NCBI GenBank assembly: GCA_030431635.1
Contig: JAUIIL010000004.1
Location: 186,001 to 250,000 of the forward strand
From: Bacteriovoracia bacterium
GTDB taxonomy: Bacteria > Bdellovibrionota > Bacteriovoracia > Bacteriovoracales > Bacteriovoracaceae
Length of the DNA stretch: 64,000 bases
Direction: 5' to 3'
The notes under the pieces were generated by a model. It was not told the DNA's origin and ran no database searches. It worked only from the letters and a program-made list of their open reading frames with translations. This document shows, in pieces, positions 1 through 64,000 of the stretch (position 1 is its first letter; the number at the start of each line of letters is the position of its first letter). Made by a program: the position numbers and the translations under genes.

Positions 1-484
1 TATAACTAATTGTTGTGAAGCTTTCTCTTTCAATCATATTAGAAGTATTAATTCTTCTTTCATCAATATGACCAACACCCAGAGAGAGCGTCCAGTTTAG
101 TCTTTCTTTTTTAATAAAAGAGTAACCAATACCTGTTTCGTAGGTTAGTCTTTGATCGATACCAGAGAAAATATTTTTGTCATACTGAGTACTTAGAAAT
201 AGAGATGTTCTAAGACCAAATAGACGAGCTGCTTTGTATTGATGTTGAATCTGACGAGAGGTTGTTTCATCATTATCAGCGACTCTAATGTAGCGAGTTC
301 TAAGTAGATGTTCCCATTTAGTAAGTTGAAGAGAAAGGCTTGTTGCAGTTGAAAAAGTTTCTGTTTGGGTATTTCCTGAGTTTGTCAGATAACTTAGCTC
401 AGAACTCCCTTTAAAATCAGAGCTCTTCTCTGAGGCCTTAGCAAAACAAGTTAAAAAACAAAGAATAATAAGAACGAAAGGCAT
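1..484 (-). CDS. DUF481 (YdiY-like) outer-membrane protein, C-terminus cut by window edge
   Basis: An open frame runs from an ATG at 484 off the left edge of the window, so only the first 161 or so residues are present. It starts with a hydrophobic signal peptide (MPFVLIILCFLTCFAKA) followed by a stretch rich in alternating polar and hydrophobic residues (ELSYLTNSGNTQTETF, LTKWEHLLRTRY), the pattern of the DUF481 outer-membrane barrel family, where an LSY..TSGN motif opens the mature protein. A GAGGAG Shine-Dalgarno precedes the ATG. It starts 12 bases downstream of the transporter permease gene and is probably cotranscribed with it. Family assignment is by motif recognition; a generic outer-membrane barrel is the alternative. 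Confidence 0.65.
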   Translation of the reverse strand, partial: MPFVLIILCFLTCFAKASEKSSDFKGSSELSYLTNSGNTQTETFSTATSLSLQLTKWEHLLRTRYIRVADNDETTSRQIQHQYKAARLFGLRTSLFLSTQYDKNIFSGIDQRLTYETGIGYSFIKKERLNWTLSLGVGHIDERRINTSNMIERESFTTISY

Positions 485-496
485 AAAATACTCCTC

Positions 497-1951
497 TTAT
501 GTTTGAAGTCCTTTAGGAACAATCATTTTTTCAATAAATTCAAAAAAGAAATGAACAAAAATAGACATAATGGCAGCAGGTATAGCACCTTGAAGAATAA
601 TTGAGTTATCGTTCAGTGCTAGACCAGTCACAATTTGAGTCCCATATCCTCCAGCCCCAATAAAGGCCGCTAAAGTTGTCATTCCTACATTAATGACGGC
701 CGTTGTTTTAACTCCGGAGAGAATCTCTCTAGAAATCATTGGTAACTGAATAAAAATAAGTCTTTGTCTAAAATTAAGTCCAAGTACTTGAGCAGATTCT
801 AAAAGACTTTTAGGTAGCGTAGCAAAACCTGTATAAGTGTTTCTGACTATAGGCAAGAGGCCATAAAGAAATAAGGCAACTAGTGAGGGTAGGGTTCCGA
901 TCCCAAATAAAGGAAGAAGAAAGCAAAGTAAGGCCAAAGAGGGAATAGTTTGTAGTAGGCCTGTCACGATAAGAATAACTTGTCCCAATTTTTTATATTG
1001 ATAAGCAAGAAAACCAAGAGGGATTCCAATAATGATACTGAAGCAAAGAGAGATAATAACTAGATAGAGGTGTTCATAAGTTAGCTTTAAGAGTTTATTG
1101 ATGGCCCTTTTATCTGAAGATGTTTTTTGAACATTTTTATCTAGGTAGATATCAGCAATTTGTTTGAAAGATTTTTTTTCAATATCGGCCATTGCATTTA
1201 ATTTCTGCATTTTTTCTTCACTAAATTGTCCTTGAAGATTCTTAAGAGCTTTCATTGTCTCTGGATAGCTAAGAAGTTTTTTCCTATAAAAAAGAACACT
1301 ATAATACTGCGGGAAAAAGAAGCGGTCATCATCAAGAATTCGAAGCTTATAGGAGGGGATTTTTCCATCTGTAGAATAGACCTCTATTATGTCAACCTCA
1401 TCATTTTTAATAGCATTGTAGAGAAGAGCGTGTTCAAAACCTTGGACTCTTTTAAATTTCAAATGATAAGAGCCAAGGAGTCCTTTTAGCCCATCATCTC
1501 TTTTGATAAATTCATGAGAAAAGCCAGCATGCAGAGATGTATTTGTTAGATCTGAGATGCTATTAAGCTGTTTTTTCTGGGCGATCTTTTCTTTGACTGC
1601 TAATGCATAGGTGTTATTAAAGCCTAGAGATTCAGAAATAATGAGATTTTTCTTCTCTAAAGCATTATTAATTTGTTCGATAGAATATAGTTCAGGTTTT
1701 TTTAAAAGAAAGCGAGAAATGGTTCCTGTGTATTCAGGATAAATATCGATCTCAGCGTTTTCTAAGGCCGCAAAAACAATTCCCGTTCCTGCTAAACCGA
1801 ATTTTCTTTCAACATTAAGCTCTCCCGCGTCCTCAATTGTTTGGGCAATGATTTCTGCCAAAATATAAGATTCAGTGAAATTTTTAGAACCAACAACAAT
1901 GGTTTCCTTGGCCATAAGAAGAAAAGGGAAAAAAAGAAACCATTTAATCAT
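497..1951 (-). CDS. Osmoprotectant-type ABC transporter, substrate-binding protein fused to permease
   Basis: This 484-residue protein joins two OpuB/OsmFXY-type modules. Residues 1-15 form a signal peptide, residues ~16-260 an OpuAC-like binding domain (VVGSKNFTESYILAEI, typical of glycine betaine/choline/carnitine binders), and residues ~285-480 a permease of the BPD_transp_1 type with several hydrophobic helices and a GAGGYG loop near the end. It would bring quaternary ammonium solutes such as glycine betaine into the cell with the ATPase encoded just upstream, whose frame it overlaps by 8 bases. The better-known fusions of this family place the permease first and the binder last; here the order is binder then permease. 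The exact substrate cannot be read from the sequence. Confidence 0.9.
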   Translation of the reverse strand: MIKWFLFFPFLLMAKETIVVGSKNFTESYILAEIIAQTIEDAGELNVERKFGLAGTGIVFAALENAEIDIYPEYTGTISRFLLKKPELYSIEQINNALEKKNLIISESLGFNNTYALAVKEKIAQKKQLNSISDLTNTSLHAGFSHEFIKRDDGLKGLLGSYHLKFKRVQGFEHALLYNAIKNDEVDIIEVYSTDGKIPSYKLRILDDDRFFFPQYYSVLFYRKKLLSYPETMKALKNLQGQFSEEKMQKLNAMADIEKKSFKQIADIYLDKNVQKTSSDKRAINKLLKLTYEHLYLVIISLCFSIIIGIPLGFLAYQYKKLGQVILIVTGLLQTIPSLALLCFLLPLFGIGTLPSLVALFLYGLLPIVRNTYTGFATLPKSLLESAQVLGLNFRQRLIFIQLPMISREILSGVKTTAVINVGMTTLAAFIGAGGYGTQIVTGLALNDNSIILQGAIPAAIMSIFVHFFFEFIEKMIVPKGLQT

Positions 1952-2693
1952 GAGTACGTACCTGTTGAACGAGATCGTGTGAGAGCTGGGAGCGAATAAA
2001 CTTTGTTACAAATGGGGTGTTTGGTTTATTAACCAACTTTTGAAAACTTCCATGTTGAATGACTTCTCCATTATCAAGCAGAGTAATAGTATGGCCAAAA
2101 AAAGCTCCTTCATTCATATCATGAGTGACGAAAAAAACAGTTTTATTTAGTTTGTTAAAAATTTCTTTCAGTTCAATTTGCAGCTCAGCTCTCACAATAG
2201 GGTCAAGGGCCCCTAATGGTTCATCCATAAGGATAATATCAGGGTTTTTAATAAGGGCCCTCATGAGCCCAACTCTTTGTCTTTGGCCACCACTGAGCTC
2301 TCTAGGATATTTACTTAGTAAATAAGGGTTAAGGTGAACTAAATCGGTGAGCTCTTCTATTTTTTTTTGAACTTCCTGTTTTGAGTAGATGTGATTTTTG
2401 AGGGCGAGTAGAATATTGTTTTGGGCCGTCAGATGAGGAAAAAGTCCTCCTTCCTGGATAACATAACCAAGTTTATTAAGATAGTTTGGGGAAGTCAGGT
2501 CTTGATGGCCTTCAATAGTAATGTGGCCTTCAGAAGGAGAAATGAGTCCAGAAATGAGTTTTAATAGCGTCGTTTTTCCTGAACCACTCGAACCAATTAA
2601 AACATGTGTTTGGTTTTGAGTGAACTCTAAGTCGATATTCCTAAGGACAGCTTTGTCTTTATAATATTGAGAAACTTTTTTGAATTGAATCAT
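1944..2693 (-). CDS. ABC transporter ATP-binding protein, OpuBA/OsmV type
   Basis: This 249-residue cytoplasmic ATPase powers the fused binder/permease encoded immediately downstream. Walker A (GSSGSGKTT, ~35-43), signature (LSGGQRQRVG, ~133-142), Walker B (ILMDEPLGALDP, ~152-163) and the switch histidine (THD, ~189) are all intact. It is shorter than OpuAA/OpuCA proteins because it lacks the C-terminal CBS pair that senses ionic strength in those systems, so osmotic activation by that route is not expected. Its stop overlaps the start of the permease gene by 8 bases, which suggests translational coupling. A strong terminator separates it from rpsD upstream. The osmolyte specificity is inferred from the partner. 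Confidence 0.9.
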   Translation of the reverse strand: MIQFKKVSQYYKDKAVLRNIDLEFTQNQTHVLIGSSGSGKTTLLKLISGLISPSEGHITIEGHQDLTSPNYLNKLGYVIQEGGLFPHLTAQNNILLALKNHIYSKQEVQKKIEELTDLVHLNPYLLSKYPRELSGGQRQRVGLMRALIKNPDIILMDEPLGALDPIVRAELQIELKEIFNKLNKTVFFVTHDMNEGAFFGHTITLLDNGEVIQHGSFQKLVNKPNTPFVTKFIRSQLSHDLVQQVRTHD

Positions 2694-2700
2694 AGTAAAT

Positions 2701-2730
2701 AAAAAAGAGGCCTAAATAGGCCTCTTTTGT
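2701..2730 (-). terminator. Rho-independent terminator of rpsD
   Basis: A perfect stem (AAAAGAGGCC paired with GGCCTCTTTT) with a short loop lies between the rpsD stop and the start of the ABC ATPase gene. Read on the minus strand it ends in a run of T, so it terminates the rpsD transcript. Confidence 0.9.
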
Positions 2731-2740
2731 TTTGATTTTC

Positions 2741-3373
2741 TTATTTAACTTTCCAGTAATACTCTGTTACGAGTCGCTTTTCAAATGGAAAAGGAATATC
2801 TTCTGGAAGTGGTTCACTTACGATTTTAGCAAGCTCACCTTCACCTTTGGCTTCCGTTGTTAGGTAAGCTGGAATAGCAGAAAGACGTGGTCTTGCTTTT
2901 GCTTGAAGAAAGTTTCCAGATTTGAAGGCTTTCTCACTAAGAGTGATTTGACTACCAACACTAACAATTTGTCCTGGAGAAGTTGCCTTAACTCCATTTA
3001 GTTTTACGTGTCCGTGGGTAACCATTTGTCTTGCGGCCAAAATTGAAGGGGCCCAGTTAAGACGAAAAATAATATTATCTAGTCTTGTCTCTAGTTTGAT
3101 AATAAGAGTATCAACCCAAGCTCTACTTCTGTCTTTTTTACATTTTTTAACAAGGTTAACGAGTTGTTTCTCACGAATTCCATAATGAAACATCACTTTC
3201 TGTTTTTCCATTAAACGAATGGTATAGTCAGAAAGCTTCTTTCTTTTCATCCCATGAACACCTGGTCCATAAGGTTTTCTCTCAAGAGCACCGGCCTTAC
3301 CAAGACCTGGAAGCTCAACACCTAAGCGCCTTTGAATTTTAAAAGCACTTCTTCCCATTGTGATTTTTGCCAT
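2741..3373 (-). CDS. rpsD: 30S ribosomal protein S4, divergent stand-alone copy
   Basis: S4 binds 16S rRNA early in 30S assembly. This 210-residue protein has the S4 N-domain (GRSAFKIQRRLG, then RKPYGPGVHG and KLSDYTIRLMEKQKV) and the S4 RNA-binding domain at ~95-160 (LETRLDNIIFRLNWA, ARQMVTHGHVKLNG). It lacks the N-terminal zinc cysteines, and its first ~40 residues are more like the short chlamydial S4 than the enterobacterial protein. It stands alone here, not in the rpsM-rpsK-rpsD-rpoA group, so it may be the only copy displaced from that operon or a second paralogue. A GAAGGAG Shine-Dalgarno precedes the ATG, and it has its own promoter, structured leader and terminator. Confidence 0.93.
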   Translation of the reverse strand: MAKITMGRSAFKIQRRLGVELPGLGKAGALERKPYGPGVHGMKRKKLSDYTIRLMEKQKVMFHYGIREKQLVNLVKKCKKDRSRAWVDTLIIKLETRLDNIIFRLNWAPSILAARQMVTHGHVKLNGVKATSPGQIVSVGSQITLSEKAFKSGNFLQAKARPRLSAIPAYLTTEAKGEGELAKIVSEPLPEDIPFPFEKRLVTEYYWKVK

Positions 3374-3462
3374 AACAATTCTCCTTCAATAAAAATGTTA
3401 TGGGAGTTTGAGGGCAATAAACGTGCACAGAAAAGTTAAAATGAACTTTTTCACGCCGAATA

Positions 3463-3512
3463 GATGCTCACGAACATCCCGGTGGCAGGAAGCGAATTTT
3501 CCTGGGCCTGCC
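3463..3512 (-). promoter_or_regulatory. Structured GC-rich leader segment of rpsD
   Basis: A GC-rich island stands out in an AT-rich spacer. On the minus strand a hairpin (GGCAGG pairing with CCTGCC, 3484-3489/3507-3512) overlaps an alternative one (CAGGAA with TTCCTG, 3486-3491/3499-3504), so the two are mutually exclusive. A second hairpin follows at 3463-3478 (GATG with CATC, extendable to 6 pairs with a CGTG loop). It lies between the predicted rpsD promoter and start, as expected for an autoregulatory ribosomal-protein leader. It matches no riboswitch, SRP RNA or tmRNA that I recognise. The rest of the 3374-3700 spacer shows nothing else clear. Confidence 0.5.
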
Positions 3513-3534
3513 TCCCCAGAATTTTAAGTAAGTC

Positions 3535-3563
3535 TTTATAACGCAGACATAATGAATGAGCAA
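3535..3563 (-). promoter_or_regulatory. Predicted sigma-70 promoter for rpsD
   Basis: On the minus strand TTGCTC (3558-3563) and TATAAA (3535-3540) are separated by exactly 17 bases. Transcription would start near 3528, giving an rpsD leader of roughly 155 bases that carries the hairpins described at 3463-3512. Confidence 0.6.
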
Positions 3564-3700
3564 ATATTTGATGAAATATTGAGCAATTAAATAGTAAAAG
3601 AAGCAATTTAAAACCTTAAGTACTTGGAATCACGTTCTTGTATTGGTCTTTATCTTGCAGCTTTAAAGTGAGGTAAATCGACGAAGAGGAGTGCTAAGAA

Positions 3701-4501
3701 ATGAAATTTTGGTTTTGTTATTTTTTAATACTTCCTGCTTTATTTGCACGAACGAACCTTCTTTTTCAAAGGGATGAAGGGGATAAACTCAACGTTCGTT
3801 ATTGCAAGAACCAAGAGGAAGTCAACTCATGGGATGAATGCCATGTGAAATATGAAGTGGTATTTAGCCATGAATCTTTTCAAGAAAAAGTAAAAGAGAC
3901 TTATATTCTTGCTCCCATTACAAAGATAGAAAAAGAGATTAATGAATATCACCAGCAACTATCAGAGAAAAAAGACTTATCAGTAGGAGAAGTTGATCAA
4001 GAGATGGCCATTCTGCTCGAAATGACTCAGAAAAAAGAAGCAATGGAGAAAGACTGGAGAGTTATTTACTTCAGAAAATGGTTGAGTCATTTAGAGTCAC
4101 GAATTCAAGATAAAGTCATAGAGAGAGAGTATGTTCCTCTTAAAGTTCTTATTGATACTTTAAAACTAACTCAAGTTCATCGTATTGAAAGAGACAGAAA
4201 TATTATTATTCCTCCTGAAGAGATGATATTTGAAGAACTTGAAAGAGCAGAAGATAAAAAAGTAATGCTAGGCAGTTGTGCTCTTAAAAGATTTATTGAT
4301 TTAGATTCTTTTGTTTATTCCCTAAGTGAAGATATTAATGAAGAGAACAAAGCGTTTGTTCTTTTTGAAGTTAATAGTTTAAATCATCTGCGTGACAAGC
4401 TAGAAGAAGCTCTCGACTTTGGTCATTGCTCGGTCACGAAGTCTCTTCTTATACAAGAATTGGATGAATTATATAATAGACTTAAAACAAGAAGAAAATG
4501 A
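3701..4501 (+). CDS. Putative secreted protein of unknown function
   Basis: I do not recognise this 266-residue protein. It starts with a short signal peptide (MKFWFCYFLILPALFA) and then is strongly charged and mostly helical, with a glutamate/lysine-rich, coiled-coil-like segment at about 75-150 and four cysteines (YCKNQ, DECHVK, GSCALK, GHCSVT) that could form disulfides outside the cytoplasm. Its Shine-Dalgarno is GAAGAGGAG before the ATG. It is transcribed towards the secreted HExxH protein gene and the two coding ends overlap by 33 bases, so the transcripts must be partly complementary. No operon partner is evident. Confidence 0.7.
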   Translation: MKFWFCYFLILPALFARTNLLFQRDEGDKLNVRYCKNQEEVNSWDECHVKYEVVFSHESFQEKVKETYILAPITKIEKEINEYHQQLSEKKDLSVGEVDQEMAILLEMTQKKEAMEKDWRVIYFRKWLSHLESRIQDKVIEREYVPLKVLIDTLKLTQVHRIERDRNIIIPPEEMIFEELERAEDKKVMLGSCALKRFIDLDSFVYSLSEDINEENKAFVLFEVNSLNHLRDKLEEALDFGHCSVTKSLLIQELDELYNRLKTRRK

Positions 4502-6256
4502 GATATCAGGATGGTTTTCAATAACGTTGTCGCAAGAGCGTGGTAGTGGAAAATCTTTATTAATAGCTTCTCTTAAAATCCTCATTCCTACTCCTGAGTG
4601 CTCTGACCCAGGTTGGTGGTAGAGAACAGGCCTATCTTTTTTATTATAGAGTAGCAGGCAAGTGTTTAGGTGGGGAGATTTTCTATGCATGAAACTTGTG
4701 AGCTCATCAGCGGTATCTTCTTCAGAGAAAATAGAGTCCCCTGAATAGACTTGATGAGCTGTTTTCATTAAGAGTTGATTTTTTTGATGCCTACTTGTGA
4801 TACAGGATCTGAGTTTCTTATATTTTTCCTCAAGGAGCGGGTCGTTTTCTATATAATTATATAAATAATAACTAAGAACATGAGAGAGCTCATGGCCCAG
4901 AGATTCTCTTCCATAGGTGTCAAAGTTTCTAACGCTTAAAAGAGACACATTAATCACTGGATTTTGATGAGTGATGCGACCTGTTTTCTTGTCATAAATT
5001 CTTAAAAAGTCGACAACATCTCCAGCAAAGCTAAGGTTGAAATCAGAACAGAAGAGGCGTTCTGATAATTGAAATTGAGGGTCGAGTTGGTTGATGAAAT
5101 AAATTTTCTTATCAATTAAGCTTTGGTTCTCAAAGTTTGCTAAGAAGAGTTTATCTTGAGAAGTGATTCCTCTTATTTGCTCTATTGAAGTCAAGTTTTG
5201 GTTTTTAGGTGAAAAATAGAGCTTGACGTTTTTTAAGGCCCAGCTTTTAAAGGAAGATTTTTTTAACTGAAAAAGTTTTTGAACGATTTCTTTGTCATAT
5301 TCCTCGATTAGATTTTTAAATTTCCCTTGAACCTCTTTTTGCTCGGCCAAAGAGATTTTCAAACGACTCTCATTTAAAATAAAGGGGCGGCATTGGCCCA
5401 AAGTTTTATCCATAAAATTTGAAGAAGTGAGTTTTTTCTTAAATCTTGCTAAAGATCGTTTGAAGTTTAGCTTAGAAAGCTTCGTTCGAATCCATTCTTT
5501 GCATTTGTCTGTCGGACAAGTAAGAGGAGAGTAAAAAGGATTTTCTTTTTTTTCTAAACTGCCTTCTAAAACGATAAAGCGAATGAAAACGTCATTTAAG
5601 TGTTCGTTTTTGAACTTTGGCTCATCAATAAGATGAGAAATACGTTCTAATGAGTCTTCAAGAAAGGGTTTTAAAATAGAATCACTTTTTTCAATCTCTT
5701 TTTTGTATCTTTGAATTTTCTCTTTCAAAAGAGGGAGCAATTCATCAGGAGTCTTAAGACCTTTTGAAAATTGCATGAAGAGAGTTGAAGTCATTTTGGG
5801 GCGGGAAAAAGCAATATACTCTCTAACCACTTCTTTATGCTCAGGAGACTCCACCTTAGAGTTTGGAGTCATCATGAGTTTCTTCTCAAGAGTAGAAGGA
5901 TCTCTTACAAGGGATGTCTCTACATATTGGCCGATAAAGGTATATTCGTAGAGACTTAACTGAGAGTCGTTTAGTTCTGTAACACTGGAGAAATCCTTCT
6001 CAGGTTTAAAGAAGGTTTCAAGCTTGTTAACAATTGCTTTTTTTACTTCAATGGACTCTTTAATGGCGGCTGCAAGTTCATTTGATTTTTCTTGAAAGAC
6101 TTCTTTATCAATATAGTGTTGAATATTCTCTTTTGTTGCCCCCGAGTAGAGAAGCACTTCTGATCGAGCACAGAGTTTTTTTATACATCGGTTTAATTCA
6201 TCGGAGTGAGATGAAAAACTAATAAATAATAAGAAAAAGAGAATTAGATTTCTTAT
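4469..6256 (-). CDS. Putative secreted zinc metallopeptidase (HExxH), possible AUA start
   Basis: The last gene of the riboflavin operon encodes a protein with the zinc-peptidase motif HELSH at about residue 455 in a helix ([13 protein letters not shown]); a downstream acidic stretch ([12 protein letters not shown]) could supply the third ligand. The first ordinary start in frame is a GTG at 6157, but the frame upstream encodes a clear signal peptide ([17 protein letters not shown]) that begins at an ATA codon at 6254-6256. That ATA overlaps the ribH stop exactly where an ATG in an ATGA junction would be and sits behind an AAGGAG Shine-Dalgarno. I therefore annotate from the ATA (595 residues). 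The GTG start would leave a cytoplasmic protein. The substrate is unknown, and the 3' end overlaps a convergent gene by 33 bases. Confidence 0.7.
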
Positions 6257-6714
6257 TCAATTCTCCTTAAAAGGTTGGCCATCTCTATGGCCGTTAAAGC
6301 ACTTTCCCATCCTTTGTTTCCAGCTTTAGTCCCGGCCCTTTCAATGGCCTGTTCAATGGTGTCAGTCGTTAAGACTCCAAAAATTGTTGGGATACCTGTT
6401 GTCATATTCACATCTGCGATGCCTTTTGTCGCTGCATTGGCGACATGATCAAAGTGGGCGGTAGAGCCTCTAATAATGGCACCGAGGCAAATAATGGCAT
6501 CAAACTTTTTTGTTTCAGCAAGTTTTTTGGCAGCAAGAGGGATTTCAAAAGCTCCAGGAACCCAAGTTTCAGTGATTGAACTCTCCTCAATACCATGCCT
6601 GAGCAAACAATCTTTGGCCCCTTCTAGTAGTTTATGAGTAATAAGTTCATTAAAGCGACCTGTGACGATGGCCACGTTTAAGTTTTGAGCTGTTAACATA
6701 CCTTCTAGTTTCAT
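6253..6714 (-). CDS. ribH: 6,7-dimethyl-8-ribityllumazine synthase
   Basis: RibH condenses 5-amino-6-ribitylamino-uracil with 3,4-dihydroxy-2-butanone 4-phosphate to form lumazine, the penultimate riboflavin step. The 153-residue length is normal. Family motifs are present: the N-terminal binding strand ([13 protein letters not shown]), [13 protein letters not shown], the loop [16 protein letters not shown] with its phosphate-binding and catalytic histidine region, and a C-terminal [17 protein letters not shown]. It follows ribBA by 13 bases with an AGAGGAA-type Shine-Dalgarno, and its stop codon overlaps the putative AUA start of the downstream secreted protein. It probably forms an icosahedral or pentameric assembly, as the family does. 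Confidence 0.97.
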
Positions 6715-6727
6715 AATTCCTCTTTTC

Positions 6728-7927
6728 TTATTGCAACGTTAATTCGTTTATTTCGTGATTCATTCTTTTCTTTTTTGTCATCATATAGAAATGATTTTCT
6801 TTATTCGGGATAATAGGACTTGGTACTCTTTCTTTAACTTGAATGCCTAGTTTTGTTAAAGAAGATATTTTACTTGGGTTATTTGTCATAAGTCTTATCT
6901 CTCTTATCCCAAAGAACTTTAGTATTTGAGCACATGAGCTGTAGTCTCTATTATCATCTGGAAGCCCAAGTCTTCTATTGGCATCAACTGTGTCAAAACC
7001 TTGTTGCTGAAGCTTGTAGGCCTTGATTTTATTGATAATACCAATACCTCTGCCTTCTTGAGGGTGGTAGATAATAATCCCACCTTCTTCTTGAATTCTT
7101 TGCATGGCAAGTTCAAGTTGCTGCCCGCAATCGCATCTTTGGGAATGAAAAACATCCCCAGTTAAACACTGAGAGTGAATTCGTACAAGTGGGTCGCTCA
7201 AGTCCTTGCCTTTAGTTAAAACAACATAGTCTTCTCCAGACATTGAATCAACAAAAGTGTGAAGATCAAATTCCCCGTACGTTGTAGGTAATTTAATTGT
7301 TTCATCATGTTTAATGTGAATTTCATTGGCACGACGGTATTCGATTAAGTCTTTAATAGAGATCATTTTAAGCTGATGCTCTTTGGCCATTTGTTTGAGT
7401 TCTTCTACTCGGGCCATACTGCCATCAGGGTTACAGATTTCACAAATAACTCCCACTGGAGCAAGGCCTGCCATGGTGGCAAGATCAACCGCTGCTTCTG
7501 TATGTCCATCTCTTTTTAAAACTCCTCCTTCTTGGGCAATCAGAGGAAAGATATGTCCTGGTCTGACAAAATCTTCAGGAGAGCTTTTTTGATCGGCCAG
7601 TAGTGCAATCGTTCTGGCCCTATCATTTGCTGAAATCCCAGTTGAGATCCCTTTGGCCGCATCAACCGTGACTGTAAAAGCTGTTTCATGTGAAGAGGTA
7701 TTTCTTTGAACCATAGGGGAGAGGTTCAATCTTTGAGCATAACTAAGGCTTAGAGGAGTACAAATCATCCCTCGGCCGATACTGGCCATAAAGTTAACAG
7801 CTTGTGGAGTTATTTTAGAAGCGGCCATAATGAAGTCACCCTCATTTTCTCTATTCTCATCATCAATAACGATAATCATTTTCCCCGCGCGAATATCTTC
7901 TACAGCTTCTTCAATTGTATTTAACAT
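6728..7927 (-). CDS. ribBA: Bifunctional 3,4-DHBP synthase / GTP cyclohydrolase II
   Basis: This 399-residue enzyme supplies both riboflavin precursors. Residues ~1-200 are the RibB domain, which makes 3,4-dihydroxy-2-butanone 4-phosphate from ribulose 5-phosphate ([31 protein letters not shown]). Residues ~205-390 are the RibA domain, which opens GTP (zinc cysteines in [15 protein letters not shown], then [16 protein letters not shown] and [15 protein letters not shown]). All hallmark residues of both domains are present, so both activities are expected. It starts one base after the ribE stop codon, within the same operon. The fusion is common outside enterobacteria. Confidence 0.97.
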
Positions 7928-8569
7928 TTAGTAACCCTGTTCAGTTAGTGACTCAAAAGTCATTTGTGATTTATTTTCTTTTTTGTAATTCATAAAGTTT
8001 TCAAGATATTTTGCCAGCATATCCGCCTCAATATTAAAAAGATCACCTACTTTTTTGGTATGAAGAGCAGTAACGCTCCAAGTATGAGGAATAATAGAAA
8101 CACTGACGTGATTACCTTGAACTTTCGCAATCGTTAGCGAAATACCATCTATTGCGATAGAGCCTTCACTAATCATATACTTCATTAAGTGCTCAGGGAG
8201 CTCAAAAGTGAGTTCAAAGTTCTCTCCCTTCTTATTAACAGCAATCAATTTTCCTCGGCCATTAACATGGCCTTGAACAAAATGGCCTCCGAGCCTATCA
8301 ATAGGTCTAAGCGCGAGTTCAAGGTTAAGTTTGGAACCCGTTTTCAGAGCTCCAATAGTTGTTTTCTCTAATGTTACATGAACTGCTTGGGCCACAAAAG
8401 AATCACTGTTGACTTGAGTTGCAGTTAAACAAACACCATTACAAGCAACAGAGTCATCAATTTGAATTTCATTGATGAGTTTATTTGTTTTAATAACAAG
8501 TTTGGCTCCTTCATTATTAGGAGTGATACTAATAACTTCACCAAGGTCTTGAATTAGTCCTGTAAACAT
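7928..8569 (-). CDS. ribE: Riboflavin synthase alpha subunit
   Basis: This 213-residue enzyme dismutates two lumazine molecules to riboflavin plus the pyrimidine that RibH reuses. It starts with the family signature MFTGLIQDLGEV and contains two lumazine-binding repeats (residues ~1-97 and ~98-190), with the conserved NGVCLT in the first and DGISLT in the second, plus GGHFVQGHVNG. The ~20 residues after the second repeat are a charged tail. The gene overlaps the ribD end by 16 bases and abuts ribBA. Some genomes call the same gene ribC. Confidence 0.96.
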   Translation of the reverse strand: MFTGLIQDLGEVISITPNNEGAKLVIKTNKLINEIQIDDSVACNGVCLTATQVNSDSFVAQAVHVTLEKTTIGALKTGSKLNLELALRPIDRLGGHFVQGHVNGRGKLIAVNKKGENFELTFELPEHLMKYMISEGSIAIDGISLTIAKVQGNHVSVSIIPHTWSVTALHTKKVGDLFNIEADMLAKYLENFMNYKKENKSQMTFESLTEQGY

Positions 8570-9648
8570 AGCTCTCTTCTTTTTCCAGAAATATAAAAAT
8601 CACTTCCGATATTTTTGGTTTGAATATTTGTTAATAAAATAGATTCATTTATCTGAGAAAATCCTAAATCTCCGATGCTCTCAAGTCCTGAACCTAAAAT
8701 TTTAGGGGCTACAAAAAAGCTAATACGATCGTAGATTTTTTCCTCAATAAAAGAGGTCACAACTTTTTGTCCAGCTTCAACTAATACAGAGCAAATTCCC
8801 AAAGAGAAAAGTTTTTGTGATAAAGATTCAAGAGTTTTATTGAAAGTAATCACTTGTCTTCCTTGAGATTTAAGTTTCTCTATCTCATTTGTGTAGGCTT
8901 CATCAATGGCCACAAAAGTGAGGTGAGAGAACTCATCTGTAAAAACTTGGGCCTCAAGAGGTAGCTGTGCTGAGCGAGTGAGAATAATTCTTTTTTTAGC
9001 TTCTGTTTTCCCGTCAAGTCTTACTGTCAGTGCCGGATTATCACTTCTTATTGTCTGAGCTCCTGTCAAAATGGCGTCATAAGTTTTTCTTAATAGGTGA
9101 ACCTTCTGTCTTGATTCTTCAGAGGTAATCCATTGAGAATTTCCTGTTGAGCTCGCAATTTTTCCATCAAGTGTTTGAGCAATCTTAAGATGGATAAAAG
9201 GTTTATTCTCTCTCATATTTTTAAAGAAAACTTCATTAAGCTCTTCCCCTTCTTCTCTCAAGACATCGGTGATAACTTCAATGCCTGCCTCTTGTAACAT
9301 CTTAACTCCTAAACCACTAACCTGAGGGTTAGGATCGAGGTTAGAAATCACAACTTTTGTAATGCCTTCTTGAATAATTCTTTGAGCACAAGGAGGTGTT
9401 TTCTTGTTGGTATGACAGCAGGGCTCAAGGTTACAATAAAGAGTTGTGCCTTCAAGAGAAGTAGGTGCTTCATTAATAGCATTAAGTTCTGCGTGGCCCG
9501 AACCTGATTGTTGATGAAAGCCTTCCGAGATGATTTGACCATCTTTGACTAAGACAGCTCCGACCATAGGGTTTGGCGAAGTTTCTCCTTGTGCCTTTAG
9601 GGCCAGTTCAAAACATCTATGTATGATTTCTTCATCTCTAATTGGCAT
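8554..9648 (-). CDS. ribD: Bifunctional pyrimidine deaminase/reductase, riboflavin pathway
   Basis: RibD performs the deamination and the side-chain reduction between the GTP cyclohydrolase and lumazine synthase steps. The 364-residue protein has a cytidine-deaminase-like N-domain (TSPNPMVGAVLVKDG, zinc sites HAELNAI and EPCCHTNKKTPPC) and a C-terminal reductase domain (LKIAQTLDGKIAS, LTRSAQLPL, VLVEAGQKVVTSF). It is the first gene of the rib operon. No Shine-Dalgarno lies before the ATG at 9648: a predicted promoter -10 element occupies that place, so the mRNA may be leaderless. A stop codon in frame just upstream rules out an earlier start. Confidence 0.96.
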   Translation of the reverse strand: MPIRDEEIIHRCFELALKAQGETSPNPMVGAVLVKDGQIISEGFHQQSGSGHAELNAINEAPTSLEGTTLYCNLEPCCHTNKKTPPCAQRIIQEGITKVVISNLDPNPQVSGLGVKMLQEAGIEVITDVLREEGEELNEVFFKNMRENKPFIHLKIAQTLDGKIASSTGNSQWITSEESRQKVHLLRKTYDAILTGAQTIRSDNPALTVRLDGKTEAKKRIILTRSAQLPLEAQVFTDEFSHLTFVAIDEAYTNEIEKLKSQGRQVITFNKTLESLSQKLFSLGICSVLVEAGQKVVTSFIEEKIYDRISFFVAPKILGSGLESIGDLGFSQINESILLTNIQTKNIGSDFYISGKRRELCLQD

Positions 9649-9654
9649 TGGGCA

Positions 9655-9683
9655 GATATACCCTAATTAATCGAGAGGGTCAA
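9655..9683 (-). promoter_or_regulatory. Predicted sigma-70 promoter of the rib operon, probably leaderless
   Basis: On the minus strand TTGACC (9678-9683) and TATATC (9655-9660) are 17 bases apart. The ribD ATG (9648) starts 6 bases past the -10 element, where transcription itself should start. There is no room for an FMN riboswitch downstream of this promoter, and none of its conserved boxes is visible upstream either. Confidence 0.65.
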
Positions 9684-9748
9684 CACATTGCTGTGCAAAA
9701 ATCCTCTCTAACTATTTGATTTTACTATTTTAATTCAACGCAAAAAAC

Positions 9749-11518
9749 TTAAAAGGAACTTTGGTCTATAAGGCTTAGGGCCGAATAAGCATCAACAACT
9801 CCCCCCGTTAGAGAGAGCTCGGAAAAGAAGCCTGTTAAAAAGTCGATTTGATTTTGCCTAAAATAAACGAGTGCATTCAAGTTGTTTTCTAAAATATGAA
9901 CATAGCGTGAGCTTCTAATCGAAAAAGGAAAAACCACTTCGCTTAGTGGATAACGTCTTGAGCTCTGGAGAAGAAGTTCTTTGAGGGCAACAGCGTTCTT
10001 GAGTAATCTTTTATCCTGGCTTGCCACTAAGGCCGCTACGCCTGCAACGGTTGGGCTGGCCATACTCGTTCCATTGTACTTGTCGTATAACTCATGAGTG
10101 CCACCTTCAGTATCATGAACAGCCGAGTAAATTTGAAAGCCAGGAGCAAAGATATCGACTTGCTTCTTTCCATAGTTTGAAAAAGGAGCACTAATTAAAA
10201 CGCCGCTATCCCATGTGGAGGCACCGACTTCAATCCAGTTAGGGTAGTTAACACCAGAGAGAGAAACGTCAGTTGGAAAGTTTTTACCAAAGTCATTATT
10301 TTGATGTGAGTTTCCGGCAGCATGGACAAGAAGAACACCTTTAGAGGCAGCATAAGCAACAGCATCATCAACCATTTTCTTATAAGGAGAGTAGCTCTTT
10401 CCAAAGCTCATATTAATAATATGGGCCCCGTTATCAACAGCGTAGTAAATAGAGTTGGCCACATCTTTATCTCTTTCATCTCCATCAGGAACACAGCGAA
10501 CAGGCATTATTTTAACATTTTGAGCAATGCCTTTCATCGGAAGGTTTAAGTCGTCTCTGCGTCCAGCAATAATGGCAGAGACGTGAGTTCCATGACTTGC
10601 ATTTGGGCCAGTGACATCATTATTTCCATAGAACCTATCATTTACATCAAGATAGTTATCTCCTATGACTGAAGAGCGAGGGTCATAGTTAACGTTATAA
10701 TAATAATTAACTTCTATTTCATAGGAGGCGATAATTTCTAAAATAGTTTCAAAGCTCCCATAAGAAAAAAGGATACTCATGAGTTCTTTTTTTGCTTGTA
10801 GAACCTCAGCATCTTCACTTTGAAGAGTTTCTAAAGTTTCTTCTGAAATTTCAGTCAAAGATGTTCTATCAAGGATAACTTGAGCAAAAATAAGGTAATC
10901 ATTTTTCACGCTCTGGGCACTTTCAAGTTCCGCCTTGGCCTCTCCTAATACTTCTTTTACAGTTGCTTGTACTTCGTTAAGAAGAGCTTGTTCTTGCTGG
11001 GAAAGGTCGTAGCCTTGAGACTGGCGTTGTTTCTTTAGTACTAATAGACGCTTTAGCTCTCTTGTCACTTCTAAAGTGTCATGACCTATATTTTCTCCTT
11101 TAGAGTTTCCTATAAAATTCCAACCATTCACGTCATCGATATATCCGTTTTGATCGTCATCAATTCCGTTACCTGGGATTTCTTTTGTGTTAACCCAAAT
11201 TTTTCCTTGAAGAGCTTCGTGTTTTATATCAACACCACTATCAATAACAGCGACAATAACTTCCTCTGGATGGGCCAAGGCGAGTTCATCATAGGCCCTT
11301 TGGGATTGGGTCCCTTCATAACCATCATTAGGTGATAGGTGTTGCCAGTAAAATGTTTCGTTGATTTTCTCATCGGCTTTTAAGTAGAGTCTCTGATCAC
11401 CCTTGGCATCACGAACTGTGTTAACTTTTTGTGCTTTTTTAAAAGGTTTAAATAAAGCTGTTCTTGCATGGAGCTGGTAGCTCTCAAAAATTAGGCACAA
11501 CAGTAAAAGTTTTAACAT
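9749..11518 (-). CDS. Secreted subtilisin-family (S8) serine protease with large insert
   Basis: A signal peptide (MLKLLLLCLIFESYQLHA) leads into a subtilase with the full catalytic triad: Asp93 in AVIDSGVD, His312 in SHGTHVSAII and Ser485 in GTSMASPTVAG; the oxyanion asparagine lies in HAAGNSHQNND. Between Asp and His there are about 219 residues, against about 30 in subtilisin. The insert is helical and rich in Glu/Gln/Lys with coiled-coil character, preceded by an acidic calcium-type loop (GNGIDDDQNGYIDD). Only ~70 residues precede the catalytic core, so a classical propeptide is short or absent. In a predator an exported protease could digest prey protein, but that role is inference. It is monocistronic by position. 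Confidence 0.93.
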   Translation of the reverse strand: MLKLLLLCLIFESYQLHARTALFKPFKKAQKVNTVRDAKGDQRLYLKADEKINETFYWQHLSPNDGYEGTQSQRAYDELALAHPEEVIVAVIDSGVDIKHEALQGKIWVNTKEIPGNGIDDDQNGYIDDVNGWNFIGNSKGENIGHDTLEVTRELKRLLVLKKQRQSQGYDLSQQEQALLNEVQATVKEVLGEAKAELESAQSVKNDYLIFAQVILDRTSLTEISEETLETLQSEDAEVLQAKKELMSILFSYGSFETILEIIASYEIEVNYYYNVNYDPRSSVIGDNYLDVNDRFYGNNDVTGPNASHGTHVSAIIAGRRDDLNLPMKGIAQNVKIMPVRCVPDGDERDKDVANSIYYAVDNGAHIINMSFGKSYSPYKKMVDDAVAYAASKGVLLVHAAGNSHQNNDFGKNFPTDVSLSGVNYPNWIEVGASTWDSGVLISAPFSNYGKKQVDIFAPGFQIYSAVHDTEGGTHELYDKYNGTSMASPTVAGVAALVASQDKRLLKNAVALKELLLQSSRRYPLSEVVFPFSIRSSRYVHILENNLNALVYFRQNQIDFLTGFFSELSLTGGVVDAYSALSLIDQSSF

Positions 11519-11608
11519 ATCTCTCTCCCTCTAATCCCCGATGTAATGCGTAGCTGGGAATTATCCTATCAAAGGAGTCGAGCTTTAAGTGGAGAAAACT
11601 CTTACATT

Positions 11609-12559
11609 TTATTGCAAAGAAAACTGTTCTGGCTTAACAAAATGAAAATCTTGAGGGTGGTCTTGTAAGCATTTTAAATAAGGATTAAGAGAATAACCAG
11701 GGGTGACTCCCATCCATTCCTTAATGGTAATATGAGAAACATCTTCTCCAAGCCATCTGAAAATACATGATTGTCGAAGAGATTTTGGAGTCAGATGGAT
11801 ATTGAGTTTTTCTCTTATTTCTTTGAAAGAGAGTTCAATTCCTCGGGGAGAAAGCCCTCCGGAGAGGATGCGATAAGGGTTTGCATTAAAAAGCAAATTT
11901 TCAAATTGAATTTGATCAGAGTATTTTTCAAGTTCCGCTTTATATTGCTTATAAAAAGAATCAAAACTCTCAAAAAGAGGAATTGTATAAGAGTCTCTTT
12001 TTGGGTGTGTAACAAGAACTCTGTAATCATTGCCTGATTCAATAATGCTACTAAGCTTTAATTTCGCGATATCAGAAACTTTAAGGGCAGCCCCATAAAT
12101 AAGATGAAAGACAAAAAGGTTTCTTAGTGCTGTTAGTTTACTTAGTCCTTGATTACCCTGAACTTGTTCCGTTAAATACCGGTGAAGCTTAACTACATCA
12201 AGTAAAGGAGTTGGGTTTGGGGCCTCGAGAACTTTAGGAGAAACAGGGATTTTTCTAATAGGGTTTTCTGAGAAATAGCCCTTTTGGACAAGGAAATCAA
12301 AAAAGAGTCTCAGCGCCTGGACTCTTCTTCTTTTTGAGTTATCTGAATTGTACTTATTATCAATGAAGCGAGTGTATTCTTTTACTTTTTCTTGGTTAAA
12401 ATCCCTAAGATGTTCTCCTTTTTGCCTGGCAAAAAGGAATTGGTTAAAGCACTCAAGGTCAGTCCTGTAGTTCTTAATGGTATTAAAACTCTTCCCCTGG
12501 TCTTGGAGTTTGTTGAGAAAGTTTCTCTGAACATCACGAATATTTTCGATTTCTGGCAT
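11609..12559 (-). CDS. XerC/XerD-like tyrosine recombinase homologue, catalytic residues degenerate
   Basis: The 316-residue protein has the two-domain layout of XerC/D: a SAM-like DNA-binding N-domain (~1-90, FLNKLQDQGKSFNTIKNYRTDL) and a C-terminal integrase fold. The catalytic set is damaged. The first arginine is lysine (GAALKVSDI where XerD has GLRVSEL); box II reads LTPKSLRQS where HxxRH is expected, keeping only the arginine; the third-box histidine is valine (WMGVTPG for LLGHSD). A possible nucleophile tyrosine remains (NPYLKC). Strand cleavage is therefore doubtful, and a DNA-binding or partner role is more likely. I start at the ATG (12559); a GTG at 12634 would add 25 residues with no family match. 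No att sites or mobile genes flank it. Confidence 0.75.
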   Translation of the reverse strand: MPEIENIRDVQRNFLNKLQDQGKSFNTIKNYRTDLECFNQFLFARQKGEHLRDFNQEKVKEYTRFIDNKYNSDNSKRRRVQALRLFFDFLVQKGYFSENPIRKIPVSPKVLEAPNPTPLLDVVKLHRYLTEQVQGNQGLSKLTALRNLFVFHLIYGAALKVSDIAKLKLSSIIESGNDYRVLVTHPKRDSYTIPLFESFDSFYKQYKAELEKYSDQIQFENLLFNANPYRILSGGLSPRGIELSFKEIREKLNIHLTPKSLRQSCIFRWLGEDVSHITIKEWMGVTPGYSLNPYLKCLQDHPQDFHFVKPEQFSLQ

Positions 12560-12721
12560 AGCAGAAAAATACAGATTTATTCCTGGTATGGCAATAAAGT
12601 TTATTTTTAAGTAGAGTAGAGATTTGATGTGCACTGAGTCGATCTGTTAAATCTTTAGACACCTTTAGTTGTAATATATTCTTGGGCTCTGGTTGTGAAT
12701 AGGGACAGAAGATAAAGTGAG

Positions 12722-13393
12722 ATGATGAGGTTGTTATCACTTTTCCTTTTTTTTATTATTTTAGTGTGTTCCGCTAGTGGGGCAAAAGATGGGCTTTCAA
12801 ATAGAGAACATTTACGTGCGGTAGAGCTGATCGAATTTGCTATTGATAATACAGAAGGAAAAGAAGGAAATTTTTTCTTTAATAAAGATTTTCTAGAGTT
12901 AGAAGCTTTGTTGAACAAAGCTTCAGATCACGAGAGAGAAAATTTAATGCTTTATGCTTTTTCTCTCTCGGATCGTGCAGATGTTAGAACATACTTTGAG
13001 CTTATGCTTGAGTTCCATCCTTCCCACTATTTTAATGAATACGGCTTGACAGAAGAAGTCGGATTGGCTGAATTAAAAGGTTATGTTCAAAGGGAATCTT
13101 ATTTCATGTCTGCTTTTTCTGGTATTGGTAATAATCCTTCGATTTCCTTTACCTCTCTTAGTGAAAGATTAGATAAAATTCTTTTTTTTAAGCTTCTAAT
13201 TTCACGAGCTAACAATGAGCAAAGACAAAGGTTAGAGGAGAGTAAAAAAAATGCTGTCGACTATTATATGTTTAAAAAAGAACATGAACCAAGCCTTCCA
13301 ACTCTTGAGGGCGCCTTTAGAAAAGAAAAAAGTCTTGCAAAGAAAAAAACAGGTTTTTGGAGTTTCTGTAAGTCTCTCTTCCTAGTGCAATAG
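12722..13393 (+). CDS. Putative secreted protein of unknown function
   Basis: I do not recognise this 223-residue protein. It carries a signal peptide (MMRLLSLFLFFIILVCSASGA); the cysteine at ~17 is followed by SAS, so lipidation is possible but the lipobox is poor. The rest is helical and charged, with a lysine-rich tail (FRKEKSLAKKKTGFW) that ends in a short hydrophobic stretch. Its start is divergent from the recombinase-like gene and it is followed by the rnc-era-der cluster after a 138-base gap. No catalytic motif or repeat is visible. Confidence 0.7.
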   Translation: MMRLLSLFLFFIILVCSASGAKDGLSNREHLRAVELIEFAIDNTEGKEGNFFFNKDFLELEALLNKASDHERENLMLYAFSLSDRADVRTYFELMLEFHPSHYFNEYGLTEEVGLAELKGYVQRESYFMSAFSGIGNNPSISFTSLSERLDKILFFKLLISRANNEQRQRLEESKKNAVDYYMFKKEHEPSLPTLEGAFRKEKSLAKKKTGFWSFCKSLFLVQ

Positions 13394-13531
13394 TGTGCAA
13401 ATAACTAGATAAAAATTACGCATCATGTTTAAATTACAGAAGTTCAGTCTTAATGATTGATTGCTTCGCCAAGGCATGTTAATTTACCACAAAATTGGCC
13501 AGATAAAACTGGTAGACGACCTGGAGAATAA

Positions 13532-14296
13532 ATGAGTAGCCCTGAACTAGCAAACGAACTGATCGTTCATTTAAAGGATTCGACTCGTTTCAAGTCACTT
13601 CAAGTTCTTATTCAATATCAATTTACTGATTATAAACTCATGGCCACGGCCCTGACTCATTCCTCTTTTGTTCATGAGTCTGATAAAAATTATGAAAGTT
13701 ATGAAAGACTAGAGTTTCTAGGAGATTCTGTGTTGCAACTCATCGTGACTCAAGAGCTTGTGACAAGATTTCCTTATGAGAAAGAAGGAATTTTATCTAA
13801 GCTTAGAAGCTCAATTGTAAACGAGGATTCTTTAACCATCGTTGCGAAAAAGATAGGCTTGGGAGAGCTTGTTTTTCTTGGGAGAGGAGAGAAAAAATCA
13901 AAGGGAAGAAATCGCTCGTCTTTATTGTGTGATATTTTTGAATCTTTCATCGGGGCCTTGTATCTTGATTCAAATTTTGAAACATGCAGGAGAGTTGTTC
14001 TATCTCTGATTGAAACTTACCTCCCTGGAGCTTTTTTGTTAGAGCGCCTTGATGTGTTTGATCCCAAAACAAAACTGCAAGAAATGACTCTTAAGAACTT
14101 TAAAAAGCTACCAGAATACCTTGATGAAGAAGTATGCTTAGAAAATGGTGTTTTTTTTCGCGTGAGTCTTGATATTGGACTTGAAGAGAAATTTAGCGCA
14201 ACAGATATCTCTAAGAAGAAGGCCCAGAGAATGGCCGCCCAGAATGCACTTTATTATTTAGAAACAAACTCTCTGTATATGCCAAAAAACTGTTAA
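13532..14296 (+). CDS. rnc: Ribonuclease III
   Basis: RNase III cuts double-stranded RNA in rRNA maturation and mRNA decay. The 254-residue protein has a ~25-residue N-terminal extension, the nuclease domain with the signature ERLEFLGDSVL (~58-68) and the second metal-binding region (CDIFESFIGALYLD, ~130-143), and a C-terminal dsRNA-binding domain (~178-248, ending KKKAQRMAAQNALYYL). GGAG lies upstream of the ATG. It sits 9 bases before era, the common rnc-era order, and this cluster continues into der. All catalytic acidic residues appear present. Confidence 0.96.
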   Translation: MSSPELANELIVHLKDSTRFKSLQVLIQYQFTDYKLMATALTHSSFVHESDKNYESYERLEFLGDSVLQLIVTQELVTRFPYEKEGILSKLRSSIVNEDSLTIVAKKIGLGELVFLGRGEKKSKGRNRSSLLCDIFESFIGALYLDSNFETCRRVVLSLIETYLPGAFLLERLDVFDPKTKLQEMTLKNFKKLPEYLDEEVCLENGVFFRVSLDIGLEEKFSATDISKKKAQRMAAQNALYYLETNSLYMPKNC

Positions 14297-14305
14297 GGAG
14301 TAAGA

Positions 14306-15283
14306 ATGTTAATTGAGAATCAACACCCGTTAAATAAATCAATTATGATAGCCTTATTAGGAAAACCTAATGCAGGGAAGAGTTCTCTGATTAACTGCCT
14401 TCTTGGTTTTGACCTCACTATTGTGAGCCGAAAACCTCAGACAACAAGAAATCAATTCCATTGTGCTTTTACTATCGATAAAACAGAGGTCATCTTAGTT
14501 GATACTCCGGGAGTTCATCGCTCGAACCAAGAGATGAATAAGAGAATGAACGGACAAGCAAAGTTTGGGGCCGAAGGAGCGGAAGTTAACTTCATGCTTT
14601 TGGACTTAACTTCAGATCTCAAAAGTGAGTTTGATGACTTAATGAATGGTCTCTCAATTAGCTTAAATGAGACTTGGATTATTTTCACTAAGTCTGATCT
14701 TGTTCAAAAAAGTATTGAAGAGATTGATGAAGTTTTCTCATATATTCAAACGAAACTTCCCCAAGTCGAAAAATATTTTATCTTAAGTAGTAAAAACGGA
14801 GAGAATATTCACTTATTGACTGGAGAGATTTGTGATAGGGCGGTTTTTGGTCCTCATCATTATCCCCAGGGACATGTTTCAAATAAAAATGAGCGCTTTT
14901 TTGTTTCTGAATACATCAGAGAGCAAGCTTTTGAAATTTTGCGAGATGAATTACCTTATGAGTGTGCTGTCACAATTGATGAGTTTAATGATTTTAGAAG
15001 AGATGAAGAAGGTGATCCAGAGAAAGTCCAGGCCAAAATTTCGGCCACTATCTTAGTGAATCGTCCTTCCCAAAGAGCGATTGTCGTTGGAAAGCAAGGG
15101 ATTATTATTAAAGAAATAGGAACTAAAGCAAGAAAGAAAATTGAGGCCCTCGTTGGAGGAAAAGTTTTTCTTAATCTGCATGTCAAGGTGAGACCTAAGT
15201 GGTTTAAGAACAATTTCATTCTTGAAGAACTTGGACTGCCTCGGGTTCAGGAATCAACAAGAGTATGGAGGGCACAGAAATGA
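14306..15283 (+). CDS. era: GTPase Era, 16S rRNA/30S assembly factor
   Basis: Era binds the 3' end of 16S rRNA late in 30S maturation. The 325-residue protein has the G domain (G1 GKPNAGKSS at ~19-27, G2 in QTTRNQ, G3 DTPG, G4 TKSD where NKxD is usual) and a C-terminal KH domain (VVGKQGIIIKEIGTKARKKIE at ~255-275). The threonine in G4 is a tolerated variant. Its N-terminal residues MLIENQHPLNKS extend slightly beyond the E. coli start. It follows rnc by 9 bases and its stop overlaps the der start in an ATGA junction. Confidence 0.96.
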   Translation: MLIENQHPLNKSIMIALLGKPNAGKSSLINCLLGFDLTIVSRKPQTTRNQFHCAFTIDKTEVILVDTPGVHRSNQEMNKRMNGQAKFGAEGAEVNFMLLDLTSDLKSEFDDLMNGLSISLNETWIIFTKSDLVQKSIEEIDEVFSYIQTKLPQVEKYFILSSKNGENIHLLTGEICDRAVFGPHHYPQGHVSNKNERFFVSEYIREQAFEILRDELPYECAVTIDEFNDFRRDEEGDPEKVQAKISATILVNRPSQRAIVVGKQGIIIKEIGTKARKKIEALVGGKVFLNLHVKVRPKWFKNNFILEELGLPRVQESTRVWRAQK

Positions 15284-16971
15284 GATCAGTTGTTGTCTCT
15301 TTAATTGGACGACCAAATGTGGGGAAAAGCTCTCTATTTAATCGTCTACTAAGAAAAAATCAAAAGGCCTTAACTTACGACCTGCCTGGTGTAACACGTG
15401 ATAGGCATTATGGAATTATGGCCACAGGTGGACATGGTAAGTTTGAATCAGAAGATTTAATTCTTGTTGATACAGGAGGGTTTTATCCTGATGAAATAGA
15501 AGAGAGTAATCAAAAAAATAAAAAGTCGCATTTCGAACCTTTTTTTAATGTGATGAGAGAGCAGGCCCAAACTGCAATTAATGAATCAGACATGATTTTG
15601 TTTGTCGTGGATGTCAGAGAAGGGCTACTACCTTTTGACAGGGTTATTTGTGATCATTTAAGAAGACAAAAGAAGCCTTTTTGGCTAATTGTGAATAAGT
15701 ACGATACCGATGCTCAACAAGGTAGTGAGATGGAATTCTTCTCCATGGGACTCAATACTGAAGAGATGATTCTAACATCAGCTGAGCACAATAGAGGAAT
15801 TGAAGAGATAAGACAGAGGCTGTGTGAGTTTTCTTTCTTTCATAGAGAAAAAATCTCACAAGAGAGTTTAAATAATGCTTCAACTCCTGATCATGAAGTC
15901 GTCGCTTCTGTTTCTATCATTGGTGCACCCAATGTTGGTAAATCAACCTTACTTAATCAATTGCTAGGGGCAAATCGTGCTCTTGTAAGCGATATTGCTG
16001 GAACAACAATCGATCCTATTGAAGGATATTTTAACCTTGATTTTGGGCCGCAGGTACAAATCTTAAAAGAACAGCAAAATGAATTTTATCAACACAATCT
16101 TGATTTATTAGAAGATTATCAACGTCATCTTCAAGCTTCAACAGTTGATGAACAGGTAGATCAAATCTTTGGAGATGAGGAAGAAATAGGTGAAGAAGGT
16201 GAGGCCCTGGATGAGCAAGTTCAGGTTCAAGAAGAAGTAATACCTATAGATGGAATCCGCTCTATTAAAATTGTCGATACAGCAGGAATTAGAAAGAGTC
16301 GACTAATTCAAGATGATGTCGAATCTCAATCGATTTACCGTTCCTTGAGATCAATTACTGACTCTGATGTGGTTATTTATATGGTGGATTCAACCAAAGG
16401 AATTACTCATCAAGATAGAAGGCTTCTAGATGTTGCTCTTGAGAAGGGAAAGTCAGTGGTTATTTGTTTAAATAAAATCGATCTAATGCAAGAGGTGATG
16501 CAAGATAAAGAAAAGAAAAAAGAATGGGTAGGAGATCTTCGCTATAAAGTTCCGTGGTTGGAATTTTGTGAATTAATTCCTTTATCGGCCTTAAAAGGAA
16601 GTCACTTAAAATCTTTAAAAAGAGTTCTTATTCAAACTATCCTGATTAGAAATGAGAAAATTCCTACTTCTCGTTTAAATAAGGCGATAGAAACTCTTGT
16701 GAATAGAAATCCTGTAACCATTGCAGGGACTAGAGGAGCTAAGTTAAAAGTGAAGTATGCTTCGCAAGTGAAAAGCGATCCTCCAACGATTATGCTTTTT
16801 ACGAATAAGTCTAAAGGGATACCTGAAAACTTTAGAAAATATTTGGTTAATGGAATTAGGCGCGAGTTTTCTCTTATCAATACCCCTGTGCATCTGGTTT
16901 TTAGAACAACAAGTGATATGAAGAGAAACTTAACAAAGAAAGATAGGCTTAGTTACCAAGAGTTAACATAG
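15280..16971 (+). CDS. der: Ribosome-assembly GTPase Der (EngA) with acidic insert in second G domain
   Basis: Der has two G domains and a KH-like domain and acts in 50S assembly. Here GD1 shows GRPNVGKSS, DTGG and NKYD; GD2 shows GAPNVGKST, DTAG and NKID; and the C-terminal KH-like domain ends in RPxDMKRN-like RTTSDMKRN. At 563 residues it is well above the ~440-490 usual for the family. The excess is in GD2: about 87 residues separate GTTID (switch I) from DTAG, where about 20 are usual, and they include a Glu/Asp-rich run. I start at ATG 15280, which overlaps the era stop as ATGA behind GGAGGG; an in-frame ATG at 15265 lies upstream without a good Shine-Dalgarno. Confidence 0.95.
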   Translation: MRSVVVSLIGRPNVGKSSLFNRLLRKNQKALTYDLPGVTRDRHYGIMATGGHGKFESEDLILVDTGGFYPDEIEESNQKNKKSHFEPFFNVMREQAQTAINESDMILFVVDVREGLLPFDRVICDHLRRQKKPFWLIVNKYDTDAQQGSEMEFFSMGLNTEEMILTSAEHNRGIEEIRQRLCEFSFFHREKISQESLNNASTPDHEVVASVSIIGAPNVGKSTLLNQLLGANRALVSDIAGTTIDPIEGYFNLDFGPQVQILKEQQNEFYQHNLDLLEDYQRHLQASTVDEQVDQIFGDEEEIGEEGEALDEQVQVQEEVIPIDGIRSIKIVDTAGIRKSRLIQDDVESQSIYRSLRSITDSDVVIYMVDSTKGITHQDRRLLDVALEKGKSVVICLNKIDLMQEVMQDKEKKKEWVGDLRYKVPWLEFCELIPLSALKGSHLKSLKRVLIQTILIRNEKIPTSRLNKAIETLVNRNPVTIAGTRGAKLKVKYASQVKSDPPTIMLFTNKSKGIPENFRKYLVNGIRREFSLINTPVHLVFRTTSDMKRNLTKKDRLSYQELT

Positions 16972-17732
16972 TTAACCTTAACTGAGTAAGCGTTTCCTGA
17001 AAGATCTGAGTAACCAGTCGTACTAGATGAGTTGTTAGGGTTAATGGCATAGTCTTGAGTGAACTTATCAAAAAAGTTGACTTGGTGATAGAGAAACTCA
17101 ACGTTGACGTAGCTCTTTCTTATTTCCATTGGAAACTCAAGTCCAAAACCAAGACCAGAACCTATTCCTCCTCCAGACTCATCTTCAAAATCATCTCCAC
17201 TTTGATCGAGAAACTTATTTGTCTGGTACCAGTACTCAAGTCTTCCAATAAAATAAGGGTTTGAATAAGTGATGGCCGTACCTAGGTTAGTTGTATCAAT
17301 GTAATAACGGTAACCAAGAAAAGGTCTAAGCATATTCACTTCAATAGCTCCAGGAGCTGCGCTATAGCCAAATGTAGGGGTATCAATAAACATGTTATGC
17401 TTAGAATATTCAATCCCCAGTTGAATGGCCGATTGAAAATTATAAAAATATGTCACAGAAAGGTGATAAGAAGGATCAGAGCTAGAGTAGGCCGCGCCTC
17501 TATTTCCTGTAAAACCAGTCATCCCTAGGCCCATATTAAAAGAAAAAAAGCGACCGTAACGATAAAAGCGCTCATCTTCTAAGATTTGAGACTCTTCGAC
17601 GTCTTGGTTGAAGTCAGAAAAAATATCTCCGCCATTTTCAACAGAGAGATCAGTATCAAGATCTTTTAAGAAATCACTTTGACCGAAGGCGCAAAAATGA
17701 ATCATTGTAAGTATAAAGACCAGTTTCATCAT
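16953..17732 (-). CDS. Putative outer-membrane beta-barrel protein
   Basis: The 259-residue product has a signal peptide (MMKLVFILTMIHFCAFGQ), an acidic linker (residues ~20-50, rich in Asp/Glu) and then a series of alternating aromatic and hydrophobic strands (FFSFNMGLGMTGF, LSVTYFYNF, FLGYRYYID, YVNVEFLYHQ, AYSVKVNYV) that look like a small outer-membrane barrel. I cannot assign a named family. It converges on der and overlaps its 3' end by 19 bases. The next outer-membrane gene lies 18 bases upstream on the same strand, so the two probably form an operon inserted between der and the yfgM-like gene. Confidence 0.7.
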   Translation of the reverse strand: MMKLVFILTMIHFCAFGQSDFLKDLDTDLSVENGGDIFSDFNQDVEESQILEDERFYRYGRFFSFNMGLGMTGFTGNRGAAYSSSDPSYHLSVTYFYNFQSAIQLGIEYSKHNMFIDTPTFGYSAAPGAIEVNMLRPFLGYRYYIDTTNLGTAITYSNPYFIGRLEYWYQTNKFLDQSGDDFEDESGGGIGSGLGFGLEFPMEIRKSYVNVEFLYHQVNFFDKFTQDYAINPNNSSSTTGYSDLSGNAYSVKVNYVNSW

Positions 17733-17750
17733 GAAATGTCCCTTCGACGC

Positions 17751-18236
17751 TTATAAGTAAAAGTGAGCAGAAACAATAGCGAATTTATCGCCAAGCGTTG
17801 AAATAGTTGTATCAGAGCCAAGAGTATTAACTGAAACTCCAAACTCAAAGCTAAATCCTATGCTTTCAACTCCGTTAAGGTGAAACTCAGTTCCCATTGT
17901 CCCATCTATTTGCATTCCACTTTCTTTAGTTGAATTAATAATATCACTCACGGCAGCAAAAAGCCCGGCCATATAGAAGCGCAAATTAGGCTCCTCATAA
18001 ATATTTCGGTAGAGTTTTACTCCAGCTCCATAGGTTGTTTCACTATCTTCGGCATTAAAACCGACAACTACGCCTAACGCAAAGGCCCTGGAGCGTTGAA
18101 CTTTAAAAGAAATAGCTCCCATGTCATTAGCGAGTTGGTTGGTAAAGCCGATACCTAGCCTTCCTAAGACATTAACGTCCGCGTAGGCATGGCAACAAAG
18201 TAGAGAAAACAGGGTTATGGTTAAAAACTTTTTCAT
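17751..18236 (-). CDS. Putative small outer-membrane beta-barrel protein
   Basis: The start is taken at ATG 18236, which gives a proper signal peptide (MKKFLTITLFSLLCCHAYA); an upstream in-frame start would add an unlikely 12-residue basic leader. The mature part (~140 residues) alternates hydrophobic and polar residues with glycine turns (GRLGIGFTNQL, AFALGVVVGFNAE, YGAGVKLYRNIY, IGFSFEFGVSVN, FAIVSAHFYL). It ends in a phenylalanine/tyrosine/leucine strand, as outer-membrane barrels do for BAM recognition. It is the first gene of a two-gene minus-strand unit divergent from the yfgM-bamB transcript. Confidence 0.7.
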   Translation of the reverse strand: MKKFLTITLFSLLCCHAYADVNVLGRLGIGFTNQLANDMGAISFKVQRSRAFALGVVVGFNAEDSETTYGAGVKLYRNIYEEPNLRFYMAGLFAAVSDIINSTKESGMQIDGTMGTEFHLNGVESIGFSFEFGVSVNTLGSDTTISTLGDKFAIVSAHFYL

Positions 18237-18276
18237 TATTAATAGTCTAAGCAATCTTATGATTTTTAGCAATTTT

Positions 18277-18305
18277 TTGACAACATCAAAAGCTCTTCAT
18301 AAAAT
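18277..18305 (+). promoter_or_regulatory. Strong predicted promoter for the yfgM-like/bamB operon
   Basis: TTGACA (18277-18282) and TAAAAT (18300-18305) are separated by 17 bases, close to a consensus sigma-70 promoter. Transcription would start near 18312, about 30 bases before the ATG at 18341. Confidence 0.75.
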
Positions 18306-18340
18306 TCTGGATGTATTAACACACCGAAATAAGGAAAACC

Positions 18341-19000
18341 ATGTCAAGTCAAACTGAAGGCTTTGATGAAGTCGCTAACAAAACAGATTTTGGACATTTT
18401 ATCAATTCAAATGCCAAACCCATTACTATCGCAGGAATTCTTGTTGTTGTAGGTATCATTGCTTTTTCTTTAGTTCAAAACCAAAGAAAAGATCGCAGAC
18501 AAGAAGAGGCGAAAACTGTTTATCAGTTTGAAAAAGATTATCTTGAAAAATTAAACGAAAAGAAAATTGAGGGTAGTGAGTTTGTCAAAAAATTTAAGGA
18601 TGTTTCAAATCAAGATGTTGAGGCTTCTATGCTAATGCCAACAGCTTTGTATTCATCTAAAACTTTAAAAGGACAAGGAAAACCAGAGTTGGCCTTAGAA
18701 GTTTTAGAGGGGTTATATCCTAAAATTACTCCCAGCTCATATGCTTTTAACTTTATCTCCCTTCATCTTGCAGTTCTCTATGAAGATTTAGGAAAGACTG
18801 AAAAAGCAATTGAAGTTCTAGAAGCCTTAGGGAAGTCTAATGTGAAAGTTCTTGAAGCCAAACTCTATTTGGATTTAGGTAGGCTTTACAAGAAAGTCGG
18901 GAACAAAGAAAAAGCAAGTCTGAACTTTAACTATGTAGTGGAAAAGTTTCCCAACGATGAAATGGCCAAGTTGGCAAAGTTTTATTTAAAAGACCTCTAA
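18341..19000 (+). CDS. YfgM-like membrane-anchored TPR protein
   Basis: The 219-residue protein has a cytoplasmic N-tail, one membrane helix at ~29-46 (ITIAGILVVVGIIAFSLV) and a periplasmic helical domain with TPR-like repeats (PELALEVLEGLYPK, AVLYEDLGKTEKAIEVLEALG, LDLGRLYKKVGNKEKASLNFNYVV). That is the architecture of YfgM, an ancillary SecYEG/periplasmic chaperone partner in enterobacteria. The bamB-like gene starts on the very next base after its stop, and der lies just upstream beyond two minus-strand genes, so the yfgM-bamB-der association supports the call. Sequence identity to YfgM cannot be measured here. Confidence 0.75.
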   Translation: MSSQTEGFDEVANKTDFGHFINSNAKPITIAGILVVVGIIAFSLVQNQRKDRRQEEAKTVYQFEKDYLEKLNEKKIEGSEFVKKFKDVSNQDVEASMLMPTALYSSKTLKGQGKPELALEVLEGLYPKITPSSYAFNFISLHLAVLYEDLGKTEKAIEVLEALGKSNVKVLEAKLYLDLGRLYKKVGNKEKASLNFNYVVEKFPNDEMAKLAKFYLKDL

Positions 19001-20110
19001 ATGAATAGACTAATTCTTGTTTTCTTTCTTTTAGTAAGCTGCTCTCAGTGGAAGTACTTGCGATCTAAACATGAGCCAAAAAAAGTAGGCCCATCTTTTA
19101 AAATGGCTTGGGCCAAAGATTTTGATTATAATTTTATCTCCGGAAATGTTCCTATAGGATACACTTCAGCTTTTATTGATTCAGACATTTTATACGCCGG
19201 AAGACCTAATGGGCATTTTGAGGCCTTTGAGCTTGATAATGGAAGAAAACTTTGGTCTCAAGATGAGAAAAAAGCCTTAGGCTCTCAAGCCATCCGTTAC
19301 CAAGATAATCTTATCTATGGTTCATACACGGGAAGGCTATTTAGCCGCCATCGTCTTACAGGGAAGCTTAACTATGTGATTGACTTAGGAAATCCTATTG
19401 AATCAACCCCTTTAGTTTATAAAGATAGGCTTTTTATTCATTTAAGAAACCATACACTCATGAGTTTAGATGCTACGAGTGGGAAAATACTTTGGAGCTA
19501 TAAAAGAGCTGTCCCTTACACGACAACATTTCATCGTAGTGCAACAGCTATTGGACATGAAAATAAAGTTCTCATTGGATTTGCTGATGGTTATCTCGCT
19601 GCCTTTAGTGTTGATGAAGGAATTCTTCTTTGGGAATTACAAGTTGGTAGAGCAAGTAAGTTTGTCGATGTAGATACAAGACCTCTTTACTTTGATGGAA
19701 AAATTTGGGCCGGCTCCAGTGCAGGGCCATTAGTCATAGTAAGCCCTAATGATGGAAATTTACTCAGGGCCATTGATTTAAAATTAGGAAGTGAACTAGT
19801 TGTTATTAATAATGAAGTTTACGCTGGTGGCCTCGATGGGTTTCTTTATATTTTAACACCTGAAGGAAGTATTAAGAAAAAAATAAAGCATGCTGAAAAA
19901 GGAATTAGTTCCGTTACTGGTTGGGGAGAGTTTGTTGCTATTTCAACCTATGATGGTTATTTAAAGTTACTAAACTCTGAGAGTCTAGAAACTTATGATG
20001 AATTTTATCTTGGAACTGAAGAGTCTGTTGTTTTCGGTAAACTTGTTGTCAGTGATAATTTCTTGAGTGCAATCTCCTCTCGTAATCGTCTTTATGTTTT
20101 TAAACTGTAA
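19001..20110 (+). CDS. bamB: BamB-like outer-membrane assembly lipoprotein
   Basis: BamB is the beta-propeller lipoprotein of the BAM complex that inserts outer-membrane barrels. The 369-residue product has a lipobox (FFLLVSC, cysteine ~16) and PQQ-type repeats across its length (ALDLDNGRKLW-like FELDNGRKLWSQ, LDATSGKILWSY, FSVDEGILLWEL, VSPNDGNLLRA). It also has the stretch RASKFVDVDTRPLYFDG, which resembles the conserved RLxDID..P region of BamB. It begins directly at the end of the YfgM-like gene, as expected for a coupled pair. A generic PQQ-propeller lipoprotein is the alternative. Confidence 0.8.
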   Translation: MNRLILVFFLLVSCSQWKYLRSKHEPKKVGPSFKMAWAKDFDYNFISGNVPIGYTSAFIDSDILYAGRPNGHFEAFELDNGRKLWSQDEKKALGSQAIRYQDNLIYGSYTGRLFSRHRLTGKLNYVIDLGNPIESTPLVYKDRLFIHLRNHTLMSLDATSGKILWSYKRAVPYTTTFHRSATAIGHENKVLIGFADGYLAAFSVDEGILLWELQVGRASKFVDVDTRPLYFDGKIWAGSSAGPLVIVSPNDGNLLRAIDLKLGSELVVINNEVYAGGLDGFLYILTPEGSIKKKIKHAEKGISSVTGWGEFVAISTYDGYLKLLNSESLETYDEFYLGTEESVVFGKLVVSDNFLSAISSRNRLYVFKL

Positions 20111-20133
20111 TTTAGTTATCCAGTGAAAAAAAA

Positions 20134-21405
20134 ATGCTTTTTAAAGACTTCATCTCTCTATGGATAAAAGTTGCTGCCAATAGCTTTGGTGGACCAGCCG
20201 GACAGATTGCTGTTATTCATGAGCTCGTTGTTGATAAAGAAAAAATTATCAGTGAAGAGCGTTTTTTACACGCTCTTAACTTCTGTATGCTTTTACCAGG
20301 ACCAGAGGCCCAACAATTGGCCACTTATCTAGGTTGGGTGATGAGAGGTTGGAGAGGAGGGCTTATTGCTGGAGGTTTATTCATCCTACCAGGCTTTCTC
20401 TCGATTCTAACGCTCTCTTATATTTATGTTCTTTATAAAGACCTGAGTTTTGTTCAAGCTTTATTCTACGGAATAAAACCGGCCATCATTGCGATTGTTT
20501 TTGGGGCCTTAATAAAAATATCTTCCAGGGCCCTCACAAGTTCTTTTTATTACTTCATCGCTTTGAGTTCTTTTGCTGCTATTTTTTTCTTCTCAGCTTC
20601 TTTTCCTTTGATTGTTCTTGTGTCTGCTCTTTTGGGATTAGTTCATGGTTTTTTTATGGTTAAAGAAAACAATAATGAAGAGCCTTCAGAAGAGAGTATT
20701 TCTATTCTAGGTACTTTTAAAACCTTCTTTATTTGGCTTAGTTTATGGTTACTTCCGTTAGCGACTCTTTTTTTTGCTTGGGGTAAGAGTTCTTCTTTTT
20801 TTCAAATAAGTCTTTTTTTCAGTAAAATGTCCCTAGTGACTTTTGGGGGAGCTTACGCAGCTTTGAGTTATGTTGCTCAACAAGCAGTTGATATCTATGG
20901 GTGGCTTGCTGGAAGTGAAATGCTAGATGGGCTTGCTTTTGCGGAATCGACTCCAGGCCCTCTTATCCAGGTTGTCCAGTTTGTCGGTTTTATGGGGGCG
21001 TATCGCTTTCCTGATGGAATGAATCCGTATTTAAGTGCTTTTATAGGCTCAGTTTTAACGACCTGGATGACATTTATCCCATGCTTTCTTTTTATCTTTA
21101 CTCTCGCTCCCTATGTTGAATTTTTAAGAGGAAAAAAATTCTTAACAATGTCTCTCAAAGCTATCACTGCAAGTGTAGTAGGTGTTATTTTAAATTTATC
21201 TATTTGGTTTGCTATTGAATCTCTTTTTGCTGAAACACAAGAAATCCAACACTCATTTCTTGATTTTAGTTATCCTTTGATACGCTCAATTGATTTCTAT
21301 GCTTTAAGTATCTGTTTATCTGCTTTGTATTTACAGTTTTATTTGAAAAAAGGACTCTTTACTATTATAGGCGTGAGTGTTTTGTTAGGACTTATTTTTC
21401 ATTAA
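20134..21405 (+). CDS. chrA: Chromate transporter, two-domain ChrA type
   Basis: CHR-family proteins export chromate, and some move other anions. The 423-residue length matches the long, two-domain class. Each half starts with the family pattern: residues ~6-60 have WIKVAANSFGGPAGQIAVIH and LNFCMLLPGPEAQQLATYLGW, and residues ~225-275 have FSKMSLVTFGGAYAALSYV and LAFAESTPGPLIQVVQFVGF. About ten membrane helices can be seen. It starts 23 bases after bamB, so it may be cotranscribed, but has no functional tie to it. Its real substrate in this organism is not evident. Confidence 0.92.
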   Translation: MLFKDFISLWIKVAANSFGGPAGQIAVIHELVVDKEKIISEERFLHALNFCMLLPGPEAQQLATYLGWVMRGWRGGLIAGGLFILPGFLSILTLSYIYVLYKDLSFVQALFYGIKPAIIAIVFGALIKISSRALTSSFYYFIALSSFAAIFFFSASFPLIVLVSALLGLVHGFFMVKENNNEEPSEESISILGTFKTFFIWLSLWLLPLATLFFAWGKSSSFFQISLFFSKMSLVTFGGAYAALSYVAQQAVDIYGWLAGSEMLDGLAFAESTPGPLIQVVQFVGFMGAYRFPDGMNPYLSAFIGSVLTTWMTFIPCFLFIFTLAPYVEFLRGKKFLTMSLKAITASVVGVILNLSIWFAIESLFAETQEIQHSFLDFSYPLIRSIDFYALSICLSALYLQFYLKKGLFTIIGVSVLLGLIFH

Positions 21406-21408
21406 CTT

Positions 21409-22116
21409 TTATAAAGGCCAGCTGGCAATCATACTCAGAACTTTTGGATGATCGCTTTCTTTAACAAATTCAGCTCTTCTGTTTTGGGAGTAGTGAGTGA
21501 GAATCTGTTGAAAAGAGAGCATTAAAAATCCTTTATAAGGCAGAGAAGGATAAACAACATTAATTAAAAAATCTTGATGTCCTGTTCCTGAACGAGCGCT
21601 TGGCCCATACATTGCTTGATGATGGGCCTTATCACCGACACCAACCCCTGTTCCTATTCGAGTTAAAGGAAGAACTTTCACTAAAGAGGCCATATAAAAA
21701 TAATGACCGTGGTGATGAAGGAGTTCTTTATCAAATTGAAGTTGAAGTCTAATTCGAGAAGTAAAATCAAACTGTTTCCTTAGATAAATATCAAAAGCTT
21801 CCCGACCTATATCTCTGAATTCATTTCTCTCTTTTTGATCTTTTGTCGCTAGTGCAAAAACGGAATCATTAAAATAGCGTGTTCCTAAAGAGAAATTGGA
21901 ATGTACGTACTCTATATTGGGACCTCTTAAGTAAACTTTATTATAGAAATTAACACTAATTCCCGGAAAAAAACTGATTCCATCAAAAGTGAGGACACCG
22001 TGATAGATTTGGTGAGTCCTCATGAGTGCTCCAAAATTAAAAGTGACTTCTTTTGATTGGGCAGGTTGAGAGAATGCTTCTAAACAAAGAAGTAGAAGAG
22101 AAAGGAGAAACTTCAC
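21409..22116 (-). CDS. Putative MipA/OmpV-like outer-membrane protein
   Basis: The 235-residue product has a signal peptide (MKFLLSLLLLCLEAFSQ) and strands of barrel type. The order of elements recalls the MipA/OmpV family: an early PGISVNFYNKVYLRG segment, a mid-protein region with FDKELLHHHGHYFYMASLV, and a C-terminal strand ending in Leu. The histidine-rich run HHHGHYF is unusual. The start codon overlaps the stop of the EVE-domain gene by 4 bases on the same strand, so they are cotranscribed. It ends 3 bases from the convergent chrA. The family name is tentative; an unclassified barrel is the alternative. Confidence 0.55.
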   Translation of the reverse strand: MKFLLSLLLLCLEAFSQPAQSKEVTFNFGALMRTHQIYHGVLTFDGISFFPGISVNFYNKVYLRGPNIEYVHSNFSLGTRYFNDSVFALATKDQKERNEFRDIGREAFDIYLRKQFDFTSRIRLQLQFDKELLHHHGHYFYMASLVKVLPLTRIGTGVGVGDKAHHQAMYGPSARSGTGHQDFLINVVYPSLPYKGFLMLSFQQILTHYSQNRRAEFVKESDHPKVLSMIASWPL

Positions 22117-22583
22117 TTTCTTTTACTCATTTTTTTGATGAAATCAAACTCTTCTTTCTCAACAGGCATGACTGAAAGGCGATTGCCTTTTTGGACGAGC
22201 CTCATTTTTGAAAGAGTTTTTTCTTCTTTAATTTCTTGTAAGGAGACTACTTTGTGAAAAGTTTCTTTCCAAGTAAGTTCAACCATAAACCAACGTGGAT
22301 TTTCTTTACTCGCTTTAGGATCGAAGTACTTTGATTTTTTATCCCATTGAGTATGATCTGGGTAAGCCTCTTTGGAAACAATTGCAATCCCTGCGACTCC
22401 TGGAACCTCACAGTTAGAATGATAAAAGAGAACAAGGTCGCCCTTTTTCATTTCATCCCTCATAAAATTTCTTGCTTGATAATTTCTTACTCCATCCCAA
22501 TACTCAGGCTTTTTTTGCTTCTCTAGCATTTCAATAGAGAAGACATCGGGTTCACTTTTCATCAACCAGTATTTTGTGGACAT
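22113..22583 (-). CDS. EVE-domain (PUA-like) protein
   Basis: EVE proteins have a PUA-like fold and are thought to bind modified nucleobases in RNA or DNA. The 156-residue protein is a single EVE domain with the typical opening YWLMKSEPDVFSIEML, then WDGVRNYQARNFMRD, GDLVLFYHSN and VPGVAGIAIVSKEAYPD. The length equals the stand-alone family. It precedes the OmpV-like gene with a 4-base overlap, a pairing that gives no functional clue. Its Shine-Dalgarno is AAGGAG. The base it recognises is unknown. Confidence 0.93.
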   Translation of the reverse strand: MSTKYWLMKSEPDVFSIEMLEKQKKPEYWDGVRNYQARNFMRDEMKKGDLVLFYHSNCEVPGVAGIAIVSKEAYPDHTQWDKKSKYFDPKASKENPRWFMVELTWKETFHKVVSLQEIKEEKTLSKMRLVQKGNRLSVMPVEKEEFDFIKKMSKRK

Positions 22584-22723
22584 AGAGACTCCTTATTTCT
22601 TTTCCCATCAGCTTAAAAAAAATGACTGAATTAGTCTAGTTAGAACACTTTGCCTAGCTATAGGGGCATTACTTAATACACGGGAAAAGAATTCCGAAAG
22701 GACTTATAAGAAAGAAGGTAGAG

Positions 22724-23590
22724 ATGAAATATTTAAGTTATCTAGCGTTTTTAACATTACTTTTTGCATGTTCTTTGACTTCTGAAAAAGAATTCATGGC
22801 CTATGAGAGGGTAGACAAAGAAGAAGTTGCTTCTGGTATGCCTAATTTCTATCTGATGGAGCACCAGTTTAGTAAAACGAGCAGAGCTCCCGCTAGTGCA
22901 AAGAAAAGTCACCTTTCGCATGTTTCAAATAGAAAGCTCTACTTTTTGACTCTTTATTCTCAACACCTATGGTTTTCTGAGGTTCTTTCAAGAGAGAATG
23001 AGCTTAATTACTGTCCAAGCTTTCATCATGAGGTAGTTTCTCATTCTCAGAAAATTACTTCGATGAGAGCACTTTACTCAGGTGCCTATTTAAAAGAACA
23101 AAAAATTGAACAAATTGATTCACGTTCTTTGGCCTATTTTCCTGAATACGCACTACAAGTTGATGGTTCAAGAGAAGTCGCTGATGTTTCTGAAAGCTAT
23201 GTTAAAGATTTTATGAAGAGAGGTTTAAACCGTCATTATGAGAAAAACTTACACGAGCTCAAGGAACTATGTGAAACAGGAAGAAGTGACAACTATTACA
23301 TCTTTGAAAATCTTTCAAGACATCTAAATGATCACCCGGAGTTTCATGCTTCTCATGATGCTCTTAAAGCTTTATTAAAAACACCGATTTTTGCCAATAT
23401 GCTCCTTTTTCAATCGATGTTAGGAGACAGAATTGCACTTCCTCAGGCGATTAATTCTTTTCCTTTTAATGTTTATAATGACTTTGAGGAAGAGGTTGTT
23501 TCAAGAACAAGAGTTAACTGGATAAAAGGGTATTTTGTAGCTCTTAAGAGTAAGCGAGCAAGCCAAGTAGCAAGGTACAGAGTCAAATGA
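22724..23590 (+). CDS. Putative lipoprotein of unknown function
   Basis: The 288-residue protein has a lipoprotein signal peptide (MKYLSYLAFLTLLFAC, cysteine 16). The mature part has a region with several His and Tyr (YCPSFHHEVVSHS at ~105, YYIFENLSRHLNDHPEFHASHDAL at ~190) and a basic C-terminus (KSKRASQVARYRVK). I recognise no family. It overlaps the next lipoprotein gene by 4 bases, in an operon with it. A strong AGAAGGTAGAG ribosome-binding region precedes the ATG. Confidence 0.75.
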   Translation: MKYLSYLAFLTLLFACSLTSEKEFMAYERVDKEEVASGMPNFYLMEHQFSKTSRAPASAKKSHLSHVSNRKLYFLTLYSQHLWFSEVLSRENELNYCPSFHHEVVSHSQKITSMRALYSGAYLKEQKIEQIDSRSLAYFPEYALQVDGSREVADVSESYVKDFMKRGLNRHYEKNLHELKELCETGRSDNYYIFENLSRHLNDHPEFHASHDALKALLKTPIFANMLLFQSMLGDRIALPQAINSFPFNVYNDFEEEVVSRTRVNWIKGYFVALKSKRASQVARYRVK

Positions 23591-24375
23591 AAAGATTAAG
23601 TCCTCTCTTTATTCTTTGTTCTCTTCTGTCTTGTTCTGGGGATATTGAAAACGACAACTCTCTTAATCCAGCTCTAAGGCTTGGATTAAGTATTCGTAGT
23701 GATGAGTCCAAAATCCTGAGTGCTAATGAACATTCTTATTTAAATAAGGTCTGTGACTCTTTTGAAATCAAAGATATTTTGGCCTCCGGTCTTTTTCAGA
23801 GTAAAAACTGGAATTATAAAACAAAACTGGCCCGCTGCTCAGATCTTTTTATTGATTGCGGAGGTTACACTGGAAATAATGGAATTTTTATTAATCCCAC
23901 TGATACAAGCCTTATTGAGCAATGTAATACGAGTACAATTTCTCTTCGCTTAAGTGGAAGCTCGGATGAAAAAAGATTCTTAAGTAGTGACAGCGACGAC
24001 AAATATTATTTCAGTGATTATGAGTCTCATGAGCAAGGTCTTTTAAAAGAGTTGTGTGATAAAAGAAGTGAGATTCAAATTCAAGAAGTTCAGGAAATCT
24101 CTTCTTCTCTTAAGGCCCGTTATCGTTTTTATACAGGTGCTGAAGCTTGTGAGTCAGACACTGATATCATCTGTGTTGATGTTGATTTTGGAATTAAAAA
24201 TGATAAAGGAGATTATAAAATTGAGTATATTCATTCTCTGCGTGTTGAAACCAATGCTTCTAACCCCGATAATGAACGAGGGTTAGTAAAATCACGTTAT
24301 CTCTATGAAAAATGCACTCCAAGCTCTGGAATTCCTTATACAATCAAGAGCTCCTCTCTGGATTCTCTCCTCTAG
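23587..24375 (+). CDS. Putative lipoprotein, paralogue of the 24962-25669 product
   Basis: The 262-residue protein has a lipobox (LCSLLSC, cysteine ~16) followed by a serine/asparagine-rich linker. It shares an ordered set of motifs with the lipoprotein encoded at 24962-25669: VCDSFE near residue 55, a central segment with spaced cysteines, and a C-terminal R-G-L/I-(V/I)-K...Y/V..C.P block. The paired cysteines in the mature part suggest disulfides in the periplasm or at the surface. No known family is recognised. It overlaps the preceding lipoprotein gene by 4 bases. Confidence 0.75.
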   Translation: MKRLSPLFILCSLLSCSGDIENDNSLNPALRLGLSIRSDESKILSANEHSYLNKVCDSFEIKDILASGLFQSKNWNYKTKLARCSDLFIDCGGYTGNNGIFINPTDTSLIEQCNTSTISLRLSGSSDEKRFLSSDSDDKYYFSDYESHEQGLLKELCDKRSEIQIQEVQEISSSLKARYRFYTGAEACESDTDIICVDVDFGIKNDKGDYKIEYIHSLRVETNASNPDNERGLVKSRYLYEKCTPSSGIPYTIKSSSLDSLL

Positions 24376-24486
24376 TTTTTGTGGGCGTAATCAAAGAAAA
24401 ATAAAGAAAAAGACTGTAGATATTTCATACTCCTATAGATTATGACGCGCTATGGTGGCATAATTCTGCCCATTAAAGGAGTTGCG

Positions 24487-24894
24487 ATGAATATTTTGGG
24501 TCTATCTGCTGTTTTACTTTTCTGTTCTGCCATCCACGCTGTTGAGTTAAAAAAGGTTGAAACACCTTACTTATCAAAAATAAAAAGAGAACAGATTACC
24601 CAAGTATTAGAGCAGTACTTCAATGCAAAGGTTGAGTTTGTCTCTTTTGTTATCGAGCAAAAACAAAGAGGTCCTTCTATCACTGAAAATTTCATGTATA
24701 TTGCTAGCGAAAATAAAATAGGTAAAGTCAGCTTTGCTACAGAGCCACTAGTTTCGAAATATTCTTTAAAAAAGAAGGAATGTTTGTCAGATATTTTCTC
24801 TCAATCCATTATCAAAATCGGCGGAGAGAGCTTTATCATTAACGAAACAGAAATTCTGTCCTCACATCCAGTTGATAGAGAGAGTTGTCAGTAA
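24487..24894 (+). CDS. Small putative exported protein of unknown function
   Basis: The start is set at ATG 24487, preceded by GGAG and followed by a signal peptide (MNILGLSAVLLFCSAIHA); an in-frame ATG at 24442 would put 15 residues in front of it. The mature part is ~117 residues, has two cysteines (KKECLSD and RESCQ) and no motif I know. It lies between the two paralogous VCDSFE lipoprotein genes, which suggests that the three work in one process or were brought together by duplication. Confidence 0.65.
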   Translation: MNILGLSAVLLFCSAIHAVELKKVETPYLSKIKREQITQVLEQYFNAKVEFVSFVIEQKQRGPSITENFMYIASENKIGKVSFATEPLVSKYSLKKKECLSDIFSQSIIKIGGESFIINETEILSSHPVDRESCQ

Positions 24895-24961
24895 TTCTCT
24901 TTTATTTACAAAGAACCTTTTTTTAAGTCACAATAGAGTAAAAGACTCACAAGGATGTGTT

Positions 24962-25669
24962 ATGAAGGCTCTGTTTTCTCTTTTATTTTTTTCTTTTTTA
25001 CTCTCTTGTGGTGATTCCGAATCAATTAGTCCTGATATTTCTGTAGGCTATTTAGGTCGAAGAGCAGTGATAGGACAATCTGAACTTTCTTCCTCTGAAG
25101 CACAGTTAGTAGAAGAGGTATGTGATTCCTTTGAAAGCAAGATTCAAGAGCTCTCAAACGGAGATAAATTTACTTATACTTCTCTTGTTACTGAGAATAG
25201 CTGTAGCTCTTCGGTTGTTAATAATACTCATGAGATAAATTTAAAACTCTCTTACAAGGGGAACTCTCTTTTTGATTACACAGATGAGACAAGTTGGAAG
25301 CATATTAATGATAAAACCCATTTAAAATTTCGTTTTGAGTCTGCTGAATATAAGCAAGGGCAAATGCATTTTTATGAAGTTTGCCGTCAAGTCAATAAAG
25401 GGATTTTAGATAGGGTTATTGAAGTCTCATCAACAAAACGCCACACTCTTTTTGTTCAAAGAGAGAGTAAAGATGAAATTCATTTAAGTATGTATGAAGC
25501 TCACAGCAGTCAAGATTGGCTGAACTCTAAAAGTTATAGTATTAAAGTCAACACGACACAAACTGGGAGTCGAGGGATTATTAAGGAGCACGAAATTGTG
25601 GAGTCTTGTAATCCTGGAGAGCGTTTTTATGTGAGTACAAAAGCGATTTTAACTAAAGGTCCTTATTAA
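24962..25669 (+). CDS. Putative lipoprotein, paralogue of the 23587-24375 product
   Basis: The start is set at ATG 24962 behind AAGGA, giving a lipoprotein signal peptide (MKALFSLLFFSFLLSC, cysteine 16). The mature protein (~220 residues) shares VCDSFE and the C-terminal RGIIKEHEIVESCNPG block with the lipoprotein encoded at 23587-24375, so the two are diverged paralogues. Four further cysteines are present. No enzymatic motif is visible. Its end overlaps by 4 bases the end of a convergent gene. Confidence 0.75.
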   Translation: MKALFSLLFFSFLLSCGDSESISPDISVGYLGRRAVIGQSELSSSEAQLVEEVCDSFESKIQELSNGDKFTYTSLVTENSCSSSVVNNTHEINLKLSYKGNSLFDYTDETSWKHINDKTHLKFRFESAEYKQGQMHFYEVCRQVNKGILDRVIEVSSTKRHTLFVQRESKDEIHLSMYEAHSSQDWLNSKSYSIKVNTTQTGSRGIIKEHEIVESCNPGERFYVSTKAILTKGPY

Positions 25670-26481
25670 CAACTCCAAGGTAATTCAATCACAACCATCT
25701 CTCTTGTCTCTTCATTATAGATTTTTCGACAAAAACGACTTTTAAAAAAGGGAAGTTCCCCTGCATTGTTCTCAGGACAATTTGTTTCTTCGGTGCTTGC
25801 AAAATAACGTGACTGATTTTTATCACTGGAATTTGTAATTTCCCACTTCCCATCAGAAGAAATGCTTAGGCCATAAAAGACATCTTCGTCAGAGCGGATG
25901 AAAAAAAGTTTATTATCTTTTAAGAGAATAGGAGATTCAGCGTGTGGGATATAAAAAGTAAGTTTCTTGTCACTTAGATAAACAAAAACTTTATCAAGCT
26001 TAACTTCATCAAGAGAAGCGAACATTATTTTTTGTAAAGAGTGTACGACTGGAGTTTGATTCTTTTTTAACTCAGAGATAAAACTAAGTCCGTATGATAT
26101 GGAAGGTGTTTTTGTTTCAAGATGCTCTTTGCAATTAGAACTCCATGAGATCTGATCATAATCTTTGGCATATTTTTCATAAGAGAAATGAGCAACAGGT
26201 AGTCCATGCTGTTGACGAAATTTTTCGAGAAGCTGTATTTTTTTTTTCTCTGTTGGGTCTTGTTTTTTTATTTCTCCCAAGAGCTTAAGCCACTTTTTGC
26301 GATGCTCACCCATCTCTGGAGAGCACAGGGAATTCTCTGGACAGCCTCTATTAGGGTGTTCGAAATCTTCGTAAGTCGTTTCTTTGTTTATAATGCTCTT
26401 TGCCCAATTAGGATTTATTGTGCTGCAATTAATTAAAACAAAAAATAGAGATGTTTTTTTAATTAGTTTTATTAAAAACAT
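25666..26481 (-). CDS. Putative lipoprotein of unknown function
   Basis: The 271-residue protein starts with MFLIKLIKKTSLFFVLINC, a lipoprotein-type signal with cysteine 19. Early in the mature part is a cysteine pair in a Pro/Gly context (NRGCPENSLCSPEMGEHRKKW), then a helical lysine-rich stretch and a C-terminal part with beta character. It ends ELPWSC. I do not recognise it. It converges on the paralogous lipoprotein gene. Upstream of it there are about 120 bases before the small basic gene, with no clear promoter seen. Confidence 0.7.
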   Translation of the reverse strand: MFLIKLIKKTSLFFVLINCSTINPNWAKSIINKETTYEDFEHPNRGCPENSLCSPEMGEHRKKWLKLLGEIKKQDPTEKKKIQLLEKFRQQHGLPVAHFSYEKYAKDYDQISWSSNCKEHLETKTPSISYGLSFISELKKNQTPVVHSLQKIMFASLDEVKLDKVFVYLSDKKLTFYIPHAESPILLKDNKLFFIRSDEDVFYGLSISSDGKWEITNSSDKNQSRYFASTEETNCPENNAGELPFFKSRFCRKIYNEETREMVVIELPWSC

Positions 26482-26604
26482 GGGTTTTATCGAATAATTA
26501 TAGTTTTCATTACTTGAGTTTGAAGGTACACTATATTCATCTTATTCATTCCTAACTTAGTTTAGCATAACAATAGGTAGAAGACCTATATAGGGAGTTT
26601 TTGC

Positions 26605-26721
26605 GTGAAAAAATTAAAAAAATCAAAATCAAGTTTTAAGAAAACAAAAAACAAGAAAAGCCTCACAAAGCTTCGTAGGATTTCTCGAAAAAGAAAGTTG
26701 ATTAAGAATTTTAATTCTTAA
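26605..26721 (+). CDS. Very small, highly basic peptide (38 residues)
   Basis: A GTG start with GGGAG 7 bases upstream opens a 38-residue frame that ends in TAA. About half of the residues are lysine or arginine (KKLKKSKSSFKKTKNKK, LRRISRKRKLIKN) and there are no acidic residues, cysteines or hydrophobic segment. Such a peptide should bind nucleic acid or the ribosome. It is too short for family recognition, and its composition in AT-rich DNA (AAA/AAG codons) means that chance cannot be excluded. It lies alone upstream of nrdJ, with ~125 bases before the NrdR-like boxes. Confidence 0.45.
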   Translation: MKKLKKSKSSFKKTKNKKSLTKLRRISRKRKLIKNFNS

Positions 26722-26845
26722 AAAAACTAACTTCTTATTTAAACTTTTAGGTGCCTTTATAAGGCCGACATGAAGTATCCATTATTTTATTGAGGCCTCC
26801 ACAAAGGTTTTATTAATGACTATATGCATTTTTATGAAAACAAAA

Positions 26846-26903
26846 ACACTAGATATAGTATGTTTGTCAAAAAAATGGCGCAATTTTTTTCTATATCTTG
26901 TGT
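26846..26903 (+). promoter_or_regulatory. Two NrdR-like boxes upstream of nrdJ
   Basis: Box 1 (26846-26861, ACACTAGATATAGTAT) matches the NrdR consensus ACACTATATATAGTGT at 14 of 16 positions; box 2 (26888-26903, TTTCTATATCTTGTGT) keeps its core CTATAT and GTGT. The starts are 42 bases apart, about four helical turns, the kind of phased spacing NrdR sites use. NrdR represses ribonucleotide reductase genes, so nrdJ is probably under its control. A TTGACG overlaps the end of box 2, but I see no good -10. Confidence 0.65.
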
Positions 26904-26998
26904 TGACGTAAGCTCTGATATCCGTTTTCATATATCTATGCCACTTAATTAAGAATTTAAATTTATTCAAGGACATTAAAAAAAGAGGAGAACACACA

Positions 26999-29900
26999 GT
27001 GAAAATCAAGCGTCGTTTTACAAAGAAAGGGAAGTCACCATACAGCGCACTCACATTCGAGAAAAGAACAAGTGAAATTAGAAATGTTGATGGTTCTTCG
27101 AGCCAGTCGATGGAAGTTACTGTTCCAAGTTTTTGGTCACAAGTAGCAACTGATATTATTGCTCAGAAATATTTTAGGAAAGCAGGCGTTCCTCAGGTTG
27201 ATGAGAAAGGACAACTCATCAATGATGAAAACGGTAATCCAGTTTTAGGAAGCGAGACAGATGCAAGACAAGTTTTTAATCGCTTGGCCGGCTGTTGGAC
27301 CTCTTGGGGATATAAGTATAAATATTTTGATTCAAAAACAGATGCTGATGCTTTTTATGATGAGCTTTGCTACATGCTTGCAAATCAAATGTGTGCACCT
27401 AATTCACCTCAGTGGTTTAACACAGGAATTTTTACTGCTTATGGGGTAAAAGGAAAACCTCAAGGGCACTACTACGTTGATCCTCAAACAGGAGAAATGA
27501 AAAATTCTACCTCTGCCTATGAAAGACCACAACCTCATGCTTGTTTTATTCAATCTATTGCTGACGACCTTGTTAATGAAAATGGGATTATGGATTTATG
27601 GACTCGTGAAGCAAGACTTTTTAAATATGGTTCAGGAACAGGAACTAACTTCTCCAACATCAGAGGGGAAGGCGAAAGACTTTCTGGCGGTGGCTACTCT
27701 TCAGGCTTAATGTCTTTTCTTAAAATTGGGGATAGGGCCGCAGGTGCAATTAAATCAGGTGGAACCACCAGAAGAGCTGCTAAAATGGTTTGTCTTGATC
27801 TGGATCATCCTGATGTGCTTGAGTTCATTGCTTGGAAAGTAAAGGAAGAAAGAAAGGTTGCCTCTCTTGTGACAGGATCAAAGATCTGTAAAAAACACTT
27901 AGAGACAATTTTTCAATCAATGAAAGGAGATTCTCCAGACAGGTTTTCTGCCAAAACAAATTCTCATTTGAAGAAAGCTATCAAAGAAGCCAATAAAGAT
28001 CTTGTTCCTATGAACTATATTTCTCGTTGTATTGACCTTGCTAAGCAAGGTTTCGAGAAAATTGAATTTGAAGTTTATGATACTGATTGGAATTCAGATG
28101 CCTACGCAACAGTAAGTGGTCAGAACTCAAACAATTCAGTGAGAATCCCTAATAGCTTCTTTAAAACTCTAGAAGAAGGGGGAGAGTGGGAACTTATCTC
28201 TAGAACTGATGGGAGTGTAGTCAAAACAGTTAAGGCCCAGCAATTGTGGGAGATGATTTCTGAATCAGCATGGCAATGTGCTGACCCTGGGGTTCAGTTT
28301 GATGACACGATTAATGAGTGGCATACATGCCCACAAGATGGAAGAATCAACGCTTCTAATCCATGCTCTGAATATATGTTCTTAGACGATACTGCTTGTA
28401 ACTTAGCTTCTTTGAACCTTGTTAAGTTTTTAGATCCTGTAACAGGAATGTTTGATGTTGATTCTTTTGTTCATGGGTGTGAGTTATGGACAATGGTACT
28501 TGAAATATCAGTTCTTATGGCCCAATTTCCTTCGAAGGCCATTGCTCAAAGATCATATGAGTATAGAACTCTTGGGCTAGGTTACGCTAATATTGGAGCT
28601 CTTCTGATGATTAATGGAATTGCTTACGATAGTGACAAAGGAAGAAATATGGCCGCAGCTATTACGGCCATTATGGGAGGAACCTCTTATAAAACTTCTG
28701 CCATTATGGCCAAGGAACATGGAGCTTTTACTCGTTATGAAGCAAACAAAGAAGACATGCTTCGAGTTATCAGAAACCATAGAAGAGCAGCTTATGGAGC
28801 AGATACTTCTGACTATGAAGGCTTAACTGTGACTCCTCAACCTTTGGAAGCGAGCAAAACTGATGACTATCTTGTTGAAGCAGCAAGACGTGCTTGGGAT
28901 GAAGCTCTCGTGATTGGTGAAGAATACGGTTATAGAAATGCTCAAACAACAGTTCTTGCTCCAACGGGGACAATTGGTCTTGTTATGGATTGCGACACGA
29001 CAGGTGTTGAACCAGACTTTGCTCTCGTGAAGTTTAAAAAACTTGCTGGTGGTGGATATTTTAAAATTATTAACCAATCAGTACCAAGAGCACTTAAAAA
29101 CCTTGGGTATAGTGAAGAGCAAATTGAGGCCATTAAAAAATACGCGGTAGGGCATGGAACTTTGGTTGGATGTCAGACAGTTACACATGAAAAATTAAGA
29201 GCAAAAGGATTTACTGATGAAAAAATTAGCACTATCGAAGGATCTTTGGAGTCTGCTTTTGATATCACTTTTGCCTTCAATCGCTTTAGTCTTGGTGATG
29301 AGTTTTTAACGAAAACGTTAAAAATTAGTGACGAAAAACTCTCTGACCCAAGCTTAAATATTTTGAAGGAAATAGGCTTTAGTGATGAAGAGATCAGATT
29401 GGCCAATGATTATGTTTGTGGAACGATGACAGTAGAAGGAGCTCCTGAACTTAAAGAAGAGCATCTTCCTGTTTTTGATTGCGCCAATAAATGTGGGAAG
29501 TATGGAAAAAGAGTTATTTCGGCTGAAGGTCATATTCGTATGATGGCAGCAGCTCAACCTTACCTCTCAGGAGCAATTTCTAAAACAATCAATATGCCAA
29601 ATGAAGCAACGGTTGAGGATATTTCTGAAGCTTATAAACTTTCGTGGTCACTTATGACGAAGGCCAACGCGATTTATAGAGACGGTTCAAAATTATCACA
29701 ACCATTAAATGCAGCTGCTTTTGATGATCTAGGTTTAATGGACGAGGACTACGATGAAGTGGCCACAACTGAGAAAATCACTCGAGTAGCAGAGAAGATT
29801 GTTGAGAAAATCATTTATAAAGAAATTTCTAAAAGAAAACCTCTACCAAACAGAAGAATTGGTTATACTCAGAAAGCTCATGTTGGAGGACACAAAGTGT

Positions 29901-30496
29901 ATCTTAGAACTGGGCAGTATGAAGATGGAACACTTGGAGAAATTTTCGTTGATATGCATAAAGAAGGAGCAGCTTACCGTTCATTAATGAACTGCTTCTC
30001 AATTGCGATTTCTATTGGTCTTCAGTATGGAGTACCTTTAGAGGAGTTTGTTGATGCTTTCACTTTTACTCGCTTCGAACCTAATGGAATGGTTCAGGGA
30101 CATGATAATATTAAGATGAGTACATCGGTTATTGATTATGTTTTCCGTGATATTGCTTGTCGCTACCTTGGACGTCATGATCTCGTTCATGTCAAGCCAA
30201 GTGACTTAGATTCTGATGCGATTTCTGGAGAAGATAAAAATGCGGAAGAACCTTTATTAGCGATTATGGAAAATAGAGAAGTGAAGCATGCTGATGGAAA
30301 CGTGAGCGTAGAAACTCATAAGGTTTATACAAAGCAAGCCAACTCAATAATGATCAAAGAGCAAAAGCAACGTCAGATGGCCAAACTAAAGGGCTATGCT
30401 GGAGAGTCTTGCTCGGATTGTGGCGCTTTTACTCTTGTGAGAAACGGAACTTGTTTAAAATGTGATACCTGTGGTGCAACCACTGGTTGTTCATAA
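26999..30496 (+). CDS. nrdJ: Vitamin B12-dependent (class II) ribonucleotide reductase
   Basis: NrdJ makes deoxyribonucleotides with adenosylcobalamin as radical source and works with or without oxygen. The 1165-residue protein begins at a GTG behind AGAGGAG. It has the early substrate region ([26 protein letters not shown]), the catalytic [11 protein letters not shown] near residue 454, the phosphate-binding loop [19 protein letters not shown] (~655), and a C-terminal cysteine-rich zinc ribbon (CSDCG...CLKCDTCG) with the final cysteines that re-reduce the active site. There is no N-terminal ATP cone. Upstream are two NrdR-like boxes and downstream a strong terminator, so it is monocistronic. 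No cobalamin riboswitch is visible. Confidence 0.97.
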
Positions 30497-30550
30497 AAAT
30501 AGAGTCTGCCAATACTCTTTTCTTTTAGATGTCCTGCACACGACACTTAA

Positions 30551-30582
30551 AAAATCCCCTCAAAATTGAGGGGATTTTTTTT
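30551..30582 (+). terminator. Rho-independent terminator of nrdJ
   Basis: A stem ATCCCCTC/GAGGGGAT with a 6-base loop is followed by eight T. It lies 55 bases after the nrdJ stop and is the strongest terminator in the window. Confidence 0.95.
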
Positions 30583-30650
30583 CTCTATTCAGCCTTCAAA
30601 AAAGAAGGACGTTATAATCATAAAGTTCATTCTAAAAAAGAGGGTTGTTT

Positions 30651-31229
30651 ATGTTTATTTTTCTGTTGAGTTTTTTTCTAAGTTCTTCGACCTTGGCAAC
30701 TACTTATGCTCAATTAAACTTGGGATTCTCTTCGTCTGAAAGTACCGATAAAACATTAAAACTAAGCGGAAGTACCTATGGTGGAATGGTTGGAAAGCGT
30801 TTTGGTTTTTTAGGAATTGAAGTAGGAACACAAATAAGAGAGATTAGCTTAGATGATGCAGAATCGACTTCTTATGAAAAACTTGAATACAAAGACAACA
30901 CACTTTTTTTTGGTTTGCGCTTTTTCTTGACCAGTTTTTTTTCTGTTTCTTTCGGTAGCACTGGGGTTTCAAGCGATGTGACTATTAATGATGGAACAGG
31001 GGAAGACGAAGAGATTAGTCTTCCTAGCCGAAGTGGTTCTTATGCTGAAGCTGGTTTGCGTTTTTCGGGAAAAAGAGGAGCGCTTTTTATTAGCTATAGA
31101 AGAGATTCTATCGATCCTATTGAGAGCACATCTTTACCACATGCAACTAAAGTAGAATCAAATGAGTCCTATATCATTGGCTTCAGTGCCAATATCGATC
31201 AGATTTGGGATGCAGTCACAGGTAAATAA
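30651..31229 (+). CDS. Putative small outer-membrane beta-barrel protein
   Basis: The start is taken at ATG 30651, 7 bases after AGAGGG; a TTG two codons upstream is less likely. The 192-residue product has a signal peptide (MFIFLLSFFLSSSTLA), then alternating strands with glycine turns (TYAQLNLGFSSS, GMVGKRFGFLGIEVGTQ, LFFGLRFFLTSFFSVSFG, SYAEAGLRFSGKRGALFISYRRD, SYIIGFSANIDQIW). It resembles the 8-stranded opacity/OmpW-size barrels, but no family is certain. A perfect TATAAT at 30613-30618 lies upstream with a weak -35. It follows the nrdJ terminator, so it has its own transcript. Confidence 0.65.
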   Translation: MFIFLLSFFLSSSTLATTYAQLNLGFSSSESTDKTLKLSGSTYGGMVGKRFGFLGIEVGTQIREISLDDAESTSYEKLEYKDNTLFFGLRFFLTSFFSVSFGSTGVSSDVTINDGTGEDEEISLPSRSGSYAEAGLRFSGKRGALFISYRRDSIDPIESTSLPHATKVESNESYIIGFSANIDQIWDAVTGK

Positions 31230-31290
31230 GAAGCCGAGCGTCTTTATCAAGTACTGGCCATAAGATAGCCTCTTAGTGAGAGAGGTTTTT

Positions 31291-32280
31291 ATGATTAGGT
31301 TACTGCTGCTGATGGTTTTATCAGCTTCACTTCAAGCATCTATTTTACCGACAAAAGGGCCACTCTTTTGGACCGAAAACACTGTAGAGAAACTCATACC
31401 AGAAGATAGGGCCCTCTATGCTCAAGAAGCTCTTTTTGCTGTTTATGCAGCTTACCTTCAGACTAAAAAAGCAAGTATTGCTTATAAAGATTTTTTCTAC
31501 TCCTCTCTTTTACGTTATTACAAATCTAAAGGAGTTTACTTAAAAGCAAATAAAAGTGAGGGAAATCACCTTGCTTCTAAATATAAAGATGAAGATGGTG
31601 GTTATATTGACGAAGATTTTGTTGTCAATAATCATGGACTTTGTGTTGGGTATACCTCAACTTTAAGGAAGTTTGCTTACTTGGCCTTCTTTCAACCTGA
31701 TATGAAGGCTCCTTTTGATGAAAAAACTCACAAGAAACAACGGACAAAGTATTACAAAAAAATTATTGATGATATTTTTGCAAACAAACCAAGAATTATC
31801 CCTGGTTTTAAAAACCTTTCCGAGTTTTCAGGACAACCTGAGTGGGCCGTATATCTGAAACGCCATGTGGTTGAGCAGTGGGCCTTAATCAATAACACCA
31901 GGTCTGCTTATAGAATTGCGTATACTCCTAGATTTCTGCAAAATTTTACTTCTACTGGTTTGGAAAAAATGAATAAAAGACTAAGAAGCTTTTTAGATTA
32001 TGGACTAGAGCCTACTATTTATATAAGCATTGGTTACGTTGAAGACTCACATAATGTAAGAGTTCAGTCAGCTGATCTTGATTTAAAAGACAAAAAACTC
32101 ATGATAAAAGAAATAGATACAAATAATAAAGTTTACAAAAATTCTTTTCAAGAGGGAGGCAGAGCTTTTTATATTACCAGCCATCAAGAGGCTTTATATG
32201 GTGAGATCATTTTTAATCTCGTGAATTTTTGTCAGGATAAAAAAGAAATTTGTGCTAATAGGCTAGAGTTTCACAAGTAA
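31291..32280 (+). CDS. Putative secreted protein of unknown function
   Basis: The ATG at 31291 (behind GAGAGAGG) gives a signal peptide (MIRLLLLMVLSASLQA); an in-frame start 15 bases upstream has no good Shine-Dalgarno. The mature protein (~310 residues) is rich in Tyr and Lys and contains a conserved-looking NNHGLCVGYTSTLRKFAYLAF segment near residue 125, and later EDSHNVRVQSADLDLKDKKLMIKEIDTN. The Cys...His...Asp order (C ~128, H ~258, D ~265) is reminiscent of papain-like folds, but this is a guess and I assign no function. It stands between a barrel gene and clpP. Confidence 0.65.
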   Translation: MIRLLLLMVLSASLQASILPTKGPLFWTENTVEKLIPEDRALYAQEALFAVYAAYLQTKKASIAYKDFFYSSLLRYYKSKGVYLKANKSEGNHLASKYKDEDGGYIDEDFVVNNHGLCVGYTSTLRKFAYLAFFQPDMKAPFDEKTHKKQRTKYYKKIIDDIFANKPRIIPGFKNLSEFSGQPEWAVYLKRHVVEQWALINNTRSAYRIAYTPRFLQNFTSTGLEKMNKRLRSFLDYGLEPTIYISIGYVEDSHNVRVQSADLDLKDKKLMIKEIDTNNKVYKNSFQEGGRAFYITSHQEALYGEIIFNLVNFCQDKKEICANRLEFHK

Positions 32281-32318
32281 GTTATTCTTTGCCCCTTTTT
32301 CATCTCTATGACTATTAG

Positions 32319-32324
32319 TATAAT
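32319..32324 (+). promoter_or_regulatory. Possible -10 element of clpP promoter
   Basis: A perfect TATAAT lies 26 bases before the clpP GTG. The region 17 bases upstream is T-rich without a good -35, so an activator or alternative recognition would be needed. Confidence 0.35.
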
Positions 32325-32349
32325 AGAGCAATAGACAAAGGAGTCCCCG

Positions 32350-32949
32350 GTGAGTGATAAAGAATTAATGCTTGATGAAGAGAAAATTTTTGAAAATCTA
32401 AGCGAAAATAATAAGTTTCAAAAAGAGTTTTTAAAGAAAAGAAAAATTTTCTTTTGGGGACAAGTCGATGATAAGTCTGCAAAGTATGTTTCTGATCGCC
32501 TACTTTATCTTGAAGCAGTTGATCCAGGAAAAGAAATAACTCTCTATATTAGCTCTCCAGGTGGAGTTGTGACTTCTGGGATGGTTGTCTACGATACAAT
32601 GCAAATGATAAGCTCTCCTGTTTCAACGGTATGTATGGGAATGGCCGCTTCGATGGGCTCTATTCTTCTCTCTGGAGGAACTAAAGGAAAGCGCTATATT
32701 TATCCCAACGGGAAAGTGATGATTCATCAGCCTTCAATGGGTGGGGCCTATGGTCAGGCCAGTGATATTGAAATTACAGCTAAGCAAATTCTTAAAACAC
32801 GTGAGAAGTTAGCAAAGTTATTAGCAGATAATACTAATAAAACATCCGAACAAATTATGGCCGACTTTAATCGTGATTTCTGGATGGATGCGAAAGAGTC
32901 GCTTGATTACGGAATTGTTGACAGTATTCTTGATAAAATAGAATTTTAG
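32350..32949 (+). CDS. clpP: ATP-dependent Clp protease proteolytic subunit
   Basis: ClpP forms the double-ring peptidase chamber fed by ClpX or ClpA. The 199-residue protein has the full triad: Ser in MGMAASMGSILL (~100), His in KVMIHQPSMGG (~125) and Asp in RDFWMDAKESLDYG (~175). It starts at a GTG behind AAAGGAG. Its first ~30 residues (DKELMLDEEKIFENLSEN) are acidic and differ from the axial-loop sequence of canonical ClpP. It is not next to tig or clpX, so it may be a second ClpP paralogue with its own partner. Catalytic competence is expected. Confidence 0.93.
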   Translation: MSDKELMLDEEKIFENLSENNKFQKEFLKKRKIFFWGQVDDKSAKYVSDRLLYLEAVDPGKEITLYISSPGGVVTSGMVVYDTMQMISSPVSTVCMGMAASMGSILLSGGTKGKRYIYPNGKVMIHQPSMGGAYGQASDIEITAKQILKTREKLAKLLADNTNKTSEQIMADFNRDFWMDAKESLDYGIVDSILDKIEF

Positions 32950-33846
32950 TTATTTCTCTAAATAGCGCTCACCAGTTAAGTTCTCTCCCAAGAGAAGTTC
33001 TTGGATAAAGCCGTTGTAGAGAATTTGGATGTCATCGACTTTTCCTGTTTTTTTCTCAATGATAAAATCATAAAAGGAAGGAGCGATAGGGAACATCGAA
33101 ACAACTCTTTCTTCTTCTTCTGTTGAGATAGTATAAATAAGAATATGGCTTTGTCCTTCAAACTCTTGCTTTCCCTCAATTAAGTAAGTTGTTAATTGAT
33201 AGTTTGTTTCTTGAGAACGAAAGACTTCAACAAGAGTTGTTTTCTTTAGTGAATCGTAATTATATTCACGTAACTCAGGGGAAATCCTCTCAATTTCCTG
33301 TGCCGGGAACTTCATTTTTTTAGCAATTCGTGAAACAAAATAGGTTACATTGCTGAGAAGATTTTCTGAAGTATGAGTACTAAGAGGAGCTGACTCAAGC
33401 TGCAGGAGCGTATTAAACCCTCCATCAATCCATCTTTTTCGCTTTTTTCCATAGGGTGTATTGATAACACTAAAAAGATAGCCGTAAATATGCTCAAGTC
33501 CAGCGTGAACGATTTCAATTTCTTGTTGATGTTCTTGAGAATAAACCCTCTGAAGAATAAGTTTGTCTCCAGAAACAGATTCAATCAGTTTGGATACTTG
33601 GGGAAGAACAATTTGCTCCTTAGCATAATAGTCGAAGTTTGTTGAAGAGCTCCAAAGCTTTAAACATTGAGCTTGATTTAACTCTTTCAGTTGAGAGTAG
33701 ATATGAGGAAAGTTTTTTTTCAAAAGTGATTTGTTATGATTGAGGTTTGCACTCATATCCCTGACAAAACTTTCAAAAGGTTCATCTCCACCGTTTTGAG
33801 CGAAGGCCATAGAGAAGCAAAGTAGGAGAAGAAATATCTTTAACAT
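32950..33846 (-). CDS. Putative secreted protein of unknown function
   Basis: The 298-residue product has a signal peptide (MLKIFLLLLCFSMAFA) and a mixed helix/strand mature part. A single cysteine (AQCLKLW) follows, and the segment FIIEKKTGKVDDIQILYNGFIQELLLGE near the C-terminus reads like the end of an MlaC/Ttg2-type domain, where a strand describing a product is followed by a terminal helix. The similarity is too weak to name it. It ends one base past the clpP stop, convergent with it. Confidence 0.65.
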   Translation of the reverse strand: MLKIFLLLLCFSMAFAQNGGDEPFESFVRDMSANLNHNKSLLKKNFPHIYSQLKELNQAQCLKLWSSSTNFDYYAKEQIVLPQVSKLIESVSGDKLILQRVYSQEHQQEIEIVHAGLEHIYGYLFSVINTPYGKKRKRWIDGGFNTLLQLESAPLSTHTSENLLSNVTYFVSRIAKKMKFPAQEIERISPELREYNYDSLKKTTLVEVFRSQETNYQLTTYLIEGKQEFEGQSHILIYTISTEEEERVVSMFPIAPSFYDFIIEKKTGKVDDIQILYNGFIQELLLGENLTGERYLEK

Positions 33847-33910
33847 TATAACGCAAAGCGTATGTCAAAAAGAGGGTGAGAGCAATAAGTGTCTGAATTT
33901 TTTACTTATT

Positions 33911-33944
33911 TCTCTCCCTCATTTCTATGAAAATAAGGGAGAGA
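33911..33944. repeat. Inverted repeat between two minus-strand genes
   Basis: TCTCTCCCT (33911-33919) pairs perfectly with AGGGAGAGA (33936-33944) and the interior can pair further (TTTC with GAAA). It lies downstream of the 33959-34402 gene. The following bases are not a clean T-tract on the minus strand, so it is a weak terminator or an mRNA-end hairpin. Confidence 0.5.
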
Positions 33945-33958
33945 GAGTTTATTTATAT

Positions 33959-34402
33959 TTAGAAAGCGTAGTTAAGACCTATACCAAGACCCAAATCATA
34001 GTCGTCTTCATCAATTTCATTAATGATTTCAGCATAAGCAAGTAGATCATCCCGGCCAAAATTAAGGGTGGCTCCAACAGGAACTCTTAAGGCCAGATCG
34101 TCATTATCATTTTTGACAACCTCATTATCATCATCAATTTCAAAAGCAAAACCAGCACCAATATAAGGGGTGAGTTTTCTGTAGGGCCTAAATAGCCAGT
34201 TATGAGTTAAGACAATATCTTTCTCATCATCAAAGCCAGCAAAAGTAAGTTGTAAAAATCTTCTTCCTTCAAGGGAGCTTCTGAGGTTAAGTCCAGTGTC
34301 TTCTCCAACAGTTAAACCCACAGAGTTAATACTTGCGGCTCCTTGGGCCCAAACTGAAGATACAAGTAGTGTGAGTGCTAAAGTCATCAATGTTTTCTTC
34401 AT
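33959..34402 (-). CDS. Putative small outer-membrane barrel protein
   Basis: The start at ATG 34402 follows a perfect AAGGAGG and gives a signal peptide (MKKTLMTLALTLLVSSVWA); an upstream in-frame ATG would add 21 residues. The ~128-residue mature part has barrel-like strands (INSVGLTVG, RRFLQLTFAGF, YIGAGFAFEID, DLALRVPVGATLNFG, DYDLGLGIGLNYAF) and ends in phenylalanine, as outer-membrane barrels do. The turns are very acidic. About 30 bases upstream of the start is the inverted repeat CAAATA-TGG-TATTTG (34432-34446), a possible operator. Confidence 0.7.
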   Translation of the reverse strand: MKKTLMTLALTLLVSSVWAQGAASINSVGLTVGEDTGLNLRSSLEGRRFLQLTFAGFDDEKDIVLTHNWLFRPYRKLTPYIGAGFAFEIDDDNEVVKNDNDDLALRVPVGATLNFGRDDLLAYAEIINEIDEDDYDLGLGIGLNYAF

Positions 34403-34545
34403 TTTTTCCTCCTTAGAAAAAATAGATGCTCCAAATATGGTATTTGAAGCAGGTTTTTTTTTCATGAAGCAGATGAGAATTAAATGTGTAGAAAAAAGAA
34501 CAACCTTCTTATTTTAATAGGTTATAAATGTTGACGCTGTTTTTC

Positions 34546-35025
34546 TTATTCTAAGGATTTCATTAGGGCTTTCTTGGCCTCAACTCGTTTTTTAGCGTTT
34601 TCAAACCGCCTTTTCTCTTCATCAGTTTGAGGAGAAAGAGAGGGAACTTCTACAGGAACACCATCTTCATCCAAGGCCACAAACGTAAGGTAGGCCTTAG
34701 TTGTTTGACGTCGTTTTCCGGTATAAGGATTTTCGCTTTCAACTTTCACTCCAACAATCATAGAAGTACGTCCTACATAATTAAGAGAAGCACTAATAAT
34801 AACGTGGCAACCGACTTTGATTGGGGCCTTGAAATCAATATCATCAACGTGAACAGTGACAACTGGTTTTTCAGCGTGCTTAGCTGCACACATGGCCGCA
34901 GCAATATCAATCCAGCTCATGACAACGCCTCCAAAAATAGTGTTTTGAGGGTTTGTATGGTTAGGCATAACCATTTCTCTCATAACAATGAGACTATCTG
35001 CGGGACATTTTTCTCTTTTACTCAT
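34546..35025 (-). CDS. Acyl-CoA thioesterase, hot-dog fold (YciA/BACH type)
   Basis: Proteins of this family hydrolyse acyl-CoA thioesters in the cytoplasm. The 159-residue protein has the single hot-dog domain with the family opening MVMPNHTNPQNTIFGGVVMSWIDIAAAM, in which the Asn and Asp are the usual catalytic positions. It also contains VTVHVDDIDFKAPIKVGCHVI and the strand TTKAYLTFVALDEDG. The helical Lys/Glu-rich tail (~130-159) is common in this subgroup. It is followed 3' by the gap before the giant lipoprotein gene on the other side and has no evident operon partner. Chain-length preference is unknown. Confidence 0.93.
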   Translation of the reverse strand: MSKREKCPADSLIVMREMVMPNHTNPQNTIFGGVVMSWIDIAAAMCAAKHAEKPVVTVHVDDIDFKAPIKVGCHVIISASLNYVGRTSMIVGVKVESENPYTGKRRQTTKAYLTFVALDEDGVPVEVPSLSPQTDEEKRRFENAKKRVEAKKALMKSLE

Positions 35026-35041
35026 GGACTATCCTTTTTTA

Positions 35042-38000
35042 CTACTCACAATACAGGTGATGGTTCCATTTGTAACCTTCACTAAAGTCAGTGTAACCCT
35101 TAGTTTCAATAGAAAGAGTATCAGAGTCGTTGATAGAGTCAAGAAGCGACCAAACGCCACCACTAGAACTGTTGTCAGCATTTCCAAAGAGTTTAGGCTC
35201 GCCTTTAAATTGACCAAAAGCTCCACCTCTTCTAACAGTCGAAGAAGCACAATAAGCATTTCCGAGTGCAACGAGCTTATTATAAACACTTGAGTTCATC
35301 AGAGGCTCACCTGTATTAGCATCAAAGTCTCCATCAGAAAGACCTCCACCAGGCAGAGAGGAACCAACTCCCTCGCCGGAGACAAAGCGGTTGAAATAAA
35401 TGCTGAGGTTTGCTTTAGAAGGGAGTTTACAAACAAGCTCAGTTGTATCGCCATCTCCATCTAAGTCTGTGCTATCACTAGCAGCATGGCCACTACAGCA
35501 AAGAGAATTGCCAGTCGTATTTTTACCAAGTTTGAGACAACATCTAAATTCATGTCCTGAGAAAACATCTTCATTTTCTAAAATATCTTTTGTGGCCACA
35601 GCTCCACCATCCACTGCACTTGCTGGTGGTAGGGCAGGAGTTGAACTCCTATCATTAGGTGTATCAAGTCTTGTATCGTTCACACCATTAGGAAGAGTAA
35701 AAGTACTCGAGGAAGCTGCAAAATCAGCAGCATCTTCAAGACTAGAATCAAATAAACCTGGCACCAGTTTTAAGTAATTATCAGAGCAATAAAGAGGTTC
35801 ATAGTAAATCTGAGGAATCCCACTTAATTCAAACTTACCTAGACGTCTAAGATAGTAGAAGTAATTACCTGGAGTTTGTGAACGCGAAGTATAAGTAGAG
35901 CTCCCTGGAGCATTGGCCTGATAGTGTTGAGTCCCTGGAGCTGAAAAACTTATTCTGACATAATCATCATCTCCATCTCCCGCGAGAGAGCCATCAAGGC
36001 TTATGGCCATAATTCCAGAGTTTGGATAATAACAATATTCACAAACATTACCACCAGAGTTTGAGCAAGCAGCATCACCAGCACCTGCTGGGTTAAAGCT
36101 AGAAGCTGTAATAATAGAACCACTTCCTGCTGGACGAGCAACACAGGTCGCTTTATTTGAACCATTTGGGGCCACAACTTCAAGATTAAAAACAGCGGCC
36201 CTAAAATCGGCTGGGATATAGGCCGGTAATTGAAAACCAATAGTACTATCATAAGGAGAAGCAGCATCATCTTTAAAGTAGTCATAGGACTGAGTTGGAA
36301 CGGCAGAATAAGGAGCAAATTTGGCACTTGTGCCTGAAAAATTAAAAACATTTCTATCAAAATTACTTCCAAAAGTTACAGAGACAAAAGCATTTGTTGT
36401 ATCTAAAGTAGGAGAAGCCGAATCAAAACCAGCAGCTCCAGAATCAAGGAAGGGAACTTGGGCACAACCAGCTGAAGAGTCAGAACCAGCGGCATCATTT
36501 AAGCAGAAAACATTGCTCTCGCCATCTCTTCTGTCTTCATCAACATAGTTATAAGGAGTAGCATCTTGTCCAAAAGTTGTGCTTGGATCAGAGTCAAGTA
36601 GAAGAGGAGATTGGTAATTGAGGCATTTGAAATTGGAGATGTTAGGTTTAAAACGATCTCCTCTTGACCAATCTGAACTCCCGTCAGCAAACTTTCTAAC
36701 CCAACCTCCACCACAGCAAGTATTGCTAGCTGCTTGGGAGAGAGTTTTCCACTGATACTGCTCGATAAGACTAATAAGAGTATCACCATCTGTTCCAAGT
36801 GCTGTTGCATTTGTTGAGGCACTCAGACCAGGAGAGAGTTCAGAAGAGTCTGCGGACATTTTTTTGATATCAACAGAGGCCAGTCTTGAATAGCGAGCAG
36901 CATCTGTAGGATACTCATAACCTAATTTGGTGGTATCAAATGTTTTATTATTAATATCAACATTGATAGTAAAACTCTGATCACTCATGTCTTCTGAGTA
37001 AATAGTGAGTGACTTTCCAATCTCACGACAGCATCTATTTTGAGTTAAATCATAAAGATCAAACCGATCATCATCTCTTTTGATATCGTTTTCGATAATT
37101 TGTGGAACAAGTTCTCCTTGCCCACAGATAAGACTCTCTTCCCAGTAAGCTTTTTCTGCAGCGTTACCAAAGTACTCCTCTCCGAAAAGATCGACCATGC
37201 TGGCATGAAGTTTATTAGGAGAGCAGTCTAGGTTTGTATGGCAAACAGAACCAGCTCGTCTTAAACAGGCATTTTGTGCAACAGTTGCGCTTGTTATTTG
37301 TGTTGTTCCTAACTCAAGGGCCTCCACTGAGACAAAGGGAGAGTTACCAAAGCTGTCTAAACTCTCGAGTCCACAAGCATTTTGTCGATTGGATTTTTGA
37401 GCATAGTCTGTGAGAGCAAGTAAACGATTACTTTCCGTTGCACTTTGAAGTAGTGTTGTAAAACTCTCTTTTGTTTGAAGATAGTTCCCATCAGAATCAA
37501 AAACTGGACAGTTCATATGTTTAGCAGAGAGTGATAGGTAAGCCGGAGTCCGTCCACCAGTCACCCAGCCACTTCCATCAGTGGGGTCATAGTCAATCTC
37601 AAGAGGATGAGTTTTGGTCCAACCAGAGTTAAAAGTTGCATCACAGTTTCCAATTTGAGAAATATAATCTGTTCGGTAGCTACTATCAGCAGTTTGATGA
37701 GTTTTAAGAGGTGTGATTTCTCCTTGAGCATTTTGAATATTCTGATGAAATGCACTTAAATATTTCCCTGGGCGACAAACTCCCCAAGAAGCACTTGAAT
37801 CGTTAAGATTCATGTTGGCTTCAAGATTAGACTGAACATCAGCTGGCAGTGAGGTTAATCCTACTCCAGTGACATAGTGAAGAGGTCTTCCAGGAAAATC
37901 AGCATCCATTCCATAGTAATTGCCATCACCTAATGGAAGAGCTGAGATATCTCCGACAAAGCGGGCCACTTCAGTGTTAAAGACACTTGAGTTTGGATTT

Positions 38001-40462
38001 GCACAATAGAAATTTGGTGCACATGTCAGAAGCTTTCTTTTTTCATTGGCACCAGAAATTCCTTCATAATCTCTACGACAAACAGAACCAGCTCCTCTAT
38101 AAACACAACGTTTCGTTGAACTTCCAGGAAAAGTACTTCCTGCTATCCAGTTTTTAAAGCTTACCGATTGAGCACTGTTAGCAACTTCATCTGCATCTGA
38201 ACTAAAGGAGGGCTTATACATCCTTGTTTTAGACACATCAGCACAAACATACTCCCAGCCAAGTTGAGTAACGCAATCAGAATCCACACTACACTGATGA
38301 TATTTTTGGCAAGAAGCGGCTTCATTTTGAAGAGGAGCACTTGTTGTTAGGTTTGGATCATAATCAAAAATAGCGGCCGTGGCCGGAGGAGTGTACTCAG
38401 AAACACCAATGATATGAGTGTTATTTTCAGCTAAATCTCCAAATGGAGCGTTGATAGCAAGGAAGAGCTTATTGGTAGTGGCCGTAATAAGTCGACCTTT
38501 TCCAATTGCAAACCAGGTCACTCCATCAAAGGATCCAATGACAGCACCTCTATTAAAACCAAACCAATCTTTTTGGTAACCGTTTACATAAAGAGCCGTT
38601 TGTGTTTTTAAACGATTTTGTCTTTGAGTGATTGAGCTTGCATCACTTGAATGAGAGTAGGGAACCATTGTAGGTGGAATATAGCAAGCTCTTCCAAAGT
38701 GAGTATCAGCATAGTTTCCAAAAGTCGTATTGGTTACATATTGATCTCGGCTAGTCGTGTGTCCAATAGCTTGCACTCCAATTCCAAATTGACTGGAAGG
38801 GTAAGCACTAAAAGCATTAAGCCAGCTATCTCTCGCACAATTTTTGCATGTTTCATAAAAACCTGAGCGTGTTTCAATAAGATAACTTACACCTCTGTTT
38901 ACACTTACCATTTTAGCAGGCAGAGATTTATCTAATGTTGTTTCCATGGCCCCTAGTATAGAGTTCATATTAAAGCTACTATTGACTGGGATCATCCTAT
39001 TAGGTCCATCAAGGTAACTAAAATCCTCTCCTTCATAGGTAAAACTCGAGTCCAAGAAAAACTTTGAAAGATCGTCAACAGCTTCACCGCTGGTTCGTTT
39101 AAAATAACGATGAGGAACAGTTCTTGAGTTAAGTTCAATATCTAGGTCTTGAAATGGTTCTGGCCCATTATCAACTTCAGGAACATCACAGCCAATGGCC
39201 AAAATATTTCCTTGAGAGTCAGTTTTTGTTATTTTGTACTTGTAAGCAGGACAGTTATTCACTTTATTACTAAAATTAGTTTCACTACATCCACACTTTG
39301 TATAAAGCCTATCTAGTACACTTTGAACATAAAGAGTATCAGAGGAAGTGGTTGAACATTTTGTGGGATCAAGAGTCGCTGGATAACTAGCGGGACTTAT
39401 ATAATTAAGGGTATAGGGTGAAGTTAATGAGTCATTAACAAGCTCATCAATACATACTTTATCGGCTTTTAATGACTCAAGAAGAGCAAGAGCATCTGCT
39501 TCAGGATCTCCCTCATCCTCGTCCGTTGAAGGAGCTCTCGTTCCAGAGCAAATATAAAAATACTCTGGATAATTTCGATAGGCCGAAGGTTGGGATAAAA
39601 CTTCTTGTAGGGCTGTTTGAAAAGCACTATCACTTGTATTGGCTGAAGACTTTTGGGCCCCATCATTAACACATTGGCCTTCTGAGCAGCAATCAAAACC
39701 TTGGGACTGACATTCAAGATCACTACAAGTAGGGTTTTGGTTTGATGTATTATTATTGTAATTAACAACAATTGATAATGAAGAGAGGTTAAGAAAGTTT
39801 TCTGTGAGAGATTGATGTTCAACTCTATTACCTAAACTCGTTCCATTTGAGTGATAGAGATAAATTTCATCAGAGTTGATAACTCCCAAACAAGTAGGGC
39901 AAAGTTCAGAGATAAGAAACTTACTTGTGAGATGAGTAAATGTCGTAGGAGAGCTTGAGTTTGGATTATCAAGAACAACTGCTCCTTGACAAGACTGAGA
40001 ACTAGCAACTTTATCATGGAGCTCAAGTCTAAAAAACTTCTCTTCCCGGGCCTCAGAGAAATTATAAATAGAAGTGGGAACAGCTCTCGTTCTCAATTGT
40101 AAGTTAGTGGCCACTCCAGAAATCAGGAGGTCTCTGAAGTTAACAACGAGACAGTATTTTGCTTGGAAAGCGCTAGAATCAAGAAGAAACTCTTCAACTT
40201 TAGGGCCACGAAGATAAAGAGTGTCATTAATATTGGAGTTAATCGTTAATTGAGTATGATAATTAGTATTGTAAAAATAAATATCACTCTCACTTGGAGA
40301 TTGAGAACCTGGAGTTGAGGAGTTTCCACTTTGTCCTGAACCCCCATTTGAACTTCCTTGATTATTACTGACATTGAGATCACTTCCCTCAAGTGAGCGA
40401 GTCGTTGTCTCCGGTTGGCAAGACAACAGCAGAATAAAAATCCATAAGAAGTGTAATCTCAT
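35042..40462 (-). CDS. Giant cysteine-rich lipoprotein (1806 residues)
   Basis: The ATG at 40462 gives a lipobox (MRLHFLWIFILLLSC); upstream in-frame ATGs lack this fit. A Ser/Gly/Asn-rich linker follows, then a very long secreted body with more than 50 cysteines, many as CC or CxxC-like pairs (DLECQSQGFDCCSEGQC, CSVDSDCVTQLGWEYVC, NRCCREIG, NTCCGGGW, FRCCLKLG, SLCCSG). Near the C-terminus DLDGDGDTTE resembles a calcium-binding loop. No enzymatic motif was found. The body is probably held by disulfides and displayed at the outer membrane. It follows a gene for a large coiled-coil secreted protein on the same strand (58 bases plus the leader), and the two are likely to work together. A surface or prey-contact role is only inference. 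Confidence 0.8.
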   Translation of the reverse strand: MRLHFLWIFILLLSCQPETTTRSLEGSDLNVSNNQGSSNGGSGQSGNSSTPGSQSPSESDIYFYNTNYHTQLTINSNINDTLYLRGPKVEEFLLDSSAFQAKYCLVVNFRDLLISGVATNLQLRTRAVPTSIYNFSEAREEKFFRLELHDKVASSQSCQGAVVLDNPNSSSPTTFTHLTSKFLISELCPTCLGVINSDEIYLYHSNGTSLGNRVEHQSLTENFLNLSSLSIVVNYNNNTSNQNPTCSDLECQSQGFDCCSEGQCVNDGAQKSSANTSDSAFQTALQEVLSQPSAYRNYPEYFYICSGTRAPSTDEDEGDPEADALALLESLKADKVCIDELVNDSLTSPYTLNYISPASYPATLDPTKCSTTSSDTLYVQSVLDRLYTKCGCSETNFSNKVNNCPAYKYKITKTDSQGNILAIGCDVPEVDNGPEPFQDLDIELNSRTVPHRYFKRTSGEAVDDLSKFFLDSSFTYEGEDFSYLDGPNRMIPVNSSFNMNSILGAMETTLDKSLPAKMVSVNRGVSYLIETRSGFYETCKNCARDSWLNAFSAYPSSQFGIGVQAIGHTTSRDQYVTNTTFGNYADTHFGRACYIPPTMVPYSHSSDASSITQRQNRLKTQTALYVNGYQKDWFGFNRGAVIGSFDGVTWFAIGKGRLITATTNKLFLAINAPFGDLAENNTHIIGVSEYTPPATAAIFDYDPNLTTSAPLQNEAASCQKYHQCSVDSDCVTQLGWEYVCADVSKTRMYKPSFSSDADEVANSAQSVSFKNWIAGSTFPGSSTKRCVYRGAGSVCRRDYEGISGANEKRKLLTCAPNFYCANPNSSVFNTEVARFVGDISALPLGDGNYYGMDADFPGRPLHYVTGVGLTSLPADVQSNLEANMNLNDSSASWGVCRPGKYLSAFHQNIQNAQGEITPLKTHQTADSSYRTDYISQIGNCDATFNSGWTKTHPLEIDYDPTDGSGWVTGGRTPAYLSLSAKHMNCPVFDSDGNYLQTKESFTTLLQSATESNRLLALTDYAQKSNRQNACGLESLDSFGNSPFVSVEALELGTTQITSATVAQNACLRRAGSVCHTNLDCSPNKLHASMVDLFGEEYFGNAAEKAYWEESLICGQGELVPQIIENDIKRDDDRFDLYDLTQNRCCREIGKSLTIYSEDMSDQSFTINVDINNKTFDTTKLGYEYPTDAARYSRLASVDIKKMSADSSELSPGLSASTNATALGTDGDTLISLIEQYQWKTLSQAASNTCCGGGWVRKFADGSSDWSRGDRFKPNISNFKCLNYQSPLLLDSDPSTTFGQDATPYNYVDEDRRDGESNVFCLNDAAGSDSSAGCAQVPFLDSGAAGFDSASPTLDTTNAFVSVTFGSNFDRNVFNFSGTSAKFAPYSAVPTQSYDYFKDDAASPYDSTIGFQLPAYIPADFRAAVFNLEVVAPNGSNKATCVARPAGSGSIITASSFNPAGAGDAACSNSGGNVCEYCYYPNSGIMAISLDGSLAGDGDDDYVRISFSAPGTQHYQANAPGSSTYTSRSQTPGNYFYYLRRLGKFELSGIPQIYYEPLYCSDNYLKLVPGLFDSSLEDAADFAASSSTFTLPNGVNDTRLDTPNDRSSTPALPPASAVDGGAVATKDILENEDVFSGHEFRCCLKLGKNTTGNSLCCSGHAASDSTDLDGDGDTTELVCKLPSKANLSIYFNRFVSGEGVGSSLPGGGLSDGDFDANTGEPLMNSSVYNKLVALGNAYCASSTVRRGGAFGQFKGEPKLFGNADNSSSGGVWSLLDSINDSDTLSIETKGYTDFSEGYKWNHHLYCE

Positions 40463-40556
40463 TATTATAGAGTCCTCCATAAAGATTTTCGGATACATGT
40501 TTGGCTGTCTTAAAAGCTCGGGAATAATAAGGCCTTAAAGAGGCAAATTTTTCACT

Positions 40557-42905
40557 TTAATCAGCAAAATTCACTGGAATATTCAAAGAAGATGAAGCCG
40601 TGGAAGAAGGAATTGGTGTCCAGTTGCTTTGGGCAGAAGGGGAGATCTCAAATTGAGAAACACGAGAGTTATACAAAAAGTCGTTATTTGAAGAGTCATA
40701 ATAATAGCGAGAACTGAGTGGGTCGCGCCAATATCCTCCTGTATTAAGAGTAAGCTGGCTTAAATAAGAGTTGTTATAATAAGGTGATAACCTAGGGTTG
40801 TTTCCAAGTCGATAATTCATGTAGGCATTGGCCATGTAGGTTGAATGAAGAATCGATTGCGATGTCATTTGGTTATAATAAGTATACTCTCTAATTGATG
40901 GCCCCATTTTAGCTGCCGCATTAAGAAAGCCTCGAGAAATATAATCTAAATTATTCATCTTCGGCTCATTACTCTCACCATAGTAAACATCAGTGAAGTT
41001 CTTCCAACGAGTAGAGCGAGTTGATTGCTTCTTCTTTTTCTCACTAGGATTTCTTTCAGGAGAGTAGGTATCATCTGGAGTCGCAAGGTCATCAGTCTCC
41101 GTAATTTCTTGAGTTTCAGGACTCTCCACAATAGTAGGGTTTGTTATTTCTTGTTTGATTCTTTTTGCTTCTAAATCCTCATCATTTTTAATTTGATTAA
41201 AAACATCAGCAGAAATCAGAGTTGATACTTTTGAACTCTCATCAATAAGGTAAATAAGATTTTTATTGAGAGTTTCAATACTTCCTTCTTTATTACAGAG
41301 AGAGAAATGGTATTCTTCTTCAGATGTTTCAAATCGAGAGCTACAGTTTTTAAGATAATTAATAAAAAGACTATCTTTTTGTGCCACTAGAGTTTGATGC
41401 TCTTTCGAAGATTCTATTTGACCTAATAATTCCTTAAGGTTTTGATACTTTAATGTACTCTCCTGCAAGGAAGACTCGAGTGCTTCATTATTAGCAAAGC
41501 TCTCTCCTGGAAGAAGACAACTAGCGACAGTTTCAAAGGATTTTTTTGAAACTTTTGCCAGACATGACTTCTGATTTTTTAGAATCTCATCACGTTTTTG
41601 GTTAATATCATAGTTTAAGTACTTAGTTTCTGGATCCCTTGGATTTAAGTCATGAAAAGAAGCTTTAAGAAAGTCCTCGTGTTTTTTGATAAGAGCTGAG
41701 ACAAGTTCTTCCTTTATTTGAGGCTCTTTGTTTGCAACCTCTTTCTGTGTTAACTCTGCAAGAGCGTTAAATTTATCTTGAAACTCTTTAAGACTCGTTT
41801 CGCTAAGTTGTTGGGACTTTCTCACACTTTCACGAAGTGTATTTTCCTCAGAGGTTTTGAACGCTTTTTTATATTCAGGCAAAAGGGCGTCCACTGTTGC
41901 TTTTTCAATATCAATTCGGTTTAAAGATTGATTTTTAATGAAAGAAGCCTTATCAGTGAAAGTTTTCATTTGAGATAGTAATTGTTTCCTCGTACTCTCT
42001 GAAGGATTGCTTTGATAATTTTTTAAAACTTTCTCAATGTTTTTTAAATATCCTTTGTCAAAGTTAGAGATTTTTTCTTTTTGAGGATTCTCTCCTTCAG
42101 TGATTTCCAATTTTAAAACATTTTGAAATTGCTCTAAGTATTGTTTTTTATCAAGAGAGTTTCTTGCAAACTCTAAATCTTCAGCTGAAGGGAGATGAGC
42201 TTTTTGATTATCTTGTCCTTGATACACATAGCGGGATTGGAAAATATCAAAGAGGACTTTTCGATCTTCAAGATGGATCATATTTGAGTAGTTTTGGCAT
42301 AAGCTTCGAATTGAATTGTTTGGTTTTTGACAAAAGTCCTCGTTCATAAAACGATCGTAAGTTTCAAAAGTATTTTGAGTCTCAGATGGAGATTGACTGA
42401 GAAAAGAGAGGTAGGCCAGGTGAGGGGTGCCTTGTTCGTTATGAAATTCATAATCATTTTCAAAACCTTCTTCAACAATTTGGGCCTTTCTGAGGGATTG
42501 TTGAAACTCACGGTATTTTTTTTGAATATCATCGAGATGTTCAGTTTCAATAAGAGCAAAGTCTCTGGCTTTTTCTTCAAAGTCCGTCTTTATTTGAAGA
42601 AGTCCCTTAAGAACAATAGAGCGAGAAATAGCTTCGTTATACTGTTTTTTAATCTCGGCGTAGGTTGGGAGTTTATTTTCATCAAAAGGTTGAGGGCATA
42701 TTGAATTGCCTTCAGGCAGTTTTTGAGAAAGACAAAACTTTTTAACGACTTCAATATTTTGATTGAGTTGAATTTTGTTATCTGTTGCAGTGAGCTTATT
42801 GTGATAGTCATCACACAAATTCTGCGCTTTTGAAGAAGAGACTCCAAAAAAAACGACAAAAACATAAATAAATAATAGGCTAATAGTTCTCAAATATATC
42901 TCCAC
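40557..42905 (-). CDS. Large secreted coiled-coil protein, partner of the giant lipoprotein
   Basis: The 782-residue protein has a signal peptide (MEIYLRTISLLFIYVFVVFFGVSSSKA). Residues ~30-590 are almost all helical with heptad-like Glu/Lys/Gln/Leu patterns (long coiled coils) and include eight or so cysteines. A proline/acidic hinge (~600-640, TDDLATPDDTYSPERNPSEKKKK) leads to a Tyr/Asn/Ser-rich C-terminus (RLSPYYNNSYLSQLTLNTGGY). It is the upstream gene of the pair with the giant cysteine-rich lipoprotein, so both are probably made together. No known family is recognised. Confidence 0.75.
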   Translation of the reverse strand: MEIYLRTISLLFIYVFVVFFGVSSSKAQNLCDDYHNKLTATDNKIQLNQNIEVVKKFCLSQKLPEGNSICPQPFDENKLPTYAEIKKQYNEAISRSIVLKGLLQIKTDFEEKARDFALIETEHLDDIQKKYREFQQSLRKAQIVEEGFENDYEFHNEQGTPHLAYLSFLSQSPSETQNTFETYDRFMNEDFCQKPNNSIRSLCQNYSNMIHLEDRKVLFDIFQSRYVYQGQDNQKAHLPSAEDLEFARNSLDKKQYLEQFQNVLKLEITEGENPQKEKISNFDKGYLKNIEKVLKNYQSNPSESTRKQLLSQMKTFTDKASFIKNQSLNRIDIEKATVDALLPEYKKAFKTSEENTLRESVRKSQQLSETSLKEFQDKFNALAELTQKEVANKEPQIKEELVSALIKKHEDFLKASFHDLNPRDPETKYLNYDINQKRDEILKNQKSCLAKVSKKSFETVASCLLPGESFANNEALESSLQESTLKYQNLKELLGQIESSKEHQTLVAQKDSLFINYLKNCSSRFETSEEEYHFSLCNKEGSIETLNKNLIYLIDESSKVSTLISADVFNQIKNDEDLEAKRIKQEITNPTIVESPETQEITETDDLATPDDTYSPERNPSEKKKKQSTRSTRWKNFTDVYYGESNEPKMNNLDYISRGFLNAAAKMGPSIREYTYYNQMTSQSILHSTYMANAYMNYRLGNNPRLSPYYNNSYLSQLTLNTGGYWRDPLSSRYYYDSSNNDFLYNSRVSQFEISPSAQSNWTPIPSSTASSSLNIPVNFAD

Positions 42906-43042
42906 CTCAGTAGAGATTATCGGCGTATTTTCAGAGAATATTTAACAGTATAACCAACAGATAATATTTACAGAGGGGGATGTAAAAACAGGTGTTTACG
43001 CTAAGCAAAAGATGAAAAGTTTACAATGCTGCACTGTTTTAT

Positions 43043-43071
43043 TTGATTTGAATCGAATTTACCGGTTTAAT
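43043..43071 (+). promoter_or_regulatory. Predicted promoter of the 43124 gene
   Basis: TTGATT (43043-43048) and TTTAAT (43066-43071) are 17 bases apart, with transcription expected near 43078 and a leader of about 45 bases ending in a GAGGAG Shine-Dalgarno. Confidence 0.55.
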
Positions 43072-43123
43072 CTGTCGTTTCAGGATTCATTTCCTTTATT
43101 CAATTTGTTGAGGAGATAACTTA

Positions 43124-46100
43124 GTGGCCAAGTTCTTGTTTAGGTTGATTGCTCTAGTTTTGTGTTTTGAACTCTCCCTTGCAGCGACGATTTCAACAGT
43201 TTATGCAAATGATGAAAAGACAGAAGAAAAACTTCCCAAAGCTCTAGATGAAGTCAGGGATAATGTTTCTAAATACCACCAGTTTCTTGATGCCTTGGCC
43301 AGGGCTAAATCGGATGAAACTCTTGAGCCAGCAAGGCCAAAAACGCAAAAAAATCTTTGGAAAACAATGACTCAGTACCTTGAAACTGAGGACGGGAATA
43401 GAATTAATCTTTACGATAACAATATGGAATTTAATATTCCTTACATCTCTCAACCTTACAAAAAAGCCAAATTTGAAATTGTTGAGGGCGAACTTCATAT
43501 AACTGTTGGAGGAAAAAAACCTTTCAAGCATGTTATTGCTGGTATTGATGCCAGTGATTTTATCCTAGATAAAAACTTTATTTTTATCATTTCTCGTGAT
43601 GGACACCTCTACAGTATAGAAAAAGCATCCTTTGCAAAGTTTTATGGCCAAAGACCTTTTTTAGTCAGTGACGTTTCTTGGTGGGGACCGGCCGCTGATA
43701 AACCAGATGATTATAAAATTTCTCTTGTCTCTGATTCAGTAGAGCCTATTAGTGAAAGAGTTCTAAGAAACAATGGGCTTTTACCAGAAGGTGACTCAGA
43801 TGAAGGCAAGGCCTTGAGATCTTACCTTCAGGAAGAAGATATCATTATGTTTAACTCTAAAGGGGAAGCCGTTGATATTATCAAAAGAAGAGAAGTCTTT
43901 CTCAAGTTCTTTCAAGACACGGCCCTCTACGCAACTCTTGCAGTCAAAGAGAATCCTGAGCTTTTTGGAAATAAAATTGAAGCTTTTTTTGATGAGCTTA
44001 CGACAATATCAGAAGAGTCCCAAAAGTACATGCTCGATCTGATGAAAAATCCTGAAGTTCAAAGGGACATGGTGGACCCAGAGTTTAGAGCAGCAATGGC
44101 CTCAGGTAATTTAAAATATACTTTTGAACTCTATGAAAACGCCAAAAGCTTAAAAGATAATATCCCCCCTCAGAGAGCTCTTTTTCTTGACGAGTGGCAA
44201 GGGCGTTTTGATCTTCTTCAAGAGGAAATAAAAGAGAAAGAAGAATGGGCCAAAAGAAACAATACAAAAATCAAACGCTTTTTTGCTAAAACAAAAGAAG
44301 CTGTTTTAGATAATACAGCAAAAAAATTAAAAGATTTAGCGGCAAAACTCAGAACTTCTTTTACAAAAGAAGGAAGAAGGAAAGTGATTAACCGCTTAAC
44401 TGATTTTTCAACTCTAACTGGTTATGTGGCCGCTGGAGTTGTAGGCGATGTCGTCACTGGTGGGATGGTCTCCCAGGCTTCTTCTTGGATGCTTGATCAA
44501 GGAGTTGATGTTTGGAACTGGGTGATTGCTAGTGTGAACCACCTTGCCGAAGCGAAGTTTCCTATTCTTGAATACCCAGAGTTAACTTCAAAAACAGCGC
44601 AAGTCGCTTTAATGATGAACTCTGCTTATATGCTCTACCTCGGTTCTATGGCCGTAAAAGGAGTGATTAATAAAAAGGGGTTCTTAGTTTCTCTGATGAG
44701 TACTGGGATGAAGACTTTTGGTTATTTAATGTATCCAGTTCTTCACGGATTAGCGGCTGCAACAAATCAGAAAAATTTTATTCCTGCCATACAAGCAGGA
44801 CTTGAGCCTATGCACTACCCTCATATGTTTAACTCACCCTGGGCCAGTCAAGAAAAGATTGTTGAAAACAGACAAAAGCTCACAAAAGATATCTTCAAAA
44901 AAAGAAGCACGCTCTCGCATGCTTGGGTAGCGGCCCATGCTCCTTTAATGCATAAAGAAAAACTCTCTCTTGAAGAGATTCTTGCTTTTAAAATTCAAAA
45001 CTCAACAACAGAGCAAGAGAAAAAGAGAATCATGACTATTGCCTCTGATTTAAAAAAGACAATTGGGACATTCTCAAGTGAGGATTACAAAAATGGGATT
45101 GTTCAATTAGAAGCTCAAGAGAAAATGGATTTAATTGTTGAGGCTGAGAGAAGCTCAATCGCTTTTGAACAGATGAGCAAAAGAGGGCAAAATGTAAGGG
45201 CCAGCTTAACAAAAGTGAAAGAAGGATTTTCTACTGATTGGCCACGATTTTGGGGCTACTATGGTTTTACGACTTATAGAGAACTGATGCACTCAGTTCC
45301 TGATGCCTCCACAGGAAAAATTACTTTCTACCAACAGGTCGCAGACCTTGGCCCAATGCCATGGATCTATGCATTTGATGGAGATATGGCCGATCCTTCA
45401 ATGCCAGAGAATCTTGTTTATCAAGCTGATGGTTTTATGGGTGCAAACCCAAACTTTATGGTTGATAACGGACTTCAGTTAGGAGGGTACGCTATTTCTT
45501 TCCCTGCTGATACTTTCTTAAGTTATAACCAAGGGGTTAAGCTCGATCCGGAAGCTGCCAGTAAAATCATCGAGCAAAAGTTGATTCAAGGTGGAGCAAG
45601 TGAGAAGGAAGTCAAAAAAATGCTCAATCAATCCATGAGTTTTGGACGTACTTTTGGAACACTTTTAAAATCAGCTTTTAGTTTTGATCAAATTAAATAT
45701 GGGAAATGGATCGTCAGAAAGTTTTTCGCTAGATTTAAAGCTTTTCAAGCTTTCACTCTCATTGGTGTAACGATGACGATGGTGGCTCTTTATATGGGAG
45801 CAGAACCAGGAACTCATGCTTTTGATTGGACTTTTACAGAAGGGCTCTCAAAAGGAATGGAAGGCGCTACTCCTGATGTGGCGAAAAACGTTTTTTCTTC
45901 AAGACTTTGGCAAGCTTTCCTTGCCCGTCAGTGGGGAACGGCCATGGGATTTTGGTATTATGCTTGGCCATGGATTCCTATTGTGGCCACATCGATTACT
46001 CTTCAAAATAAACTGGCCTTACTTAAACAGGCCCATAACAATTTAGTCGCAAAGCTGGCCATCGCAGTGGACTCAAAAAACTCAGTGATGGTGAGAAAAC

Positions 46101-46579
46101 AAGTTCAAGAACTGGATTCATTTTATAAAAAACACTCTAGAGACCTTGCGCTAGAGAAGTTTGATCAAGCGAGTATTCTCAAGCAAGGAGAGGAAGTATT
46201 CAGGTATGCTTCAACTAATCCTGAGTTTATTCAGTCCGGAAGTAATAAGGTTTTTCTTCTCCTAAACCTTGTTGGTTCTTACGCAACAACAGTTTTAGGA
46301 AGTACGATGAATGCTCCGTATATGGCAGAGAAGACTTTTGCTATGGTTGCTGGAGATTTTGGAGTCAGTCTTATAGGACACCTGTTATTGGCCGCAGTTC
46401 TTGATAACGTTTTAGGTGGAAAGTTTATTATGCCCTACATACATCAAGGGATAAATTTTGTTGAAAGTAATGTAGAGAAGCTCTACGTTGGAACTGGAAA
46501 AGCTATCGTGAAAACAAAGCAAAAAGTGAAAGGGGCTTGTAATAAGTTGTGGGCAGGGCTCATGCTTCGTCAACCATGA
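43124..46579 (+). CDS. Large multi-domain membrane protein of unknown function
   Basis: The 1151-residue protein starts at a GTG behind GAGGAGATAAC. Residues ~1-28 form a signal/anchor (FLFRLIALVLCFELSLAA). Residues ~30-420 are soluble, mixed alpha/beta and then helical. Membrane helices follow at ~430-560 (LTGYVAAGVVGDVVTGGMV, ALMMNSAYMLYLGSMAV, TFGYLMYPVLHGLAA) and again at ~880-1110 (FQAFTLIGVTMTMVALYMGA, MGFWYYAWPWIPIVATSITL, AGDFGVSLIGHLLLAAVLDNVLGG). A soluble central part lies between. I recognise no family or catalytic motif. It is encoded opposite the giant lipoprotein pair, and its end overlaps dus by 10 bases. Confidence 0.8.
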   Translation: MAKFLFRLIALVLCFELSLAATISTVYANDEKTEEKLPKALDEVRDNVSKYHQFLDALARAKSDETLEPARPKTQKNLWKTMTQYLETEDGNRINLYDNNMEFNIPYISQPYKKAKFEIVEGELHITVGGKKPFKHVIAGIDASDFILDKNFIFIISRDGHLYSIEKASFAKFYGQRPFLVSDVSWWGPAADKPDDYKISLVSDSVEPISERVLRNNGLLPEGDSDEGKALRSYLQEEDIIMFNSKGEAVDIIKRREVFLKFFQDTALYATLAVKENPELFGNKIEAFFDELTTISEESQKYMLDLMKNPEVQRDMVDPEFRAAMASGNLKYTFELYENAKSLKDNIPPQRALFLDEWQGRFDLLQEEIKEKEEWAKRNNTKIKRFFAKTKEAVLDNTAKKLKDLAAKLRTSFTKEGRRKVINRLTDFSTLTGYVAAGVVGDVVTGGMVSQASSWMLDQGVDVWNWVIASVNHLAEAKFPILEYPELTSKTAQVALMMNSAYMLYLGSMAVKGVINKKGFLVSLMSTGMKTFGYLMYPVLHGLAAATNQKNFIPAIQAGLEPMHYPHMFNSPWASQEKIVENRQKLTKDIFKKRSTLSHAWVAAHAPLMHKEKLSLEEILAFKIQNSTTEQEKKRIMTIASDLKKTIGTFSSEDYKNGIVQLEAQEKMDLIVEAERSSIAFEQMSKRGQNVRASLTKVKEGFSTDWPRFWGYYGFTTYRELMHSVPDASTGKITFYQQVADLGPMPWIYAFDGDMADPSMPENLVYQADGFMGANPNFMVDNGLQLGGYAISFPADTFLSYNQGVKLDPEAASKIIEQKLIQGGASEKEVKKMLNQSMSFGRTFGTLLKSAFSFDQIKYGKWIVRKFFARFKAFQAFTLIGVTMTMVALYMGAEPGTHAFDWTFTEGLSKGMEGATPDVAKNVFSSRLWQAFLARQWGTAMGFWYYAWPWIPIVATSITLQNKLALLKQAHNNLVAKLAIAVDSKNSVMVRKQVQELDSFYKKHSRDLALEKFDQASILKQGEEVFRYASTNPEFIQSGSNKVFLLLNLVGSYATTVLGSTMNAPYMAEKTFAMVAGDFGVSLIGHLLLAAVLDNVLGGKFIMPYIHQGINFVESNVEKLYVGTGKAIVKTKQKVKGACNKLWAGLMLRQP

Positions 46580-47637
46580 CCTGAGGTCATGAAGCTCTCA
46601 GCATAGTTAATTCTCTTATTTTGATGAGTCAGTGTTTTAAAGTAATCTTCACTGACTCTCATGCACTCTTCAATATCTTGAGTTTGAAAACAAATTCCTC
46701 TAAATTTGGCCACTTGAGGAAATCCTGCGCTAAACCAAACAATAAGCTTTCTCAGCTGGACCAGGCGAGTTCTCTCAAGAGTAAAGGCCTCTAGAATATA
46801 ATCATAAAGCCTTTCAATAACTTCCCAGTAATCACGTCCATCAAAAGAAAGGCTTTCATCCATACTCTCAAGAAAAATAAAAGGATTCCTCAAAGCTCCA
46901 CGAGCAATCATAAGCCCTTGGCAGTGAGTTTCTTGCATTCTCTCTCTCACTTGGTGAGAGCGATGAAGATCTCCATTTCCAATAATTGGAAGAGGTGAGT
47001 GTTGGGCCAGCTCTTCAATATAATTCCAATTCGCTTCACCTGTGTATTGTTGGGCCCTTGTGCGACCATGAATGGCCACAAATTCGACTCCTTCTTCTCT
47101 GGCCACATGAACAATCTCATCAGCATTTATCTGGTCAGCGTCCCACCCCATTCTAATTTTAATAGTAAGAGGAACACTCATTTCTTTTTTCATTGAGCTT
47201 AAAAGTTTGGCCAGGGCCTTAGGTTCTTTCAAAAGGGCCGAGCCCCCTCCCTTACTCACTACTTTTTTTACTGGGCACCCCATATTAATATCAAGGAACT
47301 TCGGGCCGAAGCTCTCTGCTATTTTCACACTTTGGGCCATGGCCGTAGGGTCTTCACCAAAAAGTTGTATCCCTATGTTTCTCTCTCTTGAATCAATTTT
47401 AAGCATATCGAGGGTTTTTTGATTATTGTAGTTAATACCATGACAAGAGATAAGCTCACTTACAGTACCACCTGCTCCAAGATCTTCCATCAAAAGGCGA
47501 AACGGCCAATTACAAATACTTGCCATGGGGGCCAGCAGAAGTGGTGAAGCAAACGGGATTTGTCCCAACTTTATAGGCTTCATTTTTTCTTTGGCCGTAT
47601 CAATCTTCGCTTGCAGTTTGGGAGAGAATTCTTTCAT
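46570..47637 (-). CDS. dus: tRNA-dihydrouridine synthase (Dus family)
   Basis: Dus enzymes reduce uridines in tRNA using FMN and NADPH. The 355-residue TIM-barrel protein opens with LLLAPMASICNWPFRLL, has the catalytic cysteine in DINMGCPVKKVVSKGGGSALL (~110), the RNA/FMN-binding IKIRMGWD, the invariant histidine block FVAIHGRTRAQQYTGEANW and the phosphate-binding IIGNGDLHR, and ends in a helical C-domain. It looks most like DusB, but the exact uridine position cannot be set from the sequence. It stands alone and converges on the large membrane-protein gene. Confidence 0.93.
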   Translation of the reverse strand: MKEFSPKLQAKIDTAKEKMKPIKLGQIPFASPLLLAPMASICNWPFRLLMEDLGAGGTVSELISCHGINYNNQKTLDMLKIDSRERNIGIQLFGEDPTAMAQSVKIAESFGPKFLDINMGCPVKKVVSKGGGSALLKEPKALAKLLSSMKKEMSVPLTIKIRMGWDADQINADEIVHVAREEGVEFVAIHGRTRAQQYTGEANWNYIEELAQHSPLPIIGNGDLHRSHQVRERMQETHCQGLMIARGALRNPFIFLESMDESLSFDGRDYWEVIERLYDYILEAFTLERTRLVQLRKLIVWFSAGFPQVAKFRGICFQTQDIEECMRVSEDYFKTLTHQNKRINYAESFMTSGHG

Positions 47638-47753
47638 AAAAAATTATTTACTTTTTTGCTCCTTATTAGGCAAGAGTGAAACTTCTTGAAGAATGCTATT
47701 TTAAATAGTTAGGGCTCTTGAGTTATTCCTGCTAAATACCGAAAAAGAAAGAG

Positions 47754-49355
47754 ATGTATTTAAAGCAGCTCTTCTTTTTAATTTTTTTAAGTTTAAGCAC
47801 TTTTGCTCAAGAGCTCTGTCTTGAACGAGGCTTTTTAGGAGAATGGGTTAATGGGGCTTGTTTGATAAAAGAAGAGAGTCAGTTAAGTTCATCTTGTCCT
47901 AAAGGACAGTTTGTTTGTAACCCTCTTTTATTTGGTGAAAAGGTTTGTGTTTCAGATAAAAGTAATGAGGGGGCTTGTTTCTCTCAACTTCCTACCAATT
48001 ATTTTAACTCTCTTGAAGAAGAAGAGTGGTCAGATGAGCAGTATGAGTTTTATCAAGAGCTTGAAATGGAATGTGACCCAGATTTTGGGAGCGAGAGAGT
48101 TCTTAAGACATGCTCTTTATACGCTCAATTCTATCAACAGAATAATCAAGAAGAGATAATAGAAGATGAGCCTTCTTCTCAAATTGACTCTGGAGGAAAC
48201 ATCTCAATCAGCTTAGGTGAGAAAGCAGATAGCCTTACGAGTTATGCCCAAGAATTTGTTGATTTTATGGAAGAGGGATATCAAGAAGTTCAGTTAGGAG
48301 AGAGTGATTTTCAAAGACCTGAGGAACTTAATACAGTCAGAGTATCAGCAAAAACTTTGAAGAGACAATTTTCTAATGGAGTGTGGGAAATTATTCGGGT
48401 ACCAGGGTCAAATAAAACTTTCTTTAAAAATAAAAACTTTGAGTACGTGTTTGATATTGATGAAGAGATATTTCCTATTCTTGAACAGGAAGAATTAGAG
48501 TCATTAAGAGTTCAAGAGGGGCAGTTAATGCTCCATGATGGTATTGTTGAGTTTCCTCTGAATGCTGAACTTATTAGTCAAACAGATAAGCTTGAGAAAG
48601 AGGAGCGCTTCTTGGGATGTTTTTCAGATTTAAGAGATTATTTAGAGAGTTCTGAGTTTTCTGATGAGAAGTTGCAAAGTTTTATTAAAATTCAGAGTGA
48701 ATTGACTTTAAATAAACTCGCTTGGAGTTTTTTGAGAAATACAAACAAAAAACAGACACTAGAATCAAAGATAGAGGAGCTTTTAGTTCAAAAATATCAG
48801 GAACAACCAGAAATCGCGCAAGAGTTTGATACTCTCTCTCTTAAGTCACGTAAGTACCTAGCAACAGCGATGCCTTATGTAAAAGATATCCTCAACAAAC
48901 AAATGGGGGAGGATTCTTTATATCACATTAACCTTTCTGATTTACACTTACTCTCTCTCTATTCGAGTGATGAAACCAAAGTAAAAAATTATGGGTTTAG
49001 CACCAACCACGAAGATAATAAAAGCTTACTTCACTTTACTGCGTTAGTTAACTCAGGCTTTATTCATTCTCAAGATCGCCTAAGTGATAAAAAAATAAAG
49101 GATGAGAACACTGAGTTTATGTTTTTGCAATTAGAAGAAGTAACAGCAAAACTCGGTAGCGAACTCCAAACTATTCTCACAGAGGTTTGTCCCATAACAG
49201 GGGCAGAGCTTTGTGAAGCAGGGATTCAGGAATTTGAAGTTTCAGAATTCTTGGAGCACTATTCTCAAGAGATAATGAAGAGTTTGATGGAGAGTGATAA
49301 AGCAAAAATCAAGCGCTTAAGATATAACGATCTTTGGCCTAAAGTTCATCAATAA
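47754..49355 (+). CDS. Secreted protein with Cys-rich N-domain, unknown function
   Basis: The 533-residue protein has a signal peptide (MYLKQLFFLIFLSLSTFA) and an N-terminal cysteine-rich module of ~60 residues (CLERGFLGEWVNGACLI, then CPKGQFVCNPLLFGEKVC). After an acidic region rich in Glu/Asp (~95-160) comes a long, mainly helical domain with several LxxL-like pairs. Cysteines reappear near the end (LTEVCPITGAELCEAG). No family is recognised. It is alone between dus and the small repeat protein, and a terminator follows its stop. Confidence 0.7.
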   Translation: MYLKQLFFLIFLSLSTFAQELCLERGFLGEWVNGACLIKEESQLSSSCPKGQFVCNPLLFGEKVCVSDKSNEGACFSQLPTNYFNSLEEEEWSDEQYEFYQELEMECDPDFGSERVLKTCSLYAQFYQQNNQEEIIEDEPSSQIDSGGNISISLGEKADSLTSYAQEFVDFMEEGYQEVQLGESDFQRPEELNTVRVSAKTLKRQFSNGVWEIIRVPGSNKTFFKNKNFEYVFDIDEEIFPILEQEELESLRVQEGQLMLHDGIVEFPLNAELISQTDKLEKEERFLGCFSDLRDYLESSEFSDEKLQSFIKIQSELTLNKLAWSFLRNTNKKQTLESKIEELLVQKYQEQPEIAQEFDTLSLKSRKYLATAMPYVKDILNKQMGEDSLYHINLSDLHLLSLYSSDETKVKNYGFSTNHEDNKSLLHFTALVNSGFIHSQDRLSDKKIKDENTEFMFLQLEEVTAKLGSELQTILTEVCPITGAELCEAGIQEFEVSEFLEHYSQEIMKSLMESDKAKIKRLRYNDLWPKVHQ

Positions 49356-49395
49356 AAATTTTCTATTACTTATTTCAATAACATAGCGAGCTGTA

Positions 49396-49415
49396 AAAAA
49401 GCTACACAGCTTTTT
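49396..49415 (+). terminator. Rho-independent terminator after the 47754-49355 gene
   Basis: AAAAAGCT and AGCTTTTT pair perfectly around the loop ACAC, ending in a run of T, 40 bases after the stop codon. Confidence 0.75.
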
Positions 49416-49421
49416 GTAAAA

Positions 49422-49460
49422 AGACCAGGGGGTCTATCTCAGAATCTTAAAAGCTGAGAT
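49422..49460 (+). promoter_or_regulatory. Two small hairpins upstream of the repeat-protein gene
   Basis: AGACC/GGTCT (49422-49435) and ATCTCAG/CTGAGAT (49436-49460) follow each other directly, about 50 bases before the ATG at 49508. Whether they belong to the upstream transcript or to a leader is unclear, since I found no clear promoter. Confidence 0.4.
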
Positions 49461-49507
49461 ATTGTAAGCGTTATATTTATTTAGAATTTTAAAAAGATGG
49501 AGGAAAA

Positions 49508-49822
49508 ATGAATAAAATGATTCTAGGATTGTTGTTTCTAGGAATTAATTTTTCATTTGCAACAGGGGCTAATCCTGAAGAAGCCATTAAATGCTATAAA
49601 GAAGCATATACTTATATGACTAATCAGAAAATTGTTAACTTTGATACAGCTATTCAAAGTAAGGCGATTTCCCTTTGTAAGGGAACCTCTAGTGCTGAAA
49701 AATCTCTTTCTTGCTATAAAGAAGCTTACGTTTACATGGCCGGTCAAAAAATCGTTGATATAGATTATGTCATCCAAGATCGAGCTGTTTCAATTTGTGC
49801 CTCAGCTTTTGATAAAAAATAG
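49508..49822 (+). CDS. Small exported protein made of two tandem ~40-residue repeats
   Basis: After a signal peptide (MNKMILGLLFLGINFSFA) the 104-residue protein consists of two similar units. The first is CYKEAYTYMTNQKIVNF...IQSKAISLC and the second CYKEAYVYMAGQKIVDI...IQDRAVSIC. Each begins and ends with a cysteine at the same distance, so one disulfide per unit is likely. The segment is probably a helical hairpin repeat. A good GGAGGAA precedes the ATG. I do not recognise a named family. The gene stands just before the JAMM-like secreted protein, with a 19-base gap, and may be cotranscribed with it. Confidence 0.75.
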   Translation: MNKMILGLLFLGINFSFATGANPEEAIKCYKEAYTYMTNQKIVNFDTAIQSKAISLCKGTSSAEKSLSCYKEAYVYMAGQKIVDIDYVIQDRAVSICASAFDKK

Positions 49823-49841
49823 TTAACTCTTCAGCGATAGA

Positions 49842-50657
49842 ATGTTTGTACGAACTCATTTTTTCTCAAAGCTAGCTTTTCTCATTACGATCTTCTCTAT
49901 AAGTACATTGGGAATGGAGGACTGCTTATCCTACTTCTTTCTGTCAAAATCAAATCGCGTTATCAGGAAAGAGGAGTTAGCTTTTGAACCTAAAGTTGAG
50001 TGGTATGAGATGTCCGCGAGCGATTACCTTAATATTGAAGGGCGAACTATAAATCTCTCAAGAGATCGTAAATTTTTAAAATTACCTGCAGTTACTCAAG
50101 AAGTTTTGCTAATAGATAAATATAGTAAAGAGGAGAGAGCTTTAATTGAAAAAATTTGGGACCTCTCCCATTTACAAAAATTTCAATCTGAAGATTTTAA
50201 AAGAAAGTTTGATGAAAAGTATCTTTATTATAGCAGCCTAGCAAATAAATATAATTCTAAATTCGAGATAGCAGAACAAGAAATTCGTAATATTGCTAAA
50301 GAAAGTGCTCTCAAAAGTCCAGGAGTTGAAGTTGGAGCTTGGATTATTTATTTAAAGTCAGGCTCTCCAGTCACAGCATTACACACATCTCGTCATTCAG
50401 AAAGAATAGAATCTATCGATATTTCAAATGCACTTAACGGTGTATTGAACTCAAAAAATATCAAAAGAGAGCATATCGCAGAGATTCGTTATTTTCATAC
50501 ACATCCTCACGGAGGCCCTCTGTCAATAGGTGATCACGACACATCTCTTGAACTTGTTAATAGTTTTAAATCTGAAGGTATAAATGTCCCATTTCATATT
50601 TATGCAATATCTATGTTAGATGATTTAATGCTTACATTTCATTCTAGCTACCTTTAG
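49842..50657 (+). CDS. Secreted JAMM/MPN-like putative metallopeptidase
   Basis: The 271-residue product has a signal peptide (FFSKLAFLITIFSISTLG) and a C-terminal domain with JAMM features: an early strand with glutamate (GVEVGAWIIYL, ~165) and the zinc motif YFHTHPHGGPLSIGDHD (~225-240), which fits HxHP...SxxD with a five-residue spacer, one shorter than usual. Zinc ligands would be the two histidines and the aspartate. JAMM enzymes usually cut isopeptide or peptide bonds next to modifiers in the cytoplasm, so export is unusual. The 120-residue region between signal and domain is helical. It starts 19 bases after the repeat-protein gene. Confidence 0.6.
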   Translation: MFVRTHFFSKLAFLITIFSISTLGMEDCLSYFFLSKSNRVIRKEELAFEPKVEWYEMSASDYLNIEGRTINLSRDRKFLKLPAVTQEVLLIDKYSKEERALIEKIWDLSHLQKFQSEDFKRKFDEKYLYYSSLANKYNSKFEIAEQEIRNIAKESALKSPGVEVGAWIIYLKSGSPVTALHTSRHSERIESIDISNALNGVLNSKNIKREHIAEIRYFHTHPHGGPLSIGDHDTSLELVNSFKSEGINVPFHIYAISMLDDLMLTFHSSYL

Positions 50658-50803
50658 CTCAAACAAATGTTTATTAAAAATTCTCCCAAAGTGGACTCTT
50701 TAAAAAATAAGGTTGCTCTATTTACTGGTCATCAGGGGACTAAGGAGTCAGGATTCTGGTTCTGAAAATCAAGAGCTTAACCTTTTTTGTTAAAGGGGGC
50801 TCA

Positions 50804-50826
50804 AAGTGTCTAAAGTTTTGACACTT
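50804..50826. repeat. Inverted repeat upstream of the paralogous pair
   Basis: AAGTGTC (50804-50810) and GACACTT (50820-50826) form a perfect 7-base inverted repeat around a 9-base spacer, overlapping a TTGACA at 50818. A second imperfect repeat (TTAAC/GTTAA) lies at about 50777-50792. These lie ~105 bases before the 50930 gene and may be an operator or hairpin. I see no good -10 in register with the TTGACA. Confidence 0.4.
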
Positions 50827-50929
50827 ATATAAAAAGAAAAGCTTCATTAAGTCTTAACTCGTTGAAATTAAGTGCTCTAAAATGGAACGTTTTTTGCTTA
50901 TTACTGACTAGATAAAAAATGAGGTTTCA

Positions 50930-52045
50930 ATGAAAAAAGGGTTCGTCTATTTTCTAAGTCTTGTTTTCTCTACACAGAGCGCCTTCGCAAGGATCTGTAC
51001 TGCTGAAAACCAGGATCTTGTAAAAAACAATAAAGAAGCGATTGTTCGTTTAAATGAAGTTCCTGTGGAAGCTATTGAAGCTCAGTATGATAAGGTTGAA
51101 CTTATTTTTCCTCTGCTTATGATGGCAACTGCCTTAGGAGCAGCTGGAGTTTTTTTTTATGATTTAAATAACAGGGTCAATAAGGATAATTTGAGACGTC
51201 TTTTGAAAGAGGAAGAGATTTTTCAAAAACAAGGTCTGGGTCAACATTTAGAAGAGTTGATGGAATATAACTATAAAGAAGCGAGAGAGATTGCTGATGA
51301 AATAGTTAACAACCAATCTTTTCTTTTAAAAGAAAAAGAGCAAAAAACACTTGCAATTTATCAAAGCGAAGTGAGTACAAAGCTTGAAACACGGATGAAA
51401 GATGAAATTGCTTATATCAATCATATGTATGAGAGAGTGAAAAAATTAGCGAAACTTCCTAGGTTTGGAGAAAATGCTCTAAAGAATCTAAGAAAAGTTG
51501 AAGCCGATCTTTTAAAAACTCTTACTTCTAAAAAAAGAAGTTTAATGGTTGTTGGAACTGAGAGTTTTGCTCTTGAATCAGAAAACAGTCGTTACATAAC
51601 TAAAGGAGTTATTCGTAACTTAGAAGAAAGATTAAGTTCCATTAATCAAATGAGTTATTTAAGTCGTGAGAACCTAGAGCATCTCTTGAAAAAAGGGGGG
51701 AATAAGGTCCTCAAATATGCACTTCCCTTATTATTCGTCCCTCAAATTCTTGAAGGAAAAGAAGCTCTACAAAAAGGACAAGATGAACAGAACTTAGAAA
51801 AGCGTCTCATTAGTTCACCCTATGAATTTCACTTTCTCTCAGATGAAGCAAAATGTGTGGCACTAGATAATCCAGAGCTCAAGGCAATGATTTCGACTGA
51901 GTCTTTAATCATTGAAGATTTCCTCTTACAATTTAGTGAAGAGCCAATAAAGACTAGCGAAACTGTTATTGATAACCAAAGACAAGAGACTTCGACAGGG
52001 CAAAGCTTTAGAGAAGTTTTTAAGAAAAGTGGAACTGGAAGATGA
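50930..52045 (+). CDS. Membrane-associated exported protein, paralogue of 52042-53280
   Basis: The 371-residue product has a signal peptide (MKKGFVYFLSLVFSTQSAFA), a short cysteine-containing segment (RICTAENQD), a hydrophobic helix at ~60-78 (IFPLLMMATALGAAGVFFY) and a long helical coiled-coil body. The C-terminal part carries SDEAKCVALDNPEL at ~310 and ends in FREVFKKSGTGR. The next gene encodes the same architecture with SDEAKCIALENQEL and FKNIFKNSTTGL, so the two are paralogues. The junction is an ATGA overlap. No family name is known to me. Confidence 0.75.
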   Translation: MKKGFVYFLSLVFSTQSAFARICTAENQDLVKNNKEAIVRLNEVPVEAIEAQYDKVELIFPLLMMATALGAAGVFFYDLNNRVNKDNLRRLLKEEEIFQKQGLGQHLEELMEYNYKEAREIADEIVNNQSFLLKEKEQKTLAIYQSEVSTKLETRMKDEIAYINHMYERVKKLAKLPRFGENALKNLRKVEADLLKTLTSKKRSLMVVGTESFALESENSRYITKGVIRNLEERLSSINQMSYLSRENLEHLLKKGGNKVLKYALPLLFVPQILEGKEALQKGQDEQNLEKRLISSPYEFHFLSDEAKCVALDNPELKAMISTESLIIEDFLLQFSEEPIKTSETVIDNQRQETSTGQSFREVFKKSGTGR

Positions 52046-53280
52046 AAAAAATGATTGGTATAGTCTATCTTCTTAGCTTTTTTATCCAGTCAGCTTCTAT
52101 GGCTTCTGTTTGCTCGTCTGATACACTAGAAATTATTCAAATAGATAATCAAAATATGGAGAGCTTAAGTGAACTCTCAGTGGAAGAAATTGAGTCTACT
52201 ACAACTGATGAAATGATTAAAAAAGCGATTTCTATTACTTCTTTTCTGGCAACGGCGACAAGTTTTTTTATTAAAACAAAAAGAAGAGTTCAGGCCAAGA
52301 AACAGCTTAAGGATTTTAAGCTAAATAAAATGGCCGTCCTCGATATGACAGATTATGGTGATGATTTTTATGACTTAGTAGAGGAGCTTGCTCGTTATGA
52401 TATTGAGGCGGCCACGAGAGTTTATAATGAAGTTCTTTTTTTTGAAGACGGCTATAAACTTAGAAACCAAGCAACTCGCATTGGAGATATTGATAATAGA
52501 GTTCTTAACTCTCGTGAGATTTTTAAAGAGAACCTGGAGAAAAGCATAAAAGAGCAGATTCAGTTAAATTATGCTGATGAGATGAAGCAGGCCCAAAAAT
52601 TTCTCAAAAGAGCAGATTCTTTTTTAAACTCTTCACTAGTAAGTCCTCTTGATAAGGAAAAAATCCTTGCTTTAAAAAAAGAAGTGAATGGATTTGTAAA
52701 GGTGAGACAGGAACTCAATGCTGCGATTAGAGTGCGCGGACAGGTTATTCAAAGAGCTGGTGTTCAAATTAGAACAAATGATTTTGTCAAAAAAATGAAA
52801 CAGGTAAAACACATTAGTAATGATATGCTTAAGCTTTTTCAAATAAAACTTTCTCAAGCCTATTTCGATAATTTATTAGGAATTAAGAGACTTAAAGAGT
52901 TATTCAAAGAGAGCAGTAGAAAGACTATCTCCAAACTGGCCTTTTTGGGGTTTGCTTTGACTTTTGTTGAGGCCAGTGCTGAAGCCAAACAAGCGCAAGA
53001 TGCTGTACAAATAGAAAATAGGGTTCTTGATTCTCCCCTCGATTATTTTATGCTATCTGATGAAGCAAAATGTATAGCGCTTGAAAACCAAGAACTGAAA
53101 GAAACAGTTATCGATAGAATTCAGATGACTGGAGATATTTTAATTTCTGTCATTAATAATGATGAAAATATACCATCTGCGACAAATAATCCTGAAGTCA
53201 TTAACCATAACACCACAAATGAAATCAACTCGGCCCAAGGTTTTAAGAATATTTTTAAAAATAGCACAACAGGGCTCTAA
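52042..53280 (+). CDS. Membrane-associated exported protein, paralogue of 50930-52045
   Basis: The 412-residue protein starts in an ATGA overlap with its paralogue. It has a signal peptide (MKKMIGIVYLLSFFIQSASMA), CSSDT near the mature N-terminus, a weak hydrophobic helix at ~75-88 (AISITSFLATATSFF), a helical middle with basic patches and the signature SDEAKCIALENQEL at ~345. The tail is Asn/Thr-rich, then FKNIFKNSTTGL. Its better-conserved ends and variable middle suggest a tandem duplication followed by divergence. The following gene ffh is 59 bases away, with its own Shine-Dalgarno. Confidence 0.75.
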   Translation: MKKMIGIVYLLSFFIQSASMASVCSSDTLEIIQIDNQNMESLSELSVEEIESTTTDEMIKKAISITSFLATATSFFIKTKRRVQAKKQLKDFKLNKMAVLDMTDYGDDFYDLVEELARYDIEAATRVYNEVLFFEDGYKLRNQATRIGDIDNRVLNSREIFKENLEKSIKEQIQLNYADEMKQAQKFLKRADSFLNSSLVSPLDKEKILALKKEVNGFVKVRQELNAAIRVRGQVIQRAGVQIRTNDFVKKMKQVKHISNDMLKLFQIKLSQAYFDNLLGIKRLKELFKESSRKTISKLAFLGFALTFVEASAEAKQAQDAVQIENRVLDSPLDYFMLSDEAKCIALENQELKETVIDRIQMTGDILISVINNDENIPSATNNPEVINHNTTNEINSAQGFKNIFKNSTTGL

Positions 53281-53339
53281 GAGGCTTTATTTCAAGGTCT
53301 ATCTCTGATAAGTTTAATTGACTTTAAGGAGATGATTCC

Positions 53340-54749
53340 ATGTTTGATACATTAAGCGAAAAATTCCATGACGCCTTTCAAAATATAAAAGGAAAGGGAA
53401 AAATATCAGAGAGCAATATTGATGAGGCCTTGAAACAGGTTCGCTCTGCTCTTCTTGAAGCTGATGTGAACTTCAAAGTTGTCAAAGAATTTGTGGGAAA
53501 AGTCAAAGAACATGCTTTAGGGGAAAAGGTTCTAAGAGGGGTCGATCCGGGAGAGCAATTCGTTAAAATAATGCATGATGAACTCTCAAAACTCATGGGA
53601 GAGACTCATGAAGAGCTAAAACTTGATGGGGCCCAAAAACCTATTCTTATTTGTGGTCTTAACGGTGCTGGGAAGACCACCTTTACGGGAAAACTTGCTC
53701 TTTTTCTAAGAAATAAACAAAAAAAAGATGTGTACTTAGTTCCAGCAGATAATTTTCGTCCTGCTGCTAAGGATCAGCTTATTGTTCATGCGAAGAACTT
53801 AGGTATTGATTACTTTGATTCCGATCTTTCTCAAAGCCCTAAACAGATTGTCCAAGCTGCAATGAAAGAAGCCGCTAATCTTAAAAAAGAAGTTGTTATC
53901 ATTGATACCGCAGGTCGCTTACAGGTTGATGAAGAATTAATGAATCAACTCGCTGAAGCGAGGGCCGTGCTTAAAGATCCAGAAGTGCTTTTAGTTGCTG
54001 ATGCCATGACTGGGCAAGAAGCTGTTAATGTGGCCAAAAGTTTTCATGAAAAGATAGGGCTAACTGGCGCTGTTCTCTCCAAAATGGACTCTGATGCGAG
54101 AGGTGGGGCGGCTTTATCTATTCGTTATGTCACTCAAGTTCCTATTAAATTCATCTCCACTGGAGAGAAGATGAAGGATCTTGAACCCTTCTACCCTGAT
54201 AGACTTGCGGGAAGAATTCTTGATATGGGGGATGTTGTTTCTCTCGTTGAGAAAGCCCAAGAAGTAATTGATGAGAAAGAAGCTGAGAAAATGATGAATA
54301 AAATGCAGAAAGGGCATTTTACAATTAATGATTTTCGCAAACAAATGGGAATGATGAATAAACTGGGGTCTATGGAGTCGATTCTAAAAATGATCCCAGG
54401 AATGGGAGGGGCTCTAAGACAACTAGGAGACCTCTCTCCAGCTAAAGATGAAATGAACAAAATGAATGTCATTATTGACTCGATGACCAATCAAGAGCGT
54501 GATGATCACACTCTTATTAAAGATTCTAGGCTCAAAAGAATTGCCAAGGGGGCAGGAAGGGCCGAATCTGATGTCCAAGAGTTCTTAAAAAAATTTAACC
54601 AAATGAAGCAAATGATGTCCGGAATGATGGGGATGATGAATGGAGGAATGCCTAGTTTACCCGGTTTTAGGCAGCAGCCAGGGAGCGGTAAAAAACCCAA
54701 AAAAGGCAAGAAGAAAGGACCTTTCGGTGGGGGCTTCTTTAAAAAATAA
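53340..54749 (+). CDS. ffh: Signal recognition particle protein Ffh (SRP54)
   Basis: Ffh binds signal peptides and 4.5S RNA and targets ribosomes to the membrane. The 469-residue protein has the N-domain (~1-85), the G domain with GLNGAGKTTFTGKL (~105), DTAGRLQVDEELM, and SKMDSDARGG, then the methionine-rich M domain (~300-445: NKMQKGHFTINDFRKQMGMMNK, and a tail rich in MM/MSG motifs). A Lys/Gly-rich extension ends it. It opens the ffh-rpsP-khpA-rimM cluster. AAGGAG precedes the ATG. Confidence 0.97.
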   Translation: MFDTLSEKFHDAFQNIKGKGKISESNIDEALKQVRSALLEADVNFKVVKEFVGKVKEHALGEKVLRGVDPGEQFVKIMHDELSKLMGETHEELKLDGAQKPILICGLNGAGKTTFTGKLALFLRNKQKKDVYLVPADNFRPAAKDQLIVHAKNLGIDYFDSDLSQSPKQIVQAAMKEAANLKKEVVIIDTAGRLQVDEELMNQLAEARAVLKDPEVLLVADAMTGQEAVNVAKSFHEKIGLTGAVLSKMDSDARGGAALSIRYVTQVPIKFISTGEKMKDLEPFYPDRLAGRILDMGDVVSLVEKAQEVIDEKEAEKMMNKMQKGHFTINDFRKQMGMMNKLGSMESILKMIPGMGGALRQLGDLSPAKDEMNKMNVIIDSMTNQERDDHTLIKDSRLKRIAKGAGRAESDVQEFLKKFNQMKQMMSGMMGMMNGGMPSLPGFRQQPGSGKKPKKGKKKGPFGGGFFKK

Positions 54750-54789
54750 GAACCCTCCGTAGGCTTTTTTTCACATTCTCATAGAATTA

Positions 54790-54818
54790 TTGACTTTAAT
54801 AGGGTAATGTCCTAAATC
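54790..54818 (+). promoter_or_regulatory. Possible promoter before rpsP
   Basis: TTGACT (54790-54795) and TAAATC (54813-54818) are 17 bases apart. The -10 matches poorly, so this is tentative; read-through from ffh is also possible. Confidence 0.35.
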
Positions 54819-54879
54819 TGATTTTAGTTTAATATGTCAAACTTTTTGTATTGAAAATTTTACAATTGGGAGTAAAGTA

Positions 54880-55128
54880 ATGGTAAAGATTAGAATGGCG
54901 CGCGGAGGAAGAAAAAGAGCTCCAATTTATACGATTGTGGCTGCGGACGCTCGTTCACCAAGAGATGGACGTTTTCTTGAGAGATTAGGGCAATATAACC
55001 CTAAGGCTTCAGATGACAAAGTTCTTATTGATGTGAAAACGGAAGCGATTAGTAAATGGATTAAGGATGGAGCACAACTAACAGATACTGTTCGTTCGCT
55101 CTTTAAAAAACATAATATTAATCTTTAA
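54880..55128 (+). CDS. rpsP: 30S ribosomal protein S16
   Basis: S16 is a small 30S protein needed for assembly of the 16S 5' domain. The 82-residue protein begins [30 protein letters not shown], followed by [10 protein letters not shown], the family signature. The length is usual. It has a GGGAG Shine-Dalgarno and sits between ffh and the KH-domain gene in the standard order. Confidence 0.97.
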
Positions 55129-55178
55129 GAGATCAAGACGGAAGCGAAATTAATTTGGCTTGATCGGAAGTAGGCGCT

Positions 55179-55418
55179 ATGAGTGAATTAAAGGATCTTA
55201 TTGAATTTGTCAGTAAATCCTTAGTGGACCTGCCAAGCGATGTTGAAGTGAATGAGATCGAAGGTGAACAGACAACCGTGATCGAGCTGAAAGTTGACAA
55301 GTCTGACCTAGGTAAGGTCATTGGGAAACAAGGTAGAACCGCTAGAGCTTTAAGAACAATTCTTAATGCGGCATCTACTAAGTTGAAGAAAAGAGCAGTT
55401 TTAGAGATCATCGAATAG
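55179..55418 (+). CDS. khpA: KH-domain RNA-binding protein (KhpA/YlqC)
   Basis: KhpA is a small RNA-binding protein of the rpsP-rimM region that acts with KhpB in many bacteria. The 79-residue protein is a single type-II KH domain with the loop [18 protein letters not shown] (GxxG at GKQG, ~50) preceded by an acidic N-terminal stretch ([14 protein letters not shown]). It starts 50 bases after rpsP and precedes rimM by 93 bases. Its RNA targets are not evident. Confidence 0.94.
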
Positions 55419-55511
55419 CTTTTTTCTTTTTAATGAGTAAGGCAGTTCAACTGTAGAATTACAGTCGGATTTTTTATTCCTGTTTTTTGTTATGATCTTA
55501 ACGACTACTCT

Positions 55512-56027
55512 ATGAAATTAATTGAACTTGGAAATTGTCAGAAACCACACGGAATTAAAGGTGGTTTCCTTTTCCATCTTTATAACCAAACTGAAAGTAC
55601 ACTTAAAAAATCTTTGAAAATAACTCTTGTCCCTCTGAGTGAGGAGAGCTCTCTTAAGCCTGAAGGGGAGTTATTTAAGATTGAAAAAATTAGTTTTGGA
55701 AATAAAACTGTTTGCTATCTAGAAGGAGTTTCAGACAGAAACCAAACTGAAGCAATGGTTCCCTTTAAAATTTTAATTGAGAGGAGCCTCTTTCCTCAGA
55801 CGAAAGAGGGAGAGTTCTATGTGACAGATCTCTTGGGGCTTGAAGTGCATTCTCAAGAAGGTTTTAAAGGAGAGATTTTTGATTTCTATGATAATGGTGC
55901 CCAAATCGTTTTTGTCATCAAAGGCTCAGATGGAGAGCTTATTGATATTCCTTTTACGAAGCAGTTCTTTCCAGTCGTAGATGTTGCGAACCAAACTATT
56001 GAAATTGTTATTCCTGAAATGATTTAG
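55512..56027 (+). CDS. rimM: 16S rRNA processing protein RimM
   Basis: RimM binds S19 and helps mature the 30S head. The 171-residue protein has the N-terminal RimM domain (ELGNCQKPHGIKGGFLFHLYN, LEGVSDRNQTEAMVPFKILI) and a C-terminal PRC-barrel (GEFYVTDLLGLEVHSQEGFKGEIFDFYDNGAQIVFVI, IPFTKQFFPVVDVANQTIEI). The order rpsP-khpA-rimM is standard, but trmD, which normally follows, is over 2 kb away behind two inserted genes. Confidence 0.95.
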   Translation: MKLIELGNCQKPHGIKGGFLFHLYNQTESTLKKSLKITLVPLSEESSLKPEGELFKIEKISFGNKTVCYLEGVSDRNQTEAMVPFKILIERSLFPQTKEGEFYVTDLLGLEVHSQEGFKGEIFDFYDNGAQIVFVIKGSDGELIDIPFTKQFFPVVDVANQTIEIVIPEMI

Positions 56028-56129
56028 CGCTAAACTAGCTAGTTTGTAAAATTTACTTCGATTACTGATAAGAGTAGGTTTTTATAGGTCTAAATGATAC
56101 AGTGCGAAAAAAGAAAAAAGGATGTGTTT

Positions 56130-56813
56130 ATGCTTAAAAAAATCTCAAATTTTCTGGTTTTACAATTTTTTATCATGAGTTTTTCTTATGGGAGAACTGT
56201 GACAGATTATGAGCAAAACGCTCTTGAAACTTTTAAAAGTCTTAACAAAAACAATGCAACTGTGAAAATTAATGGAGAGGAAACAGATTTTTCTAATATG
56301 CAAAGTTTGGATGATTTATCGGTAGCAACCAAAGATGGGATCAAATTTGAAATTAAGCCTAATAAAAACTATCCCTTATTTCGTTATGAAATAATGACAA
56401 AAGATGGAGAGAACTATTCTCTTGTGGCCAAAAATGGAGAGGGGAATAGTGAAGTTGAAGTAGCCTCAACTATTTTCACTATAGCTTCTATTAATTCATC
56501 TAAGGCCCAAAAAGAGCGAGCGGCTAAAAAGCTTAAAGAAAATATTATTAACTTTGAATCACAGGTAAAGGCTCAAGGTTTTGCTTTTGTTGGAAATCAA
56601 CTAAGTCGTGGTATTGCTCAAGCAGAAGAAGGGACAGTGAAAGTTCCAGGACGTCTGATCTTATGTATTGGAGCTGTAATAGTTGCAATTCTAGTAGTTT
56701 CAGCAGCACTTTTTAAGAAAGATGTTCTCAAAACAGAAGGGCAGAGAGAGTTCCTTGGAGGAGCAGGCTTGATATCTGCTTTTGCTGGATATTATGGATG
56801 TATAGGATTCTAA
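56130..56813 (+). CDS. Exported membrane protein inserted between rimM and trmD, unknown function
   Basis: The ATG at 56130 gives a signal peptide (MLKKISNFLVLQFFIMSFSYG). The 227-residue product has a soluble middle with beta character, then a C-terminal hairpin of two hydrophobic helices (LILCIGAVIVAILVVSAALF, GGAGLISAFAGYYGCIGF). No family is recognised. It interrupts the rimM-trmD pair and is closed off by its own terminator, so it is an insertion in a conserved operon. Confidence 0.7.
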   Translation: MLKKISNFLVLQFFIMSFSYGRTVTDYEQNALETFKSLNKNNATVKINGEETDFSNMQSLDDLSVATKDGIKFEIKPNKNYPLFRYEIMTKDGENYSLVAKNGEGNSEVEVASTIFTIASINSSKAQKERAAKKLKENIINFESQVKAQGFAFVGNQLSRGIAQAEEGTVKVPGRLILCIGAVIVAILVVSAALFKKDVLKTEGQREFLGGAGLISAFAGYYGCIGF

Positions 56814-56838
56814 AAAATTAAGATTTAATTTTAACAGG

Positions 56839-56863
56839 ACGGCTCCAAATTGGAGCCGTTTTT
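56839..56863 (+). terminator. Rho-independent terminator after the 56130-56813 gene
   Basis: ACGGCTCC pairs with GGAGCCGT around a five-base loop and is followed by TTTTT. It breaks the rimM-trmD cluster into separate transcripts. Confidence 0.85.
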
Positions 56864-56962
56864 GTATAGTTTTTTGACACTCAAGTCTTGTAAATTTCCC
56901 CCTGTACCCTCTTTTTGAAGAATCTTTAATGTAGAATAAACTTAAAAATACTGGTTGTTGTT

Positions 56963-58279
56963 TTGAAGAAAAGACTTTTTAATTTTTTAGTTTTGTTTGT
57001 TCTGAGCTTTACTCAAAGCTTATACCCTTGTTCTTATTTATTTAGAAACTCTCGATTAACTGTCGACATGGATAAGATTGATAAGGCATCTCAATTTTAT
57101 TTGGATTTTTTAGAGAAAAATAAAAAGCTTGAACTAAGTTCAGTAACTACTTTTGAAGGTGGAATAGGAGTAATTGAAGCCATTTTCCGTCACTTTAATC
57201 ATGATGACAGTATTAATATAAAAGAAACTCTTATACAAAAGGGGTACACAAGTAGAAAGATTCATAGACTTGTTAATAAATCTTTTCAAACACCTCAGCT
57301 CTATCAAAACCCAAAAGAGTTTATGAACAAAAACTCTGTATTAGAACTTTACCGTTTTATCTATAAGCAAAATTTAAGACATCGTTCCAATACGAAAAGA
57401 GTTTTAAATAAACTAGAGAAGAAACTAAAAAACTTAGTTTCCATAGATGCAAAACTTGATGCCTATATCGAAAAAGTAGCTCTTCAAAATAATCTAAAGG
57501 ATGGTTTAGAGAAATTAGGTTTTATTCAACCAGGCTCTTTTAAACCTGATAAAGTTCTTAAAACTTCCCACAATGGTCGTTCTTTAACTATTACTAGTAT
57601 TGAAAATGCGTTAATTTTATTTCTTTATTTTAAGACGCCTTTTTTGGAATACTTTATTCCAGGAATACATCCTCTTAATATTTATGACTTTTCTAATATG
57701 GGAAAAAAGGCCCTAGAATATTCAAGAAAATATGGAAAAGAGAAAGCCAAAGAAATACTGAAAGAAGAATTTCCTGGCCTTATAAAAATAGGTCTATTCG
57801 TTGATATTATAATTACTGCTTATCTATTCTCAATGTCAGCTTTAAGTTTGTATTATCTTTATGGCATGTCTGAGGATTTTGAATTCTTCTATTTCTTCTA
57901 TATGGCAGAAAATAATAATAGCTGTAGTGAAAACATGCAAGTTTCGGTTAAAGCAAGTATAGCTTCATATGAACTGAGAGGTAAGGAGATAGATATTACG
58001 ATACCAGAGGGAGCTGAGAATATAAAAGAGATTATTGATAGGGTTTATAGTACTCCATGTCGATTTATGGATCAAAGAGATGAAAAGGACAAAAAACTTT
58101 CTTATGAAGGTAAAAGTGTTCAAGTTCTAAGAGCTGAGCAGGTTGCTATTTGGAAAAAAGCATACGAAGACTATGGCCTTGACATATACTCTCAAAACAA
58201 AGAAGGAATTAGTTACTACAATAGGTTTCGAGAAAACTTAGAGAAAAGACCGGGAGAAGATTTTTTATTTGACTTTTAG
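56963..58279 (+). CDS. Putative secreted/membrane protein between rimM and trmD
   Basis: The 438-residue product begins at a TTG, the only start that leaves the signal peptide (MKKRLFNFLVLFVLSFTQSLYPC) intact; a clear Shine-Dalgarno is absent. The body is basic and helical, and there is one hydrophobic helix at ~275-300 (IGLFVDIIITAYLFSMSALSLYYLYG). Acidic and cysteine-containing segments follow (NNNSCSENMQ, YSTPCRFMDQ). No motif is recognised. It lies between the terminator and trmD with an 18-base gap to trmD and may be translated with it. Confidence 0.6.
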   Translation: MKKRLFNFLVLFVLSFTQSLYPCSYLFRNSRLTVDMDKIDKASQFYLDFLEKNKKLELSSVTTFEGGIGVIEAIFRHFNHDDSINIKETLIQKGYTSRKIHRLVNKSFQTPQLYQNPKEFMNKNSVLELYRFIYKQNLRHRSNTKRVLNKLEKKLKNLVSIDAKLDAYIEKVALQNNLKDGLEKLGFIQPGSFKPDKVLKTSHNGRSLTITSIENALILFLYFKTPFLEYFIPGIHPLNIYDFSNMGKKALEYSRKYGKEKAKEILKEEFPGLIKIGLFVDIIITAYLFSMSALSLYYLYGMSEDFEFFYFFYMAENNNSCSENMQVSVKASIASYELRGKEIDITIPEGAENIKEIIDRVYSTPCRFMDQRDEKDKKLSYEGKSVQVLRAEQVAIWKKAYEDYGLDIYSQNKEGISYYNRFRENLEKRPGEDFLFDF

Positions 58280-58297
58280 GAGGAGTCTTTTTAATTC

Positions 58298-59047
58298 ATG
58301 AACATGCTAAAACGCTTACATATCATCACATTATTTCCTCAATACTTTACCTCCTTTCTGGATGTAGGGGTTATTGGAAGTGCGCTAAGAAATGAAAGAT
58401 CCCCAGAAGGGTATCAATTTGAAGTTCACTTGGTTGATCTTAAAGATTACTCAGAGAAAAATTTTAAAGGTGTTGATGAGTCCCCTTACGGTGGAGGAGC
58501 AGGAATGGTAATGAGGGCCGATGTGCTTAAGCGCTCACTCATTGAAGGAGTCTTTAATAAAGGAAAGTATCAAAATCTTAAGAAAGAGCTGCATATTGTT
58601 TGTCCAGCTCCTCGTGGGAGAACATGGGATAATAGCTATGCCAAAGAGTTTGCGGCCCACTATCTTGATTTTGAGACTCCTAAAGATGTGGTTTTCATTT
58701 GTGGGCGCTATGAAGGAATAGATGAGCGTTTTCTTGAAAATTATGTCGATGAATTCATCTCTCTGGGGAATTTTATTTTAACTGGAGGGGAGTTAGCAGT
58801 CATGACGATTCTTGATAGTGCTCTTCGCTTCGTTCCTGGTGTGTTAGGAAACAAACTCTCCATTATAGATGAGTCCTTTGCCAGTAATAAAATTGAATAT
58901 CCTCTCTACACCCGTCCGCGAGAGTTTGAAGGCAAGCTTCCTCCAGAAGAGCTCTTAAGTGGCCATCATCAAAAAATTGAGAAGTTTAAAAGTCATGCTA
59001 GCCAAGAGATGACTCAGAAGTTTCGCCCGGATTTGTTGAAACGATAA
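58298..59047 (+). CDS. trmD: tRNA (guanine-37-N1)-methyltransferase
   Basis: TrmD methylates G37 next to the anticodon and keeps the reading frame. The 249-residue protein has the SPOUT trefoil-knot core with VFICGRYEGIDERFLENYVDEF (~140-160) and GNFILTGGELAVMTILDSALRFVPGVLGN, plus the C-terminal RPxxFEGxxPPEELLSGHHQKI region. The start at 58298 has AGGAGGAG 13 bases upstream; an ATG two codons later is also possible. Confidence 0.97.
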   Translation: MNMLKRLHIITLFPQYFTSFLDVGVIGSALRNERSPEGYQFEVHLVDLKDYSEKNFKGVDESPYGGGAGMVMRADVLKRSLIEGVFNKGKYQNLKKELHIVCPAPRGRTWDNSYAKEFAAHYLDFETPKDVVFICGRYEGIDERFLENYVDEFISLGNFILTGGELAVMTILDSALRFVPGVLGNKLSIIDESFASNKIEYPLYTRPREFEGKLPPEELLSGHHQKIEKFKSHASQEMTQKFRPDLLKR

Positions 59048-59135
59048 GTTTCTGCAACGCTATGCAGGTGTAAAAAATTCATTTTTGTAAGCAAAATTGC
59101 TCCGTTTTGTATACACAAATCTGTTTGATTGAGAA

Positions 59136-59168
59136 GTTCTCCGTTATCTATAGACCACAACGGAGAAC
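59136..59168 (+). promoter_or_regulatory. Hairpin hiding the Shine-Dalgarno of the TIGR02147 gene
   Basis: GTTCTCCGTT (59136-59145) and AACGGAGAAC (59159-59168) form a perfect 10-base inverted repeat around a 13-base loop. The GGAG in the right arm is the Shine-Dalgarno of the ATG at 59174. In RNA the hairpin would mask ribosome binding, so translation may be controlled. As DNA it could equally be an operator. Confidence 0.6.
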
Positions 59169-59173
59169 AGCTT

Positions 59174-60010
59174 ATGTTAAGCATCTACAACTATATCAAC
59201 GCAAACGAATACCTTAGCGATAAATGGAAAGAGAAGCGTTTTCTTAATCCTCATTTTTCTTTAAGGGCTTGGGCCGGACAGCTAGATATTAATAACCATA
59301 CTTCTCTTCATCAGATGCTCCAAGGTAAGCGTGGCGTCCCCAAAAAATATATCTTTAACTTTGCTAAGAGTCTCAGTCTTGATGTGAAAGAAACTCTCTA
59401 CTTTGAGGCCATGGTTGATCTTTCACGTTCAAAAAGTCTTGAAGAAAAAGAGGTTTATACTCTCAGACTTAAGGAGCTTTCTCCAAAACCCAAGCTACAA
59501 ATGAAAGAGATAGAAATCTACAGGCTTATTAAGAGCCCTCTACATACGATTATTTTGGAACTGAGTTCTTTGAAGGGGTTTAAAAGTGATCCCGTATGGA
59601 TCAAGAAGGCTTTAAGGATTTCGAGTTCAGTTGTTGAAATTAAGGAAGTCATTGAGAGATTAGAAAGTTTAGGACTTATTACTTTTAAAGGGGAGAGTTT
59701 TAAGAAGTCGCAGCAACATCTCTACAGTAGGCAAGATATAAGTGATAAAGGCTTACAAGAATACCATAAAAAAGTTTGCACAATGGCCGCAGAACAAATT
59801 TCAGAACAAGATGTTAATGAACGTGAGTACAATGCTTACGCTCTTAATATAGAACGTCAGAAGATCCCTAAGGCAAAAGAGCTTATTCGTAAGTTCATGG
59901 ATGAATTTGCGACTGAGGTTGAGGCCCAGGATGAACAGGGAGAAGAGACGTATCAGTTAAATATTCAATTTTTTTCAATCACAAACGTGAATAAAGGAGT
60001 CATACAATGA
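59174..60010 (+). CDS. TIGR02147-family protein (putative regulator)
   Basis: This is the family found mainly in Bdellovibrio-like and Fibrobacter genomes. The 278-residue protein starts at ATG 59174 (MLSIYNYINANEYLSDKWKEKR). The characteristic features are FSLRAWAGQLDINNHTSLHQML near residue 30, which looks like a helix-turn-helix, KKYIFNFAKSLSLDVKETLYFEAMV, and a second helical half with KALRISSSVVEIKEVIERLESLGLI, a winged-helix-like segment. It is probably a transcription factor, though its function is unproven. Its stop overlaps the next gene in an ATGA. Its own translation start lies in a hairpin. Confidence 0.85.
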   Translation: MLSIYNYINANEYLSDKWKEKRFLNPHFSLRAWAGQLDINNHTSLHQMLQGKRGVPKKYIFNFAKSLSLDVKETLYFEAMVDLSRSKSLEEKEVYTLRLKELSPKPKLQMKEIEIYRLIKSPLHTIILELSSLKGFKSDPVWIKKALRISSSVVEIKEVIERLESLGLITFKGESFKKSQQHLYSRQDISDKGLQEYHKKVCTMAAEQISEQDVNEREYNAYALNIERQKIPKAKELIRKFMDEFATEVEAQDEQGEETYQLNIQFFSITNVNKGVIQ

Positions 60011-61134
60011 AGAGCATTTACTTGATCATTATTTTAGGTTTACTTAATTTCTCTTACGCACAAGAGTTTGCCAGTGGAGGTGGTAATGGAGGGGATATCC
60101 TTGAATCTGAAAAAGTTTTGATTAAAAGAGATATTCAAATGAAACTTTCTGATATTGCTAGTTTTTTTCAAAATTATCCAGAGTACCAAAAAGATTTTAA
60201 CAATTTTAACTTTAAAAAGGCTTTGGAATTAATTAAGGAGAATAGAATTCAAATTGATATTGTAGAAGAAAAACCTAAGGATAAATATGGAAGAGATAGA
60301 AGTGCAGTTAACTATCCTAATGAAAAACGTATTGAGTATTATTATTATGATTTGAAGAAGGCAATTGATGAGGATAACAAAGCTCTTTATGTTTTACACT
60401 TCCATGAACTTGGTGGACTTGTTGGAGTAGAAGAAGCTGACCCGGACAATGAGTTTCTTATTGATGATTATTCAGAGTCCAGCAAATTAGCAAGATACTT
60501 GGGACAAGAGGTTCGATATGTTTTAAGGCCACTTGAGTATGGAAATATTGAGTTTAATACTTCAGACATTTGTTTAACTTTCAAAAGTGGAGTTCTTTTT
60601 ACAAGCATTTATTATAGAGTTTATTGTAAAGATCAAACTTTTATAGGAGCTAGTAATATGACATTGATTTTGCCATATGATTGGGGAAATTATGCTAGAA
60701 AGAACTTGAATAAAAAAATGAAAGATAAAGGATATGAATTTTGGGGATTCATATCTGGTGATGCCAAGAAAAGAACTATTAGAGAAAATCCTTATCTTAT
60801 TTTTACCAAAGACAAAAGTTTAAAGCGTAAATTTTGTTCTTTGTCATACAACAATAAACGTCATACAGGTAGAACTGAAAAACTTGTATATAATTTTATT
60901 TTGTCTTGTGATGGAGAAGCCAAACTATATGAGGCAATTACTTTTGAAGAAGCGAGTCATTTACTAAATATTCAGGGTTATAAGGAAAGTTTAAGAATAC
61001 AAACAAAAGGAAAAGTGAGTGGAGAAATCATTTATTTAAAAACTCCTGGTAATGAGTTTTTGCTCGGGCCTCAGGGCAACTCAACACCTTTTTTTGTTCC
61101 AGAGTGGATCTCAATATTTGAAAGACAAGAATGA
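60007..61134 (+). CDS. Secreted protein coupled to TIGR02147 gene, SGGGNGGD start
   Basis: The 375-residue product has a signal peptide (MKSIYLIIILGLLNFSYA) and a mature N-terminus FASGGGNGGD, a motif that I associate with secreted Bdellovibrionota proteins. Near residue 120 is LHFHELGGLVGVEEADPDNEF, a His/Glu run resembling a metal site (HFHE). The C-terminal half is basic with several beta-like blocks. No enzyme can be named. The ATGA overlap with the TIGR02147 gene makes the two a translationally coupled unit, so the regulator probably controls it or senses its state. Confidence 0.75.
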   Translation: MKSIYLIIILGLLNFSYAQEFASGGGNGGDILESEKVLIKRDIQMKLSDIASFFQNYPEYQKDFNNFNFKKALELIKENRIQIDIVEEKPKDKYGRDRSAVNYPNEKRIEYYYYDLKKAIDEDNKALYVLHFHELGGLVGVEEADPDNEFLIDDYSESSKLARYLGQEVRYVLRPLEYGNIEFNTSDICLTFKSGVLFTSIYYRVYCKDQTFIGASNMTLILPYDWGNYARKNLNKKMKDKGYEFWGFISGDAKKRTIRENPYLIFTKDKSLKRKFCSLSYNNKRHTGRTEKLVYNFILSCDGEAKLYEAITFEEASHLLNIQGYKESLRIQTKGKVSGEIIYLKTPGNEFLLGPQGNSTPFFVPEWISIFERQE

Positions 61135-61143
61135 TTTTGATTA

Positions 61144-61175
61144 AGAGGGTTCCCTAAAAGAGAACCCTCTTCTCC
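61144..61175 (+). terminator. Weak terminator after the 60007-61134 gene
   Basis: AGAGGGTTC (61144-61152) pairs with GAACCCTCT (61162-61170); the tract behind it (TCTCC) is not a proper T-run, so termination may be partial. Confidence 0.55.
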
Positions 61176-61210
61176 TTGAAACTCCTTTTAATCCATAGTA
61201 ATTAACTAGA

Positions 61211-61789
61211 ATGAAAAATCTCTATCTTGGGCTCGTTCATCATCCTATTAAAAATAAGAGAGGTGCTGAGGTTACAACCTCAGTCACAAACCTTGATATT
61301 CATGATATCGCTAGAAGTTGTCGAACTTTTGGTTTTAATCACTACTTCATTGTTACTCCTATAAAAAAACAGCAGGAGTTAATTGCGACTATTCTTAACC
61401 ACTGGGAGGAGGATAAGGCCGGAGAGTATAACCCTGATAGGCAGGATGCTCTTTCTTTTATCCAGTGCACAAACTCAATTGAGGAAAGTATTAATAAAAT
61501 CGAAGAGTTAGAAGGTCATAGACCACTTGTCGCTGTGACAGGGGCCAATTTTCAGGCCGATGACGGAGATGAGAAAAAATTAAGAGAGCGCATGCTGCTT
61601 GACAATAAGTCCCTGTTTTTGCTATTTGGTACAGGCTGGGGATTAATGGACTCTGTGGTTGAGGGTGCGGATTTTCGACTGACTCCTTTAAGAGGAATCG
61701 CAAAAGATGGCTATAACCACCTCTCTGTTCGGTCAGCTGTTGCAATTTATTGTGACAGGATTGGCAGAGTTTTTAAAGAGACCCTCTGA
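61211..61789 (+). CDS. SPOUT-type RNA methyltransferase (PF09936 family)
   Basis: The 192-residue protein resembles the PF09936 SAM-dependent RNA methyltransferases. The N-terminus reads LYLGLVHHPIKNKRGAEVTTSVTNLDIHDIARSCRTFGF, and the C-terminal knot has LLFGTGWGL, DFRLTPLRGIAKDGYNHLSVRSAVAIYCDR. In other former Deltaproteobacteria this gene sits between trmD and rplS, as here, apart from the TIGR02147 pair inserted before it. The modified RNA base is not known. Confidence 0.85.
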   Translation: MKNLYLGLVHHPIKNKRGAEVTTSVTNLDIHDIARSCRTFGFNHYFIVTPIKKQQELIATILNHWEEDKAGEYNPDRQDALSFIQCTNSIEESINKIEELEGHRPLVAVTGANFQADDGDEKKLRERMLLDNKSLFLLFGTGWGLMDSVVEGADFRLTPLRGIAKDGYNHLSVRSAVAIYCDRIGRVFKETL

Positions 61790-61857
61790 TTCTAATTTTT
61801 TCCTTCCCTCTGATTGAAATATGTCAATTTATGGAAGCTTGTTTTAAGGAGATAACC

Positions 61858-62223
61858 ATGAATTTAGTAGATGTGGTTAACAAGAATTATGCCAATGCGG
61901 AAGTGGCCAATTTTCCGAAGTTCAGAACTGGTGACACGATTGCTGTTCACGTAAAAATCAAAGAGGGTGATAAAACTCGTATTCAGATTTTCCAAGGAAT
62001 TTGTATTGCAGTTAAGCAATATGGATCAACCAATGGTCATTTCAGAGTAAGAAAACTCTCAAGTGGAATGGGAGTTGAAAGAGTTTTTCCTTTTCATTCT
62101 CCTGCTGTTGCAAAAATTGAAGTAACCTCTCGTGGGAAATCCAGAAGAGCGAAACACTTTTACCTAAGAGAAAGAACAGGTAAGAGAGCAAGAATTGCTA
62201 TTGATTACGATAGAAAAGAATAG
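61858..62223 (+). CDS. rplS: 50S ribosomal protein L19
   Basis: L19 sits at the 30S-50S interface. The start is set at ATG 61858 behind AAGGAG, giving 121 residues, a usual length; an earlier in-frame ATG would add 9 residues. Family signatures are FRTGDTIAVHVKIKEGDKTRIQIFQG and FRVRKLSSGMGVERVFPFHSPAVAKIEV, followed by a basic tail (RGKSRRAKHFYLRERTGKRARI). A strong terminator follows 24 bases after the stop and runs into the rnhB start. Confidence 0.97.
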   Translation: MNLVDVVNKNYANAEVANFPKFRTGDTIAVHVKIKEGDKTRIQIFQGICIAVKQYGSTNGHFRVRKLSSGMGVERVFPFHSPAVAKIEVTSRGKSRRAKHFYLRERTGKRARIAIDYDRKE

Positions 62224-62247
62224 TTTTATTCAACACGTGTGTTGACG

Positions 62248-62277
62248 AAAAAGGCTCCTTTATGGGAGCCTTTTTTT
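62248..62277 (+). terminator. Rho-independent terminator of rplS overlapping the rnhB ribosome-binding site
   Basis: AAAAAGGCTCC pairs with GGAGCCTTTTT around the loop TTTATG, followed by T residues; the last T lies directly before the rnhB ATG at 62278. The right arm carries GGGAG, about 9 bases before that ATG, so it can serve as the rnhB Shine-Dalgarno when the hairpin does not form. Confidence 0.8.
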
Positions 62278-62994
62278 ATGAGAGAGTTTGACGAAAGTCT
62301 CTATTTTCAAACATTACAGGAAAAAAACTACGATCTGATCGTATGCGATGAAGTGGGCAGAGGACCTATCGCTGGCCCTGTCGTTGCAGCTAGTATTCTT
62401 ATTCCTTCTAAATTTCTCACTGACAAATTATTAAGTGAATTAAGAGAGCTGGGAGTTAAAGACTCAAAAAAACTTTCAGAGAAGAAGAGACAGCAAATCC
62501 TTGCTGCCATTGGGTTCACAATTGAAAAACTCAATAGCTCTGAGGTTCTATTAGCTGAAATATCGGAGCATAAGATTTATATAAAAATAGAAGAGAAGTC
62601 TCCTAAGCAGATTGATGAGAGCAATATTTTAAGAGCATCTCTCAATTGCATGAAAGAAGGGGCCCTTTGCTTATCAAAATCTTGTGGAACAAAGAAGGGA
62701 ATTATTCTTATTGATGGTAATCAAAAGTTTAGTTGGCCTGATAGTTCGATGGGAGTTGTTTCTCTTATTAAAGGAGACTCAAAATCTCTTTGTATTGCCC
62801 TGGCTTCTATTATTGCAAAAGAATTTAGAGATCGGGTGATGAAGGAGATGGATAAAAAATTTCCAGGCTATGGGTTAAAAAATAATGCAGGATATCCTAC
62901 AAAAGAGCATAAAGAAGCAGTCAAAGAACTCGGAGTTTTACCCATCCACCGCAAAAGTTTTAAAGGCGTCAAAGAATTTGTCCAAAATCTCTAA
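62278..62994 (+). CDS. rnhB: Ribonuclease HII
   Basis: RNase HII removes ribonucleotides and RNA primers from DNA. I start at ATG 62278; the GTG at 62239 lies upstream of the rplS terminator, which would then be coding (KKAPLWEPF), and has no Shine-Dalgarno. The 238-residue protein has CDEVGRGPIAGPVVAA (~20-35, catalytic Asp-Glu), VKDSKKLSEKKR, ILIDGNQKF and KGDSKSLCIALASIIAKEFRD, with all four acidic residues. It continues into the YraN-like gene. Confidence 0.94.
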   Translation: MREFDESLYFQTLQEKNYDLIVCDEVGRGPIAGPVVAASILIPSKFLTDKLLSELRELGVKDSKKLSEKKRQQILAAIGFTIEKLNSSEVLLAEISEHKIYIKIEEKSPKQIDESNILRASLNCMKEGALCLSKSCGTKKGIILIDGNQKFSWPDSSMGVVSLIKGDSKSLCIALASIIAKEFRDRVMKEMDKKFPGYGLKNNAGYPTKEHKEAVKELGVLPIHRKSFKGVKEFVQNL

Positions 62995-63313
62995 AGGAGA
63001 TGTTTCTGAATCTCAGGTAAGTTTATGGTTCCACCAAGAAGGGGTTGGAGTCCTTGTTTCCTCACTAGTACTTCGTTCCCGCGGTTGTGGGCAAGTCGAT
63101 GTGGCCAGAATCATCCAAAAAGATAAAAAGTTGAGAATTCAAGTCGGAGAAGTGAAGTCTTCAGTTATTGGGAAAAATTGTGTTAAAATAAACCAAAGAA
63201 AAAGGTTATTAAGAAGCCTTGAGTTGTTAGCACAGATTTTTAGTCTAGAGTGTGAGCTGAAAGTGATTAACTCTTCAAAAAGGAAGAAATCAGATGTTAA
63301 GAAAGAGTGTTAA
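62978..63313 (+). CDS. yraN: YraN-like (UPF0102) protein, probable TTG start
   Basis: YraN proteins have a nuclease-like fold and follow rnhB in many genomes. The start is set at a TTG (62978), which overlaps the rnhB end and leaves the opening SKGDVSESQVSLWFHQEGVGVL, the place where family members have GxxGE..A..L. A longer ATG start at 62885 would overlap rnhB by 110 bases. The core is GCGQVDVARI and QVGEVKSS, matching the GEIDL and vFVEVK motifs in weakened form. The acidic residues needed for a nuclease are kept. Length 111 residues. Confidence 0.7.
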   Translation: MSKISKGDVSESQVSLWFHQEGVGVLVSSLVLRSRGCGQVDVARIIQKDKKLRIQVGEVKSSVIGKNCVKINQRKRLLRSLELLAQIFSLECELKVINSSKRKKSDVKKEC

Positions 63314-63806
63314 AATTTTTATATTGTTTACGTTCATTTTTTCAAGTTCTGCTTTTTATAATCAGGCCCAAGCCCAAATGAATCCTAAGTTGAAAGCATT
63401 TCTTATTTGTTCTGGGTATGGTGCCGCCTTAGGTGGTTTATTAGGGGTGGCTTCGCTTGCTTTTGATGCAAAGGAGAGGGCAGTAGCTCAGGGAGCTTCC
63501 TTAGGTTTATATGCTGGGATTATATTTGGAATCTATGTCATTAATTCTTATGGGAAAGGGCAACCTCCAGAGCCAGGGACATATCAAGATGGGGTGACGC
63601 CTTATCAAGGAGATAATATTCCTCCTCCAGATGATCCATATAGTGACGAATCTGCTGGAGGCGGTGGGCTTTTTGACGAACCAGGGCCAGGGGGCGGTTT
63701 TAGAATCCAAAGCATTAATCACAATGAGGATTTTTCTCAGTTTGAAACCAAGTCTCATCCAAACTCTATTCCTTTATACTTAGAGCTGGCCAGATTTAGT
63801 TTTTAA
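63294..63806 (+). CDS. Exported membrane protein with Pro/Gly-rich tail, unknown function
   Basis: The 170-residue product has a signal peptide (MLRKSVKIFILFTFIFSSSAFYNQAQA), two hydrophobic segments (~35-80: AFLICSGYGAALGGLLGVASLAF, GLYAGIIFGIYVIN) and a Pro/Gly/Asp-rich tail (~85-145: EPGTYQDGVTPYQGDN, ESAGGGGLFDEPGPGGGF) that should be disordered. The end reads PLYLELARFSF. It overlaps the YraN-like gene by 20 bases, on the same strand and in a different frame. No family is recognised. Confidence 0.75.
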   Translation: MLRKSVKIFILFTFIFSSSAFYNQAQAQMNPKLKAFLICSGYGAALGGLLGVASLAFDAKERAVAQGASLGLYAGIIFGIYVINSYGKGQPPEPGTYQDGVTPYQGDNIPPPDDPYSDESAGGGGLFDEPGPGGGFRIQSINHNEDFSQFETKSHPNSIPLYLELARFSF

Positions 63807-63813
63807 GAGACAA

Positions 63814-64000
63814 CTAGTTCTCAAAAGTTCGTTTTCTGTTACCAAAAACAGTGTTGAGGTGAGATGTTTGATCATTATTCATGTCAAAGTCATCTTCGTA
63901 AAGCTCGTAGGCATCTAAATTGAAAAGTTTGAAAACTTTTTTGAATTCATCGTTCACATTAGAGAGGTTTAGACCATTTCCACCTTTAGACTTATGAATG
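63814..64000 (-). CDS. C-terminal part of an unidentified protein, cut by window edge
   Basis: An open frame on the minus strand enters from the right edge and ends at a TAG at 63814-63816, giving ~62 residues: a charged region (VNDEFKKVFKLFNLDAYELYEDDFD) and a basic end (NRKRTFEN). It converges on the gene that ends at 63806, with only 7 bases between. The fragment is too short to identify. Confidence 0.5.
   Translation of the reverse strand, partial: IHKSKGGNGLNLSNVNDEFKKVFKLFNLDAYELYEDDFDMNNDQTSHLNTVFGNRKRTFEN

Follow-up and report, generated by a model that had tools for sequence, protein, structure and literature searches.

TIGR02147 regulator genes paired with genes for tagged exported proteins in the Bdellovibrionota

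Which genes do the regulators of the TIGR02147/DUF4423 family serve, and how are they themselves controlled? The family is without a described function, and its NCBIfam model, 'Fsuc_second', was presumably named after Fibrobacter. The question is raised by a locus in a 64,000-nucleotide stretch of Bacteriovoracia DNA (the window), where a two-gene cassette (59048-61210, + strand) stands between trmD (58298-59047) and a gene for a SAM-dependent RNA methyltransferase (PF09936; 61211-61789). A preliminary description of this locus proposed that a regulator and a secreted protein form an undescribed regulator-effector unit, and that an inverted repeat masking the Shine-Dalgarno sequence of the regulator gene serves as one RNA switch or operator for both. 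The main finding presented here is more general: a pairing of TIGR02147 regulators with tagged exported proteins across a mostly predatory phylum, which that description had missed.

As far as could be checked, this pairing is undescribed in the literature. A search that did not extend to most subscription papers found no mention of TIGR02147 and no paper describing its pairing with tagged export. The one mention of DUF4423 was a table row for Bd3700, which is listed with the proteins of Bdellovibrio bacteriovorus that increase while it grows in prey (PMC12546842).

The cassette between trmD and a methyltransferase gene

The first gene of the cassette (59174-60010, + strand) encodes a regulator of 278 amino acids that belongs to the TIGR02147/DUF4423 family. 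Its full-length match to TIGR02147 (E=2.9e-39, 135.2 bits, model residues 1-270) lies far above the curated cut-off of 50 bits, as does its match to PF14394 (DUF4423; E=1.2e-36, 126 bits) above the cut-off of 30. The coding start is ATG 59174, the point at which the TIGR02147 model begins, and it replaces the earlier placement of the start of the unit near 59130. In a fold search with an AlphaFold2 model (pLDDT 86), residues 7-91 matched the helix-turn-helix (HTH) domains of HigA/GraA antitoxins (Z 8.0-9.1), and residues 109-186, inside DUF4423, were winged-helix-like, with matches to ArsR/HxlR folds (Z 7.5-8.4). On the strength of these matches, whose Z values are middling, a DNA-binding role of the regulator is likely. 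No TPR-type chain was among the fold matches listed for the model, which does not exclude one.

The second gene (60007-61134, + strand) overlaps the first by ATGA (60007-60010), as had been noted before, and translation of regulator and partner is likely to be coupled through this overlap. The partner is a protein of 375 amino acids with a signal-peptide-like start (residues 1-18; signal peptides were called by a hydrophobicity rule only), behind which stands the SGGGNGGD motif (residues 23-30; 60073-60096, + strand) that the preliminary description had pointed out and that belongs to a family of tags seen in most partners. Pfam, NCBIfam and PADLOC held no match to the partner, and searches of PADLOC, Rfam and PHROGs gave nothing useful for the unit. 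A zincin-like domain is predicted at about residues 30-165, which matched AsaP1 (Z 8.3), selecase (7.7) and deuterolysin (7.3); this N-terminal part is modelled with moderate confidence, the mean pLDDT of the whole model being 50, and the C-terminal half (residues 167-375) is without usable structure. The motif HFHELGG (residues 131-137; 60397-60417, + strand), for which a metal site had been suggested, supplies the HE of a degenerate zincin-like helix. This HE is conserved in the relatives of the window partner (group A4), where the motif is of HExLG or HExLR type, and is invariant in a class of long partners (A6); the profiles of A4 and A6 match at the HE spot (94%). The predicted domain is zincin-like in fold, but HELGG stands in place of the zinc-binding HExxH motif and lacks its second histidine, which makes both the site and any peptidase activity doubtful. 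At another locus (L113), a second TIGR02147 gene (6355-7150) lies between genes with HE-type zincin motifs, HEVIHHLGFHHD downstream and HELIH upstream, which differ from the degenerate HELGG found in the window partner.

In all 16 relatives in which trmD and the PF09936 gene could both be located, the two are separated by only 2-164 nt, and they stand ahead of rplS where the fetched stretch includes it, whereas about 2.16 kb separates them in the window. The GC content is 0.31 in the partner gene, 0.37 in the regulator gene and 0.41 in the flanking housekeeping genes, and the closest homologue of the partner (L010, 37% identity) is located elsewhere, likewise paired with a TIGR02147 gene, albeit a distant one. 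Given this adjacency in relatives, the low GC content of the partner gene and the location of L010, the most plausible reading of the cassette is that of a movable unit; a search of the flanks of the insertion turned up no direct repeat of more than 7 bp. Downstream of the partner gene, a hairpin with a stem of 10 (61143-61171, + strand) is a possible transcript end; it has no clear T run, and a terminator search scored no terminator-like site there. The rimM-trmD interval of the window (56094-58279) contains two more genes (239 and 438 amino acids) without clear family match, both with signal-like N-termini, so that the ribosomal-protein operon seems to have acquired exported-protein genes more than once.

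Pairing with tagged exported proteins across the phylum

A whole-genome profile search of the window genome found 13 TIGR02147 genes above the cut-off, together with two matches that were weak or partial. Within 60 nt downstream, all 13 have a gene for a protein with a signal-peptide-like N-terminus, and every one of these partners carries a Gly/Asn motif (GNGG, GNGA or GGGG) within about its first 60 residues. TIGR02147 is present in 224 of the 242 phylum genomes searched (>90%), often with about ten genes per genome. An exported protein or lipoprotein is encoded within 60 nt downstream of 87 of the 110 genes with enough downstream sequence, a share that cannot be taken as representative of the phylum, since these genes were drawn mainly from the best-scoring matches. 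The genes overlap in 73 of the 87 pairs, 60 of which show the same -4 overlap as the window. A genome-collection search with the alignment returned loci from Bdellovibrionota only, with named matches in Bacteriovoracaceae, Halobacteriovoraceae and Bdellovibrionaceae. The pairing of TIGR02147 with a tagged exported protein is real and general. Absence of such pairs elsewhere, which the preliminary description had named as fatal to its proposal, was not what these loci showed, and the idea of an undescribed regulator-effector unit is strongly supported because the two families pair across the phylum. The window unit shares three of the features by which we define the cassette, namely a downstream exported partner, the -4 overlap and a GN-type tag behind the signal sequence; autoregulation through upstream repeats is a further, putative one.

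Several apparent exceptions have the pair in another order, being divergent (L028) or having the partner upstream (L118), and at L141, L143 and L155 an upstream exported gene of VGGG- or KVGT-type overlaps the regulator gene. At L012 (G000:C1:334556-335365), a TIGR02147 gene with one in-frame TAA lies beside an intact tagged partner gene; this partner may represent a natural case of a lost regulator.

Most partners carry a tag of GNGG, GGVDVGN, GTxTGNP, EIGN or IGGG type behind the signal peptide. Among the 87 partners, a strict GN[GP] motif occurs in 57 and a broad motif in 72. Of 219 background exported ORFs, no more than 8 show such a motif, and several of these are partners under another start codon or lie beside a TIGR02147 gene. 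The window genome has 37 GNGG-coding sites: all eight that are N-terminal, behind a signal sequence, directly follow TIGR02147 (the eighth on C17), and the remaining sites are internal to other proteins or outside genes. All ten matches to a GGVDVGN pattern in 15 genomes lie 56-82 nt past the end of a TIGR02147 match, and the reversed pattern, used as a control, had no match in the same 15 genomes. Both N-terminal GTxTGNP matches in seven genomes follow TIGR02147, the other two being an internal match and a non-gene.

The partners are whole proteins of up to about 750 amino acids. They include long soluble proteins that carry GNGGD and, in LHE context, an invariant HE (A6), the group of the window partner, with HE (A4), short proteins in which GGVDVGN is accompanied by two invariant cysteines (A8), lipoproteins that combine GTxTGNP with conserved cysteines (A7), and further, smaller groups. 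A PDB profile search with the long class found nothing.

The type of tag follows the regulator. On a tree of the 87 regulators, tag type needs 8 changes versus a shuffled mean of 41, and a single branch separates each of the short, lipoprotein and IGGG-type classes from the rest. More than one tag can occur in a genome, each belonging to its own regulator clade, as in G169 (TGNP at L085, VDVGN at L127) and G027 (GNGG at L030, EIGN at L093). Within the GNGG class, the family of the partner body is random over the tree (9 changes versus 8.8 shuffled), and additional domains occur in single members, for instance an FGE-sulfatase domain in L025 and ankyrin repeats in L008. Part of this spread reflects divergence rather than exchange, since the two larger GNGG groups have a distant zincin-like HE helix in common. 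Tag and body change together between classes, and hence the two can be told apart only inside the GNGG class. Because the tag stands only beside TIGR02147 in the genomes tested and its type follows the regulator clade, it belongs, as judged by sequence comparison, to the relation between regulator and partner; chromosomal nearness by itself could keep tag and regulator together.

Upstream repeats as candidate operators

The perfect 10-base inverted repeat that had been reported over the Shine-Dalgarno sequence is exact. Its arms (59136-59145 and 59159-59168, + strand; GTTCTCCGTT-N13-AACGGAGAAC) have their centres 23 bp apart, and the right arm holds GGAG (59162-59165), 8 nt upstream of ATG 59174. 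A perfect arm of at least 10 arises in 0.4% of dinucleotide shuffles of this 126-bp intergenic region (p=0.004). The RNA from 59120 to 59200 folds with z=-4.4 into 22 pairs that extend over the AUG, the outer stem containing G-U pairs, and none of 200 shuffles folds equally well. A hairpin of this kind would hide Shine-Dalgarno and start codon, and one RNA element would govern both coupled genes; a read-through transcript from trmD would carry both arms. We nevertheless hold such an RNA switch to be unlikely. The mean folding z over 105 TIGR02147 start regions is -0.3, so that concealment of the Shine-Dalgarno is not general in the family, and an RNA hairpin is rejected as the family-wide mechanism. 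A structure conserved across related loci, which would mark a riboswitch or RNA thermometer, was found neither at these 105 starts nor by a match in Rfam, there is no orthologous locus for covariation, and the distance between the arm centres is the same two-turn spacing as in the putative operators. The inverted repeat itself did not recur, as a genome-wide search with GTTCTCC-N15..23-GGAGAAC matched the window copy alone. Several other strong folds are hairpins that leave the Shine-Dalgarno free, or hairpins near starts in the g24 group (L097, L104, L106 and L107), in which a tight GC-rich stem is followed by a T run and which look like terminators of the upstream gene.

Upstream of the inverted repeat lies a direct repeat that the preliminary description had overlooked, a putative operator with a 22-bp period (59083-59118, + strand; TTTTGTAAGCAAAA at 59083-59096 and TTTTGTATACACAA at 59105-59118) in which 11 of 14 positions are identical (shuffle p=0.0065). 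We favour a reading of both repeats as operators over an RNA hairpin, which is still conceivable at the window locus alone. Of the two modes of control originally offered, the RNA switch lacks support as a common mechanism, and the operator gains from operator-like repeats in relatives.

Significant upstream inverted repeats occur in 15 of 105 regions versus 3.4 expected, although some are terminators, and direct repeats with a 22-23 bp period precede 11 TIGR02147 genes versus about 1.3 expected (for example L027, with TGATTTCAAAAA twice, L003 and L114). Such repeats are found in a minority of regions, and their type differs between clades. In the lipoprotein clade, the palindrome GTATTC-N5-GAATAC recurs in different families (spacer 4-6 overall), and when the genomes of six relatives were searched whole, all six N5-spaced sites were at a TIGR02147 locus. 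In G096 and G233, a second site adjoins a beta-propeller (PF09826) lipoprotein gene, which points to a small regulon in this clade, made up of the regulator, a small lipoprotein and a propeller lipoprotein. Second sites beside large PF09826 beta-propeller lipoprotein genes are seen in L184 (1501-3016) and L197 (1-1520). A paralogue in the window genome (L017) has a perfect 13-bp palindrome, CATAGTGTAGACA-agc-TGTCTACACTATG, directly before its - strand TIGR02147 start (near 6133-6170 of the locus), which makes it an ideal candidate operator.

A proposed role for the cassette and its likeness to known systems

We consider it fairly probable that the cassette is a self-contained, horizontally moving unit in which an autoregulated HTH regulator is joined to a dedicated, tagged exported product. 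The regulator, with its HigA-like HTH and winged-helix-like DUF4423 domain, would be an autoregulatory DNA-binding protein that most likely binds the putative repeated half-sites of the promoter region that precedes its gene, and so sets the levels of both proteins jointly, with the ATGA overlap coupling their translation. The partner would leave the cytoplasm as a soluble protein or, in other clades, as a predicted lipoprotein, and Sec is the probable route. The regulator or a matched factor may recognise the tag, for example in feedback on partner export. A bolder proposal, made tentatively since we judge it somewhat unlikely, is that the regulator reads the tag of its own unexported partner in the cytoplasm; the cassette would then be an export sensor, in which the regulator, while bound to the tag, would repress or activate the operon until export has taken place. 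If this were true, each regulator clade would recognise a private code in its type of tag, and a dozen units could operate in parallel in one genome.

The tag could instead serve sorting or anchoring in the envelope, recognised by an export or localisation apparatus and kept by adjacency, the regulator being merely a linked controller. We take this to be possible, if doubtful: the tag occupies the position of lipoprotein and secreted-protein sorting signals, and the parts downstream of it vary in GNGG-class cassettes, but in the genomes tested no exported protein lacking TIGR02147 was seen to carry it, and a single genome holds different tags, each with its own regulator clade. Peptide signalling, in which the regulator would bind a tag region that had been released from the exported protein and taken back into the cell, is very improbable. 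It would account by analogy for the adjacent genes, the HTH type of the regulator and the short conserved motif near the mature N-terminus of the product; the partners, however, are whole proteins with conserved domains and cysteines, the cassette has no importer or protease, and the matches listed for the regulator model contain no TPR-like peptide-binding domain, which is not proof of its absence. That the pair is toxin-antitoxin-like, with an exported toxic partner, appears very improbable as well, even though the best HTH matches are HigA/GraA antitoxins, the genes overlap and the unit has an insertion-like mobility. Against it stand the predicted export of a partner that matches no toxin family (nor anything in PADLOC), a large second regulator domain that HigA lacks, and the survival of an intact partner gene beside the broken regulator gene at C1:334556, with its internal TAA.

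The preferred reading, of an autoregulated regulator with its own tagged product, bears on more than one locus. The pairing gives each orphan TIGR02147/DUF4423 regulator a candidate target and suggests a route of control for many orphan envelope and secreted proteins; it also provides a simple sequence rule for the prediction of exported and lipoprotein effectors, and the upstream repeats offer testable operator sites. It raises the puzzle of why a cytoplasmic regulator should go with a tag that sits on an exported protein.

Among known systems, the HigA/GraA antitoxins of the XRE HTH type resemble the window regulator in their N-terminal HTH fold, putative autoregulation through repeats and an overlapping neighbour gene. 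They differ in that the window unit has an extra DUF4423 domain, and its partner, which follows the regulator, has a signal-peptide-like start and matches no RelE-like RNase of the HigBA kind. In RRNPP pairs of the PlcR-PapR and Rgg-SHP type, an HTH regulator stands beside a product that is exported and contains a short conserved motif, and the window unit shares this arrangement; its partner, however, is a full protein (a lipoprotein in some cassettes), its second regulator domain aligns to winged-helix folds with no TPR seen, and overlap and gene order differ. Finally, the zincin metallopeptidases carry HExxH where the window partner has HELGG, and other partner classes are without this motif, but over residues 30-165 the partner resembles AsaP1, selecase and deuterolysin in its predicted fold (Z 7.3-8.3) and in the helix that bears the HE.
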